A stretch of DNA of 64,000 nt, taken from Lathyrus oleraceus. Its lineage: Eukaryota; Streptophyta; Magnoliopsida; Fabales; Fabaceae. The position numbers were made by a program, and so were the translations under genes. Every line of letters starts with the position of its first letter. Within the stretch, counting starts at the first letter, position 1. The notes under the pieces are model-generated. The model was given only the letters and a program-made list of their open reading frames with translations, made no database searches and was not told the origin of the DNA. Where the stretch lies: assembly GCF_024323335.1 (NCBI RefSeq), contig NC_066585.1:345035846-345099845 (forward strand), written 5' to 3'. Positions 1 through 64,000 of the stretch are shown one piece after another.

Positions 1-309
1 GTCTTTAACTTGGAGATGGTTTCCACATGTTCTGCCTTTTCATTTTCCAGCTGTGCTATCACTTTCTTCTGGCTTTCAAATTTTCTACACACCTCTGCAC
101 TTTTGCGACACAACTCTCTGTAGGTAGTGGCCAACTCTTCAAAGTTACTTCATCATCACTTGACTCTTCATCAGAGCCCCATCTTCTAGTCAAGGCAGTC
201 ACACGATTTGTAGCCTCTTCTATTTCACTTTCATCAGACCAAGTGGCAGCAAGACTCTTCTTCTGTTTCTTGAGGTAGGTCTGACATTCAGTTCTAATGT
301 GACCATACC
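1..309 (-). pseudogene. gag: Ty1/copia gag, C-terminal half (split zinc knuckle and following region)
   Basis: This is the downstream piece of the minus-strand copia gag whose upstream piece is 5843-6758. Read on the minus strand from 309, it supplies the His and last Cys of a CCHC zinc knuckle (G-H-I then T-E-C) and a Lys-rich stretch ending KKSLAATWSD. An acidic linker and a Glu/Lys-rich, probably coiled-coil segment follow and run off the window edge. The Cys-Cys half of the knuckle lies across the Ogre LTR at 310-5837. At 141-143 one base appears to be missing from a T run (minus-strand sense): the frame before this point ends in an unrelated tail, while the other frame continues through position 1 as Glu/Lys-rich protein. 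The reading is therefore broken twice, by the LTR and by a frameshift. The pol part is outside the window. Confidence 0.8.
305..309. repeat. Target-site duplication, left copy (ATACC)
   Basis: ATACC lies immediately before the TGTAAGACC start of the solo LTR and is repeated exactly at 5838-5842 immediately after its CTACA end. Five bases is the size usually made by Ty3/gypsy integrases. Removing the LTR and one copy restores continuous copia gag reading. Confidence 0.93.
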
Positions 310-1456
310 TGTAAGACCCCAATTTTGTCCCTAAGATCCCTCATGGCATCATATCATATCATATCATATCATTGCCTCAAGGATCATTGGACACCTTGCC
401 TCTTTCCCTGTGGGTGGGTTATCTTTTGAGTGTGGCTCTTGATCACCAAGCATGTTTGGCATATGTATATCATTTCTTTTCATTTGTTTACTAACCAAAA
501 GTACAAAAATATTGTCATCTAACCTTGTTACTTGCAGATGAAGCAATTATAGGTCAAGCCAGTCAATGCATTTCAATGAGCAATAGATGGTGGCCATTCT
601 TGAGAATTTGGGAACCATGATCATTCACAAGAGTTCATATGAGTTATGATATCATTTTGAATCAAGATCCCAAGTGGTAGAGGCTTGGATTTCATCTGAT
701 CACAGCCAAGTCAACTGAAACCCTAGAAAAGTCAACACAAGTTAACTGTGCATTCAATCATGGATTTGAAGGTGGGAGATGGTTAGAGAGGCCTCATTCA
801 TATCCATACAAGTCTCATTTGACATTTCAAACATCAACATTGAAGGATTTGAGGTCAGATGAAAAGTTTCCAAAAATAGTAAGTGACCTGTAATTTGTAA
901 TTGCCAAAAATGGAAAGGTTTTCTCCTCAAGATTACATGTCCAAGAAAGCTTCAAATGAAATTTTGCCCAACATGAAAGTTGAAGATCTTGCTCTCACCT
1001 TTCCAAAAAGTCCAAGAACATCCATTTCTCATGTGTGGTTAAGAAATTATGGATCAATCATTGCCAAGCAAATTTGAACTTCAAGAAGGCATAACTTTTG
1101 AACCAAAAGGCCAATTGAAATGGTTCTTTTTGGAACATTTCTCTCTGGATCTCTACTATCCAATTCATGCATCACATATCATGCATTTACATTACAAAAT
1201 TTTGGCATTTTCATTTGAATTCCATTTTGAATTTTGGAGGGAAAGTAGCAATTTGAAAAATATGCATTGTTTTCAATTCCAACCAATTACACTTGCCTCC
1301 AAACAGGATTTGAAACTTGTTCCAAGTGAAACTCGGTTACTATTCCATTGCCATGCATGCATAAGGGGTGAACTTTCCATTTTGCATAAACACTCTCATA
1401 TCCTTAATTCACTTAGCATTTGATTAAGGCTTAAGCTAAACATGATTAACAGAGGA

Positions 1457-1463
1457 TATATAA
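1457..1463 (+). promoter_or_regulatory. Candidate TATA box of solo LTR
   Basis: TATATAA lies 1.15 kb into the LTR, about 40 bp before a stretch resembling the start of the LTR leader in other copies. Homologous positions in element A (TATAAATA at 9820), element B and element G (TATAAAG at 44262) also hold TATA-like boxes, which supports it as the promoter. Confidence 0.55.
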
Positions 1464-2246
1464 CCATAATCATAACAGAAAATCACAAGAAGAACTTCAT
1501 AATTTCAGATCTGAAAATTTCTCTCCAATTGCTCTCAAACTTTTCATCGAATTTCTTCATAAGCATTGCCTATTTCTTGGTTTGTTCATCATCTACAAGC
1601 ATAATTGAAGATTGTTGAAGCAAGATCTTGAAGAATTCAAGCAAAATCGTGGACTGTTGAACCTTGCATCATCCATGGCAACTGAAATTTCTAGACAAAT
1701 CAAGCACTGTTGAGCTGCAATTCTTCATCCATTCATTCATTCAAGTGTTGAGGAATATCTGTTTCAGCCTTTCCAAGCCTAGATTGCACGATTCCACTTA
1801 TGTTTCTCCAGCAAGGTTAGAATTCGACTCTCATGTTTTGTGAAATTGATGTATGCATCTTGTAGATCCTCCATTGTTGATCATGCTGAGCTTTAGATCT
1901 CTTAATTTCATGCAATATTGAAGTAGTTATGATGATTATAAGTTTGATATGTTGAACTTCTTTTGCTCGATCCATTCATATTATGTAGAATTAGGTCAAA
2001 TTAATACTGGATTGTTGATGTGTGATGTGAGATGAATCCAATGGTATGTTGCTTGTGAATTTCTGTGCAAGTTTGTTCTTGATGATGATGAATACGAAGA
2101 ACACATGATGAATGTTAGGTTTTAGTTTTCCAGAAATTATTTTGATCTTCATGGCGCGCTTGTGCATGCGTTTCCTTGTTTCTACTCATGCATTGGTCCA
2201 GGTCACGCGCATGTGGCGTTTTGGTTGGTCAGAAGCGCTTCACGTT

Positions 2247-2279
2247 GCCACATCATTAAATGAAACAGCGTGTTTCATT
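2247..2279 (+). other. Conserved LTR leader motif and AATGAAAC inverted repeat
   Basis: A GCCA-GTCA/ATCA-TTAAATGAAAC motif at 2247-2266 recurs in the LTRs of A (10541-10560) and G (45078-45097) and, inverted, at 35666-35683. Here AATGAAAC (2259-2266) is followed after 5 nt by its perfect complement GTTTCATT (2272-2279). The inverted fragment at 35653-35673 has the same 8-bp stem with a different 5-nt loop. Confidence 0.6.
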
Positions 2280-2731
2280 GTTGAAGGGCGCTTCTTTTGA
2301 AAACAGGCTCGGTTCGATTCCAGCCTGAGACAGTTTCAACTAGGCCTTTAGCATTTATTTTCATTTCTTCATGTATCCATGTGCCATGCTATTTCATGTT
2401 TTTTTTCATTTTTCTCATTCATTCAAAAATCCATAACTCAATGAATATTGATCCAATTCACATGAGATTTTTTTCACAATGTCCTCATGATGTCTATTAT
2501 TGTTGGTGATTTTTCCAGAATTTGTGATTGGTTGAAAATTGTTTTAGCCTAGGGTTTGTTCATACATATGCTATGTTTCACCTTGCTTGCCATTTTAGTT
2601 GTGAAATGATGATGGTTAATCCAATGGATATGAAAATTTACATGCTTAAACTAGACATCCTAATGGTCATTTTGGTATAGAGTTTGTATTTTTCTCATTT
2701 CTGGTTGTTGAGATATGATGTGATTAATGTA

Positions 2732-2754
2732 GGTGTGACAATGTGTGTCACACC
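2732..2754 (+). repeat. 8-bp inverted repeat in LTR (GGTGTGAC / GTCACACC)
   Basis: GGTGTGAC and GTCACACC flank a 7-nt spacer. The GTGTGAC core, spacer and GTCACAC recur unchanged in the G-subfamily LTR at 45603-45623, although surrounding sequence is much diverged. Confidence 0.65.
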
Positions 2755-3815
2755 ATGGCTTGCTTGATTTGCTGATTTTCTTTACCATGCCAAATAAATG
2801 CCAATTGATATGAATTTTTGCATGATGATTCTTCTGGATGTTAAGTTGGATCATGAATTTTTGTGGAATTTTTAGATCCATTTTTGATTTGTTTGAGATT
2901 TTCTTTGCTGGTTGGCCATGTTTGAACTTTTGAAGAGTGATGAACTTTCATGATTTGTGAAATTCTTATGCTTTATCATATGGGTTTGAAATTTTGCACA
3001 TGTTTTCTAGACACTTTGAAGCTTGTCTTGGATTTGGTTTGGGTCATTTATCATTTGTCATCTCTGTTTTAGGATTGCCTTAAGTTGATGTATCAATTTG
3101 TGCTTCCTTTGAGCTTGTTAATGCTTACCTTGACTTGATGAATTTAATTGACATACTTATTCTTGTCCAAATGCCTGGATTTTTGGGGTGTTGATCATTG
3201 GATGTGTCATGTTTAGCCATGATTTTTCTTGATATTTGTTGAGCCATTTTTGAATTAATATGCCTTTGTTTATTCTGTTGCTTCAATGAGCTTTCAATTT
3301 GCATACCTTGACATGATTGGTTTATGAAATGAAATTGGTTGATGCTATTGACATGAGACCACTTGGATGATGTTCTAATTTGATTAATCTTAATTCTTGT
3401 CAATTTTCATGTTCTGTTTTAAATTGTTTCTCCTTCTTTGACCCTAGGCCTTGTCCTAGCGGTTTGCTTCTCATGTTTGAGATTGTTTTCAGGTTAAGAA
3501 GTGCATGGCTTTAAGGAGATTAATTCACATTGCTTGAGTTGGTTTATTTGATTGATATTGACTAACCTTGACTTGTTTTGTAGGATGCTCTTAGCTCATT
3601 TGAGTTGAGCTTGTGCCTTGCACATTGTAGCCTTGTTTGTTTGATTGTGTATTGTCTGTTGACTATTGGATTATCTGTTTGACTTTTTGAGTTGTATACT
3701 GATTGAGCTGGATTGTTTTCAGGTACATTAGTTGCTTAAGTTCATTTTGAACTTGCTTTTTCTTGGTTGCTTAACCAATTAGGTATACTTTCTCTTCTTC
3801 ATGTAGTCTGGAAGA

Positions 3816-3837
3816 CCTGGCCTGTTATTTGGCCAGG
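3816..3837 (+). other. LTR hairpin, stem CCTGGCC / GGCCAGG
   Basis: A perfect 7-bp stem with an 8-nt loop lies between the conserved flanks TAGTCTGGAAGA and CACCTGTCTGAAG. In the G LTR (46257-46274) the same flanks enclose a shorter stem, CCTGC/GCAGG. Confidence 0.6.
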
Positions 3838-4389
3838 CACCTGTCTGAAGTCCTCCTTAAGAGGCAATGCTTGTGATTGTTTATCTTTGTCCCCAAGTAG
3901 GAAAAGTCCTTTGATAAGGCAATTGGTAGATAAAAGAGATGTGTAGTCCATCTCCTACTATTCAGTGTGTCGTCCCTTTGCTCACATTACATGTTGATGC
4001 ATTGTGGATCTTAACCCAAGATCTATAGAGTCATTCACTTGTGGAGAGAGTTCCAACTTTCTGAACTCCCACACCTTCTATCATTTGAAGCTCTCCCTGA
4101 CCAGGGATAAGAGCAATGAGGCACACCCCTCATATCCTTTCATCTGCTTCACCTTAACTCTCAATGTTAAGGTTAAGAGCACCACTTACCCCACTCCAGT
4201 TGACTTTAAAGTCTAACCCTTGCTTGAGCCTAATTGCTTGTATATAGTGTGTGCTAACTGAATCATTGATTGCTTATTGGTTCATTTGTACATGTTTGCT
4301 TGTTTGCCTTTGTGCATTTATCATCATTAATTGTTCATTATTGCATGATCATCATTTCATATCTTTGTGACACATCTTTGTTTGTCCAT

Positions 4390-4830
4390 TGAGGAGTAAA
4401 CTTTAAGTCCATTCATTGGCCATTGTTCCTATGATTTGGAAGGGATTGAGTGTAAGACCATTTCATTGGCCACTTATGTCCTCTTTGCTTAGTGTTTTTG
4501 TTTGTTTATTGTATGTGAGGATTCAATTGTAAGTCCATGTTGTTGGCATTTGTTTTCCCATGATCATATGTTGGAGATTAGAGTAAGCCCAGATAGATTG
4601 GCATCTGACATCCAAGTTTTGTTTTGTTTTGAGAGATTGGAATAAGTCCATTTATTGGCATCTGATATCCATGTTTTGTTTTGCTTTAGGAGATTGGAAT
4701 AAGTCCATTTATTGGCATCTGATATCCCTGTTTGTTTTAGGAGACTGGTGTAAATCCATTGATTGGTATCCGGTATCCACCTTTGTTTGTGAGATTGGTA
4801 CAAGTCCGGCAATTGGCATCCGGTATCATT
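4390..4830 (+). repeat. Degenerate tandem repeats in solo LTR, about 50-59 bp period
   Basis: The clearest copies begin at 4574, 4633, 4690, 4741 and 4791, each with the pattern GAGATTGG, TAAGTCCA, ATTGGCATC and TATCC. Two or three weaker copies lie upstream from about 4390. The unit is related to the tandem repeat at 47185-47410 in the G LTR. Confidence 0.8.
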
Positions 4831-5447
4831 TGTTTTGATTATTTGTTATTGCTCATTGCTTATTCCTAAGGACACTTGAATCATTTTCCATATGATCTCA
4901 AGAGGTGAACCTTTCTGAGAAGTTTTACACTCCATTATCCATACCCTCTTTGTTCAAAACCTTTTCACATGTTGCTTTCAAAACTTGAAATATATTGTGC
5001 AAACATCTTCATGTCTTTTCAAATTAGAAACTTGGACCTTAAGTCCTTGATTTTTCAAACTTCACTTTTGATAATACTTCTTTCTGAATTGAATCTTAAT
5101 CATACCTTGACCATATTTTGTGAATACTCATAATCAATTAACTTCACTCATTCAATTGTTTTGATGGCTTTGTCCATTCTTGTTAAGTTTTTCATACATT
5201 AGCCATAGGTTTCAATTATCATAGTGGTTGATGTAAATCTTACCTTGTCCTTAGTGAGTTGATTGTAAGTCTTCCATACTTATTATAGGGTTAACCCCTC
5301 ACTAGTATGTTGAAGTCGTCCTCGCATGATGGATTGTTGATTCAGGTTGAGTTTTCTCCCATTGGTAATAAAAAACCTTATGGCTTGTGTTTTAAAACGA
5401 ATTCACTAATTTTTGGAAATCTTTTAGCCGAACTACGGCGTTTTGAT

Positions 5448-5476
5448 CCTTAGCTTTCATGGAAGGTACGTAGGCA
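5448..5476 (+). other. Hairpin immediately before TACGTAGGCA
   Basis: CTTTC (5454-5458) can pair with GAAGG (5462-5466, one U-G pair); CCTT (5448-5451) with AAGG is an alternative. The element TACGTAGGCA follows at 5467. See the equivalent hairpins in A (12848-12861) and G (47023, 47487, 47577). Confidence 0.5.
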
Positions 5477-5837
5477 ACGGGTTCATCCGTTCAAACACAA
5501 AAACAATAAAAATTGTATATTCTTTTCTCATCTTCCCAATCATGTTTGCACAATAATATTTTCATAACAAATAACATTTCGTACAACAAGTGTGAAAAGG
5601 GCTCCCTAGGAGTACCTAGGACGTTTTGAGTGCCTAACACCTTCCCATTGCGTAATTTACCCTTTACCCAGATTCTCTGATCTTTTCATTAGTTTTCTAT
5701 GTGTAAAACTTCTTAGGCTTTTGTTCGCTTTTTAGCCATTCCTTAGGATAAATAAAAGTGCAATGGCGACTCGATTCTTTGTATGCTTTGCTTTTGATTT
5801 AATCAATAAATCATAAAGTGACGAATACACCGCTACA

Positions 5838-5842
5838 ATACC
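5838..5842. repeat. Target-site duplication, right copy (ATACC)
   Basis: This is an exact match to 305-309 and marks the right edge of the solo LTR insertion into copia gag. Confidence 0.93.
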
Positions 5843-6758
5843 CATCACATTTATGGCACTGAACTCCTTTTCCTTCTTTGGGCTTTTCATCTGACCTTGT
5901 TCTTCTTCCAATATTGTTGGATTTACCAATGTCAGATGCGATGTTCTTGACATTGGCCTTAGATATTACATCCATCTTTTTTATAAGTATGTTGAACTGT
6001 CTTCCCAGCATTGCTACATCATTTGCCAGATCTTCATCAATATCTTGACCACCTTCTTCCTCTTCCCATTCAGTGTTTGACATGAAGGTTATGCTTTTGG
6101 CTTTCTTTTCAGATCCATCACACATTCCCATCTCAAATGTTTGGAGGGATCTAATTAGCTCATCAACTCTCATATTTGAGATGTCTTGAGACTCTTCTAT
6201 GGCTGTCACCTTCATAGCAAATCTCTTAGGGAGTGACCTGAGTATTTTCCTTACTAATTTTTCATCTAACATCTTTTCTTCCAAAGCTCTTGAGGCATTA
6301 ACAATTTCAAGGATATTCATATGAAATTCATGAATATTTTCATCTTCTTTCATCCTTAAAATTTCAAACTTGGTAGTGAGCACCTGCAATCTAGACATCT
6401 TCACTCTAGAGATGCCTTCATGAGTAGTTTTGAGAATGTCCCAAGCATCTTTAGCCACCTCACGGTTATTTACCAATCTGAAGATATTCTTGTCTACTCC
6501 ATTGAATATAGCATTCAATGCTTTGGAATTTCTAAGGGCTAGATCATCCTCCTCCTTGGACCATTGTTCTTCAGGCTTCTTATCAGTTGTAGTTTCTCCT
6601 TCCTTAGTAACTACTAGATGTTCCCAACCTGTTAACACAACCTTCCAAGCCTTATTATCCATAGATTTTAGGAAGGCTACCATTAGAGGTTTCCAGTAGT
6701 CATAGTTAGATCCATCCAAAATAGGGGGCCTGTGAACAGATCCTCCATCTCTCTCCAT
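5843..6758 (-). pseudogene. gag: Ty1/copia Gag, N-terminal part, interrupted by solo LTR
   Basis: This encodes about 305 residues of a copia nucleocapsid/capsid protein of SIRE/Maximus type. I place the start at the ATG at 6758 (M-E-R-D); the frame is open further upstream with no better ATG. The N-terminus has the DGSNYDYWK pattern of the DUF4219-like segment. It is followed by a UBN2-type capsid region with W-D-I-L near the middle and the stretch RLQVLTTKFEILRMKEDE, then a Lys-rich linker and the first half of a CCHC knuckle (C-H-K-C-D-G-Y). The Ogre LTR enters exactly inside this knuckle. The rest of gag is at 1-309. The primer-binding site and LTR lie just upstream, so this is the 5' end of a minus-strand copia element whose pol lies beyond the left window edge. 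Confidence 0.9.
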
Positions 6759-6810
6759 AGTACCAGAAAGTATCGTCCCTAGACTCACCCAGAACCAGAG
6801 CAGGATGCCT

Positions 6811-6822
6811 GCTCTGATACCA
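6811..6822 (-). other. Copia primer-binding site (initiator Met-tRNA type)
   Basis: On the minus strand this reads TGGTATCAGAGC, the standard complement of the plant initiator methionine tRNA 3' end used by copia elements. It lies 2 nt inside the LTR edge at 6825. Confidence 0.92.
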
Positions 6823-6824
6823 AT

Positions 6825-7848
6825 TGAAATTCTGGTATTAGATATGAGATGTCGAAGGTAATGTCACGACACTAATATCTGAAAAATACAAGCAGGATAA
6901 AGATAAAGAACTGTAATGCAAAAGACACAAGCAATTGTTAACCCAGTTCGGTGCAACTTACCTACGTCTGGGGGATACCAAGCCAGAAAGGAAATTCACT
7001 AAATAGAATCAGTTCAAAGACTCTCAGTAAACTACACAAGTTACAGTCTTTTTCACCTAATCTCTACCCGTGTGACTTCTACCTAAGAACTCTTAGATAT
7101 GAGATCCCACTCACTCCCCCTCAATCACACCAGTGATATTAAACAAGAATTACAATGAAAAGAAGACACTTTTCAAAGACACACACTTGATCTTACTTAG
7201 CATCTTCAATCAAGTAGACAGACACTCATGCTTAAAAGCTTAGAGTGACAAATTACAACTCAAAAATCAGACCAATTCAATCATCTATGGATGAATTGAA
7301 TGGCTTACAAGTCACACGACCACACAAGACTTAAACCCTTAATCTCTCTCAATATTTCGCTCTGTATTTCTTGTGTATCAAATCAGGTTTTCCATGTCCT
7401 TTCTATAGAAGCATTTGGCTAGGCTTGGACATCATAAAACCCTAAAACTATTTTCCTTTTAAATCTTCTCATGATAGTAGATTAGATATCTTTGGGAAAT
7501 AAGTTAATCACGTTGTAATTACTGATTGATAGCGTGTTTAATTAACTCATCAATCATACATAGATTGCCATTAAAAGCGCAATCACATAATACATAACAT
7601 TCAGACTGAATGTTCTGTATACAGATGTCATGACATCGGGTCTGACATCCTGGAACAATCCTGCATAATTATATTTTAAACTTCTAGCAGGTACATGATA
7701 TCAGATGTCATGACATCGGGTATGACATCCTGAAACAATCCTGCATAATTATGTTTTAAACTTCCAGCAGGTACAAGATATCTTATGTTGATACATCACA
7801 TGTGACAACTTGTGAACACTCTTGGTTTTACCAAAATTGCTGCCAACA
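6825..7848 (-). mobile_element. Copia 5' LTR, about 1,024 bp
   Basis: On the minus strand the LTR begins TGTTGGCAGC at 7848 and ends AATTTCA at 6825, next to the primer-binding site. A length near 1 kb suits SIRE/Maximus elements. It holds an 80-bp tandem duplication (7622-7781). The left-hand LTR of this element is outside the window, so the target duplication cannot be checked. It is inserted in an Ogre LTR fragment whose 169 bp remain at 7849-8017. No gene is seen inside. Confidence 0.85.
7622..7781 (-). repeat. 80-bp tandem duplication in copia LTR
   Basis: Two units, 7622-7701 and 7702-7781, differ at only about five positions. Each contains the 14-bp palindrome GATGTCATGACATC, a possible transcription-factor site in the LTR promoter. 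Confidence 0.85.
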
Positions 7849-8017
7849 CTTAGAACCAACAATGTACAAGTATGATACAATCACATGGTGCTTGGTGATC
7901 TCTCCCAAAACAAACCCAATGAAGGAGGTGTAAGGAGAATGCCAATGTATGATCCCAATGCTAATGCTTATGATGAAATTGCATGAGGAATCTTAGGGTC
8001 AAAATTGGGATCTTACA
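7849..8017 (-). mobile_element. Start of a minus-strand Ogre LTR (element C), cut by the copia insertion
   Basis: On the minus strand from 8017 it reads TGTAAGATCCC then CCTAAGATTCCTCATG, matching the first bases of the other Ogre LTRs. After 169 bp the copia LTR begins. The rest of C lies outside the window. The flank GGTCC at 8018-8022 would be its target duplication if the other copy could be seen. Confidence 0.75.
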
Positions 8018-8304
8018 GGTCCTAAGACTACAAACATAATCAAAACACACAAACAATATACACAATCACAAGATATGGATCAAATGAGAAAAGTGAAAGG
8101 GACATAAACATAAACGAGTTATATGAAATGTAAATGGAAATGAATGAAAAATGACTGAAATTTAAATTGCATAAAGTAAATGGCTTGAAAGTAAAAGCAT
8201 AATGAATAAAAGTTAGTCAATGATTAGTCAAAAGTTAGTGTTGAGTTTAATTGATTAAGTCATTCTTTGGAAAACACTCAACCATTCATTCACAAGTATG
8301 GATC
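8018..8304 (-). mobile_element. Part of minus-strand Ogre LTR B, left of element A
   Basis: The minus-strand sequence resembles the middle of Ogre LTRs (for example GTCTTAGGAC here against ATCTTAGGAC in A at about 11883). With 29885-33179 it forms one LTR that was opened by the insertion of A. No gene is present. Confidence 0.65.
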
Positions 8305-9819
8305 TGTAAGACCCCAATTTTGACCCTAAGATCCCTCATGGCATCATAACATTGCATTTGCATTGCCTCAAGGATCATTAGCATCTTGGTTCCCTTTGCC
8401 TTTGAGTGGGATCCCTTGTGAGTGGGTTGAGATCAGCAAGCATGCTTGAATTGTATATCATTGTTTTTCTTATTTTGTTTACTAACCAAAAGCACAAAAA
8501 TATGTCACTAACATCTGTTGTTTGTAGCTTGAGCAATCACAAGGTCCAAAGCATCTAAGAGATCTTTTGTGCAATGATAAGGTCAAGAGGAGATGAAAGC
8601 AAGCATGGTAATGGTTCCCAAAGCTCTCCTCCATCAAATATGCCTCTCTAGAATCTCAATTCATCATTTTGATCAAATCAAGTCAAAGGGTTTGAGGGTT
8701 GTTCCCCAAAAAACCCCTAATTCATCTATGCACTACAATGCCTTGCTCTTGAAGCAACCTCAGCCCTTGATCAAATACAATCAAGGGAAGTTCTTTAATT
8801 CTTCATTTAATGCATATTTGATCTTATTTGAGTGTCCTCAATCATCAACTCATCAAGATATGAGTTGTGGATTTGAGAAGTTGATCAGTCAATTCATCTA
8901 ACTATTTTGAAATACACTGAGACCTAACGTTTTGTGTGTTGGTCAAATGGAGATGATCCCAAAAGAAAAAATGTTCTTAAGGACAATATGAACAACTTTA
9001 ATGTTCATAAAAAATTGATTTGAAGCTTGGAAGGTCATCTCCCATTCCAAGACATTATAGGTCATTTTGACTGAAACCCTAATTTTGGGTCAACTTCCCA
9101 AGGACATAACTCATTCATTTTTTATGATTTTGAGGTGGGATCAAATTCATTGGAAATATTAATATGTCTACTTCAAATGTTATGTTGAACAAAATTTCAA
9201 AATCTCAAAGGCAATACATGTGATAAATCAAGACATTATAGGTCACTTTGGACCAAATGCATTGAAAGGCAAAAAAGTCCAACTTCAAGTGCCCATAACT
9301 CTTTCATAAAAAATCCAAATGATGCAAAATGTAAGTCCATTTTGATTGTCTTGAATAGATCTACAACTTTGTTGTTGGAGGTTTTTTTCATTTAAGGCTT
9401 GCATCATCAAAACAGAAGGGCTTGAACATTGGCCAAATTTAGAAACTTTGCCTTTTCATGTTTTGCACCTTGCACTTTAAACTCAAATTTCACCAATTTC
9501 CACACTTCAAATGGATTTTTGCCCAACATAAAAATTGTTCCTTACATCAAAACCTTTCCAACCATTACTCACATGATCATTTTTGGCTTTGGCAAATGGT
9601 ATTTTCGAGAGGAGAAGCTTTTGGTTCAATTATGCATAACACCTCAAAATTCCATGCACAAGCAATTACCATTCAGATTACACGCCCATTTCACTTTGGT
9701 ATGATTTCAGATTGCATTTGGCATTGATTTTGGGCCTTTTGCATGATCATGCAAGCCCATGCAATGGATGTCCAATTTCATGCACACGGCTTTGATCACA
9801 CTCACCTTGCCAGTCCCTC

Positions 9820-9827
9820 TATAAATA
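9820..9827 (+). promoter_or_regulatory. TATA box of element A 5' LTR
   Basis: TATAAATA lies in a context with C-rich sequence before and GAAG after, a strong plant TATA match. The copy in the 3' LTR is at 27243-27250 and the minus-strand LTR B has the same octamer at 31661-31668. Confidence 0.75.
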
Positions 9828-11910
9828 GAAGCCTTATTCCGTTCAAATTTCATCCATGAATCAACCTGAAATGCTGCTGAACTGAAAACCGAACCTCTCA
9901 CCAAAGAAGCTATTTCACTTTCTTCAAATTTTTCAGATCCAACATTCAACTACATATGGTTGAATCTTTGGATCTAAAGCTTCTAAACCTTCAACCTTTA
10001 GTCCACTGCACTTCTGTTTTGCCAAAGGAAGCAAGGAAGCAAGCTCAAATCTCCAGAATCCAAGATTGCTCTTCAACTGGTTTTTTCTTCGAAACTCATC
10101 ATCTATTGATCTATTTGCTTGGATTTTGTGTTGGCTGAAGTCCTCTCAATAGAGGCATCATTACTATGCATTTAATTTTTGAAATCCATCAAGTTCTCAT
10201 AAACATCACAGAATTTCCATCTCTGATTTCTCTCAGTATAGAGATCTAGAGTGGAATTGAGTGGTACAGGGATGATGTACATCATCCCAGCTTTCCAATG
10301 ATGTATGGATCGTGTATTTTGGTTAAGGTTTTGAAACCTGCAAATTTGGCCGGAATCTCCATGCTCACCAGAGAAGAAGGTGGCTCCAGTGGCCGTCCCT
10401 TTGCCAGATGCGTTGTGGATCGTTGGATTGAATTTCCAGATCTAATCCTGGCCTTTGCTTCTTATGACTTGTTTTAATGTTGTGTGTGGTGCTGTTGACT
10501 CGGACTCATGGTGAGCGCGCGCCTCTGTACCATTTGATGCGCCACGTCAATTAATGAAACCTCATCCAATGCTCCTTGTTTTTTTGATTTTCATATTTTC
10601 TGATTTATTTTCTTTAATTCCCTTTTATTTCAAAAATTCATATCTTCTTCATTTTAAATCCAAAAAATATGGGACCAATTGCATTCTCCTCCAAATAATT
10701 TCTAGTTTCTAATTATGATTTTTAATATTTTTTATTTTATCATTTGATATTTTTTGTGAATTTTCTCTTTTCTAGTTAATTTTAATTCATTTTAAATAGT
10801 TTTTGATATTCAAAAAATACAAAAATATTTTCCTAACCACTTTGGATGATGATGAATCTATGAAAAATATTCTCATCAATTTTATAATTGATTTGAGATT
10901 TATTTGAGATTTTAGTTCAATTAGGTTATTTTCATTCATTTTTAATTGATTAAAAAAAGTTTCTGACTTTTAAAAATGCTGAAATTTTTTGTCAAACTTT
11001 GTTTGACCTTGTTGAACTTGGGATAAATCACTTGGACCTTTCAAGGTGGATTTGAAGTGATTTTTAAGTTTGACCTTTCTTTTAATTTTAATTCAAGTTT
11101 ATTTTAATATTAAAAATGCGAAAAATATTTTGTTTATTGTTTAACCTCCAATCTTCATCTCATTTCTGATTTCTCATTGTTTGACTTTGACTTTCAATGT
11201 CATTTGGTCAATACACATGGATTGGTACATTTTTATTTCACCTTAGGCATTTTGATCTTTACATTTCCTTATCCATTCTTCATCTCCTTCTTCTTCTTCT
11301 TTCTTTTTGATCAATAAGTTGAAGGTTGATAAGTTAGCATTGATTAGGGAGACTTAATCTTCCTTGATTCAAATCTAATTCATCTTGATCAATGGACAAG
11401 TGAATGGCTTTGCATTAAGGATAGGTTGTTTTCTAAATCATGCAAAAGACTTAAACCAATACAAGATCAATTCTCTTCTTCTTTTTGGAATGGCAAGTTT
11501 TTGGAACTTGGTTCACTAATCAAGACTTCTAACTTGTGTTGTTGCCTACATTATTATTGACCGGCCTCAGATAGTTGTGACTTCTACATAAGTCCAATTA
11601 CGATTGCTTAACATAGCGCTAAATTTGCCTTATGGCACACTAACTACTAACACTAACCATTAACAATTAACATTTACTTTTTGCACTTTACATTTATGCA
11701 ATTTACTATTCTTGTACATATTATCCATTTGCTTTTCCCTTTGCTCACTTGAGAACATGTTTATGTTAATGCCATTTGCCTTTTGCTCACTTGAGCACAT
11801 AATTGTGTATATATTATTGTGCTTGTGTTTTGTTTTAATTGTTGTGAACCAAGTGCAAAGAATTGGATAAAATGGACTTAGATCTTAGGACTTTCCCTAT
11901 GCAAAATGGA

Positions 11911-11992
11911 GTCAAAGAGCAACTAGGCCTCATGCCTTTAGAGTGCTATAAATGTCAAAGAGCAACTAGGCCTCCTGCCTTTAGAATGCTTA
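11911..11992 (+). repeat. 43-bp tandem duplication in LTR A
   Basis: Two copies starting GTCAAAGAGCAACTAGGCCT at 11911 and 11954 are nearly identical and are also present in the 3' LTR from about 28564. Confidence 0.85.
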
Positions 11993-12847
11993 AAACTTGA
12001 AGATGAACATTGAAATGACCATATTCTAAACTCCCTCTTGTCCATTCTTTGATTGTATTATAGAACCTTTTGATGTGTGTTTCTTTGTGCTAGGGATTTC
12101 CAACTTGAGCTAAATTGAGGAACCATTACCATGAGCTTCCAAGAGAGAGATATCCAAGAGGCATTGAGGAGTTTTTCCAAGTTCATTTGATTGTTGATTG
12201 CTTGAGTTTTTTTGCTTTGTGATTGCTTATTCCAAAGGATGGGAGCTACTTGGATCATCAATATGATCTCAAGAGAGGAACCCCTTTTTGTGGTTTTGTT
12301 TCTTTATCCCTCACCTTTTGCATTACTTAGGACTTTAACCCTTCTTCTTCTTCTCTCCACTCTAACCCAAGCCAAAAATTTTGTGCAAACATTTAACACT
12401 TGTTTTCAACATTAGAAACCTAAGCCTTATGCTTTTGATTTTCAAACTTTCTTTTCATAATACTTATTTTGAATTGAATATTTAAGTCCACTTTGACCAT
12501 TTTGTGTATACTTCTAATTGGTAAATATAACCCATTCAAATGCCTTTTTGTGGTTTCAATGGACACTTTCCAATTAAAACTTTTCATAACCTCTAGCTAT
12601 TAGGTTTGAGTTATCTTTGTGGTAGATGTAATACTCACCTATATCCTTAGTGATGGACAATGAGTCTTCCATGCTTATTATAGGGTTAACCCCTCACTAG
12701 CATGTTGAAGCTATCCTCACATGGTGGATTTGTGGTTTTAGGTTGAGTTTTCTCCCTTTGATAACAAAAGACCTTAAAGCTTTTGGACTAATCAATTCAC
12801 CAACTTGTTTTGACATTTTTACCTCGAACTACGAGGTTTTGATCCTA

Positions 12848-12873
12848 ATCTTTTTTAAGATGGTACGTAGGCA
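12848..12873 (+). other. LTR hairpin before TACGTAGGCA in element A
   Basis: ATCTT (12848-12852) pairs perfectly with AAGAT (12857-12861) around a TTTT loop. TACGTAGGCA follows at 12864. The stem sequence is unrelated to the stems at the same place in the E and G LTRs. Confidence 0.6.
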
Positions 12874-13236
12874 ATGGGTTTATCCATCCAAACACAAAAT
12901 GTAAATAACTTGTATATTCTCTTCTCATCCCCTCAATCCTGTTTGCACAAACAAATTTTCACAAAACAACAACCTTACAACAAGTATGAAAAGGGCTCCC
13001 TAGGAGTACCTAGGATGTTTTGGGTGCCTAACACCTTCCCATTGCATAACCAACCCCCTTACCCAGATCTCTGACTCTCTTTTACTAGTTTTTGATTCGA
13101 TAAAACTTTTAGGTTTTTGTTCGCTTTCTAACCATTCCTTTGGATAAATAGAAGTGCGGTGGTGACTCGACTTGTATGATTTACCGTGGATTTAGTCAAT
13201 ATCTCTAATGGTAACGAATACCCCGCTACAGAAAAG

Positions 13237-13254
13237 TGGCGACTCTGTTGGGGA
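13237..13254 (+). other. Primer-binding site of element A
   Basis: TGGCGACTCTGTTGGGGA begins 6 nt after the LTR end. Ogre elements are known to use an arginine tRNA primer, and this 18-mer fits that type, but I could not align it to a tRNA here. G has TGGCGACTCTGCTGGGGA at 47924. Confidence 0.8.
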
Positions 13255-14150
13255 TACATGCCTAGTGGGTTTTGCCTACTTTTCATATTTGTTGTATTGT
13301 ATGGTATATTGCTTTGTGGCATATTTTTTGTGCAATTTGGGATTACTGTATTGTATGTAATGATTGATTTGCTTGATATTAATTCCTTGTTTGCTTGGTG
13401 ATCTTTGTGAGATGAGTTCTATACCTGGACTCGAGTGCACTTAGGATAGGAGAATGGCGTAGTCTTGTTAACTTGTGTGGAGTTATTCCCTAGCAAGTTG
13501 ACTTGCAAGTCCATTCACTTGGTGGAGGTCATGTTGGGATCAATAATGTCACACAAGTAGTTGTGGTTAGACATTACTCTTTCCAATATAGACCTTAGAA
13601 GCCAAGGACCTTAGTTTATCAAGCCCATCTTGGCCTATTCTTAGGATGTAGTGCGAAAGTCGTTCAAGTGTAAGATTTGATACGATTGTTACACGATACT
13701 ACACTCATAAGAGTCTCTCTTGAGAATATTCTTGGAATACGAGTAGTCGTTTCTCCGATAATATCCGAAAGATGGGATGATGACTATGGGAACCTCTTGT
13801 AGAACATGTTTGGCAGGTTTAAACCCTAGTACACTCCTTTTGGGTGGTTCTTAACCGAGACTCCAGGCTCGTGACTTGCAACAAACCCTTGATTCGTGGT
13901 TGATCCATTCATGCATCCTTAATACCAATGGAACTTGGGTGTTGATAAGGTGAAAACCATAATCCACCAAAATGGATGATTGATATTAAGGATGATATGA
14001 TCCATTCCATGACCTTTGTTTGGTGTGCTTTGTTTGATCCTTTTGTGTGATTGTTGCATTCATGCATTCATGCATCCATTTGCATCCATATCATCAATAA
14101 TGAAGAAAATTTTCAAGGAACTCAAGAGGTCTATTTACAAATTTTCAGAC
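13255..14150 (+). other. Untranslated leader of element A
   Basis: These are 896 bp between the primer-binding site and ORF1. The stretch shows no long coding frame and no recognised motif. The equivalent leader in G (47942-48739) has about the same length. Confidence 0.6.
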
Positions 14151-15601
14151 ATGGAAAGACAAAGAAGGAATACAAAGAAGTGCAGTTTCAGACAACCAGA
14201 TTTGAAAGAGTTAAGGAATATGACATCCTATGTACTAGATCCCTTGGGTTTCAAGGCTCGTTTTGGGAAGCTTCTTCCTCTTCTGACTACTCAGGTGGAT
14301 GAAGGATTGATGAGTGTATTGGTGCAGTTTTATGATCCCTTGTACCGTTGCTTCACGTTTCCGGATTTCTAGCTTTTGCCTACGCTTGAGGAGTATGCCT
14401 ACCTTGTGGGTATACCTATTCTAGACCAGTTGCCGTTCAGTGGCTTGGAGAGTATTCCTACTTATCAAGAGATAGCTGACATGTTGCATATAGATGAATC
14501 TCTGGTTGGTGCTCATATGACTACCAAAGGTGGAATTCAAGGTCTCCCTTCTGAGTTCCTCGTTGCTCAAGCTACTGTGTATGGGAAGGCCATGAGTGAG
14601 GATGCCTTTGAAGCCATATTTGTACTTCTCATCTATGGGTTAGTGTTGTTCCCCAACATCGACAAGTTTGTGGATATGAATGCTATTAGGATCTTCTCTA
14701 CTCTTAATCCCGTTCTGACTCTGTTGGGTGACACTTATTTTTCTTTGCATATGAGGAATGCAAAGGGTGGTGGTGCCATTGTGTGCTATTTGCCTCTGTT
14801 GTATAAGTGGTTTATTTTTCACTTACCGCAGACGGTCGCCTTCAAGGAGAACAAGGGATGTCTACGATGGTCCACGAGACTTATGTCTCTCACTAATGTT
14901 GATATACTTGGTACAACTGTGTGTATGATGGTGTGCAGATTATCGACTCTTGTGGTGAATTCTCCAATGTGCCTCTTCTTGGTACATGTGGTGGGATTAA
15001 CTACAACCCTGTTTTGGCACATCGTCAGCTTGGGTTCCCCCTAAAGGATAAACCTAATAACATTCTGTTAGAAGGTGTGTTCTTTCAGGAGGGTAAAGAT
15101 CCCCAAAATTTGAAGGGCAGAATGGTTCGTGCTTGGCGCAAGATTCATAGGAAAGGAAGAAAGGAGTTGGGTCCTAAGAATTGTGTCGCTATGGAGCCTT
15201 ACACTGCTTGGGTTAGGAAGAGAGCGTTTGAGTATCTCTTGCCTTACGAATATCCAAGACCTACACCTTTGGTTATGGCTAGGCCTTCAACCCTCCCTGA
15301 CCAAGGAGTAGAGGAGTTGAGAGACGAAGACTGATCACGTGCTTGGATCCGTGAAAGAGAGGAGTTGCTTCAGCAGATCAAGGAGAAGGATGCTTTGATA
15401 GAGTTCCTCGAACATCAGGTTATTAATGATCCTGATGATGCATGGACTTCTCTACTTCCTCAGTCTTCCAAGTTTTTGAAAAGGAAGTACGATCGACTCG
15501 CCAAGGAGAAAGCAAATATGGAAGCAGCCTACGAGAGGGAGGTGAAGAGGCTTCGTGCATCCTATCTTCCTGTGTCCCGAGCTTTAGATGATTGTTTCTA
15601 G
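14151..15601 (+). pseudogene. Ogre ORF1 of element A, broken
   Basis: This is the extra open reading frame that Ogre elements carry upstream of gag; its function is unknown. The N-terminal two thirds (V-Q-F-Y-D-P, CFTFPDF, PTLEEYAYLVG, LVLFPNIDKFVD, LPLLYKWF) resemble the plant DUF7745/mobile-domain family. The last part (LLQQIKEKDALIEFLEHQV and following) is a predicted coiled coil. I start at the ATG at 14151 because G's ORF1 starts at the comparable place. Damage: TAG at 14370 where G has CAG, a one-base frameshift near 14910, and TGA at 15332. The intact relative is at 48740-50380. Confidence 0.85.
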
Positions 15602-15916
15602 GGATCCATAGGACGATTTTTTTCCTTTTCTTTTGTATATGGTTACCAATGCTGTACTTCTTTGGTGTAAAATATTTCCCAGATATCATGTTTCCATATG
15701 TGATAAAAGTGTTTAATATTTCCAAAATTTGCAAATAGAACTCTAAAGTTCCTTTGAAATAAAAAACAAATCATGTGCACAAGCATTGCATGCATCATAT
15801 GCATAAGCAGGTTTTGTTCCCAGCTTCTTGTCATGTGGTCTAACTTTGTGTTCTTCATTTATTTTGAAGACAAGCTGACTCACCGGTACTACACCAGAGC
15901 CAACATTTCAAGACTG

Positions 15917-18900
15917 ATGGATCATTTGGAACAAGAGAACCGCGAGCTGAAAGAGGGAGTGGCCAAATTAAGTGCCTTGATGGAGTCATTCATGGCTGTC
16001 CAGAGACAGTCTTCTCGGACACCTTCAACTCCTCCCTAGAGGACCGTCATCTCTGAGATTGTCTCCTCGATTGTGCCTGCAGCCAGTGCACACTTTGCTG
16101 CAACGGCCATGCCAGCCGGATTCCCATGGGGGATGCCTCCCAATTTCATGCCCGAGGGTCCTGCTCCCACCTTTGCTTCTATGTCGGCATCTAGCCCGGT
16201 CCTTGTTGTTCCTCCTCCTGTCGTGCATACTCTGCCCAGAGTAGACGACACCATCTATCATTCTGATCCGTCTGAGGGCCTGGATGTCTATGAGAAGATG
16301 GACGCTATGAACGATCAATTTCTTGAGCTTCGCAAGGAATTTAAAACTCTCAGAGGAAAGGATCTTTTCGGCAAGTCTGCTGCCGAACTCTGCTTGGTTC
16401 CTAATGTGAAGATCCCTGTGAAATTCAAGGTCCCTGACTTTGAAAAATACAAAGGAAATACCTGCCCTCTCAGACACCTGGTCATGTATGCTAGGAAAAT
16501 GTCGACTCAGACCGACAATGACCAACTGCTCATCCACTACTTTCAAGACAGTCTTTCCGGTGTTGCCCTGCGTTGGTACATGGGTTTAGACAGTGCGAAC
16601 ATCCAATCCTTCAACGATCTTGGCGAGGCCTTCGTCAAGAAATACAAGTACAATGTGGATATGGCTCCCGATAGGGATCAATTGAGCTCCATGTCCCAGA
16701 AGGACAAAGAAACATTCAAAGAATACGCCCAGAGGTGGCGAGAGGTAGCAACACAGATCGTGCCCCCGCTAGAAGAGAAAGAGATGACTAAGATCTTTTT
16801 GAAGACTTGGAGTTCTTTTTATTATGAGCAGATGATTGCTAGCGCTCCTTCTGACTCCACCGAGATGGTGAATATGGGGATGCGTCTAGAAGAAGGGGTT
16901 AGAGAAGGGCGTCTGACAAGAGAAGAAGGCTCTTCTGCCAAACGTTATGAGGCGTTTGCAAAAAAGAAAGATGGAGAGGCACATGCTGTGACCTCCCATA
17001 TGAAACCAAGAAGACCCTTTGTGAGGAGGAAGACCGTGTGTCCCGCTGGTAACCAGCACCAGGTGGCTCATATAGCACCTGTCTTTAGAGATAATCAGCA
17101 GTACCAGCAACATAACAACATTAGCAACTACATCCGCAATATCAACAACAATAGAACCGTCCGCAACAGCATGCCTACTAGCCTCGAAACAGTAATCAAA
17201 CCAGCACGAGTTACGAGAGGAAAAGGGTCACCTTCGATCCTATTCCGATGACGTATGCAGAGTTGTATCCCTCTTTGATAGAGAGGAAGTTGATTACTCC
17301 GCGAGACCCACCGGCTATACCTACTAACCCCCAATGGTGGTATAAGCCCAAATTACACTGTGTTTACCATTCTAGTGCTCCCGGCCACGATGTGGAGAAT
17401 TGCTACCCTTTGAAGACCAAAGTCCAAGACCTTGTGAGGTGTGGCATTCTGTGTTTCGAGGATGTAAGTCCTAATGTGAAAAAGAACCCATTGCCCGAGC
17501 ATGGGAAATTTGTCAACATGGTCCAGGGCTGCCCTAGCAAGTACAAGGTCAAATATGTCAGTCATATTCGACAATCTCTGGTCGAGATGCATCGCTTGCT
17601 ATGTGATTATAGTCATTATGAGCATGACCACGATAGATGCCGAGTATGTTCTGTTAATCAAAGAAGTTGCCTCCAGGTGCGCAAAGATGTTCAAGAAATG
17701 CTGGATGAAGGAGTTATTGAGATCCTTCAAAACAGAAATGTTGACGAAGATGCTAATGAGGTCAACGTAATTTCTCCAGTATTCCGGATCCCCGAGCCTA
17801 TTATTATCAAGTATGATGGTAGCAAGCAGAAGGTTTCTCCCGCATTAACCATCAAGCCAGCCGGACCGGTGTCGTACTCTTCTGAAAAGGTGGTCCCCTA
17901 TCGCTACAATGCTGTCGCGGTAGAAAATGGGAAAGAGGTGTCCTTGCCATTCTCATCTGTTGTTAATATTGCTGATGTTAGTGGTTTGACCCGCAGCGGT
18001 CGTGTATTTTCAGCACCCTCAAAGCCTCAAGCTAATGCTGATTCTGTTGAACGCCCGATTGGGAATGCTGTGAGCTCTCCGAATCCGACACTTGTTGTTA
18101 AGTCCCCCTATGCATTGAGAACTCGTGCTTCTGTTGGCCCAAGCGGCAATATGAAAGAAGACTGTGATGAGATGCTAAGGCTCATCAAAAGGAGCGAATA
18201 CAATGTTGTAGACCAGCTTTTACAAACGCCATCCAAAATATCTGTGTTATCATTGCTTTTGAATTCAGAACCACATCGAGAGGCTCTGCAGAAGGTGTTG
18301 GATGTGGCCTATGTGGATCACGATGTCACGATAGAACAATTCGATAGCATTGTTGCAAACATTACTGCTTGTAACAACTTGAGTTTTTGTGACTCTGATC
18401 TCCCCAAGGAAGGAAGAGGCCACAACTTGGCATTGTATATATCTATGGGTTGCAAAGACGACGCCATGTCAAATGTGCTGGTGGACACTGGGTCATCATT
18501 AAACATATTGCCAAAATCCACTCTCTTGAAGCTGTCATATCAAGGGCCTCCCATGAGGCAGAGTGGAGTAGTTGTGAAGGCTTTCGATGGGTCTCGCAAA
18601 ACTGTGATTGGGGAAGTTGATCTCCTAATCAAGATCGGACCAAGTGATTTCCATATCACCTTCTAGGTTATGGACATTCACCCATCGTATAGCTGTCTCC
18701 TAGGCAGACCATGGATTCACGAGGCAGGTGCCGTGACATCCACCCTACACCAGAAATTGAAATTTGTGAAGAATAAGAAGCTGGTGGTGATAGGGGGAGA
18801 AAAGGCTCTCCTGGTTAGCCATTTGTCTTCTTTCTCATATATAGATGTTAAGGATGAAGTTGGAACTCCTTTCCAAGCTTTATTTATTGCTGAACCTATT

Positions 18901-19210
18901 GAGAAGAGAACTCCTTCATTTGCTTCCTACAAAGATGCAAAGTTGGCCATTGAGCGAGGTGCAACTGTCGGATTAGGGAAAATGATTGAGCTAGAAAACA
19001 ACAAGTCTCGGGCTGGCATAGGTTATTCATCTGGGGTTTCTAATACGCAAGGGCTGTTCAAGAGTGGAGGTTTCATCCACATTGGTCAGGAAGAGGAAGC
19101 TGCTGCCATCTTGGAAGAGGACGAAGAGGATTCAGGCAACTTCGTCATCGCTGGGGGAATCTGCAATAATTGGGTCGCTGTGGATATTCTGACAGTTACC
19201 CATAAGCAAA
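15917..19210 (+). pseudogene. gag-pro: Gag-protease of element A, broken
   Basis: This is the structural polyprotein plus aspartic protease. In order: a coiled N-terminus (LEQENRELKEG), a capsid region with YFQDSLSG, ALRWYMGLDS and KEYAQRWRE, and a Gln/Asn-rich linker. Next come a zinc finger of unusual spacing (C-x2-H-x5-H-x4-C, 17360-17404), a long linker, and the retropepsin motif V-D-T-G-S-S at 18481-18498 with later LLGRPWIH. Similar coding (H-R-Y-Y-T-R, from 15881) precedes the first ATG at 15917, so the true N-terminus may lie upstream. Damage: TAG at 16037 where F has CAG, a frameshift in the Gln/Asn-rich stretch near 17100-17160, and TAG at 18664. The last codon runs into the intron donor at 19211. 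The 15602-15880 spacer after ORF1 has no gene. Confidence 0.88.
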
Positions 19211-19471
19211 GTAATGTTCATTGTGTTTAAAAACCCTCCTCCCATGCCAAAAGGGGGAGTGATGACATTGTTGGCGCATAAATACAATGATATTTTCATT
19301 CAATAGATTCATGTTAAATGTTTGTTTTTCCAATTATTTTCCCTTTTCGCTTTTGCATGAAATTGGTGATCACATAAAACCTAAAAATAGAATAAAATCA
19401 AACTTTTCATCTGCATAATGATTTGCCTTGTTTGAATTCTAAAGCTGTTTATATCCAAAATCATTATGCAG
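19211..19471 (+). other. Candidate pro-pol intron of element A (261 bp)
   Basis: The donor GTAATG follows the protease exon and the acceptor TTATGCAG precedes the pol exon. An intron at this place is established for Ogre. The equivalents in F and G are both phase 2, but here the exon ends in phase 1, so a base appears to be missing just before the donor and the spliced frame would stop at once. Confidence 0.75.
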
Positions 19472-22400
19472 GTTAATCAAACCCATTGAACATAATGACC
19501 CAACACTATCTCCCAATTTTGAATTCCTTGTATTTGAGGCTGAAGAAGATGATGTTGAAGAGATTCCTGACAAAATTACCCGTCTACTTGAGCATGAAGA
19601 GAAAATCATTCAGCCGCATCTTGAGAATCTGGAAACAGTCAACTTGGGGTCTGAAGATTGTGTGCGAGAAGTGAAGATTGGGGCACTCCTGGAGGAATCT
19701 GTGAAGAAAGGGTTGATTGAATTGCTACGAGAATATGTTGATGTCTTTGCCTGGTCGTATGAAGACATGCCTGGTCTAGATACTGATATTGTGCAACATT
19801 TCCTGCCTTTGAAACCTAAGTGCGTGGCTGTGAAGCAGAAACTCAGAAGAACTCATCCTGATATGGCAGTGAAGATCAAAGAGGAGGTTCAGAAGAAAAT
19901 TAATGTAGGGTTTCTGGTGACTTCTACATATCCTCAATGGGTGGGCAATTTATGTGCCTATGCCTAAGAAAGACGGAAACGTCCGGATGTGCGTGGACTA
20001 TAGAGACTTGAATAAAGCTAGTCGAAAAGATGATTTTCCTCTACCACATATTGATATGTTGGTAGATAATATAGCTAAATTCAATGTTTTCTCATTTATG
20101 GACGGATTTTCCGGATATAATCAGATTAAGATGGCACCCGAGGGTATGGAGAAGACAACATTCATCACACCTTGGGGAACATTCTGTTATCGAGTGCTGC
20201 CCTTCGGTTTGAAGAATGCCGGAGCCACGTATCAACGAGCTATGACCACCTTGTTTCATGATATGATGCACAAGGAGATCGAGGTATATGTTGATGATAT
20301 GATTTCTAAGTCAAGAACGGAAGATGAACATGTAGAGCACTTGTTGAGGCTTTTTCAGCGTCTGAGAAAGTATAAGCTTCGGCTGAATCCCAACAAGTGT
20401 ACATTTGGAGTCCGTTCCGGCAAGTTATTGGGCTTTATTGTTAGTGAAAGAGGTATCGAGGTTGATCCTGCAAAGGTCAAAGCAATACAAGAGATGCCTG
20501 CGCCCAAAACTGAGAAGCAAGTCCGAGGTTTTCTTGGCTGCTTGAATTATATTTCCAGATTCATATCCCACATGACTGCCACATGTGCGCCGATATTCAA
20601 GCTCCTCCAGAAAGATCAGTCCCATGATTGGACCGAGGATTGCCAGAAAGCTTTCGACAGTATTAAAGAGTATTTGTCTGAGCTTCCGATCCTGTCTCCG
20701 CCCGTGGAAGGAAGCCCATGATTATCTATCTGACTGTTCTTGAAGACTCAATGGGTTGTGTCCTTGGTCAGCAAGATGAAACAGGGAAGAAAGAATATGC
20801 TAGTTACTACTTGAGCAAGAAGTTCACCGATTGTGAGTCTCGATATTCCATGCTTGAGAAGACATGTTGTGCTTTGGCTTGGGCTGCCAAGCGCCTACGC
20901 TAGTATATGTTAAATCATACGACTTGGTTGATATCTAGAATGGATCCAATCAAGTATATCTTTGAAAAGCCTGCTTTAACTGGGAGGATTTCCCGTTGAC
21001 AGATGTTGTTGTCTGAGTATGATATTGAGTATCGAGCTCAAAAAGCTATTAAAGGTAGTATCTTGGCTGACCATTTGACACATCAGCCAATTGAGGATTA
21101 TCAATCTGTTCAGTACGACTTTCCAGATGAGGAGATTATGTATTTGAAAATGAAAGATTGGGATGAGCCTACACTCGATGAAGGGCCAGAGCCTAGTTCT
21201 AGATGGAGTATGGTGTTTGATGGCGCTGTAAATCAATATGGGAATGGTATTGGGGAAGTGATTATTACTCCTCAGGGCACACATATTCCTTTTACAGCAA
21301 GGCTAACTTTCAAATGCACGAATAATATGGCTGAGTATGAGGCCTGCATTATGGGATTAGAGGAGTGCATTGATCTTAGGATCAAGTATCTCGATGTATA
21401 TGGTGATTCGGCTCTCGTTGTTAATCAGATTAAGGGAGAATGGGAAACGAATCAGTCTGGCCTCATTCCATATAGGGATTATGCGAGGAGGATTTCAACA
21501 TTCTTTACTAAGGTTGACTTCCATCATATTCCTCGAGATGAGAATCGGATGGCAGATGCTCTTGCTACACTAGCTTCGACGATTGTGGTTAAATTTTGGA
21601 ATGAAGTTCCCAATATCACTGTGATGCGCTTGGACGGACCAACTCATATATTTGCAGTAGAGGAGGTGAAAGATGATAAGCCGTGGTATTATGATATCAA
21701 GTGTTTCCTTCAGAGCCAGATTTACCCGCTTGGGGCATCTGTGAAACACAGGAAAAATCTGAGGAGATTATCAGGAAGTTTCTACCTCAATGGTGATATG
21801 CTTTATAAGAGAAATTTTGACATGGTTCTGCTCAGATGCGTGGATAGACACGAAGCAGACCTGTTGATGGCTGAGGTCCATGAAGGTTCATTTGGTACTC
21901 ATTCCAATGGACATGCCATGGCTAGAAAGATATTGAGAGCAGGCTACTATTGGCTGACAATGGAGTCTGACTGCTGCAAATATGTGAAGAAATGCCATAA
22001 GTGTCAGATTTATGCGGATAAGATTCATGTTCCCCCGACACTTTTGAACGTGATTTCATCACCATGGCCTTTCTCCATGTGGGGAATCGACATGATTGGC
22101 ATGATAGAGCCGAAAGCGTCCAATGGACACAGATTCATTCTCGTAGCAATTGATTACTTCACCAATTGGGTTGAAGCGGCATCGTATGCAAATGTGACCA
22201 GGCAGGTGGTCGTGAAGTTTATCAAGAATCAACTCATATGCCGATATGGTGTGCCAGATAAGATCATTACTGATAATGGATCTAACTTGAACAATAAAAT
22301 GATGAAAGAACTGTGTAGTGAGTTCAAGATTGCGCATCATAATTCTTCTCCCTACAGACCCAAAATGAATGGGGCTGTTGAAGCTGCTAATAAGAATATC

Positions 22401-22931
22401 AAGAAGATTATCCAAAAGATGGTTGTCACATACAAAGATTGGCATGAGATGTTGCCATTTGCTTTGCATGGATATCGTACATCTGTCCGCACTTCAACAG
22501 GGGAAACCCATTTCTCTCTTGTTTATGGCATGGAGGCTGTACTCCCAGTAGAGGTGGAGATCCCATCAATAAGAGTCTTGATGGAAGCCAAGTTGACTAA
22601 TGCTGAATGGGTTCAGAGTCGTTATGACCAGCTAAATTTGATAGAAGAAAAGAGATTGACGGCCATGTGCCATGGTCAATTATATCAACAAAGGATGAAG
22701 AAAGCTTTTGATAAGAAAGTCAAGCCCCATGTGTTCCGAGAAGGTGACCTTGTGCTCAAGAAAGTCTTGTCTTTCGCGCCCGATTCCAGGGGCAAGTGGA
22801 CTCCAAACTATGAAGGTCCATATGTTGTTAAAAGAGCCTTTTCAGGCGGTGCTTTGATACTTACAACTATGGATGGGGAGGATTTCACTCGTCCTGTGAA
22901 TTCAGATGCAGTCAAGAAATACTTCGCCTAA
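19472..22931 (+). pseudogene. pol: Pol of element A (RT, RNase H, second RNase H, integrase), broken
   Basis: In order: an acidic N-terminal linker, reverse transcriptase (VRMCVDYRDLNKAS, FMDGFSGYNQIK, catalytic Y-V-D-D at 20287-20298) and the usual gypsy RNase H (LGQQDETGKKEYASYYLSKK). Next is a second, archaeal-type RNase H (FDGAVN, AEYEA, YGDSALV, DENRMADAL hold the D, E, D, D residues). Integrase follows, with an H-H-C-C finger ending CHKCQIY, catalytic D, D and E in GIDMIG, ITDNGS and NGAVEAANK, and a GPY/F module (YEGPYVV) at the end. No chromodomain is visible. Damage: one-base frameshifts near 19950 and 20710, TAG at 20901 (CAG in F) and TGA at 20997 (TGG in F). The 21003-22931 part, second RNase H plus integrase, is open for 642 codons. 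Confidence 0.93.
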
Positions 22932-22952
22932 AAATAAAAACAGAATAGCTCG

Positions 22953-23105
22953 CTAAGTTGAAAACCCGAAAGGGCGGCTTAGGAAAAAATGAGCGTCTCG
23001 GTGGATTGAAAACCCGAAAGGGCGATCCAGGCAAAAGTTAGAGACATGAAAAAAATGAATATATGTATCCCGCTAGATTGAGTACCTCATTCTGGGGCAA
23101 TCTAG
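22953..23105 (+). ncRNA. Post-pol hairpin cluster of element A (three hairpins)
   Basis: Beginning 22 nt after the pol stop: CTAAGTTG (22953-22960) pairs with CGGCTTAG (22975-22982); TGGATTG (23002-23008) with CGATCCA (23023-23029); CTAGATTG (23073-23080) with CAATCTAG (23098-23105). The first two enclose four A residues and an inner CCC/GGG stem capped by GAAA, a GNRA tetraloop. The last two are followed by AGGCAAAA. The non-Watson-Crick pairs are U-G in the sense strand, which favours an RNA structure. Equivalent clusters are in G, H and fragment K. Confidence 0.7.
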
Positions 23106-25714
23106 GCAAAAATTAGGGATTTGGCAAGTAACTGCACCCTGATAAGACTTTGTTCTATAACTGTCATCCGTCAGAGACTCTTGCTCATTTGTCATCAACC
23201 GAAGCGGCAAATGGTCATTATGTTAAATGTAGCCCTTTTCCAATATATATCGCCAATTTCAAATTTGTAAATATCTATGGAGTCTTGCCATTTGCAGACT
23301 ACTATTCCGTCAAATAAATTTGAGCCTTTTATCCAATTATTTGCACTCTTATTTGTTTCTATTCAACAAATGTTTTGCATGTTTTAATTGAGAAAATATC
23401 ATTGTTTTGAATAATCGAATTTTTCATAAATTTGTTTTTAAACAAAATGAACATTCACAATGATATAAGGATACTTAAGAGATCTTCGGTGCTCTCCCAA
23501 GTATGGTATGATCCCCAACAGGGTAAGACATTTATTCATATCCCTGGCAGGCTTGTATTTTTTCTCTTCCTCCGGAGCCTTTTATAGCAGGGTGTTTGGT
23601 AAGATATTCACCACTCTTCCCTTCAGAAGAGTAGCGACCTTCCATCCTCAGCAGATGTGATCTTTTTGGTAAGCACGGTATTTGGCGGTGATCTCAGAAG
23701 CGTCCTGTTTGGTGGTCGATCCCCAGAATTCCTTTTTTTTTCCTCGAATAAATTCCCCAGTAGAGTTGCTTATGCGGTGGATTTTATTTGTGCATTAACT
23801 CTTGTCCCCAGCTGGAATGACTGATGTTCATTCCCCTGCAGAGATCTTTGCTTCTTGGTGTCTCTTGCCCTCATCAGATTGGATACTCTCCGGTGGACCT
23901 GGCTTTCTCTCTTGAGACGTAGTACCAGATGTTTGTGTACTTATCCTTTGGAGCTGTTTGTGTTAGAAATGTCTGTTTGTCAGCATTCATCATGCATAAA
24001 CCATGCATGCGTGCATATATATTTCAAACATTCAGATATTCATGATTGCATTCTTTGCCATATATCTTTGTTTGTTATCCCTGCTAGTGGGTAATATGCT
24101 TCCCAAGCAGATGACGGTGTCTGATCCCTCAATATAGAGTCAGCCCCTTAAGCAGAAAGTGTTTATCTTTCCTTCCATATTCCCCGCCGAGTTATATTCT
24201 CGTGGATGATGGTTATTTCTGTTCCTCCCCAACATATATTGGGATGGATTTCCCTATTGAGTTATATCCTCACTGGGATGAGTTTTGATTCAGCTTGCCT
24301 CTTTAGTTTGATCCTAGATTGGCCTTTTTGTGACTGTTCCCTGCACTTCACTGTGGTATAAATGAATAATTGCTCAGTAATTAGTAATCATTCATCTTAT
24401 CCCCGGCGGAGTCTGTGGTTTTCTACCTTCATACCGGTAGTTGTAAACCTTATTCCATCCCCTTGCAGAGTTAACCTTATTCATCCTAATCGATGACGGT
24501 TACTTTTCCGTGGTTTTTCTACCCAATATCCGGTAGATGTAATCCCCTCCTTGACGATTATCATAATCCAATATTCGGTGTTGATATTCCCTCATTCTTT
24601 TGGATAATTGCTCTGATTAGGAAGTTTATCCCCTAGCAAGTCATCTTTCATTTACCGTTTGCCGGTGATGTTCGTTTCTCCCCTTGAATGGTCATCATTA
24701 TATACCTAGTTTCGGTATCCCGATGCCTTTCTCTCTCGGTCGATTTATCCTTTATTAACCCAGTAACCGGTTGTGGATAATCTTCCATGCGAGTATGTTA
24801 TCTACGTTCTGACGGTAATAGATGATATATCTCATGCACTCTCTGGTTGAAGTCCTCTGCTCTTCCCTAGTGGAGTAAGATTCGTTTCCCTTTTTGGAAT
24901 CGAATGTCCATCCCGTAATCGAGTTTGCTCTTAAGCCCTCTTTTGGATGATGAGTGTCTTGGGAATATTCCCCAATTCACGTTTTGGTTGGTCGCCTATT
25001 ATATGCCCAGTAACCGGCATCCCTGGTGTTCCCTCCTTCTACTCCCTATTATGACTTTTTGTCCCCTGTGGAGTCAGATGTTCCTGAGTTGAAATATACC
25101 TTTTAGGTCTTCCTCAGACGTTTTGGATGATTGATATCTCTCACCCTTTTACCGGTCTTAGATATTCATTCTCCCGGAGCATGTTTTTCCCTCACCCTTA
25201 TACCGGTGGGATCACATGATCTCTTTTTGAGCTTATTACCCAGTAATCGGTAATACCTCATCTGTTTTTTCCTCAACTGAGTCCTTAGTGGACATCCCCA
25301 CCTGAGTCCGGATTTTTATCCCAAGTATCCGTTACGGATAATTTTGCTGTATTGGGATATTCCCCAATACATGCATCTTCGAGTCAGCTCAAGTCCTTCC
25401 ATGGATTTATTTCATGGATTCTCTCCGTGTCTCTCAGCAAGTTTCAAGTCGTGACCTGCTCACGCGTTTTCATCCCTTTACTCCCCGGTAGAGTCTCTGC
25501 CCCATAGAATGAATTATTCATAAGGGATTGTCGATTACCTCCCAATCTTTGCCCTTGTGGACCTATCCCTACAGAGTTTTACTATTTTGCATGCATACAT
25601 CTGCATCATGAGGTCTCTTAGGGACCAAAATTCGTCTCTTTGTTATTATTTAAGCCCATTCTACCCCGTCGAGACGAAGATTTTAACCTTCACTTCTCCG
25701 ACTAGAATGACCTT
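23106..25714 (+). other. 3' non-coding region of element A
   Basis: These are 2.6 kb between the hairpin cluster and the polypurine tract with no credible coding frame. Much of it is built from short phrases such as CCCCAGTAGAGT, CCCCGCCGAGT and CCGGTAG that recur with variation. The second half carries the hairpin array described separately (24423-25370). Long, variable, repeat-rich 3' regions are known for Ogre. Confidence 0.75.
24423..25370 (+). repeat. Array of covarying hairpins in element A 3' region
   Basis: About ten short inverted repeats share a CC-(about 8 nt)-GG core but differ in outer stem bases: CTACC/GGTAG (24423-24440), TCTACC/GGTAGA (24518-24537), ATACC/GGTAT (24702-24718), AACC/GGTT (24757-24772), ATGCC/GGCAT (25003-25020), CACC/GGTG (25193-25208) and TATTACC/GGTAATA (25234-25255). 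Two have outer stems as well: TTATCC/GGATAA (24745-24780) and ATATCT/AGATAT (25134-25165). GTATTGGG/CCCAATAC (25349-25370) closes the set. Confidence 0.7.
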
Positions 25715-25727
25715 AAATAGGGGCATC
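25715..25727 (+). other. Polypurine tract region of element A
   Basis: AAATAGGGGCATC abuts the 3' LTR start. The same AATAGGGG core lies next to the LTR start in G (60433-60445) and, on the minus strand, in B (33180-33192), marking the plus-strand primer site. Confidence 0.8.
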
Positions 25728-28700
25728 TGTAAGACCCCAATTTTGACCCTAAGATCCCTCATGACATCATAACATTGCATTTGCATTGCCTCAAGGATCA
25801 TTAGCATCTTGGTTTCCTTTGCCTTTGGGTAGGATCCCTTGTGAGAGGGATGAGATCACCAAGCATGCTTGAATTGTATATCATTGTTTTTCTCATTTTG
25901 TTTACTAACCAAAAGCACAAAAATATGTCACTAACATTTGTTGTTTGTAGCTTGAGCAATCATAAGGTCCAAAGCATCTAGGAGATCTTTTGTGCAATGA
26001 TAAGGTCAAGAGGAGATGAAAGAAAGCATGGTAATGGTTCCCAAAGCTCTCCTCCATCAAATATGCCACTCTAGCATCTCAATTCATCATTTTGATCAAA
26101 GCAAGTCAAAGGGTTTAAGGTTTGTTCCCTAGAGAAACCCTAATTCATCTGTGCACTACAATGCCTTGCTCTTGAAGCAACATCAGCCTATGATCAAATA
26201 AAATAAAGGGAAGTTCTTTAATTCTTCATATCATGCATATTTGAGCTTATTTTAGTGTCCTCAATCATCAATTCATCAAGATATGAGTTGTGGATTTGAG
26301 AAGTTGATCAGTCAATTCATCTGACTATTTTGAAATACACTAAGACCTAACATTTTGTGTGTTGGTCAAATGGAGATGATCCCAAAAGAAACAATGTTCT
26401 TAAGGACAATATGAACAACTTTCATGTTCATAAAAAATTTATTTGAAGCTTGTAAGGTCATCTCCCATTCCAAGACATTATAGGTCATTTTAACTGAAAC
26501 CCTAATTTTGGGTCAACTTCCCAAGGACATAACTCATTCATTTTTTATGATTTTGAGGTGGGATCAAATGAATTGGAAATCTTAAGATGTCTACTTCAAA
26601 TGTTATGTTGAACAAAATTTCAAAATCTCAAAGGAAATACATGTGATAATGCAAGACATTATAGGTCACTTTGGACCAAATGCATTAAAAGGCAAAAATG
26701 TCCAACTTCAAGTGCCCATAACTCTTTCATAAAAAATCCAAATGATGCAAAATTTAAGTCCATTTTGATTCTATTAAATATATCTACAACTTTTATGTTG
26801 GAGGTTTTTTAATTTAAGGCTTGCATCATCAAAATAGAAGGGCTTCAACATTGGCCAAATTTAGAAACTTTGCCTTTTCATGTTTTGCACCTTGCACTTT
26901 AAACTCAAATTTCACCAATTTCCACACTTCAAATGGATTTTTTCCCAACATAACAATTGTTCCTTACATCAAAACCTTTCCAACCATTACTCACATGATC
27001 ATGTTTGGCTTTGGCAAATTGTATTTTCGACGAGGAGAAGCTTTTGGTTCAATTATGCATAACACCTCAAAATTCCATGCACAAGCAATTACCATTTAGA
27101 TTACACGCCCATTTCACTTTGGTATGATTTCAGATTGCATTTGGCATTGATTTTGGGCCTTTTGCATGATCATGCAAGCCCATGCAATGAATGTCAAATT
27201 TCATGCACACGGCTTTGATCACACTCACCTTACCAGTCCCTCTATAAATAGAAGTCTTATTCCATTCAAATTTCATCAATGAATCACCTGAAATGCTGTT
27301 GAACTGAAAACCGAACCTCTCACCAAAGAAGCTATTTCACTTTTCTTCAAATTTTTCAGATCCAAAATTCAACTACATCTGGTTGAATCTTTGGATCTAA
27401 AGCTTTTAAACCTTCATCCTTTAGTCCATTGCACTTCTGTTTTGCAAAAGGAAGCAAGGAAGCAAGCTCAAATCTCCAGAATCCAAGGTTGTTCTTCAAC
27501 TGGTATTTTCTTCGAAACTCATCATCTATTGATCTATTTGCTTGGATTTTGTGTTGGCTGAAGTCCTCTCAATAGAGGCATCATTACTGTGCATTTAATT
27601 TTTAAAATCCATCAAGTTCTCATGAACATCACAGAATTTCCATCTCTGATTTCTCTCAGTATAGAGATCTAGAGTGGAATTGAGTGGTACAGGGATGATG
27701 TACATCATCCTAGCTTTCCAATGATGTATGGATCGTGTATTTTGGTTAAGCTTTTGAAACCTGTAAATTTGGCCGGAATCTTCATGCTCACCGGAGAAGC
27801 TTCCTTTGGAGAAGCTTCTTTTGAAACCTGTAAATTTGACTTTCAATTTCATTTGGTCAATACGCATGGATTGGTACATTTTTATTTCACCTTATGCATT
27901 TTGATCTTTCCATTTCCTTATCCATTCTTCATCTCCTTCTTCTTCTTCTTCTTTCTTTTTGATCAATGAGTTGAAGGTTGATAAGTTAGCATTGATTAGG
28001 GAGACTTAATCTTCCTTGATTCAAATCTAATTCATCTTTATCAATGGATCAAGTGAATGGCTTTGCATTAAGGATAGGTTGTTTTCTAAATCATGCAAAA
28101 GACTTAAACCAATAAAAGATCAATTCTCTTCTTCTTTTTGGCATGGCAAGTTGTTGGAACTTGGTTCACTAATCAAGACTTCTAACTTGTGTTGTTGCCT
28201 ACATTATTATTGACCGGCCTCAGATAGTTGTGACTTCTACATAAGTCCAATTACGATTGCTTAACATAGCGCTAAATTTGCCTTATGGCACATTAACTAC
28301 TAACACTAACCATTAACAATTAACATTTACTTTTTGCACTTTACATTTATGCAATTTACTATTCTTGTACATATTATCCATTTTCTTTTCCCTTTGCTCA
28401 CTTGAGCACATGTTTATGTTAATGCCATTTGCCTTTTGCTCACTTGAGCACATAATTGTGTATATATTATTGTGCTTGTGTTTTGTTTTGATTGTTGTGA
28501 ACCAAATGCAAAGAATTGGACAAAATGGACTTAGATATTAGGACTTTCCCTATGCAAAATGGAGTCAAAGAGCAACTAGGCCTCATGCCTTTAGAGTGCT
28601 ATAAATGTCAAAGAGCAACTAGGCCTCATGCCTTTAGAATGCTTAAAACTTGAAGATAAACATTGAAAGGACCATATTCTAAACTAACTCTTGTCCATTC

Positions 28701-29884
28701 TTTGATTGTATTACAGAACCTTTTGATGTGTGTTTCTTTGTGCTAGGGGTTTCCAACTTGAGCTAAATTGAGGAACCATTACCATGAGCTTCCAAGAGAG
28801 AGAGATCCAAGAGGCATTGAGGAGTTTTTCCAAGTTCATTTGATTGTTGATTGCTTGAGTTTTTTTGCTTTGTGATTGCTTATTCCAAAGGATGGGAGCT
28901 ACTTGGATCATCAATATGATCTCAAGAGAGGAACTCATTTTTGTGGTTTTGTTTCTTTATCCCTCACCTTTTGCATTACTTAGGACTTTAGCCCTTCTTC
29001 TTCTTCTCTCCACTCTAACCCAAGCCAAATTTTTTGTGCAAACATTTAACACTTGTTTTTAACATTAGAAACATAAGTCTTATGCTTTTGATTTTCAAAC
29101 TTTCTTTTCATAATACTTATTTTGAATTGAATCTTTAAGTCCACTTTGACCATTTTGTATATACTTATAATTGGTAAATATAACCCATTCAAATGCCTTT
29201 TTGTGGTTTCAGTGGCCACTTTCCAATCAAAACTTTTTCATAACCTCTAGCTATTAGGTTTGAGTTATCTTTGTGGTAGATGTAATACTCACCTATATCT
29301 TTTGTGATGGACAATGAGTCTTCCATGCTTATTATAGGGTTAACCCCTCACTAGCATGTTGAAGCTATCCTCACATGGTGGATTTGTGGTTTTAGGTTGA
29401 GTTTTCTCCCTTTGATAACAAAAGACCTTAAGGCTTTTGGACTAATCAATTCACCAACTTGTTTTGAGATTTTTACCCCGAACTACGAGGTTTTGATCCT
29501 AATCTTTTTTAAGATGGTACGCAGGCAATGGGTTTATCTATCCAAACATAAAATGTAAATAACTTGTATATTCTCTTCTCATCCCCTCAATCCTGTTTAC
29601 ACAAACAAATTTTCACAAAACAACAACCTTATAACAAGTATGAAAAGGGCTCCCTAGGAGTACCTAGGATGTTTTGGGTGCCTAACACCTTCCCATTGCA
29701 TAACCAACCCACTTACCCAGATCTCTGACTCTCTTTTACTAGTTTTTTATTCGATAAAACTTTTAGGTTTTTGTTCGCTTTCTAACCATTCCTTTGGATA
29801 AATAGAAGTGCGGTGGCGACTCGACTTGTATGATTTACCTTGAATTTAGTCAATATCTCTAATGGTAACGAATACCCCGCTACA
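25728..29884 (+). mobile_element. 3' LTR of element A, 4,157 bp, with internal deletion
   Basis: It is the partner of 8305-13230 with the same ends. TATAAATA is at 27243-27250. Relative to the 5' LTR it lacks 10377-11188 (about 812 bp), replaced by about 43 bp at 27796-27838. The last 21 nt of that filler copy 27751-27771 exactly. The arithmetic (812 minus 43) accounts for the whole length difference of 769 bp. No gene is seen inside. Confidence 0.92.
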
Positions 29885-32800
29885 TGATCCTTGAACTATG
29901 ACATCATCCATGAGAAGGGCTCTAACTTGGATAATCCAACAAGTATGCCACTAGCTCTCATGAAAGGAAAAAAAGGTCAAGTCTCCATACAATGCCATGA
30001 AGAATGGGAGACTTACAATCTCACTTACTACAATGCTATGCCTTGAGGGACAAATTTAGCTATATGGTAAGAAATCGTAATTGGACATATGTAGAAGTCA
30101 TAATTATCTGAGGTCGGGAAATAAAAATATAGGTGTTAATGCATGTTAGAGATTTGGTACAAAGTACCAAACTCCTAAAGCATACCACACAATAAAAGAA
30201 AATGGGAGGGACCTATCTCAGTCATACTTGTATTGATTCATCTGACACAAGGCCATTAATGAATCAATTAGCATTTAGACATTAGAGATTTCATTGGTCA
30301 AATGAGGGAATGGGAAAGAATATGGATGAAGATGAAGAAGGAATGGGAAGTAGAAACACAAATTGATCATGAGAGGAATTTCATCTGATCAAAACCATCC
30401 ATCCATTTTGGGAGATGAAATGTATATTTCATCAATCCCCTAAATCCAATGGTTTTATTCCAACAAAAGTCAAATCAACCATGACCAAGGCCCAAACAGA
30501 AAGTCAAACATCACAAGACCATAAAAATGGCACAACATAATTTTTGAACATTTAATCAATTAAAAATCAATTTAAAAATGAATTAGAATGCATTTTAATT
30601 TGGATAAAATCTCAAGTACCTTCGAAACACCAAATAAATGTCCAAGGGATTTATCCTAGGTCAAAGGACCTTAGACAAAAGATTTCATGATTTTTAAAAA
30701 GTCAGAAGTATTTTTAAACAATTAAAAATATACACAAAAACACTTAATTCATGAAAAAATACAAAAATCAATCCAAAAAATAATTTTAATTCAGAATCTA
30801 GAAGAGAAAAATATTTAATTTTTTTTGGTGAAAGTCCAATATTTTCTGGATTAAAAATGGATTTATTATGAATTAAACAAAATAAGGAAATTAGATGAAA
30901 AATCAGAAAATATGAAAAATCAAGGGCCATCAGATCTCCCTCATTAATTGAGGTGGTAGATCTGATGGCCAAGCGTGCGCTACCGTCATGTTCTACAGTC
31001 AACGTATGTACATGGGTGGTAATCAGGAAGAAGGTCAAGGATTAAAACATTTAAATCAAATCATAAGGTTGGGAACACACCAACACATCACCGGAGCTAG
31101 GGCTCCGGTCATCTTCTCTGGTGGACCTCACCGAACATGTCCACCACCAACCATCACCAAAATGAAAAACAAGGACATGATTTTAAAGGAAAAATGCTCA
31201 GGAGCTTGAATTTGGCCTCAATTTCTTCCAATTCTAAGTATATTGAAAGATACATGGATTTGAATTTTGAGGATCATGAACTGAGTTGCTTCGATTTGAC
31301 CTCAAAGCAACTCAATCTTGTTGCCTACATTGGTAGAACTTCAGCAAACCAAAAATCAATTAAGATAGATGAGAAATTAGGAAGAATCAAAGAAGAGAAG
31401 TTTTTGAAATCTCACCTTCGGGGAGCTTCAAATCAGCTTGATCTTGCTTCCAATTTGGCTTGGCTTGACTCTAGAAGCATGCAGGAAATGAAATTGATCT
31501 AAGGGGGGCTTGGATTCTTGGAGTTTCAATCGCAAAACATAAGGATATTTAAAACTCAATTTCAATTGAAATCTTCAAGTTTATCCTTTAATAGAGGTTA
31601 AGGAAGCAATGGTTCAAAGCTTGGGCAAGAAAGGTCCTCATTTTGAGCAACAAGGCAATGTATTTATAGGGTTTTGCATTGCTTTTCACACACTTGAAAA
31701 TTTGGCCCAAATTAGAAAGGTTAGTGCATGCTTGCATGGTGTGTGATAGGCCCATGAGATTATTGGAATAGGTCCACAAGTGATCATGAATGATGCTGAA
31801 AGCTTAACATGAGGCCATGCAATTGTACTTGCGAAATGATCAAGTGATTCATCCAAATGGGACCATGAAGAGTAACCATGTGCAGGTCATTTAAATCTTG
31901 TCCAAATGAGGTGATCTTGGACTTTTTTGAAAGGTGACATCAAGAGGAACAAATTTGATGTTGAACATGTTTCCATAGATGCTTGGATCATGATGAATTT
32001 TTATGTGGAAATTTGAGAAATCAAACATAATTGAAAATTTTCAAAGTACTAAGTCAAATATCCACTTCTTCCACCTTGAATAACTTTTGCTATGAGTTTC
32101 CAATGGAAATCGTTCCTTAACCAAAGTTGTAGCTATTTCATACCTGTTAAATTTTGTAACAAATTTGACTTCATTTGGATTTGGCATAAGGGAGTTATGC
32201 ATTTTAGAAGTTGAGGAAAATTGCTTGTTCAATGGTAATGGCCCAAAATGACCTATAGCGTTTCCTCTTGGCACATGCCCTTGCAAGTTGAATTGGACAT
32301 TTATCAAAAATAAAAGTTGGAGAGAACATATTTAAATTTATCATGAAACTTAGATGACCTTCATATCATTAAAATTGAGCAAGTTGTGGTCCTTGGAAGT
32401 TGACCTCTTAACTAGGGCACAAACAAAATGACCTATAATCTTTTACCAAAAAAAATGACTTTCCAAGCAAAACTTGTTGTTGATGTCAACATCAAAGCTG
32501 TTTGGAATGTAATAAGGTGTAAATTTTATCTTGGAATTATTTTCATATGATGGAAATTGTAGGATATAGGGTCTAGTGAACCCTAGTTTTGACTAGTTGA
32601 CTTTCTCTAGTCAACCTCTTTGAACCAATATTGCAAACTTGAACTTCTCTTGATCTTTTGGACTCATGAGGGATCATATATGCATAGGATGATGAGAAAT
32701 GAAGTTTTCATTGATATATTTGACCAATTGTTGAAGAAACTTACTGAGGAAGTTACACAAGATACCCAAATGAATTAGGGTTTCCAAGGCAAACAAGCTT

Positions 32801-33179
32801 AAACTCTTGATGATTTCTTAATCCAAATGATAAATGAAGAACATGGGGATCCATACATGATGTATATAACCATAGTGAACCATCTCTTGATTGATATCCT
32901 TGCACTGAGGGTCTCAAACCCTAGTTTTGAGCTTGATGAGGCATTGGTGGATGCACACACTACCTACAAAAGAAACAAAGCTATATATAGACATTTTTTG
33001 GTATTTTGGTTAGTAGACAAAGAAAAGAAAAAGTATAATATAATCAAATGTGCTTGGTGATCTCTCCCAATGCAAACCAAATGAATGAGGGGTAAGGAAG
33101 ATGAAAAGGTGTGATCCCAAAGCCAATGCATGTGATGAGATAACATGAGGGATCTTAAGATCAAAATTAGGGTCTTATA
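29885..33179 (-). mobile_element. Minus-strand Ogre LTR B, main part
   Basis: On the minus strand the LTR begins at 33179 with TATAAGACCC (the usual TG has become TA) and runs left past a TATA box (TATAAATA at 31668-31661). At about 30100 it meets sequence matching 11570-11640 of LTR A, and it is cut at 29885 by element A. It continues at 8304-8018. The upstream neighbour at 33180 is a polypurine tract, so this is the 3' LTR of B. Small frames within it have no recognisable content. Confidence 0.85.
31661..31668 (-). promoter_or_regulatory. TATA box of LTR B
   Basis: TATAAATA on the minus strand, in the same octamer form and similar LTR position as in element A. Confidence 0.65.
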
Positions 33180-35120
33180 GCTACCCCTATTTAAGGACAT
33201 TCTAATTGAGGATGTGAATGTTAAAATATTCATATTAACTCGGTATAATGGTCTTAAATAACAACATCAAGAAACAAATATTGGTCCCTAAGAGACCTCA
33301 TGGTGCATATGATATGTATGTAAAAACTAATCTCTGTGGGGGGAATATATTATCACAAAGGAAAAGAATCCAAAGAGACTAAAAGTATACAGGAGCACAA
33401 TGCATTCCATAAAGAAAACTCACTGGGAAGACAGAGACTCTAGGGGATAAAAACTATGCGTAGGCCATACTACAACTTGAAAACTACTGGGGACACGAGG
33501 GATTCTCCATGAAAATAAATCAATGAAAGTACTCGGCCTGGGGCAAAGGTTATCTGCAGGGGATGGCGACTTCACTGAGGAAATACGCGCTCAAGCTCAA
33601 CTGGGGAAGAGCGAACTTCAACACAGGAGTAAAAGAGATGCATTATATATTACCAGTTACTGGGTAAGAAGATAATACACTCTGACAGAGGGACATCCAT
33701 TACTGGTTAGGGTAAACATATCAAGGATGACTTGCTGAGGAAAAAAAAGAGGTGTCTTCATTACCAACTACTGGGTAATAATAACCTACTAGGGAGATAA
33801 GATCAAATAGGATTTACAACTACCGGTTTCTGGCCAGAAGACCAAAGAGAGTACCTGTCACTGGTTAAAGTGAACATCTCAAGGATACACTCAAAGGAAG
33901 AGTATCTGTCATTGGTTAGGATGAACATATCAAGGATAAACCACTTGGGGAAAGAGGAAGAATATTTGTTACATGTTAGGGTAAACATATCAAGGATAAA
34001 CTTCCGGGGAGAAATAGGAATTACAACTACCGGTTACTAGGCAGAAGACCAAAGATAGAAAATATTTGTCATCGGTTAGGATGAACATATCAAGGATAAA
34101 CTCAATAGAGGAAATGGGATTTACAACTGCCGATTACTGGGGAATGAAAGCAGGGATTACAACTACATTTTTATTGGGTAAAAAACCAAAAAGGAAGAAT
34201 ATTCATCATTGGCTAGGATGGACATATCAAGGATAGACTTAACGGGGAAACGTGAAAACGAGTCCGCTAGGGAAAACAAAGGAAATACATTACATTTTAC
34301 CGGGTATTAGGAAAAAGTAATGTACTCAACATTAAGAAGAATATTACCAGTTACTGGATAATAAACTCTCGGAGACCAAAAGATCTATCTAGGTAAGAAC
34401 TAGAAAGAAACGGTCAATCAAAGACTCAACCTAATGAGGATATAACTCAAGGGGACTGGTTCCATCCAGATAATAAACTGGGGGGGGGGGACTGAAATAA
34501 TTATCATCCACGAGGAAATAACTCAGTGGGGAATGAGAAAAGATAAACTTTTTCTGCTTAAAGGGTTGATACTCTACAATTGAAGAAGGACATGTACACC
34601 AAATCTGCATGGGGAAATAACATCACCAAGGAAGGGGATCAGAAGAAAAATCAATGCGATAAAAATGTATAATGAAATATATGATGCTATATTATATGTG
34701 CATGGATCACCAAAGATTTGAATCATCACTACAAAACTTGGCTAATCTCAACAAGATGTAATTACCAACTGGAAAATACGCTAGAGACGAAAATAAATCA
34801 TCTAGCTCCGAATACATCAACTCTGGCTGGGGAAAGTCACGGGGAACATGCTTCCAATCAATCATGGCAAACTCCATGGGGATAAGAGAGCACCGTTGAA
34901 GGATGATCAACCAATCATGCCGAGGATAGGGATGATCTACTGAGGATCCAAATAAGTCAACACTACGGGGAATTTTAAGTCAACATCATATCAAATGGGA
35001 GACAACCTTACAAGGGACGAAATCAAATACTTCTCAAAATCAAACACTGTCAAGGAAGAGGGAACTTCTATTTAAATATGAACTCCGCCAGGGAATACAA
35101 GATATAAAACTCGGAATGAG
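33180..35120 (-). other. Minus-strand 3' non-coding region of Ogre B
   Basis: Read on the minus strand it ends in AATAGGGG next to LTR B and matches the 3' region of element A in style. It has many ACC...GGT phrases; for example TTACC (33650-33654) pairs with GGTAA (33663-33667), the hairpin type seen in A. A run of ten or more G at about 34483 is a homopolymer. No coding frame is credible. It is cut at 35121 by a plus-strand LTR start, so B's pol is not here. Confidence 0.75.
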
Positions 35121-35173
35121 TGTAAGACCCAATTTTGTCCCTAAGATCCCTCATGGCATCATAACATTGCATT
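35121..35173 (+). mobile_element. 53-bp fragment of an Ogre LTR start joined to ORF1
   Basis: TGTAAGACCCAATTTTG to CATTGCATT matches the first bases of the TGTAAGACC LTRs. The sequence then switches to ORF1 coding without a gap. The join lies in an ATTGCATT present in both partners (about 35166-35173), a microhomology junction. Confidence 0.8.
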
Positions 35174-35447
35174 GCTTTGGAGCCTTATACTGCTTGGGTA
35201 AGGAAGAGAGCATTTGAGTATCTCATGCCTTACGATTATCCGAGACCTACACCTTTGGTTGTGGCTGGGCCTTCAACCCTCCCTAACCAAGGAGTAGAGG
35301 AGTTGAGAGACGAAGACCTATCACGTGCCTGGATCCGTGAAAGGGAAAACTTGCTTCAGCAGATTAAGGAGAAAGATGCTATGATTGAGTTCCTCGAGCA
35401 TCAGGTTATCATGCAGCTCATCTTCCTGTGTCCCGAGCTCCTAGGGA
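35174..35447 (+). pseudogene. Ogre ORF1 C-terminal fragment with internal deletion
   Basis: The frame EPYTAWVRKRAFEYLMPYDY and the coiled-coil start LLQQIKEKDAMIEFLEH match element F ORF1 at 39128 onward at high identity. After the codons for H-Q-V-I (about 35400-35411) the sequence jumps to the ORF1 tail, leaving out about 130 bp that F keeps (about 39362-39497). There is no N-terminal part and no start codon of its own. It is a dead fragment. Confidence 0.85.
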
Positions 35448-35640
35448 TCCATAGGATGATTATTTTCCTTTTCTCTTGTATATGATTGACAAATGTTGTA
35501 CTTCTTTTCCTTGATATATTTGATGAGATATTTCCATATGCGATAAAATGCTTAATATTTCCAAAATTTGCAAATAAAACCTTAAAGTTCCTTTGAAATA
35601 AAAACCAATCAAGTGTACATGCAAGCAACACAATCAGCAT
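35448..35640 (+). other. ORF1-gag spacer fragment
   Basis: It matches the non-coding spacer after ORF1 in F (about 39540-39700) and A (about 15602-15770), with phrases such as TTTCCAAAATTTGCAAATA. The homology stops near 35620, where minus-strand LTR sequence takes over. Confidence 0.7.
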
Positions 35641-36590
35641 CCAGCAAGGCAAAATGAAACGCATCGTTTCATTAAATGATATCAGCGTACACCTCATCAG
35701 TCAATGGCACACGCAACATGGTCAAACACATACAGTCTAATGGAACAGACACGCAAGGCAACACATCAGCAACAGCTCAGCATAAACCCTAAGAAATACC
35801 AGACTGCGGAGCTATTCTCCGATCGTCTTCTCCGGTGGCATTCTGGTGGAGCTCCAACAAAATTTTCCAAAATTCATCAAATGATACACCATTCGAACCG
35901 TATTTCAACCAGGAGTCCAAATATCATATTCAAATTAACTAATTATTCCTAGATTCTACGGATCGAACGAACACATTTATGACATCAAAACTGAAAGTTC
36001 ACATAACATGCTCAATATTCATCCAATTTCAATTCTAATCATATCTGCATGCTCAGCTAAGTGAGATCTACAGTTCTATAACAAGAAAATAGCAAAAAGA
36101 GATTATCGGTTTTGAGTCACCTTGAACTTGAAGTTTCTGTACACGTGTTATCAACAACTCAAAAGCTCCAGATCTACTTTACTTTACTCCTCTTGAAGCT
36201 TTGTGCCAAAAGAATTTGATGAAAACACCTAGATCTGCTTCAATTTCAAGCTTCCATTTCCATGAAAGTGCACTCGATCTGCTCGAAATCCAGCTCAATT
36301 ATCCAATCCAGATGATGATTCTTGCTCAGAATTACACCAGGAGCAAGAATCTGCAAAGAGATTTGGTGTTTGTGTGAAGAAATGCAAGAATCAAAGAGAG
36401 AGAAAAATGGAGGGAAATTGAAAATTCTAGATCTGAAATTCACTTTTTATTTGAATGAGATTAGGGTTTGAGTTTTTATATGGTTCACTAATGACACTGA
36501 AATCTCAATTAGGCTTGTGCTAATCATGATTAGGGAATTATAAGGCAAAGTGCAAAATTGCAAATGAAGCTAGCATGGCCATGTGCGTGG
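35641..36590 (-). mobile_element. Minus-strand Ogre LTR fragment (part of K)
   Basis: It matches the middle of solo LTR E (about 1430-2290) in reverse. It includes the AATGAAAC/GTTTCATT hairpin (35653-35673) and a TATATAAAA-like promoter box near 36474-36482. The TGTAAGACC start is missing: at about 36580-36590 the sequence passes straight into post-pol sequence, so a deletion has removed the LTR start and polypurine tract. Confidence 0.75.
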
Positions 36591-38039
36591 TTTATGTATG
36601 ATGAATGCTGACAAACAGACATTTCTAACCAAACAGGTCCAGGAAAAAGGCACACAGCCGTCCGGTACTACATCTCAAGGGAAAAAACCAGGATTCCAAT
36701 GGAGAGTATCCAATCTGCTGGAGATCCGAGATGCTAAGAAGCAAAGACCTTGCAGGGAAATCAGAGATATCAGGAATCACAAAATCTCTGAGAGATGAAT
36801 CATCAACAATCCGGCTAAGGAAAAAGAGTTCACTGCACAAGCAGAAACTTCCACAAAAGCAACTCTACTGGAGAATCCATCTGAGGGATATAAGAGGAAA
36901 TCTGGTGATCAACCACCAAGTACCAAACTCACCAAGGAAATCACAACTGCTGACGAGAAAAGATCGGGACGAACCATCAGTCTCAGCTGGGAAAGAGCTT
37001 AATGCACAAGTGGGCTCTGCCACAAAAGCAACTCTGGTTGGGGAAATTGTCATCACAGATAAGATCCACCATACCAACAACTCTACTGAGGATCAGAGAT
37101 ACCAGGAAACAACAATATCTCTGCAGGGGATAACACCATCACAAATAAGATCCAACACACCAACAACTCCGCTGGGGATCTATCTGAGGAAATGAAGGAA
37201 TACTGGGGAACAACCACCAAATACCGAACCTTCCAAAGGGTACACATCTGCTGAGGAGGGAAAACCACTGCTCTACTGAAGTGAAAAGGGATGAATAAAT
37301 CCTCCCAACACTCTGATAGGGGAAGAAGCCAAGAAAGGCACTCTGCTCGGGAGAAAACCCACAGAAGGCTCCGGAGGAAGAGGATACAAGCAAAGCCAGG
37401 GGTATGAACCAATGTCTTACCCTGTTGGGGAACATACCACCCTTGGGAGAGCACTGAGGATCTCCTAAGTATCTTTTATCATTGTGAATGTTGACTTTGT
37501 TTAAAAAACAATTTGTGAAAAATTTGTTTATTTAAAACAATGATATTTCTTTTCAATTAAAACATGCAAAACATTAGTTGAATAGAAACCAATAAGAGGG
37601 CAAATGATTGGATAAAAGCTCAAATTCATTTGATGGAATGGTAGCCTGCAAATGGCAAGACTCCATAGATCTTTACAAGTTTGAAATTGGTGATATATAT
37701 TTGAAAAGGGCTACATTGAACATAATGACCATTTCTCCACCAATTCCAAATTCGATGTATTCGAAGCTTTAGTTGACGATGAATGAACAAGAATCTCTGA
37801 CATATGACAGATGTAGAACACAATCTTGTCCGGATGCAGTTACTTGCCAAATCCCTAGTTTTTTCCTAGATTGCCCCAGGATGAGGTACTCAATCTAGCG
37901 GGATTCACATATTCGTTTTTTCATGTCTCTAACTTTTGCCTGGATTACCCTTTCGGGTTTTCAATCCACCGAGACACTCATTTTTGCCTAAGCTGCCCTT
38001 TCGAGTTTTCAACTTAGCGAGCCATTTTATTTTTATTTT
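36591..38039 (-). other. Minus-strand 3' non-coding region of fragment K
   Basis: In reverse it matches element A from the pol end to about 24000. It keeps the post-pol hairpins on the minus strand: CTAAGTTG with CAGCTTAG (38017-37988), TGGATTG with TAATCCA (37968-37941), and CTAGATTG with CAATCTAG (37898-37866). The inner stem CTC/GGG is still capped by GAAA in the first. No coding frame is credible. Confidence 0.75.
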
Positions 38040-38331
38040 TTAGGCGAAGTATTTCTTGACTGCATCTGAATTCACAGGACGAGTGAAATCCTCCTCATCC
38101 ATAGTTGTAAGTATCAATGCACCGCCTGAAAAGGCTCTTTTAACAACATATGGACCTTCATAGTTTGGAGTCCACTTGCCCCTGGAATCGGGCGCGAAAG
38201 ACAAGACTTTCTCGAGCACAAGGTCACCTTCTCGGAACACACGAGGCTTGACCTTCTTATCAAAAGCTTTCTTCATTCTTTGCTGATATAACTGACCATG
38301 ACACATGGCAGTCAATCTCTTCTCTTCAATC
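38040..38331 (-). pseudogene. pol: Integrase C-terminal fragment of Ogre K
   Basis: On the minus strand this codes for the last ~97 residues of pol: EEKRLTAMCHGQLYQQRMKK, a basic stretch, then RGKWTPNYEGPYVVK (GPY/F module) and the terminal VNSDAVKKYFA. It is nearly identical to the end of element A pol. The catalytic core is absent. At 38331-38332 it abuts the end of a plus-strand LTR, an inverted junction. Confidence 0.9.
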
Positions 38332-38619
38332 ATGTTTGCATAAAATAATTTCACAAAACAATAACCTTTGCAACAAGCGTGAAAAGGGATCCCTAGGAGT
38401 ACCTAGGATGTTTTGGGTGCCTAACACCTTCCCATTACATAACCAACCCCCTTGCCCAGATCTCTGTTTCTTTTACTAGTTTTGTTTGTAAAACTTTTAG
38501 GTTTTTGTTCGCTTTCTAACCTTTCCTTTGGATAAATAGAAGTGCGGTGGTGACTCGACTTTGTATGATTTACCTTGGATTTAGACAATATCTCCAATGG
38601 TAACGAATACACCGCTACA
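38332..38619 (+). mobile_element. Last 288 bp of an Ogre LTR (element F)
   Basis: It matches the end blocks of LTRs A and E: CATGTTTGCA, CTAGGAGTACCTAGGA, GTGCCTAACACCTTCCCATT and the terminus ACACCGCTACA. Everything upstream is replaced by inverted K sequence. Confidence 0.88.
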
Positions 38620-38689
38620 GAAAAGTGTCGCTATTGTGTGCTGTTTGCATATGATTTACCTTGGATTTATACATATTTCTCTTTGCATA
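38620..38689 (+). other. Rearranged primer-binding site region of element F
   Basis: GAAAAGTG after the LTR starts like the usual leader, but the primer-binding site is interrupted by a patch copied from ORF1 (38629-38648, identical to 38712-38731). Then comes a patch copied from the LTR end (38650-38669, identical to 38564-38583), then ORF1 proper. It looks like a multiple template switch. A functional PBS is not present. Confidence 0.8.
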
Positions 38690-39537
38690 TGAGGAATGCA
38701 AAGGGTGGTGGCGCTATTGTGTGCTGTTTGCCTCTGTTGTATAAGTGGTTTATTTCTCACTTACCTCAGACGGTCGCCTTCAAGGAGAACAAGGGATGTC
38801 TACGGTGGTCCACGAGACTTATGTCTCTCACTAATGATGATATCTCTTGGTATAACCGTTTATATGATGGTGTGCAGATTATCGACTCTTGTGGTGAATT
38901 CTCCAATGTGCCTCTTCTTGGTACATGTGGTGGGATTAGCTACAACCCTGTTTTGGCACGTCGTCAGCTTGGGTTCCCCCTAAAGGATAAACCTAATAAC
39001 ATTCTGTTAGAAGGTGTGTTCTTTCAGGAGGGTAAAGATCCCCAAGGCTTGAAGGGCAGAATGGTTCGCGCTTGGCACAAGGTGCATAAGAAAGGAAGGA
39101 GTGAATTGTGTCCTAAGAATTGCATTGCTTTGGAGCCTTATACTGCTTGGGTAAGGAAGATAGCATATGAGTATCTCATTCCTTATGATTATCCGAGACC
39201 TACACCTTTGGTTCTGGCTGGGCATTCAACCCTCCCTAACCAAGGAGTAGAGGAGTTGAGATATGAAGACCTATCACGTGCCTGGATCCGTGAAAGGGAA
39301 GAGTTGCTTCAGCAGATTAAGGAGAAAGATGCTTTGATTGAGTTCCTCGAGCATCAGGTCATTGATGATCCTAATGATGCATGGACTTCTCTACTTCCTC
39401 AGTCTTCCATGTTTTGGAAAAGGAGGTATGATCGACTCGCCAAAGAGAAGGCAGATATGCAGGCAGCTTACGAGAGAGAGGTGAAGAGGCTTCGTGCAGC
39501 TTATCTTCCTGTGTCCCGAGCTTCTAGGGATCCATAG
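38690..39537 (+). pseudogene. Ogre ORF1 of element F, N-terminally truncated
   Basis: It begins within the middle of the DUF7745-like domain (MRNAKGGGAIVCCLPLLYKW) and runs uninterrupted to the coiled-coil end. The first third of ORF1 is missing. By chance the frame is open backwards through the rearranged patch into the LTR end, giving a 320-codon LTR-ORF1 chimera from 38575. At the spot where A has a frameshift (near 14910) F is intact (DISWYNRLYDG). Confidence 0.85.
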
Positions 39538-39836
39538 GATGATTATTTTCCTTTTCTCTTGTATATGATTGACAATGTTGTACTTCTTTTCCCTGATATA
39601 TTTGATGAGATATTTCCATATGCGATAAATGCTTAATATTTCCAAAATGTGAAAATAAAATCCTAGAGTTCCTTTGAAATAAAAACAAATCATATGCACA
39701 AGCATTGCATGCATCATATGCATAAGCAGGTGTTGTTCCCAGTTTCTGGTCTTGTGGTGTAACTCTGTTGCTCTTCATTTATTTTGAAGACAAGCTGACT
39801 CACCGGTACTACACCAGAGCCAACTCTTCCAGATTG

Positions 39837-41650
39837 ATGGATCATCTAGAGTAAGAGAACCGTGAGCTCAAAGAGGAAGTCGTCAGACTGAGTGCTTTGA
39901 TGGAATCGTTCTTGGCTGCCTAGAGCCAGTCGTCTCAGACACCTTCAACTCCTCCCCAGAGGACAGTCATCTCTGAGATTGTTTCCTCAACTGTGCCTGC
40001 TGCTAGTGCACACTTTGTGCCGATAGCCATGCCAACCGGGTTTCCGTGGGGGATGCCTCCCAATTTTATGCCTGAGATTCCTGCTCCAACGTTTGCTTTT
40101 ATGCCGGGATCTAGCCCGGTCCTTGTTGTTCCTCCTCCTGTCGTGCATACCGTTCCTAGGGTAGACGACACCATCTATCATTCTGAGCCATCTGAGGGCC
40201 TAGATGTTCATGAGAAGATGGATGGTATGAATGATCAATTTCTTGAGCTCCGCAAGGAATTGAAAACTCTTAGAGGAAAGGATCTGTTTGGCAAGGCTAC
40301 TGCCGAACTATGCTTGGTTCCCAATGTGAAGATTCCTGTGAAATTCAAGGTCCCTGACTTTGAAAAATACAAAGGGAATACTTGTCCTCTCAGCCACCTG
40401 GTCATGTATGCCAGGAAGATGTTTACTCAGACTGATAATGACCAGTTGCTCATCCATTACTTTCAGGACAGTCTGTCCGGTGCAGCTCTGCGTTGGTATA
40501 TGGGCTTGGACAGTGCGAACATCCGTTCCTTCAATGACCTTGGCGAAGCCTTCGTCAAGCAGTACAAGTATAATGTGGATATGGCTCCCGATAGAGATCA
40601 GCTAAGGGCCATGTCCCAGAAGGACAAGGAAACGTTCAAGGAGTACGCCCAGAGGTGGCGAGAGTTGGCAGCTCAGGTTGTGCCTCCGCTAGAAGAGAAA
40701 GAAATGACCAAGATCTTTCTGAAGACATTGAGTTTATTTTATTACGAGCGGATGATTGCTAGCGCTCCTTCTGACTTCACCGAGATGGTGAATATGGGGA
40801 GGCGTCTAGAGGAGGGGGTTAGAGAAGGACGTCTGACCAAGGAATAAGGCTCTTCTGCCAAACAATATGGGGCGTTTGCGAAGAAGAAAGATGGAGAGGC
40901 ACATGTTGTGACCTCCCATGTGAAACCTAGAAGACCCTCTGTGAGGAGGAAGACTGTGCGTCCAGCCGACAATCAGCACCAGGTGGCTAATATAGCACCT
41001 GTCTTCAGAGATAATCAGCAATATCAGCAGTGTAGCAATAATCAACAATCACCTCAGCAATATCAGCAACATCACTGTCCTCAGCAGCAGGCCTATCAGC
41101 CTCGCAACAGTAATCAAACCAGCACGAGTTATGAGAGGAAGAAGATCACTTTTGATCTGATTCTGATGACGTATGCAGAACTGTATCCCTCTTTGATAGA
41201 GAGGAAGCTGATTACTCCGAGAGACCCGCCAGCTATACCTGCTAACCCTTAGTAGTGGTATAAGCCTGAGTTGCATTGTGTTTATCACTCTGGTGCTCCC
41301 GGTCACGACGTGGAGAATTGTTTCCAGTTGAAGGCCAAGGTTCAAGACCTTGTGAGGTGTGGCATTTTGTGCTTTGAGGACATAGGTCCTAATGTTAAGA
41401 AGAACCCATTGCCCGAGCATGGGAAGTCTGTTAACATGGTCCAGAGTTATCCTGGCATTGGCTTTTCTTCTGGGGTCTTCAATGAGAAAGGGTTGTTCAA
41501 GAGTGGAGGTTTTATCCACGCTGGTCAGAACGAGGAAGTTGTTGCTGTCTTGGAAGAGGATGCAGATGACTCTGGCAATTTTGTCATCCCTGGTGGGGTC
41601 TACAACAATTGGGTCGTTGTGGATGTTCCTACAGTTGTCCACAAGTCAGC
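39837..41650 (+). pseudogene. gag-pro: Gag of element F, protease deleted
   Basis: It has the same order as A: coiled N-terminus, capsid (YFQDSLSGAALRWYMG, KEYAQRWRELA), Gln-rich linker, and zinc finger CVYHSGAPGHDVENC. At about 41445-41455 the frame passes directly from the segment after the zinc finger (VNMVQSYP) to the segment after the protease (GIGFSSGV). About 1.49 kb that A carries (roughly 17530-19015), including the DTGSS active site, is lost. The deletion keeps the frame. Further damage: TAA 39852 (CAA in A), TAG 39921 (CAG in A), TAA 40845 (GAA in A), and TAG TAG at 41250-41255. The last codon feeds the intron donor at 41651. Confidence 0.9.
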
Positions 41651-41915
41651 GTAATGAACACTTTGTTTAAAAACCCTTCTCCCATGCCAAAAGAAGAAGT
41701 GATGACATTTTTGGCAACATTAATACAATGATATTTTCATTCAATAAATTCATGTTAAATGTTTGTTTTTCCAATTATTTTCCCTTTTTGCTTTTTGCAT
41801 GAAATTGTTGATCACATAAAACCCTAAAAAAAGAATAAAATCAATATTTTCATCTGCATAATGATTTGCCTTGTTTGATTTCCAAAAGCTTTTCATATCC
41901 AAAATCATTATGCAG
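41651..41915 (+). other. Candidate pro-pol intron of element F (265 bp)
   Basis: The donor is GTAATG and the acceptor TTATGCAG. Splicing joins a phase-2 codon, so the gag exon (41271-41650) continues in frame into pol (41916 on), while the unspliced reading stops at the TAA overlapping the donor. Confidence 0.8.
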
Positions 41916-43999
41916 GTTGATTTCCAAACCCCTTGAACATAATGATCCAACACCATCTCCCAATTTTGAATTCCCTATATTTGAGGCAGAGGAAGATGAT
42001 GATGAAGAAATTCCTGATGAGATTACTCGTCTTCTTGAGCATGAAGAGAAGATCATTAAGCCGCATCTTGAGAATCTGGAAACAGTCAACTTGGGGTCTG
42101 AGGATTGTGTTCGAATAGTGAAGATTGGGGCACTCCTGGAAGAATCTGTTAAGAAGGGGTTGATCGAATTGCTACGAGAATATGCTGACATCTTTACTTG
42201 GTCGTATGAAGACATGCCAGGTCTAGATACTGATATTGTGCAACATTTCCTACCCTTGAAGCCTGAGTCCGTGCCTGTGAAGCAGAAGCTCAGAAGAACT
42301 CATCCTGATATGGCAGTGAAGATCAAAGAGGAAGTTCAGAAGCAAATTGATGTGGGGTTTCTGGTGACTTCTACGTATCCTCAATGGGTGGCCAATATTG
42401 TGCCCGTGCCCAAGAAAGATGGAAAAGTCCGGATGTGTGTGGACTATAGAGACTTGAATAAAGCTAGTCCGAAAGATGATTTCCCTCTACCACATATTGA
42501 TATGTTGGTAAACAATACAGCTAAATTCAATGTCTTCTCATTTATGGACGGATTTTCCGGATATAACCAGATTAAGATGGCACCCGAGGATATGGAGAAG
42601 ACAGCATTCATCACACCTTGGGGAACATTCTGTTATCGAGTGATGCCCTTCGGTTTGAAGAACGCCGGAGCCACGTGTCAACAAGCCATGACTACCTTGT
42701 TTCATGATATGATGCACAAGGAGATTGAGGTCTATGTTGATGATATGATTGCTAAGTCAAGAACGGAAGTTGAACATGTAGAGCACCTGTTGAAGCTTTT
42801 TCAGCGTTTGAGGAAATACAAGCTCCGTCTGAATCCCAACAAGTATACATTTGGAGTCCGTTCTAGCAAGTTATTGGGCTTTATCGTCAGTGAAAGAGGT
42901 ATTAAGGTTGATCCTGCAAAGGTCAAAGCAATACAAGAGATGCCTGCGCCCAAAACTGAGAAGCAAGTCCGAGGTTTTCTTGGCCGCTTGAATTATATTT
43001 CCATATTCATATCCCACATGACTGCCACATGTGCGCCGATATTCAAGCTCCTCCGAAAAGATCAATCTCATGATTGGACCGAGGATTTCCAGAAAGCTTT
43101 CGACAATATCAAAGAGTATCTGTCTGAACCTCCAATCCTGTCTCTGCCTGTGGAAGGAAGACCTTTGATCATGTATCTGACAGTTCTTGAAGACTCGATG
43201 GGTTGTGTCCTTGGTCAGCAAGACGAATCGGGAAAGAAAGAATATGCTATTTACTACCTGAGTAAGAAGTTCACTGATTGTGAGTCTCGATACTCAATGC
43301 ATGAGATAACATGTTGTGCTTTGGCTTGGTCCGCTAAGCGTTTACGCCAGTATATGATAAATCATACAACTTGGTTGATATCCAGAATGGATCCAATCAA
43401 GTATATATTTGAGAAGCCTGCTCTAACCGGGAGGATCGCCCGCTGGCAGATGTTGTTATCTGAGTATGATATTGAGTATCGAGCTCAGAAAGCTATCAAA
43501 GGTAGTATCTTGGGTGACCACTTGGCACATCAGCCGATTGAAGATTTTCAGTCAGTTCAGTATGACTTCCCAGATGAGGAGATTCTGTATTTGAAAATGA
43601 AAAATTGTGATGAGCCTACACTCGATGAAGGGCCAGAGCCTGGTTCCAGATGGAGTATGGTATTTGATGGCGCTGTAAATCAGTACGGAAATGGTATTGG
43701 GGCAATAATCATGACTCCTCAGGGCACACATATTCCTTTTACAGCAAGGCTAACTTTCAAATGCACGAATAATATGGCTGAGTACGAAGCCTGCATTATA
43801 GGATTGGAAGAGTGCATCGATCTAAGGATCAAGCATCTCGATGTTTATGGTGATTCGGCCCTTGTTGTCAATCAGATTAAGGGTGAATGGGAAACGAATC
43901 AGCCTGGTCTTATTCCATATAGAGATTATGCGAGGAGGATTTCAACGTTCTTTACTGAGGTTGACTTTCATCATATCCCTCGAGATGATAATCGGATGA
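41916..43999 (+). pseudogene. pol: Pol of element F, open but truncated in second RNase H
   Basis: These are 694 codons without a stop: linker, reverse transcriptase (VRMCVDYRDLNKASPK, FMDGFSGYNQIK, Y-V-D-D), gypsy RNase H (LGQQDESGKKEYAIYYLSKK), a linker, and most of the archaeal-type RNase H (FDGAVN, MAEYEACI, YGDSALV). Homology ends at DDNR-M, just at the last catalytic Asp region, where the sequence joins a different LTR. The rest of the second RNase H and all of integrase are lost. It is the best-preserved RT in the window, with no frameshift or stop. One Cys common to A, G and H (NPNKC) is Tyr here. Confidence 0.92.
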
Positions 44000-44261
44000 A
44001 ATTATCTCATACAATCATTTGTTCATGCATTTCCATTTTGGAAGGAAAATGCCAAATTCAAAATTGGTTGATCACATGAACAAAATTCCAATTCCAATAT
44101 GTGCATGGATTGATTTTAAGTGAATTTGGGCCCTCATTTGGTATTGTTCACGTATGCTTTCACCATGCAAGGGTGTTTTTACCATTTGTGCATACACCTT
44201 ATATCTTGCTAATTTCCATTAACCTTGGCCTAATTACAATTTCAGAATAATTAGGAGATGG

Positions 44262-44268
44262 TATAAAG
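44262..44268 (+). promoter_or_regulatory. Candidate TATA box of LTR G
   Basis: TATAAAG lies in the same relative place as TATATAA in LTR E, upstream of the CAGATCT-rich leader start. Confidence 0.6.
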
Positions 44269-45602
44269 GCTTAATTGTAACTGTTTCATTCATTAGACAC
44301 ATTTTCAGATCTAGAAATCTCTTTCACTCTCAATTTTCACTCTCTTGATTTTTCAAAATTCTACACATAAACCTTGATTTTTCTTACATAATATTGAGTA
44401 TGGAGTGTTACTGAGCATGATTCAACGTGTGTTTGGTGGAATTCCTCTCAAATTCGTGCATACCACAAGCTTGAAGGCATTAATGGAAGCTTCAAATTGA
44501 GCTTGATTCAGGTCTTTTCACATGCCATTTCTTGCATCAAACTTCAGTGGAGCTCAAAGGAAGTGGATCTGGACATTGCTAGGCTTTGAATACACTGTTT
44601 TCGCCAACTGCTCTTCAAACAAGGTGAGTTTCGACCTTGATTTTTCTCCATTATTTTGCCATGTTTATGTAGATCATTCACTGCTGATCACGCTGATATG
44701 AACATTTTTGAAAACGGATAAAAATTGAGTGAGTTATGAGAGATTAAAGTTTGGTTGCCAAATCTTCTTTCCTTCGATTTGCACTGGTCATGAAGAATTA
44801 TTGTGAATTGATGCTGGATTTAGATTGTACATGTTGAGAGCTTTCGTTTGGTACCAATATTACGAAATTCTGGAAAAAAAATTGCAAGCAAGCACTGTAG
44901 CTCCGCCGTCTTCGCGAGGAAGACGGTGGTTTCCACCCTAGGCGCCGCCGTCTGCAACTTATGTATGCTGGCTAGGGTTTTGTACACGCAGGCTGCCACA
45001 CGAGCGCCCGTTGGCGTATCCATTGGCCAAGGCTCCTTTGACTCATCCACGCGTTCATTTGACTGGTGAGTTGGCGCGCCATGTCATTAAATGAAACTAC
45101 ATCGTTTTGCCATGTTACACACTTCGATTCCAGGCTTTTGCAAATTGTGATTTTATTTTTGTTCCAGCGCCTTTTTTATGCACACGGTTCGAATCTCATT
45201 GACAACACTTTTTCAAATTGCTCAACCTTTTATCATTTCCCTCCAATTTAACATGTGCTTTTATTCATTAATTCAAATATTTTTTATCCAACTTCAAAAA
45301 TTCATAATAAATTGAAAATTAATCCAATTCACCTGCAATTTTTTGCTACTTGATCCTTGTGATGTCTAGTTTTTTTAATGTGATTTTCGGATTTTTACCA
45401 TGTCTGGGTTTTTGATTGAGCTTGAGTATTGGAACATGATGCAAAATGTGATATGTTATGCCATTTGACTTGTGAAATGCTCATGCTTGCTCCAATTGCC
45501 ATGAAACTTGACATGATGATTCCTAACACATAACATGACTTTTGAGGCTAGGTTGTGCATTTTTAGCATTTTTCATTTCTGTTTTAGGCACATGAACTTA
45601 GG

Positions 45603-45623
45603 GTGTGACAATGTGTGTCACAC
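45603..45623 (+). repeat. GTGTGAC / GTCACAC inverted repeat in LTR G
   Basis: The 21-bp element is identical to 2733-2753 of solo LTR E, including the 7-nt spacer. Confidence 0.65.
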
Positions 45624-46256
45624 AATTTGATGTTGATCTTATTCATTTTCATATCCATGCCAATTGATGTCCTCTGTTTCCAATTTTTTGCATGATGATT
45701 ATGTTTAATATGTTGAGCTTGCACAAAAAGTTTAATGATTATTGGATGTGTTTCTGATTTAATGTGCATTTTCTCTTCTTGATGCTCAAGTGTGACCACC
45801 ATTGTGTGTTCTTGCCTTAGCTTGATTAATTGATGGATTTACCTTTGGATTTGAGTTTGGTCCTTTTTAGGACATATTCATGCTTGATTAAATGTGATCC
45901 ATGTGGAAAATTAACCCCTGTTTTGACTTTTTGCTTTGCTTTTGACCCTAGTCTTTGGACTAGTGGTTTGTACTCACCCATGAGATACAAGTTACTTTGG
46001 TTAACTAACCTTGATGTTTTGTAGGTTCTTTGAATGATGAAACAATTTGAGTTGCTTGCATCTTATGCCTTGTATTGTTGTTGTCTGTTGATTGGTTGTA
46101 ACACTGTTGTTGATTGTTTGGTTGTCTGAATAGCCTACTGATGGTTTAGCTTTTCTTACAGGTACTTTAGCCGCTTTTGCTCATCATTTGAGCTTTGCTT
46201 TGCTTGTGGTTGGCATACCACTTAGGTAATTTCTTTTCTCCATGTAGTCTGGAAGA

Positions 46257-46274
46257 CCTGCTATCTTTTGCAGG
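46257..46274 (+). other. LTR hairpin CCTGC / GCAGG in LTR G
   Basis: It lies between the same flanks (TAGTCTGGAAGA and CACCTGTCTGAAG) as the CCTGGCC hairpin of LTR E, with a different stem length and sequence that still pairs. Confidence 0.55.
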
Positions 46275-46994
46275 CACCTGTCTGAAGCCCTCCTTAAGAG
46301 GCAATGTTTGTGGTTGTTTATGTTTGTGCCATGTACTTCAAAGACCTCCTAAGTGAAGAGGCGATTGGCAGATAGAAGGGATGTGCAATCCATCCCCTTC
46401 TATTCAGTTGAGTCATTCATCTTGCTCGCACTACGTGTTGATGCATTTTGAATAAACACCCAAGATCCTTGTATATAGAGTCAGTCAAGTGGAGTAGAGT
46501 CCCACATTCTGGACTCCCACGTTTTCATTGATTGAAGCTCACCCAGGCCGGGTTAAGAGCCATGAGGTCTTACCCTCATCACCTTTCATCTGCTCACCCT
46601 GACGGTCAATGTCAGTGGTTAAGAGCCTCAGATACCTTTCCAGTTGGCTTGTTTGTCGAGGTTGATATGACCCCTTGACTAAAGCCCAACGTTGATGTTT
46701 GAGCCCCTTGTTGGTGTGTTTACTTCATGTTGTATGTGTTTGTGTGGTGTGATTGTATCCCCTAGGTTTGCTAGACTTCGCGTAGTCTCGTTTGCATGTC
46801 AATTAAGGTAGCACGGTTCCTTCGTCTAGGACTTCCTTTCTTGCGTGAGCTTTCCTAAAACACAAACCAACTTTACCCCCTCTTAAGGACACGTTAACTC
46901 CTTCTACTACAGGTGAGTAAGTCTCCAAAGGTCGAGCATCCGGTAGATTGCGTAGTAACGTCATCCATCTAAAAAACACAAAATGAGCAGAAAT

Positions 46995-47635
46995 AGTTTA
47001 GCTGAACTACGGCAACTCTGATTCTCATGCGCAGATGAGATACGTAGGCACGAGATGCGATGTCTTGTCGAGTTTGACCAACACCTAACTTTGATCCTTT
47101 TCACTCGCCCCCGTTGCGATTGAGACCTTCCCTTTCTCTTACCCTAGCTACAATCGAGACCCTCCTTCTTCTTGTTTGTTTGTTCGGAGTCTGACGTAAG
47201 TCCACCGATTGGCAGTCGGTTTCCTGTGGGTGTTTGTTTGTGCGGAGTCTGACGTAAGTCCAGCGATTGGCAGTCGGTTTCCCGTGTGTGTTTGTTTGTT
47301 CGGAGTCTGATGTAAGTCCACCGATTGGCATTCGGTTTCCTGTTTGTGTTTCTTTTGTGGAGTTAGATGTAAGCCCTGCGATTGGCATTCCGTTTCCAGT
47401 TTGTGTTGTGTGTTTCGTTTGACGTCTCAGCGTCTCCTTTCTGTGTTTGTTTTGGCGTGCGTTAGCCGAGCTACGAGTGCTCTGATTCTTACTCTGGTTA
47501 GAGAAGATACGTATGCATAGGATGCGATATCCTAGCGAGCATGTTTCCCGACTCCCCGAACTACGTCGACTCTGATGTTTGCGTCTGACAAACTACGTAG
47601 GCCCAGGATGCGACATCCTGCCGAGTCCGTTTCTT
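46995..47635 (+). repeat. Three copies of a hairpin-TACGTAGGC unit in LTR G
   Basis: The unit has (C)CGA(A/G)CTACG, then TCTGAT, then a hairpin, then TACGTAGGC or TACGTATGC, then GATGCGA and TCxTGxCGAG. Copies are at about 46999, 47465 and 47557. Hairpin stems: TCTCAT/ATGAGA (47023-47040), TCTT-a-CTCT/AGAGAAGA (47487-47507) and GTTTG/CAAAC (47577-47593). LTRs A and E have one copy each. Confidence 0.7.
47185..47410 (+). repeat. Four tandem repeats of about 58 bp in LTR G
   Basis: Copies start at 47185, 47243, 47301 and about 47358, each with CGGAGTCTGA, GTAAGTCCA, CGATTGGCA and CGGTTTCC. It is related in sequence to the tandem repeat of LTR E (4574-4830). Confidence 0.9.
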
Positions 47636-47923
47636 CCGTCTTTCATTTGTGTTTTATTCCAGTTTTGTGCAGTTTTTGAGCAGTCTTTTTTAGCAACCTT
47701 ATTCTATTCTTCTGAGCGTGGATCTCGTCGAGTACAATGGACGTGAGGGGGTGCTAATACCTTCCCCTTGCGTAACCGACTCCCGATCCCTGCAATCTCT
47801 GGTCGTAAGAACATTTCCTTTCCAGGTTTACTTCGAGCGTTTCCTTTCCCTCCTTTGGGATAAATAACGCACGGTGGCGGCTCTGTGTCTTTTTCCCGCC
47901 GGTTTTTCACGTAATGCGACAGC

Positions 47924-47941
47924 TGGCGACTCTGCTGGGGA
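47924..47941 (+). other. Primer-binding site of element G
   Basis: TGGCGACTCTGCTGGGGA starts 2 nt after the LTR end. It differs from A's site at one position (C for T). Confidence 0.85.
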
Positions 47942-48739
47942 TCTATCCGAGAGAAGTTGGCCTATTGCTGGTCCATCTTCCCTAAGCGAGTCAATCCTAG
48001 TGCTCTTTAGGATAGGTTTTGGTTGCTTTTACTGTTTTATTTATTACATTTATGATTATTATGATGTGATTGTATATGTTTGCACATATGTTTGCATCTA
48101 TGTTTGCATGCATCATATTTTCATTGTGCTGGTTGTGTATCTGTGTCTCTGTGGGGTGGGAGTTACAAGAGGTAAAAGGCCCAATACCCAGGCTATGAGT
48201 GAACTTTAGGACACCTAGGAATAGAGTGATTCATGGGAAGCGGGTGGTATGGCGCCACTTAGCGGAACATGGTATCACGAGCAGTTCAGATCCTGATGGG
48301 GTATTATCGTTGCATACATCTGATGTGCATATGATGATATTCTTGAAAGGGTCGTTTATCCTGCGTTTCCCTTTGACCATACCTTGGCCTAGATGACACC
48401 CGTGAGTGGGGAGGGAATGAATCATTTACAGGTACTGTTGGTGACTTGTGTTGTTGGTGACCGTGTTCTGTTGGTGACTTTGGTTCTTGTTGGTGACCTG
48501 GTTCTGAAGTATGGGTTCCAGATGACCTTGGTTTGTGGTTTCCGGTTCCGATGCCGAAGTTCTGATCCTGTGCCTTGTGATACACAGCCAACCAGTCATT
48601 ATTGCATCATTTGCATCATAGCATATTTATTTTCAAAAAGAATAATGCAAAAAAAAAAGATGAAAAAGAGAAAAAAAAAGCTAATTTGCTCATGCATATC
48701 ATTTCTCAGGTTCATTCAGGAGTCTGTCCACTGTGAGAG
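47942..48739 (+). other. Leader of element G with short repeats
   Basis: These are 798 bp without a coding frame of note. A GTTTGCA repeat lies at about 48076-48110, four GTTGGTGAC phrases at about 48437-48501, and an A-rich stretch at about 48640-48680 just before ORF1. Confidence 0.65.
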
Positions 48740-50380
48740 ATGGCAGCCATTCCAGAGTTGAAGAGGAAGACTTGCACCTATAATTTTCACCGCGAGCCGT
48801 TGACATCTTTGGTAGAGTTGAGCAATCTGGTGACCGGCTGTAATCAGAAGGTGTTTGATGATCAGTATGGGGATATTCTGGCACTGTTGAAGATGGTGGT
48901 GGACCCAGTACCATTGCAGATTCTCTTACAGTTCTATGATCAAGAGCTCTGTTGCTTCACTTTTCAGGACTATCAGTTGGCGCCCACTCTTGAAGAGTAT
49001 TCCATCCTCATGAATGTCCCGATCAGATACCAAGTACCTTTTCTAGATGTGCCAGAGGAGGTGGATTTCAGGGTTGTTGCTAAGGCTCTCTATTTGAGTA
49101 TTAAAGAAGTGAGTGATAATTGGAAACCGAGTGGTGATGTTGTGGGTTTGCCTTTGAAGTACTTGGTGAGAATGGCCAAGGAGGAAGCGAAGAAAGGGAA
49201 TTGGGAAGCTTTCAACGCTCAGTTAGCTGTCATGATCTATGGAGTTGTCTTGTTCCCGAGTATGCCTAATTTTGTGGACCTTGCAGCAATCACTATTTTC
49301 ATTGGAGGAAACCCGATTCCTACATTGTTAGCTGACACTTATTATGCTATACACAGTAGGCATGGTAAGGGGGGAGCTATCAGGTGTTGTCTCCCTTTGC
49401 TACTCAGATGGTTCTTGTCCTTTCTACCAACTAGTGGACCTTTTGTGGATACTCGGAACACTCATAAGTGGACTCAGAGGATTATGTCCCTCACATCCTA
49501 TGATATCAAGCGGCAAGCTTACAGGTTCAATGTGCGCAATGTCATTATGAATTATGGAGGGTTTCGTAATGTTCCACTCATAGGAACTAAGGGTTGCATA
49601 AATTACAACCCGGTTCTTTCTCTCCGTCAGTTGGGGTTTGTCATGAATGTAAAGCCACTAGATGCCGAGATAGCTGAGAGTGTGTACTTTGAGAAGCGAA
49701 GTGATCCAGTAAGATTGGAGCAAGTGGGAAAGGCTTGGGAGAATATTGGTGTCAAGGATGGATCCGTTTTAGGGAAGAAGTTTGCAATTGCTATGCCGGC
49801 TTACATTGAGTGGGTCAAGGATAGAGTTGGAACTTTGTTGCTACCATTTGACAGGATGGAACCATTGCAAGAGCAACCGCCTTTGATCCTTTCTGAGAAT
49901 GTGTCTGCTGAGTATTATAAACAAGCCTTAATGGAGAATCGTCGGTTGAAAGAGAAGGAACAAGAGATCCAGATGGAGCTTTACAAAGCCAAAGCTGATA
50001 AGTTGAGTTTGGCTCACAAACTCAAAGGAGTGCAAGGTGAAAGTGCTAGTAGATTGGGAAGCAAAAAAAGGTCCTATGAGAAGATAGAAGATATGTTGGA
50101 TGGAGAACACCGTGAGTGCTTGAGGTTGCAAAGAGCGGAAGCCAATTACCAGAAGAAGATACGAGACTTGGAGAGACAGCTTAAAGACAAAGACATCCAG
50201 TTGAAGAAAGAAGTGGACCTAAGGCATGCAGCAGAGAACCAGTTCAGAGAAGAAGTTGTGGAGCTCAGAGGGCAATTGAAGGAGAAGATCACTCCTTTAC
50301 CGGATTGTGTAGAGTGTGACTGTTTGATTGATCAGTGCCAGTACCTGAAGACTCTAATTCTTGGAGGACGACTTTCTTAG
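48740..50380 (+). CDS. Ogre ORF1 protein of element G, intact, function unknown
   Basis: These are 546 codons with no interruption, from ATG at 48740 (context GAGATGG). Residues about 25-360 form a domain of the plant DUF7745/mobile-domain type: LLQFYDQELCCFTFQDYQ, PTLEEYSILMNVPI, LFPSMPNFVDLAAI and LPLLLRWFLSF are the clearest blocks. Residues about 385-520 are charged heptad-like sequence (ENRRLKEKEQEIQMELYKAK, then LERQLKDKDIQLKKE), a predicted coiled coil. A short Cys-bearing tail follows (CVECDCLIDQC). There is no signal peptide or membrane segment. ORF1 upstream of gag is typical of Ogre; its biochemical role is not known. It is the only full-length intact ORF of its kind here, although gag-pro-pol of the same element is broken. 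It is translated from the genomic or a spliced RNA, so far unproven. Confidence 0.9.
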   Translation: MAAIPELKRKTCTYNFHREPLTSLVELSNLVTGCNQKVFDDQYGDILALLKMVVDPVPLQILLQFYDQELCCFTFQDYQLAPTLEEYSILMNVPIRYQVPFLDVPEEVDFRVVAKALYLSIKEVSDNWKPSGDVVGLPLKYLVRMAKEEAKKGNWEAFNAQLAVMIYGVVLFPSMPNFVDLAAITIFIGGNPIPTLLADTYYAIHSRHGKGGAIRCCLPLLLRWFLSFLPTSGPFVDTRNTHKWTQRIMSLTSYDIKRQAYRFNVRNVIMNYGGFRNVPLIGTKGCINYNPVLSLRQLGFVMNVKPLDAEIAESVYFEKRSDPVRLEQVGKAWENIGVKDGSVLGKKFAIAMPAYIEWVKDRVGTLLLPFDRMEPLQEQPPLILSENVSAEYYKQALMENRRLKEKEQEIQMELYKAKADKLSLAHKLKGVQGESASRLGSKKRSYEKIEDMLDGEHRECLRLQRAEANYQKKIRDLERQLKDKDIQLKKEVDLRHAAENQFREEVVELRGQLKEKITPLPDCVECDCLIDQCQYLKTLILGGRLS

Positions 50381-50725
50381 TTTGTTTTTGTTGTTTATTT
50401 TGAGAATCACCTCCAGGATTGTTGGATGGGATTCCTTGCTCTACTCTGATGATTTGAATTTGTGATTGAACTATGTTTGTATGATCTTTTTTGCAAATGG
50501 TTATAGATGAGATTGTTGATGTTTCACTTTTGCTCCTTGTCCTGTGTAGGTTGCTTCTTTGATGTTTATGTTGCAGGTTGCCATCTTTCAAAAGTGAATA
50601 AGGCTCTTGAATGCTTGGGAAATGATAAAACATATCATATGCATCATACGCATCATGCTCATCATACACATATCATTCTTGCATTACAGGTATTCTTGAA
50701 GAAGACTTCTCATTCTGGTTCCTGT
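50381..50725 (+). other. ORF1-gag spacer of element G
   Basis: These are 345 bp with no gene. It contains CATCAT/CATACG repeats at about 50635-50675 and two possible splice acceptors, TTGCATTACAG (about 50690) and CCTGTTTCAG (about 50730). Gag-like coding follows the second one without an ATG. Confidence 0.5.
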
Positions 50726-50789
50726 TTCAGGCAGGATTGTTGATCGTCGTCCGCACCGCTACGCGACAAGACTGAATCAACAGAGAAGC

Positions 50790-53700
50790 ATGGATCAAGT
50801 TCAGGCTGAATTGGCAGAGATGAGGGCTAACATGGCCCAGTTCATGAATATGATACAAGGGGTTGCGTAAGGGCAAGCGGAACTTCGAGCCCTGGTCCAG
50901 AGACAGGAAGCTGTGATTCCACCTGTCAACCGTACTTTGCCAAAGGGAGACCCAGTCAATGACACTATTACTGCTGCTATTCCCATCAACAACTATGCTG
51001 TGGGTGATGAGTTGAGGGGTATCAGAATCAACGGACAACCTAGCGCTCCAGAGATTATTAATGTTCGAGCGGCCCGTGCTCCAGCTCGCCAGCCTGCTCC
51101 GTTGGTTGATAGACAAGAGGATATGTTTACTCTCCTTAGTGATGATGATGATGTGGGAAGGACTGAAGAGAGGGATAGAAAAGTTGATTCCCTTGCTGAG
51201 AAAATCCGTGCTATGGAATGTCAGAACTCTTTGGGGTTTGATGTTACGAATATGGGCTTAGTTCATGGACTGAGGATCCCTTACAAATTCAAAGCGCCAT
51301 CTTTTGACAAATATAATGGCACTTCTTGTCCTCGCACCCATGTGCAGGCTTACTACAAAAAGATCTCCGCATACACTGACGATGAGAAGATGTGGAGTTA
51401 CTTTTTCCAAGACAGCTTGTCTGGAGCGTCTTTGGACTGGTACATGGATCTGAAGATAGAATCTGTTAGAAGTTGGAGAGATTTGGGTGAAGCCTTTCTG
51501 AGGCAATATAAGCACAATATGGATATGGCTCCGAGTTGAACCCAACTGCAGAGCTTGTTCCAAGATTCTGGTGAAAGCTTCAAAGAGTACGCCCAGAGGT
51601 GGCGTGAATTAGCGGCAAGAGTGCAACCTCCGATGCTGGAGAGAGAGCTGACTGACATGTTTATTGGAACATTGCAGGGTGTGTTCATGGACCGCATGGG
51701 GAGTTGTCCGTTCGGTAGCTTTTCTGATGTGGTAATCTGTGGAGAGAGGACTGAGAGTCTTATTAAAGCAGGGAAGATTCAGGATTCTGGTTCCTCATCT
51801 TCTAGTTCGAAGAAGCCATTTTCTGGGGCACCCAGAAGAAGGGAAGGTGAAACAAATGTTGTACATCATCGAAGGAATGCAAACAGAGGGCAGTACCGTC
51901 AGGTTGCTGTTGTGACTATTACGGCACCCCAACCTCAATCTCAACAACAACATCCCAGACAACAACAACAACAACAACAACAACGCCCATTTCAACCAAG
52001 GCAGAGGATGCCGGATCGTCGTTTCGACCCGTTGCCGAGGACATATGCCGAATTGCTTCCCGAACTGCTCAGGTTGGGGTTTGTTGAGCTTCGCACCATG
52101 GCTCCGTTGACAAAGATACCTGCTGGGTACGATGCCAATGTTCGTTGAGACTTTCATTCCGGTGCACCGGGGCATCATATTGAGAATTGTAGGGCTTTTC
52201 ATCATAAGGTCCAGGATTTGACTGATGCTAAGACAATCAACTTCGCTCCTGTTCCGAATGTGGTGAATAACCCTATGCCTCAGCATGGTGGGCCTAGGGT
52301 GAACAATGTGGAAAGTGAGGAAGCTGTGGATTTGGTGGTCAGTGTTGATGAGGTTCAGACTTCGTTACTTGTGGTAAAAGAACGTCTGTTGAAAGGAAGA
52401 GTGTTCCCGGGCTGTGATGCGAGTTGTTCAGATTGTGTTGATCAAGAGAATGGTTGTATGCAATTGAGAAGAGGTATCCAGGGTTTGATGGATGAGGGTT
52501 GCTTACAGTTTAGTCGGGCTGTGAAAGATCGTGGGGTGGTATCAACTGTCACCATTTACTTCAAATCGTCTGAGGGTCCTAGACGTGCTCCAAGAACTGT
52601 CAGTGCACCCATCACTGTTGGTACTCCGATAACTATATCTGCACCAGTAACTGTTGGTACTCCTACCACCATTGTTGCTTCCGGTGGAAGATCTGTTGAG
52701 AATAGTAGGGCGGTTCCTTGGAATTATGATAATGCTTTCCACAGTAACAGAAGGCCAGAACATCAGACAAGACCAGTGAATCAGGCTCCAGTGACAATTT
52801 GTGTGCCAAATAGAACTCCTGTAACTGTTGGTCCGGCTGTGGACAATGTGGGAGGACCTGGAGGGTTTACAAGGAGTGGTCGTTTATTCGCACCACAGAC
52901 TCTGAGGGATAGCAATGCTGAGGCTCTTGCTAAGGCAAAAGGTAACAAGCTGTGGTAGAAGAAGGACCTGTGCAGAAGGAAGTGCCTGAGGGTTCCTTTG
53001 AGAAAGATGTGGAGGAGTTCATGAAGATCATTAAGAAAAGTGATTATAAGATCGTGGACCAACTGAACCAAACGCCGTCGAAAATCTCTATCCTCTCGTT
53101 GTTATTATGTTCTGAGGCACACCGTAATGCCCTACTTAAAATGTTGAATCTGGCTTACGTACCTCAGGAGATTTCCGTCAATCAGCTCGAGGGTGTTATT
53201 GCGAATGTGAGCACGCGACATGGGTTGGGTTTCACAGATCTGGATTTGACGCCTGAGGGTCGTAATCACAACAAAGCTCTGCATATCACTATGGAATGCA
53301 AAGGCGCAGTGTTGTTGCATGTGTTGCTGGATACTGGCTCTTCCTTGAATGTGTTCCCCAAGAAGATCTTGAGCAAGATTGATGTTGAAGAGGTTGTTCT
53401 CACTCCGAGTGATCTCATCGTCCTTGCTTTTGATGGATCCAGGCGATCAGTTTTTGGTGAAGTCACGTTGCCAGTGAAGATTGGCCCGGAGGTATTTGAT
53501 ATTGTCTTCTATGTGATGGATATTCAACCAGCATATAGTTGTTTATTGGGGCGTCCCTGGATACATGGGGCTGAAGCAGTGTCGTCAACTCTCCATCAGA
53601 AGCTGAAGTATATATGGAATGGTCATATTGTAACTGTGTGCGGCGAGGAGGATATTCTTGTGAGCCATTTATCCTCTTTCAAGTATGTGGAGGTGGATGG

Positions 53701-54105
53701 CGAGATCCATGAAACTCTGTGCCAAGCGTTCGAGACCGTTGCTATTGAGAAGGTGGCTTTTGTGGAGCAGAAGAAACCAGGTGTCTCAATTGCGTCCTAC
53801 AAGCAAGCTGTGGAGGTTGTTAATTCTGGTAATGCAGGAGGCTGGGGAAAGATGGTTGACATGCCCGTGAAGGAAGACAAATTCGGTATTGGTTATCAGC
53901 CTCTTCAGTCAGAGCAGAGTGTTCAGAAAGGGCCGAGTACCTTCACCAGCGCTGGGTTGATGAATCATGGTGACGTCTTTGCAACCGGTAGTGAAGATGG
54001 TGACAGTGATTATGATGTGGACCATTGGGTGCGCCCGTGTGCTCCAGGGGAGATGGTGAAAAATTGGGCAGCCGAAGAAATAGTCCAAGTTACTCTTCAA
54101 ACAGA
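50790..54105 (+). pseudogene. gag-pro: Gag-protease of element G, broken
   Basis: It starts at ATG 50790, preceded by conserved in-frame coding (H-R-Y-A-T-R). Capsid blocks YFFQDSLSGASLDWYMD and KEYAQRWRELA are followed by a Gln-rich linker with a CAA run (51950-51985) and a zinc finger whose first Cys position is a TGA (52146), leaving HSGAPGHHIENC. A Thr/Val-rich linker and the protease, with V-L-L-D-T-G-S-S at 53323-53346 and LLGRPWIHG, follow. Damage: TAA 50868, TGA 51537, TGA 52146, and a one-base frameshift near 52944. From 52952 the protease half is open to the intron. The final exon codons end in phase 2 at 54105. It is in a different subfamily from A and F. Confidence 0.9.
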
Positions 54106-54355
54106 GTAATTTTCTTTTGTTTTTCATTCTGCACAAAAACCCTACGTTCTGCCGGGGCGTAGTGGTTCATTGTAGGGCCACATCATGTTTTCAATGATTA
54201 TCATTAATAAAGGACGTTTTGCAATCAAATTTGTGCTCACTGTCTTTCTGTTTAAGTTTCATTTTTTTAAAACAATAAAATGGCAATGTTTTTTGTTTTT
54301 TTGTGACTTTCTTGAACTCTTTTCTAAAATAAAGCATTGAACATCGTTCGTGCAG
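54106..54355 (+). other. Candidate pro-pol intron of element G (250 bp)
   Basis: The donor is GTAATT and the acceptor TCGTGCAG. The phase-2 join keeps the protease frame open into pol through the upstream codons to the first Met at 54393. The intron body is T-rich and shares little sequence with the A and F introns, while its ends and phase are conserved. Confidence 0.82.
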
Positions 54356-57300
54356 AATTGATCTGGCGGACTCCATTAAAAACAATTTTGTTATGGCTCA
54401 GTATGATTTCGATAATCCCATTTACCAAGCTGAAGAGGAGAGTGAAGAAGATTGTGAACTCCCCAAAGAATTGGTCAGATTATTGAAGCAGGAGGAAAGG
54501 GTCATCCAGCCTCATCAGGAAGAGTTGGAAATCGTTAACCTTGGTACTGAGGACGCCAGGAAAGAGATCAAGATCGGGGCTGCTTTAGAGGAATCTGTCA
54601 AGAGAGGGCTGATTGAAATGCTGAGAGAATATGTGGAGATATTCGCATGGTCGTATCAAGATATGCCTGGTTTGGATACAGATATCGTGGTGCACAGGCT
54701 ACCTCTCAGAGAAGATTGTCCTTCGGTAAAGTAGAAGCTTCGCAGAACTAGTCCTGATATGGCTATTAAGATCAAAGAGGAGGTTCAGAAGTAGTGGGAT
54801 GCGGGTTTTATGGCAGTTACCAGTTATCCCCCTTGGGTGGCCAACATCGTTCCCGTGCCGAAGAAGGATGGTAAAGTCAGGATGTGTGTCGATTACCGAG
54901 ATTTAAACAGAGCCAGTCCAAAAGATGACTTCCCATTACCTCACATTGATGTATTGGTTGATAACACTACTCAATCCTCAGTTTTCTCTTTCATGGATGG
55001 ATTTTCTGGCTATAATCAGATCAAGATGGCGCCAGAAGACATGGAAAAGACGACATTCATTACACCTAGGGGCACGTTCTGCTACAAGGTGATGCCATTT
55101 GGGCTGAAGAACGCCGGTGCTACCTATCAGAGGGCTATGACAACTCTCTTTCATGACATGATGCACAAAAAGATTGAAGTGTACGTGGATGATATGATTA
55201 CGAAGTCTCAGACAGAAGAGGAGCACTTGATAAACTTGCAGAAGTTGTTTGAAAGGTTGAGAAAGTTCAAACTGAGGCTGAATCCAAACAAGTGTACGTT
55301 TGGAGTGAGATCCGGAAAGTTGTTGGGTTTCATTGCCAGTGAGAAAGGAATTGAGGTCGATCCAGTGAAAGTAAAAGCTATTCAAGAAATGCCTGAACCA
55401 AAAACGGAAAAGCAGGTCCGTGGGTTTTTAGGGAGACTGAACTATATTGCGCGGTTCATATCTCACCTAACTGCTACGTGCGAACCGATATTCAAATTGC
55501 TAAGAAAAGATCAAGCAATCAGGTGGAACAATGACTGTCAAAAAGCTTTTGATAAGATAAAAGAATATTTGCAGAAACCTCCAATCCTTATACCTCCAGT
55601 TCCTGGGAGGCCTCTGATAATGTACCTTTCAGTGACTGAGAATTCGATGGGGGGTGTGTTGGGACAGCATGACGAGTCTGGTCGAAAAGAGCATGTAATA
55701 TACTACCTTAGCAAAAAGTTTATCGACTGTGAAACAAGATATTCACTGCTCGAGAAAACTTGTTGTGCTTTGGCATGGGCTGCTCGCCGACTGAGACAGT
55801 ATATGTTGAACCATACTACCTTGTTGATTTCTAAGATGGATCCAGTGAAATACATCTTTGAGAAGCCGACTCTCACCGGACGAGTGGCTCGTTGGCAGAT
55901 GATTTTAACAGAGTATGATATCCAGTATATGTCGCAGAAGGCCATCAAAGGTAGTGTTCTGTCTGATTACCTTGCCTAGCAACCGATCGATGATTATCAG
56001 CCGATGATGTTTGAATTCCCCGATGAAGACATCATGTATTTAAAGATGAAGGATTGTGAAGAGCCTCTTGTTGAGGAAGGACCGGATCCTGATGACAAGT
56101 GGACATTGATGTTTGATGGGGCTGTGAATGTGAATGGAAACGGTGTTGGGGCAGTACTTATCAATCCTAAAGGTGCACACATACCTCTTTCTGCCAGATT
56201 GACTTTTTACGTAACCAACAACGAGGCTGAGTATGAGGCTTATATCATGGGGATTGAAGAAGCCATCGATCTAAGAATCAAAACTCTGGACATCTATGGA
56301 GATTCCGCTCTAGTGATTAACCAAGTCAATGGAGACTGGAATACTCACCAGCCGCATTTGATTCCTTATCGAGATTACACTAGAAGGATCCTGACTTTCT
56401 TCAAGACAGTGAAGTCGTATCATGTACCCCGAGATGAAAATCAGGTGGCTGATGCCTTGGCTACTTTGTCTTCTATGATCAAAGTCCATTGGTGGAATCA
56501 TGTGCCACATGTTGCTGTGAATCGACTCGAGAGGCCTGCGTATGTGTTTGCAGCCGAGTCTGTTGTGGATGAGAAGCCGTGGTACTACGACATTAAGAAT
56601 TTCCTCAAGAGTCAGGAGTATCCTGAGGGAGCGTCAAAGAATGACAAGAAGACCCTGAGAAGGCTAGCCGAAAGCTTTTATTTGAATCAGGATGATGTGT
56701 TGTACAAGAGAAACTTTGACATGGTTCTGCTCAGATGCGTGGATAGACACGAAGCAGACATGTTGATGCAAGAAGTGCACGAGGGTTCTTTCGTTACCCA
56801 TGCTGGTGGTCATGCAATGGCCAAGAAATTGCTGAGAGCAGGTTATTATCGGATGACTATGGAGTCCGATTGTTTCAAATACGCTCGGAAGTGCCATAAA
56901 TGCCAGATCTATGCAGATAAGGTGCATGTACCACCAAGCCCTCTGAATGTTATGAATTCGCCGTGGCCGTTCACGATGTGGGGCATCGATATGATTGGGA
57001 AGATTGAACCTACTGCTTCTAATGGGCATCGCTTCATCCTGGTTGCGATTGATTACTTCAGCAAGTGGGTAGAAGCAGCTTCCTATGCCAATGTTACCAA
57101 GCAAGTGGTTGCCCGATTCATCAAGAAGGAAATTATCTGTCGTTATGGGGTTCCTGAGAGAATCATCACGGATAATGGTTCGAATCTCAATAACAAGATG
57201 ATGAAAGAGCTTTGTAAAGACTTTAAGATTGAACATCACAATTCTTCTCCTTACAGACCAAAGATGAATGGTGTTGTAGAGGCGGCAAACAAGAACATTA

Positions 57301-57830
57301 AGAAGATTGTGCAGAAGATGGTCGTGACGTTCAAGGATTGGCATGAGATGCTGCCTTTCGCTTTGCATGGATACCGTACCTTAGTACGTACGTCGATCGG
57401 GGCAACCCCTTACTCCCTTGTGTATGGTATGGAAGCAGTCCTACCTGTTGAAGTGGAGATTCCTTCTCTGAGAGTCCTGTTGGATGTCAAGCTAGACGAA
57501 GCTGAATGGATTTGGACAAGGTGTAATGAGTTGAGCCTTATCGAAGAGAAGCGGTTAGCAGCTGTGTGCCATGCGCAACTGTATCAGAGAAGGATGAAGA
57601 AGGCCTTTGATCAGAACGTGCGTCCTCGAAGCTATCAGCCAGGTGATTTAGTTTTGAAGAGGATCCTTCCTCCCGGTACAGATAACAGGGGCAAGTGGAC
57701 TCCGAATTATGAAGGTCCATATGTTGTTAAAAAGGTTTTCTCTGGTGGAGCCTTGATGCTAACAACTATGGATGGTGAAGATTTTCCGTCCCCTGTGAAC
57801 TCAGATGTAGTCAAAAGACACTTCGCATAA
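54356..57830 (+). pseudogene. pol: Pol of element G, complete domain set, three stops
   Basis: The whole pol lies in one frame. Domains: acidic linker; reverse transcriptase (VRMCVDYRDLNRASPK, FMDGFSGYNQIK, Y-V-D-D at 55181-55192); gypsy RNase H (LGQHDESGRKEHVIYYLSKK); archaeal-type RNase H (FDGAVN, EAEYEA, YGDSALV, DENQVADAL). Integrase follows with a finger ending CHKCQIY, the catalytic triad in GIDMIG, ITDNGS and NGVVEAANK, and the end module YEGPYVV. Stops: TAG 54732 (CAG in A), TAG 54792 (CAA in F) and TAG 55977 (CAG in H). There is no frameshift. The part from 56004 on is open for 608 codons. A point of note: 45 nt from about 56714 are identical to A at about 21817. Confidence 0.94.
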
Positions 57831-57839
57831 ATTGACCCG

Positions 57840-58028
57840 CTAGACAAAAAGAATAAAAGAGTCCAGGAAAAAAAGGGGCATCCCGGCGAACCGAAAAAAA
57901 AAAAGGTTCGGGCAAAACTTAGGGATAAGGAATGAAAAATATGTACACCCGGTAAGTCGAAAACCTGAAAAGGCGGCTTAGGCAAAAATGGGTATCCCGG
58001 TGGATTGAAAACCTGAAAAGGCGATCCA
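57840..58028 (+). ncRNA. Post-pol hairpin cluster of element G (four hairpins)
   Basis: It starts 10 nt after the pol stop. CTAGAC (57840-57845) pairs with GTCCAG (57861-57866, one mismatch); CGAACC (57887-57892) with GGTTCG (57905-57910); TAAGTCG (57953-57959) with CGGCTTA (57974-57980); TGGATTG (58001-58007) with CGATCCA (58022-58028). The last two contain AAAA, then CCT/AGG capped by GAAA. Units are preceded by CCCGC or CCCGG and followed by GG(C)AAAA and GGG. Compare A, H and K for compensatory changes. Confidence 0.75.
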
Positions 58029-59600
58029 GGCAAAAGAGGGATTAAAGCGAAGACTACAGTCTGAGTTATCTGTACTTCATCACGCTTCGGTGTCTACCAT
58101 CTCGAAGGGTATGACCAGTCCAATCGTTGTTCTCAGAAAGCAAAGAATTTGGGGGAAACTGAGGATCTGTGAGTCATAACAGAATTGGAAAATAGTGGAT
58201 GCCGTGTTCACATTGCCAATAGGATAGTTTATTTCCTTGTTTGGTGCAATTACCTCTTCCTAGGAATTACTTCCTGTTGTATTCGCCTTTATAGGTCCAT
58301 TTTCAATCAATAAAAGTCGTTATTCAGTTAAATTACACTCTTGTTTTTATTTTACTGTTTTGTTTGCAAAAACGTCCGAATTTTTCATAAACATTGCATA
58401 TAAAAACATGACGTCTAGACAATAATGTGCAGAAAGATAAACATTTGAAAATCATTTTGAATGTTGAGTACACTTGGGTGTATTTTGTCCGTACAATCCC
58501 CTGGGGCATGTATGTCTTGTTGTTTTGCAGGTCACTATCTTTTGATTGCTGGCTAAAGCATATGAGCCACAGTTTGTTCAAAGGTGTTTCAACACTGTCC
58601 AGTAGTGTGAGAGGTTGGGTTGTCCAAAGCAAGTTCAGGGTTTGTCTCCCCAGCGAGGCCAAGATCAGTATTGCCTCAGCAGTCAGGCCTGAAGTCGATT
58701 GCAATCCCCAGCAGGGTTGAGGATGTTTTTTCTCACCCAGGTTCGAAGGTTGCTCTTTCCCCAGCAGGTCTGAGGACTGTTAGTTCCCCAGAGAGTCGGA
58801 AGTTTATTATTTCCCCAGCGGAGGTGTCTGTGGGTAGTTTGTTCCTCAGCAGCCCGGTCTGAAGTGCTGAAATCCCCAGTAGGTTTGAGTCTGCAGTTTC
58901 CCCAGCAGGGTTGAGAGTGTTTTTCCCTAGCAAATCTGAAATTGTTATTTCCCTAGTGGAGGTTTGCAGTGTTCGTTTCCCCAGCGGAGTCCCCAAGCGG
59001 ATCGGGTTCAGTAGAGGTCATCCCCAGTGAGGATCATTTGTTCCCTAGCAGTAGTGCTATTCCCCAGCATGATTGAGAGGTTGGTGTTTTCCCAACAGAT
59101 GACTCCCCAGTTGAGTCGGTTTCTCTGCCGTTCCGAGAATGTCAGATCAGCAAGTATCCGCAGCAGGATTGTTGCGTGTCCCCACAGAGTTGGAAGATCG
59201 AATCAGGATTGTGGGCTCGGAAGCGATCGTGTGTTTTCCCAGCAGGAGTTTTCCTCCCTTTGCATTTTGCATGTAGTAATTTTCATTTGCATTTGCATCC
59301 TTAAATCGCGTAGCATCCTCAAATCGCGTAGCATTTCCATTCAATATGGAGCACTGCGCCATAGAACCACTCAAACATATGCATACATGTGTTAAACCAG
59401 TTTGGATCATATCCCCAGCAGAGGCGGATCATTTTTCAACAATATGTATGGCACGTTTGCAGCAGTGGCTTTTGCCAGCATTCAGGATTGACAATCCCCA
59501 TAGAGGTTTATTTCCTCACTCGTCAGTGAAAGGAAAGCTTGATTGACTCCCCAGCTTAGTCCCCGGCAAGTGTTTGCCTTGTTTTGACATATGAAGATGT
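58029..59600 (+). other. 3' non-coding region of element G with CCCCAG repeats
   Basis: There is no credible gene. From about 58640 to 59560 the phrase TCCCCAGCAGxxTTGAG recurs at irregular 30-45 bp steps, some 15-20 times. A conserved block near 58160-58330 is shared with H (about 63600-63790) and ends in TTTTCAATCAATAAAA. Confidence 0.75.
58309..58314 (+). terminator. Candidate internal polyadenylation signal, element G
   Basis: AATAAA lies in the conserved phrase TTTCAATCAATAAAA, also present in H at 63769-63774. It is about 2.1 kb upstream of the 3' LTR. No function has been shown. Confidence 0.35.
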
Positions 59601-59608
59601 CATCCTTG

Positions 59609-60309
59609 TGATACCGGTAAGTGTCATGTCAACACCCGTGTGTGTCCTTTTTTTTGATGTCGGTAAACATCATCTTTCGATGTCGGTAAACATCGAGTCT
59701 CATCCCAGTCATCGGTAAATGTCTGGTCGTCCTTTTTTAATGTCGGTAAACATCATCTTTTGATGTCGGTAAACATCGAGTTTTCCCAGTCATCGGTAAA
59801 TGTCTGGTCATGTATCTATTTGTCGATAAATATCAAAATCACCAGTAGAGTCGTCGATAAACGTCTTGTCTGGTTCCAGTTGTAAATATCTTTTTCTTCC
59901 CCAGTTGGAGCTGCCATCGGTAAATGGCCCCGCTTTCCTTGATGTCAGTGTATATCAAGTCGACTATTCCAAGCCGCCATCGGTAAATGGCCTCGCTTTC
60001 TTCGATATCGGTAAATATCGAATGCCTAGCTTAGTCGTCATCGGTAAATGGCCTCGCTTTCTGTGACATTTGTTCCCCAGCAGCCATCGGTAAATGGTCT
60101 CGCTGACGTTAATATCGGTAAATATCAAGAGTTGTTTTGAAGCCACCATTGGTAAATGGTCTTGCTTCCTTTTAATGTCAAATTCCCAGTTGAAGCCACC
60201 ACCGGTAAATGGTCCCGCTTCCTTTGGATGTTGTTTCCCAGTCGCCATCGGTAAATGGCCTCGCTTTCCTGAGGTATTTTTTATTGTGCAGCCGCCATCG
60301 GTAAATGGC
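59609..60309 (+). repeat. CGGTAA-loop hairpin array in element G 3' region
   Basis: There are about 18 units with the loop CGGTAA flanked by complementary arms that differ between units. Examples: TGATGT/ACATCA (59655-59672), CGATGT/ACATCG (59678-59695), CCAGTCAT/ATGTCTGG with one mismatch (59705-59726 and 59786-59807), GCCAT/ATGGC (59913, 59976, 60244, 60294), TTCGATAT/ATATCGAA (60001-60022), ACCAT/ATGGT (60145-60160) and TGATAC/GTGTCA (59609-59626). Spacing is 30-70 bp. Weak or degenerate units occur near 59821, 59881 and 59941. Confidence 0.85.
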
Positions 60310-60432
60310 CTCGCGTTTCTTTGATTCATCCCCCGCAGAGTGCAAATTCTATGGTTTCTTTGGTATTCAATCCTTGTTTACCTTGAAGGTCTGACAGCCG
60401 TTGCTCTCATCCGTTCAGGTTCCCAGTTGATT

Positions 60433-60445
60433 GAATAGGGGAAGC
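60433..60445 (+). other. Polypurine tract region of element G
   Basis: GAATAGGGGAAGC abuts the LTR start TGTAGCACC and matches the PPT of A in its AATAGGGG core. Confidence 0.8.
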
Positions 60446-60528
60446 TGTAGCACCTCAAATTTGCACTCCCCATTCATGCATTCATTTCATTTTTAGGTCA
60501 TTGGCATTACATTAACATTGCATAGTAC
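60446..60528 (+). mobile_element. First ~83 bp of the 3' LTR of element G, then cut
   Basis: TGTAGCACCTCAAATTTGC is the LTR start of a second Ogre subfamily. After a stretch rich in CATTCATTT and ACATTAACATTGCAT it joins RT coding of element H near 60529 without a gap. Confidence 0.8.
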
Positions 60529-63284
60529 ATTGCTATAAGGTGATGCCATTTGGTCTCAAGAACGCCGGTGCTACTTATCAGAGGGCCATGGTGACTTTGT
60601 TTCATGATATGATTCATCATGAAATCGAATGCTATGTTGATGACATGATAGCAAAGTCCCAAACAGAAGACGGGCATTTGGTGGATCTGGCCAAGTTGTT
60701 TGACCGGTTGAGACAATTCAGACTGAGGTTTAATCCGAATAAGTGCACTTTCGGAGTGCGGTCCGGTAAATTGTTGGGGTTTATAGTAAGCGAAAGAGGA
60801 ATCGAGGTTGATCCGGCTAAAGTAAAAGCAATAAGAGAAATGCCTGAACCGAGAACAGAGAAAGAGGTTTGTGGTTTGTTAGGTAGATTGAACTACATTT
60901 CACGGTTCATATCTCATTTAACAGCCACGTGTGAACCAATATTCAAGTTATTGAGAAAAGATCAAACGGTCAGGTGGAATAATGATTGCCAAGCGGCATT
61001 TGAAAAAATAAAAGAGTATTTGCAGGAGCCTCCGATTCTGATGCCTCCTGTGGAGGGACGACCGTTAATCATGTACTTGACGGTCCTCGAGGGGTCTATG
61101 GGGTGTGTATTGGGGCAGCATGACGAGTCTGGTCGAAAAGAGCATGCCATATACTACCTTAGCAAAAAGTTTACCGACTGTGAAACAAGATATTCACTGC
61201 TCGAGAAAACTTGTTGTGCTTTGGTATGGGTTGCTCGCCGACTGAGGCAGTATATGCTGGTTCATACCACTTTGTTGATTTCCAAGATGGATCCAATCAA
61301 ATATATTTTTGAAAAGCCAACATTGACCGGACGGGTTGCGAGGTGGCAAATGATTTTGACTGAGTACGATATACAATATACTTCTCAGAAAGCAACCAAG
61401 GGGAGTGTATTGTCTGATTACCTCGCCCAGCAACCCATTGAGGATTATCAACCGATGAAGTTTGAATTCCCTGATGAGGACATCATGTTTCTCAAATCGA
61501 AAGATTGCGAGGAACCAATCCCGGAGGAGGGGCCTGACCCTGAATCCGAATGAATTCTGATGTTTGATGGGGCCGTTAACGTGAATGGTAGCGGAGTTGG
61601 TGCTGTTTTGGTTACGCCGAAAGGATCCCACATTCCTTTTGCTGCCCGGCTAACATTTGAGTGCACCAACAACGTGGCTGAATACGAAGCTTGCATATTG
61701 GGTATTGAAGAGGCGATTGATTTGAGTATCAAGAACCTTGTCATATATGGAGATTCAGCTTTGGTTGTGAATCAGGTTAACGGAAAATGGTATACGCATC
61801 AATCTCATTTGATTCCATACCGGGACTATACGAGGAGACTGTTGATGTTCTTCACCAAGGTGAAATTGCATCATGTGCCGAGAGAAGAGAATCCGTTGGC
61901 AGATGCTTTGGCTACTCTGGCTGCCTTGATTAAGGTGCGGTGGTGGAATCAGTTCCCAAGTGTTGAGGTGGGGCGTTTGGATAGACCGACTTATGTGTTT
62001 GCTGTTGACACAGCGCCTGACGATGAGAAGCCGTGGTATTACGATATCAAGCACTATTTGGAAACCCAAGAATATCCTGAGGGAGCATCCAAGAAGGACC
62101 GAAAGACTCTGAGGAGGTTGGCCATGGTGTTCTATCTGAACAAGGATGGGGTTTTGTACAAGCGGAATTTCGATTGGGTCTTGCTCAGATGCGTCGATGA
62201 CAAAGAAGCAAGCCAGTTGATGAGAGAGGTTCACGAGGGGTCGTTCGGTACCCATGCCAGTGGGAATGCAATGGTGAAAAAGTTGTTACGGGCTGGATAT
62301 TATTGGATGACAATGGAGGCCCAATGTTTTAATTTCGTGCGGAAGTGTCATAAGTGCCAGATTTATGTTGACAAGGTGCACGTGCCTCCAAACCCGTTGA
62401 GCTTAATGTCGTCTCCATGGCCGTTTGCTATGTGGGGCATTGATATGATCGGAAAAATTGAGCCTACGGCTTCGAATGGGCACCGGTTCATATTAGTGGC
62501 TATTGATTACTTCACCAAGTGGGTGGAAGCGGCGTCTTATGCAAATGTGACAAAACAGGTTGTTGCCAGATTCCTGAAAAGAGACATCATTTGCAGATAT
62601 GGGGTTCCCGAAAGGATCATTACTGATAATGGTTCTAATCTCAACAACAAGATGATGGAAGAACTGTGCCGGGAGTTCAAGATCGAGCATCAGAATTCTT
62701 CTCCTTATCGTCCAAAGATGAATGGGGCGGTCGAGGCGGCCAATAAGAATATTAAGAAGATTGTGCAGAAGATGGTCGTGACCTATAAGGATTGGCACGA
62801 GATGTTGTCGTTTGCATTGCATGGGTACCGAACCTCGGTGCGTACGTCTATTGGGGCAACGCCTTTCTCGTTGGTATATGGAATGGAAGCCGTGCTACCG
62901 GTTGAGGTTCAAATTCCTTCTTTGAGAGTCCTGATGGACGTAAAATTGCAAGAGGCTGAATGGGTAAGAACTCGGTACGAAGAATTGAGCCTGATTGAGG
63001 AAAAGAGGTTGGCGGCCATCTGTCATGGGCAGTTGTACCAGCAGAGAATGAAGCGCGCTTTTGACCGAAAGGTGCGACCTCGTGTGTATCACGTGGGTGA
63101 TATGGTGCTGAAAAGGATCCTTCCTCCTCAAAACGATCGAAGGGGCAAGTGGACACCACACTATGAAGGTCCATTCGTGGTCAAGAAGGTTTTCTCTGGC
63201 GGAGCCTTGTTGTTGACGACCATGGATGGCGAGTATTTTCCATCCCCTGTGAACGCGGACGCAGTTAAAAAATACTTCGTATAG
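60529..63284 (+). pseudogene. pol: Pol of element H, N-terminally truncated, one stop
   Basis: It begins inside reverse transcriptase at VMPFGLKNAGATYQRAM. The first RT blocks are absent but Y-V-D-D (60633-60644) is kept. Then gypsy RNase H (LGQHDESGRKEHAIYYLSKK), archaeal-type RNase H (FDGAVN, VAEYEA, YGDSALV, LADALATL), integrase (finger ending CHKCQIY; GIDMIG, ITDNGS, NGAVEAANK) and YEGPFVVKK at the end follow. TGA at 61551 stands where G and A have TGG. From 61560 the frame is open for 574 codons to TAG at 63282. It is the same subfamily as G. A 141-nt patch (61116-61256) is about 96% identical to G, while its flanks are near two thirds. Confidence 0.93.
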
Positions 63285-63293
63285 ACAGACCCG

Positions 63294-63485
63294 CTGGACG
63301 AAAAGAATAAAATAGTCCAGGCAAAAAAGGGTATCCCAGCGAACCAAGAAAAAATGATGAAAAGGTTCGGGCAAAAATTAGGGATAAAAAGAAAAAACTG
63401 TACACCCGGCAAGTCGAAAACCTGAAAAGGCGGCTTGGGCAAAAAAGGGTATCCCGGTGGACTGAAAACCCGAAAGGACGGTCCA
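63294..63485 (+). ncRNA. Post-pol hairpin cluster of element H (four hairpins)
   Basis: CTGGAC (63294-63299) pairs with GTCCAG (63315-63320); CGAACC (63340-63345) with GGTTCG (63364-63369); CAAGTCG (63410-63416) with CGGCTTG (63431-63437), inner CCT-GAAA-AGG; TGGACTG (63458-63464) with CGGTCCA (63479-63485), inner CCC-GAAA-GGA. Two outer base pairs differ from G by compensatory change (U-A to C-G). Confidence 0.78.
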
Positions 63486-64000
63486 GGCAAAAAAGGGATT
63501 GAAATGAACAACTGCGTCTAGCATGATCGTTTGTGCTTGGGTTAAGACACATGGATAATCCCCGGCAGGGATCAGTCGGAACCGTCTTGTTCAGAAGGCA
63601 GAAAGCACGGAAAGTCTGAGGACATATGGGGTGTAACCGAGTTGGAACTCGATGAGATCGCGGTTTCCCATTGCCATTAGGATAGATTTTTCCTTTTGTG
63701 CGCAATTACCTCTTTTCAGGAATTGTTTCCCTTGTATTGCTCAATTTTGAGCCACACTTTTTTCAATCAATAAAATGCATATTCAGTCAAATAATTTTGT
63801 TTTTGTTTTCATTTCCGCTTTGATTGCAAAAACATTTGTTTATTGTGATAAAGAATCTTTGTATTTTGATACATGGAGGTCGCTTCCAATGCATGTTTAT
63901 AAGATTGAAAACATGAAATCTTATTTGGAAGGTGGAGTGACCCAAGTGTTTAAATTTTGGCACGCCTGGGGCACGTTTTTATCTAACGATCTCTTTTGCA
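63486..64000 (+). other. Start of 3' non-coding region of element H
   Basis: It shares with G the block ending TTTCAATCAATAAAA (AATAAA at 63769-63774). No gene is visible. The element continues beyond the window. Confidence 0.7.

Follow-up and report, generated by a model that had tools for sequence, protein, structure and literature searches.

A tandem array of hairpins with a near-constant loop as a candidate structural cis-element in the 3′ untranslated region of a pea Ogre retrotransposon

The 3′ untranslated region of an Ogre-like retrotransposon of pea contains a tandem array of 19 short hairpins that display an almost invariant loop on stems which vary and yet remain paired. The array lies in a window of 64,000 nucleotides, the whole stretch of DNA analysed here, and is accompanied by copies elsewhere in the host genome which keep the pairing of the arms. 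It is probably a single-stranded structure that has been maintained by selection.

Results

Nineteen hairpins with paired arms

Hairpins were collected by a scan for CGGTAA with at most one mismatch (Table 1). The 19 retained, where a preliminary description of this DNA had claimed about 18, have their loops on the + strand without exception, 16 being CGGTAA, two CGATAA (59824 and 59855) and one TGGTAA (60150), and TTACCG occurs nowhere inside 59609-60309. Two further matches, CGGCAA at 59564 and CGTTAA at 60107, were not retained, their arms being unpaired.

Table 1. Positions of the hairpins and of the surrounding features in the window
Feature	Position	Strand	Detail
Tandem hairpin array	59609..60309	+	19 hairpins, loop CGGTAA (rarely CGATAA, TGGTAA)
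Hairpin upstream of array	59585..59602	+	TGACAT/ATGTCA, other loop ATGAAG
Hairpin 1	59609..59626	+	TGATAC/GTGTCA
Hairpin 2	59655..59672	+	TGATGT/ACATCA
Hairpin 3	59677..59696	+	TCGATGT/ACATCGA
Hairpin 4	59705..59726	+	CCAGTCAT/ATGTCTGG, T-T mismatch at stem position 4
Hairpin 5	59738..59755	+	TAATGT/ACATCA
Hairpin 6	59760..59779	+	TTGATGT/ACATCGA
Hairpin 7	59786..59807	+	copy of hairpin 4 by duplication
Hairpin 8	59818..59835	+	loop CGATAA, decayed stem (2/5 inner pairs)
Hairpin 9	59849..59866	+	AGTCGT/ACGTCT, loop CGATAA
Hairpin 10	59913..59928	+	GCCAT/ATGGC
Extra hairpin, outside the 19	59939..59958	+	TTGATGT/ATATCAA, loop CAGTGT
Hairpin 11	59976..59991	+	GCCAT/ATGGC
Hairpin 12	60001..60022	+	TTCGATAT/ATATCGAA
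Hairpin 13	60037..60052	+	GTCAT/ATGGC
Hairpin 14	60083..60098	+	GCCAT/ATGGT
Hairpin 15	60109..60128	+	TTAATAT/ATATCAA
Hairpin 16	60145..60160	+	ACCAT/ATGGT, loop TGGTAA
Hairpin 17	60198..60213	+	ACCAC/ATGGT
Hairpin 18	60244..60259	+	GCCAT/ATGGC
Hairpin 19	60294..60309	+	GCCAT/ATGGC
Conserved long stem	60364..60437	+	TATTCAATC (60364-60372) / GATTGAATA (60429-60437), closes at polypurine tract
Polypurine tract	60437..60445	+	AGGGGAAGC
3′ LTR start	60446..60535	+	TGTAGCACCTC..., cut at ~60525-60535
pol of array-carrying element	54795..57830	+	two open stretches, one in-frame stop between
Extra ORF (DUF7745)	48737..50380	+	upstream of weak gag match, presumably same element
Hairpin series, second Ogre family	24423..25255	+	stems NNACC/GGTNN, 7-8 nt loops e.g. 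CAGTAACC

Of the 95 cells that make up the five inner stem positions, 83 hold Watson–Crick pairs, 4 G-T, 3 A-C and 5 other mismatches, so that the similar frequency of U-G and A-C combinations noted earlier holds in the window copy. At least four of the five inner pairs are Watson–Crick in 18 of the 19 hairpins, the exception (two of five) being the one with its loop at 59824. Re-dealing the right arms yielded only 56.7 ± 4.7 paired cells and none of 20,000 trials reached the observed number; the shuffled-arm control suggested in the preliminary description thus comes out in favour of pairing.

Blocks of ~83 and ~63 bp have been tandemly duplicated within the array, and the number of independent stem types is therefore smaller than 19. 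When each of the 13 distinct 5-nt arm pairs is counted once, 54 of 65 cells are paired as against 36.5 ± 3.8 after re-dealing (0 of 20,000), and with arms of 4 nt, of which nine are distinct, the count is 29 of 36, a value equalled by 2 of 20,000 re-dealings. The stems had been described as varied and paired rather than plainly duplicated: the pairing does exceed chance, but duplication has clearly had its share in building the array.

Paired-arm CGGTAA loops are confined to the array in this window, since the five exact CGGTAA found elsewhere on its + strand have at most two of five inner pairs. A count that ignores the loop sequence (perfect stems of at least 5 bp, loops of 4-10) gave 13 hairpins in 59601-60320 compared to 0 to 5 in 20 dinucleotide shuffles, and the tile with the array ranks second of 91 window tiles in hairpin excess (top 18 listed). 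The largest excess of perfect short hairpins among the 91 tiles is that of tile 3501-4200, with 9 against ~1 in shuffles and with various loops.

The element carrying the array

According to profile matches, pol contains first reverse transcriptase and RNase H (RVT_1 and RT_RNaseH within 54795-55976) and then a second RNase H and integrase (RVT_3 and rve within 55980-57827). Such an additional RNase H (aRH), located between RNase H and integrase, is shared by Ogre and Retand within the Tat lineage of Ty3/gypsy, as described in the relevant part of PMC6317226. Tandem repeats between pol and the 3′ LTR, another mark of the Tat/Ogre lineage, are likewise present. Judged by these features the element is a member of Tat/Ogre Ty3/gypsy, and we call it Ogre rather than Retand because of its gene order, its extra ORF and its host. 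The gag match downstream of the DUF7745 ORF scores under the Pfam cut-off.

The array follows the pol stop (57830) and ends ~130 bases ahead of the polypurine tract and the 3′ LTR. This gene order and the place between pol and 3′ LTR agree with the Ogre 3′ region proposed at the outset as the site of the array. The two arms of the long stem that closes at the polypurine tract pair in nearly all of 30 aligned copies; in 15 of 19 further copies TATTCAATC and GATTGAATA are both exact, 64-65 bases apart. The 3′ LTR itself ends after ~80-90 bases and joins the middle of the reverse transcriptase of another copy (60516 onward); the joint at window 60525-60535 is a deletion or rearrangement.

Copies across the host genome

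Ogre elements occupy much of the genome in legumes, and in pea they are estimated to make up 20-33% of it (PMC2206039). We searched 3.795 Gb in 1,550 contigs for three CGGTAA with 12-42 bases between neighbours, a pattern that does not ask for paired arms, and used the reversed pattern as control. Overlapping matches numbered 38,517 + 40,636 = 79,153 against 1,654 + 1,763 = 3,417 for the control, and one paired 16-mer, GATGTCGGTAAACATC, occurs 22,466 times while its reversed control occurs once. An 18-mer composed from pieces of the array that are not contiguous there had no matches.

The first 100 of the 79,153 matches correspond to 11 places in the first 8 Mb of C1, nine of which were fetched whole (L067-L075). 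Left out were a near-copy at C1:2064085 and a chance triple at C1:4364091 whose visible arms are unpaired. In these nine loci, ascertained by the loop only, at least four of five inner pairs are Watson–Crick in 197 of 203 exact loops (counting C1:4364091 in would add three misses), all five in 111, and no loop lies on the opposite strand. Together with 40 copies found by similarity, the window's own included, they make up 49 loci with 1,159 exact loops, of which 1,086 have at least four of five inner pairs and 644 all five (L086 was dropped as the same place as L028, and L037-L066 were not counted, being overlapping pieces of the same arrays). Related copies with unpaired arms had been named as the outcome that would speak against the hairpins; the arms are in fact kept paired. 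Since the loci had been turned beforehand to their majority orientation, the single opposite-strand loop among the 49 loci shows a uniform orientation within arrays.

A polypurine tract is found downstream of the array in 15 of 19 copies checked. Maps of four arrays from the 49 loci show that different subfamilies have amplified different hairpins, and include stems absent from the window such as AACCAT/ATGGTT, TTGACAT/ATGTCAA beside TTGATAT/ATATCAA, and TGGTGT/ACACCA.

Rfam covariance models gave no match up to E = 1 on either strand of 57800-60600. A scan of IMG/VR for a 16-mer gave six matches, which we take as chance; the pieces concerned contain between 2 and 10 CGGTAA when both strands are counted.

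Stems covary between hairpin types

For the analysis of covariation we used 30 stem types, each present in at least five loci and all typed with the loop CGGTAA; pooling CGGTAA and CAGTAA loops gave 31 types in at least five loci, and one chance context was dropped. Among their 180 cells 87.2% are paired. Two-sided changes occur at all six stem positions, whereas shuffles have a mean of 3.8 such pairs and only 4 of 500 reach six, and 48 cells are changed on both sides compared to 17.3 ± 5.0 in shuffles. The covariation score of 0.620 was reached by none of 500 shuffles (0.297 ± 0.031) and fell to 0.038-0.211 when the partners were slid; related sequences can exceed shuffles, a caveat that the slid control answers in part. 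The number of pair types was not above that in shuffles (137 of 500).

Across 1,142 clustered loops from the 49 loci the Watson–Crick fraction at pairs 1 to 6 is 0.98, 0.96, 0.94, 0.72, 0.88 and 0.65. The dip at position 4 is mostly due to the T-T mismatch of the AGTCAT/ATGTCT type (e.g. 59705-59726), which is represented by at least one hairpin in 49 of 49 loci and is also found in AGTCGT/ACGTCT. This mismatch may be a recognised feature.

Within any one position of the array the picture is different. The stem of a single hairpin is nearly fixed across 30 copies, and RNAalifold on these copies found within-position covariation not favourable (term +0.58), with a kept two-sided change in 3 of 198 predicted pairs. 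Covariation thus lies between hairpin types and subfamilies and not within one position. The earlier notion of a constant loop on free but paired stems stands as far as the loop is constant and the stems vary while pairing; it does not extend to the individual position, which keeps its own stem. Of 25 double changes, eight are two-sided changes within one pair, and seven of these eight are still paired. They trace to few events, one being shared by three loci and another likewise by three.

Common variants avoid stems and loops of intact hairpins

Variants seen once are expected to be mostly mutations that followed insertion, and variants common to several copies to be older. In an alignment of 30 copies of the array the former class is spread alike over spacers, stems and loops when the hairpins are marked on the majority sequence (186 singletons at 541 spacer sites, 74 at 204 stem sites and 40 at 114 loop sites). 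Variants in two or three rows number 96, 26 and 12 at the same sites, and those in at least four rows 59, 4 and 0 (stem and loop vs spacer, p = 1.1e-7); the site classes thus diverge chiefly among the older variants.

In a second marking the intact hairpins were taken from one row, which was left out of the counts, every one of the 30 rows serving once in this way. Singletons per site were again similar (0.345 in spacers, 0.326 in stems, 0.371 in loops), and variants in at least four other copies amounted to 0.091 per spacer site, 0.017 per stem site and 0 per loop site. The median Fisher p was 0.008 for stems, 0.0014 for loops and 4e-5 for both, the largest value for both being 0.0015. Demanding intact hairpins in the defining row drops some variable sites, a favourable bias which we judge too small for the fivefold gap. 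Under a looser definition, in which decayed hairpins and stem positions that do not pair also count, the direction was the same and the effect weak (p 0.059 for stems, 0.022 for loops). The evidence that intact hairpins are under constraint is good but not overwhelming, and the scarcity of common variants in their stems and loops argues for selection on structure.

Folding and the acting strand

When pairs were limited to 40 bases apart, none of 100 dinucleotide shuffles folded as well as the array on either strand (z -4.3 sense, -6.3 antisense). In an unrestricted fold of 59580-60330 the sense z was -1.5, with one of 20 shuffles as good, compared to -5.2 and none of 20 for the antisense strand, and 2 of the 19 hairpins had no stable sense fold when folded singly. 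The folding numbers favour antisense; we nevertheless prefer sense RNA as the acting strand because by its position the array is inside the transcribed part of the element.

Mismatches had seemed a possible guide to the strand. Single stem changes comprise 45 G-T and 47 A-C, and stem types in at least four loci have 10 G-T cells vs 4 A-C cells. We dropped this approach, since the spacers have the same lean, with 30 C>T against 6 G>A on the sense strand among variants in at least four copies (160 C and 100 G), and a G-T excess is thus no proof of sense RNA. Spacer singletons are less biased (37 C>T vs 23 G>A), and the strand bias therefore sits in the older changes. Pairing of the loops with a downstream TTTACC(T) was also dropped: 9 of 19 further copies lack an exact TTTACCT, one of the nine together with the whole downstream part.

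Discussion

A possible multivalent hairpin element for full-length RNA

The explanation that we consider best overall, and to which we would give an even chance, is that some 20 short tandem hairpins in the 3′ untranslated region constitute a structural cis-element of the Ogre transcript which selection maintained during the active life of the retrotransposon. The acting molecule would be single-stranded, most likely the genomic RNA, and the stem would merely display the loop (U)CGGUAA(A) to a partner reading its sequence. With a stem that only presents the loop, its letters would be free to change as long as pairing is kept. Whether the hairpins are in this way read as RNA by a partner seems to us evenly balanced. 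Such a partner could be a protein, for instance the Gag nucleocapsid, the ORF1 product or a host RNA-binding protein, and many weak sites might act jointly. Slippage or template jumping would make the array grow by adding or removing whole hairpins, and redundancy of the sites would render such gains and losses harmless.

The array might serve to single out the full-length transcript that still contains the intron, either for packaging or for export from the nucleus. According to the portion of PMC6317226 dealing with pea Ogre, splicing occurs in only a subset of transcripts, the intron being located between gag-pro and the reverse transcriptase; unspliced RNA would accordingly need its own handling. 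The fixed loop on exchangeable stems, a place like that of the export elements of simple retroviruses and partial splicing together point to an RNA element of many hairpins that acts for the full-length RNA. Packaging or export would be its most probable purpose, although either of them in particular remains rather doubtful.

Alternative origins and roles

The main rival is a mutational origin without function, in which tandem duplication is combined with quasi-palindrome correction, i.e. template switching during reverse transcription or replication copies changes from one arm to the other. Tandem duplication is plain in the array, illegitimate recombination or abnormal strand transfer has been hypothesised for Ogre 3′ UTR repeats (PMC7004042, in the passages on these repeats), and the eight two-sided changes, seven of them paired and derived from few events, also speak for it. 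However, it explains neither the constant loop nor the lack, in stems and loops, of the common variants found in spacers, and one-sided G-T types are widespread (AGCCAT/ATGGTC, for example, in 31 of 49 loci), from which it follows that arm correction is inefficient. The rank of the array tile in hairpin excess also argues against it, and we regard templated correction without selection as improbable.

Another explanation would be a role at the DNA level during reverse transcription. Hairpins in the minus-strand or plus-strand cDNA close to the polypurine tract could make the polymerase pause, or help in strand transfer or priming; the short distance to the tract, the conserved stem closing there and the better folding of the minus strand are in accordance with this. 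But pausing should need neither 20 or more copies nor a fixed loop, and this possibility appears to us quite unlikely.

The same folding preference, present in both Ogre families of the window, could mean that an antisense transcript is the functional RNA. The nearly constant loop ends C...A would then form a U-G pair and UACC would be shown on a stem one pair longer. Since the widespread wobbles are mostly sense G-T, and thus antisense A-C, a relation confounded by the lean of the spacers, we give this reading little credit.

The loops might also act as decoys for U1 or 5′ splice sites (G|GTAA), with spacers ending in CAG resembling acceptors, and so restrain splicing or polyadenylation. GGTAA is indeed present in 17 of 19 loops (16 CGGTAA and 1 TGGTAA) and several spacers end in CCCAG just upstream. 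On the other hand, at one position of the array 11 of the 12 hairpins in the cluster have the loop CGATAA, and many loops have no CAG nearby. The splice consensus is moreover mismatched by the C at loop position 1 and by the A that follows, and we consider the idea very unlikely. Sites in double-stranded DNA for a dimeric protein, with variable half-sites around a fixed spacer, would fit the dyad symmetry of each unit. The orientation of 1,159 to 1 in majority-turned arrays is unfavourable to them, though duplication alone could yield it, and usual dimer sites have fixed half-sites, the opposite of a constant centre flanked by changing ones; this role is highly improbable. The suggestion in the preliminary description that the hairpins give rise to siRNA can practically be set aside, as a Dicer substrate would require stems longer than the 5-9 bp seen here, even though palindromes in maize Sirevirus LTRs are reportedly tied to small RNAs.

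Relation to known systems

Hypervariable tandem repeats in the Ogre/Tat 3′ UTR are well documented (Macas et al. 2009, as mentioned in Vondrak et al., PMC7004042). They share with the array the lineage, the place between pol and 3′ LTR, the tandem arrangement, the variable sequence and monomer length and the high copy number, and they give rise to satellites (PMC7004042). In the parts of that paper devoted to them they are treated as tandem repeats of unsettled origin, whereas the array consists of hairpins; its main text contains none of the terms 'hairpin', 'palindrom', 'inverted repeat' and 'secondary structure'. The soybean Gmr9/GmOgre minisatellites are similar in that five interleaved repeat families lie between coding region and LTR of an Ogre element, and their possible functions are stated as not known where they are described (PMC3305785). 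This likeness is one of description; 'stem', 'inverted' and 'secondary' are absent from the main text of PMC3305785.

Sireviruses resemble the element in the window by repeated motifs near the 3′ LTR and by an inverted repeat at the polypurine tract comparable to the 60364-60437 stem, and differ from it as Ty1/copia elements in which polypurine tracts are repeated and the LTR contains CGG-CCG boxes, with no array of one loop (PMC2829016, sections on motifs). Their signature AGGGGGAG occurs 0 times in 57831-60445, and the gene order is that of Ty3/gypsy.

Dispersed packaging signals (e.g. RGAG, hepatitis B virus), as far as the sources describe them, have a constant loop motif on several stem-loops at many sites, and a constant loop on varied paired stems is also what the array presents. 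They are, however, scattered along viral genomes and associated with a coat or core protein, while the array is tandem and in one place, and paired-arm CGGTAA occurs in the window only inside it. The constitutive transport element and the Rous sarcoma direct repeats belong to animal retroviruses and have far fewer repeats and other loops. As 3′-ward cis-RNA exporting unspliced retroviral RNA they are alike by position (PMC12789967, in the account given there).

Tandem repeats at this place of Ogre/Tat elements are therefore known, and the structural logic of the array is new as far as we found: no description of constant-loop hairpins with covarying stems in Ogre/Tat 3′ repeats was found in the literature searched, which lay mostly outside subscription journals. 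The repeats have no known function in the literature consulted, as in the soybean case (PMC3305785, where this is touched upon), and the array suggests that a stretch of 'variable repeats' may be a kept structural signal. If these are indeed kept hairpins with a loop that is read, a single RNA pull-down could test why Tat/Ogre elements keep their long tandem-repeat tail, and a candidate signal for packaging or export would become available in plant retrotransposons.

A second Ogre family

A copy of a second Ogre family in the window, with its pol ending near 22931 and its LTR starting with TGTAAGACCCC at 25728, also has hairpins in the corresponding place. The majority sequence of this family, from the window copy and ten of 40 relatives drawn from the more divergent, contains eight hairpins with the loops CAGTAACC (three), CTTATACC (two) and others, on stems such as TCTACC/GGTAGA, TATGCC/GGCAT, TTAACC/GGTT and TATTACC/GGTAATA. 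Contexts of the form CC...GG with at least five of six pairs are 9 of 41 in this series and 33 of 511 elsewhere in the window (p 0.002). Stem variants are shared or single in a ratio of 2 : 20 compared to 83 : 213 in spacers (p 0.077), a sign of weak constraint, and the loops, with 9 shared and 20 single, are no more constrained than spacers (p 0.83). These small numbers suggest that a hairpin series at the 3′ place is a wider Ogre habit, with a less strict loop in the second family.

We tentatively put forward, with reservations, that Ogre elements possess a cis-signal of a class new to retroelements. It would be a multivalent RNA array that presents one loop in tandem at least 20 times on interchangeable stems, with a family-specific loop (CGGUAA; CAGUAACC-like in the second family) that would be read by an element or host protein. 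The 'hypervariable' 3′ repeats could then be selected signals and at the same time a seed of satellite DNA.

The 3′ UTRs of the two families also differ in short motifs resembling CCCCAG(C), which number 25 in the 1,770 bases ahead of the array (57831-59600), 5 in the second family, where the 3′ UTR measures 2,799 bases, and 0 in pol.
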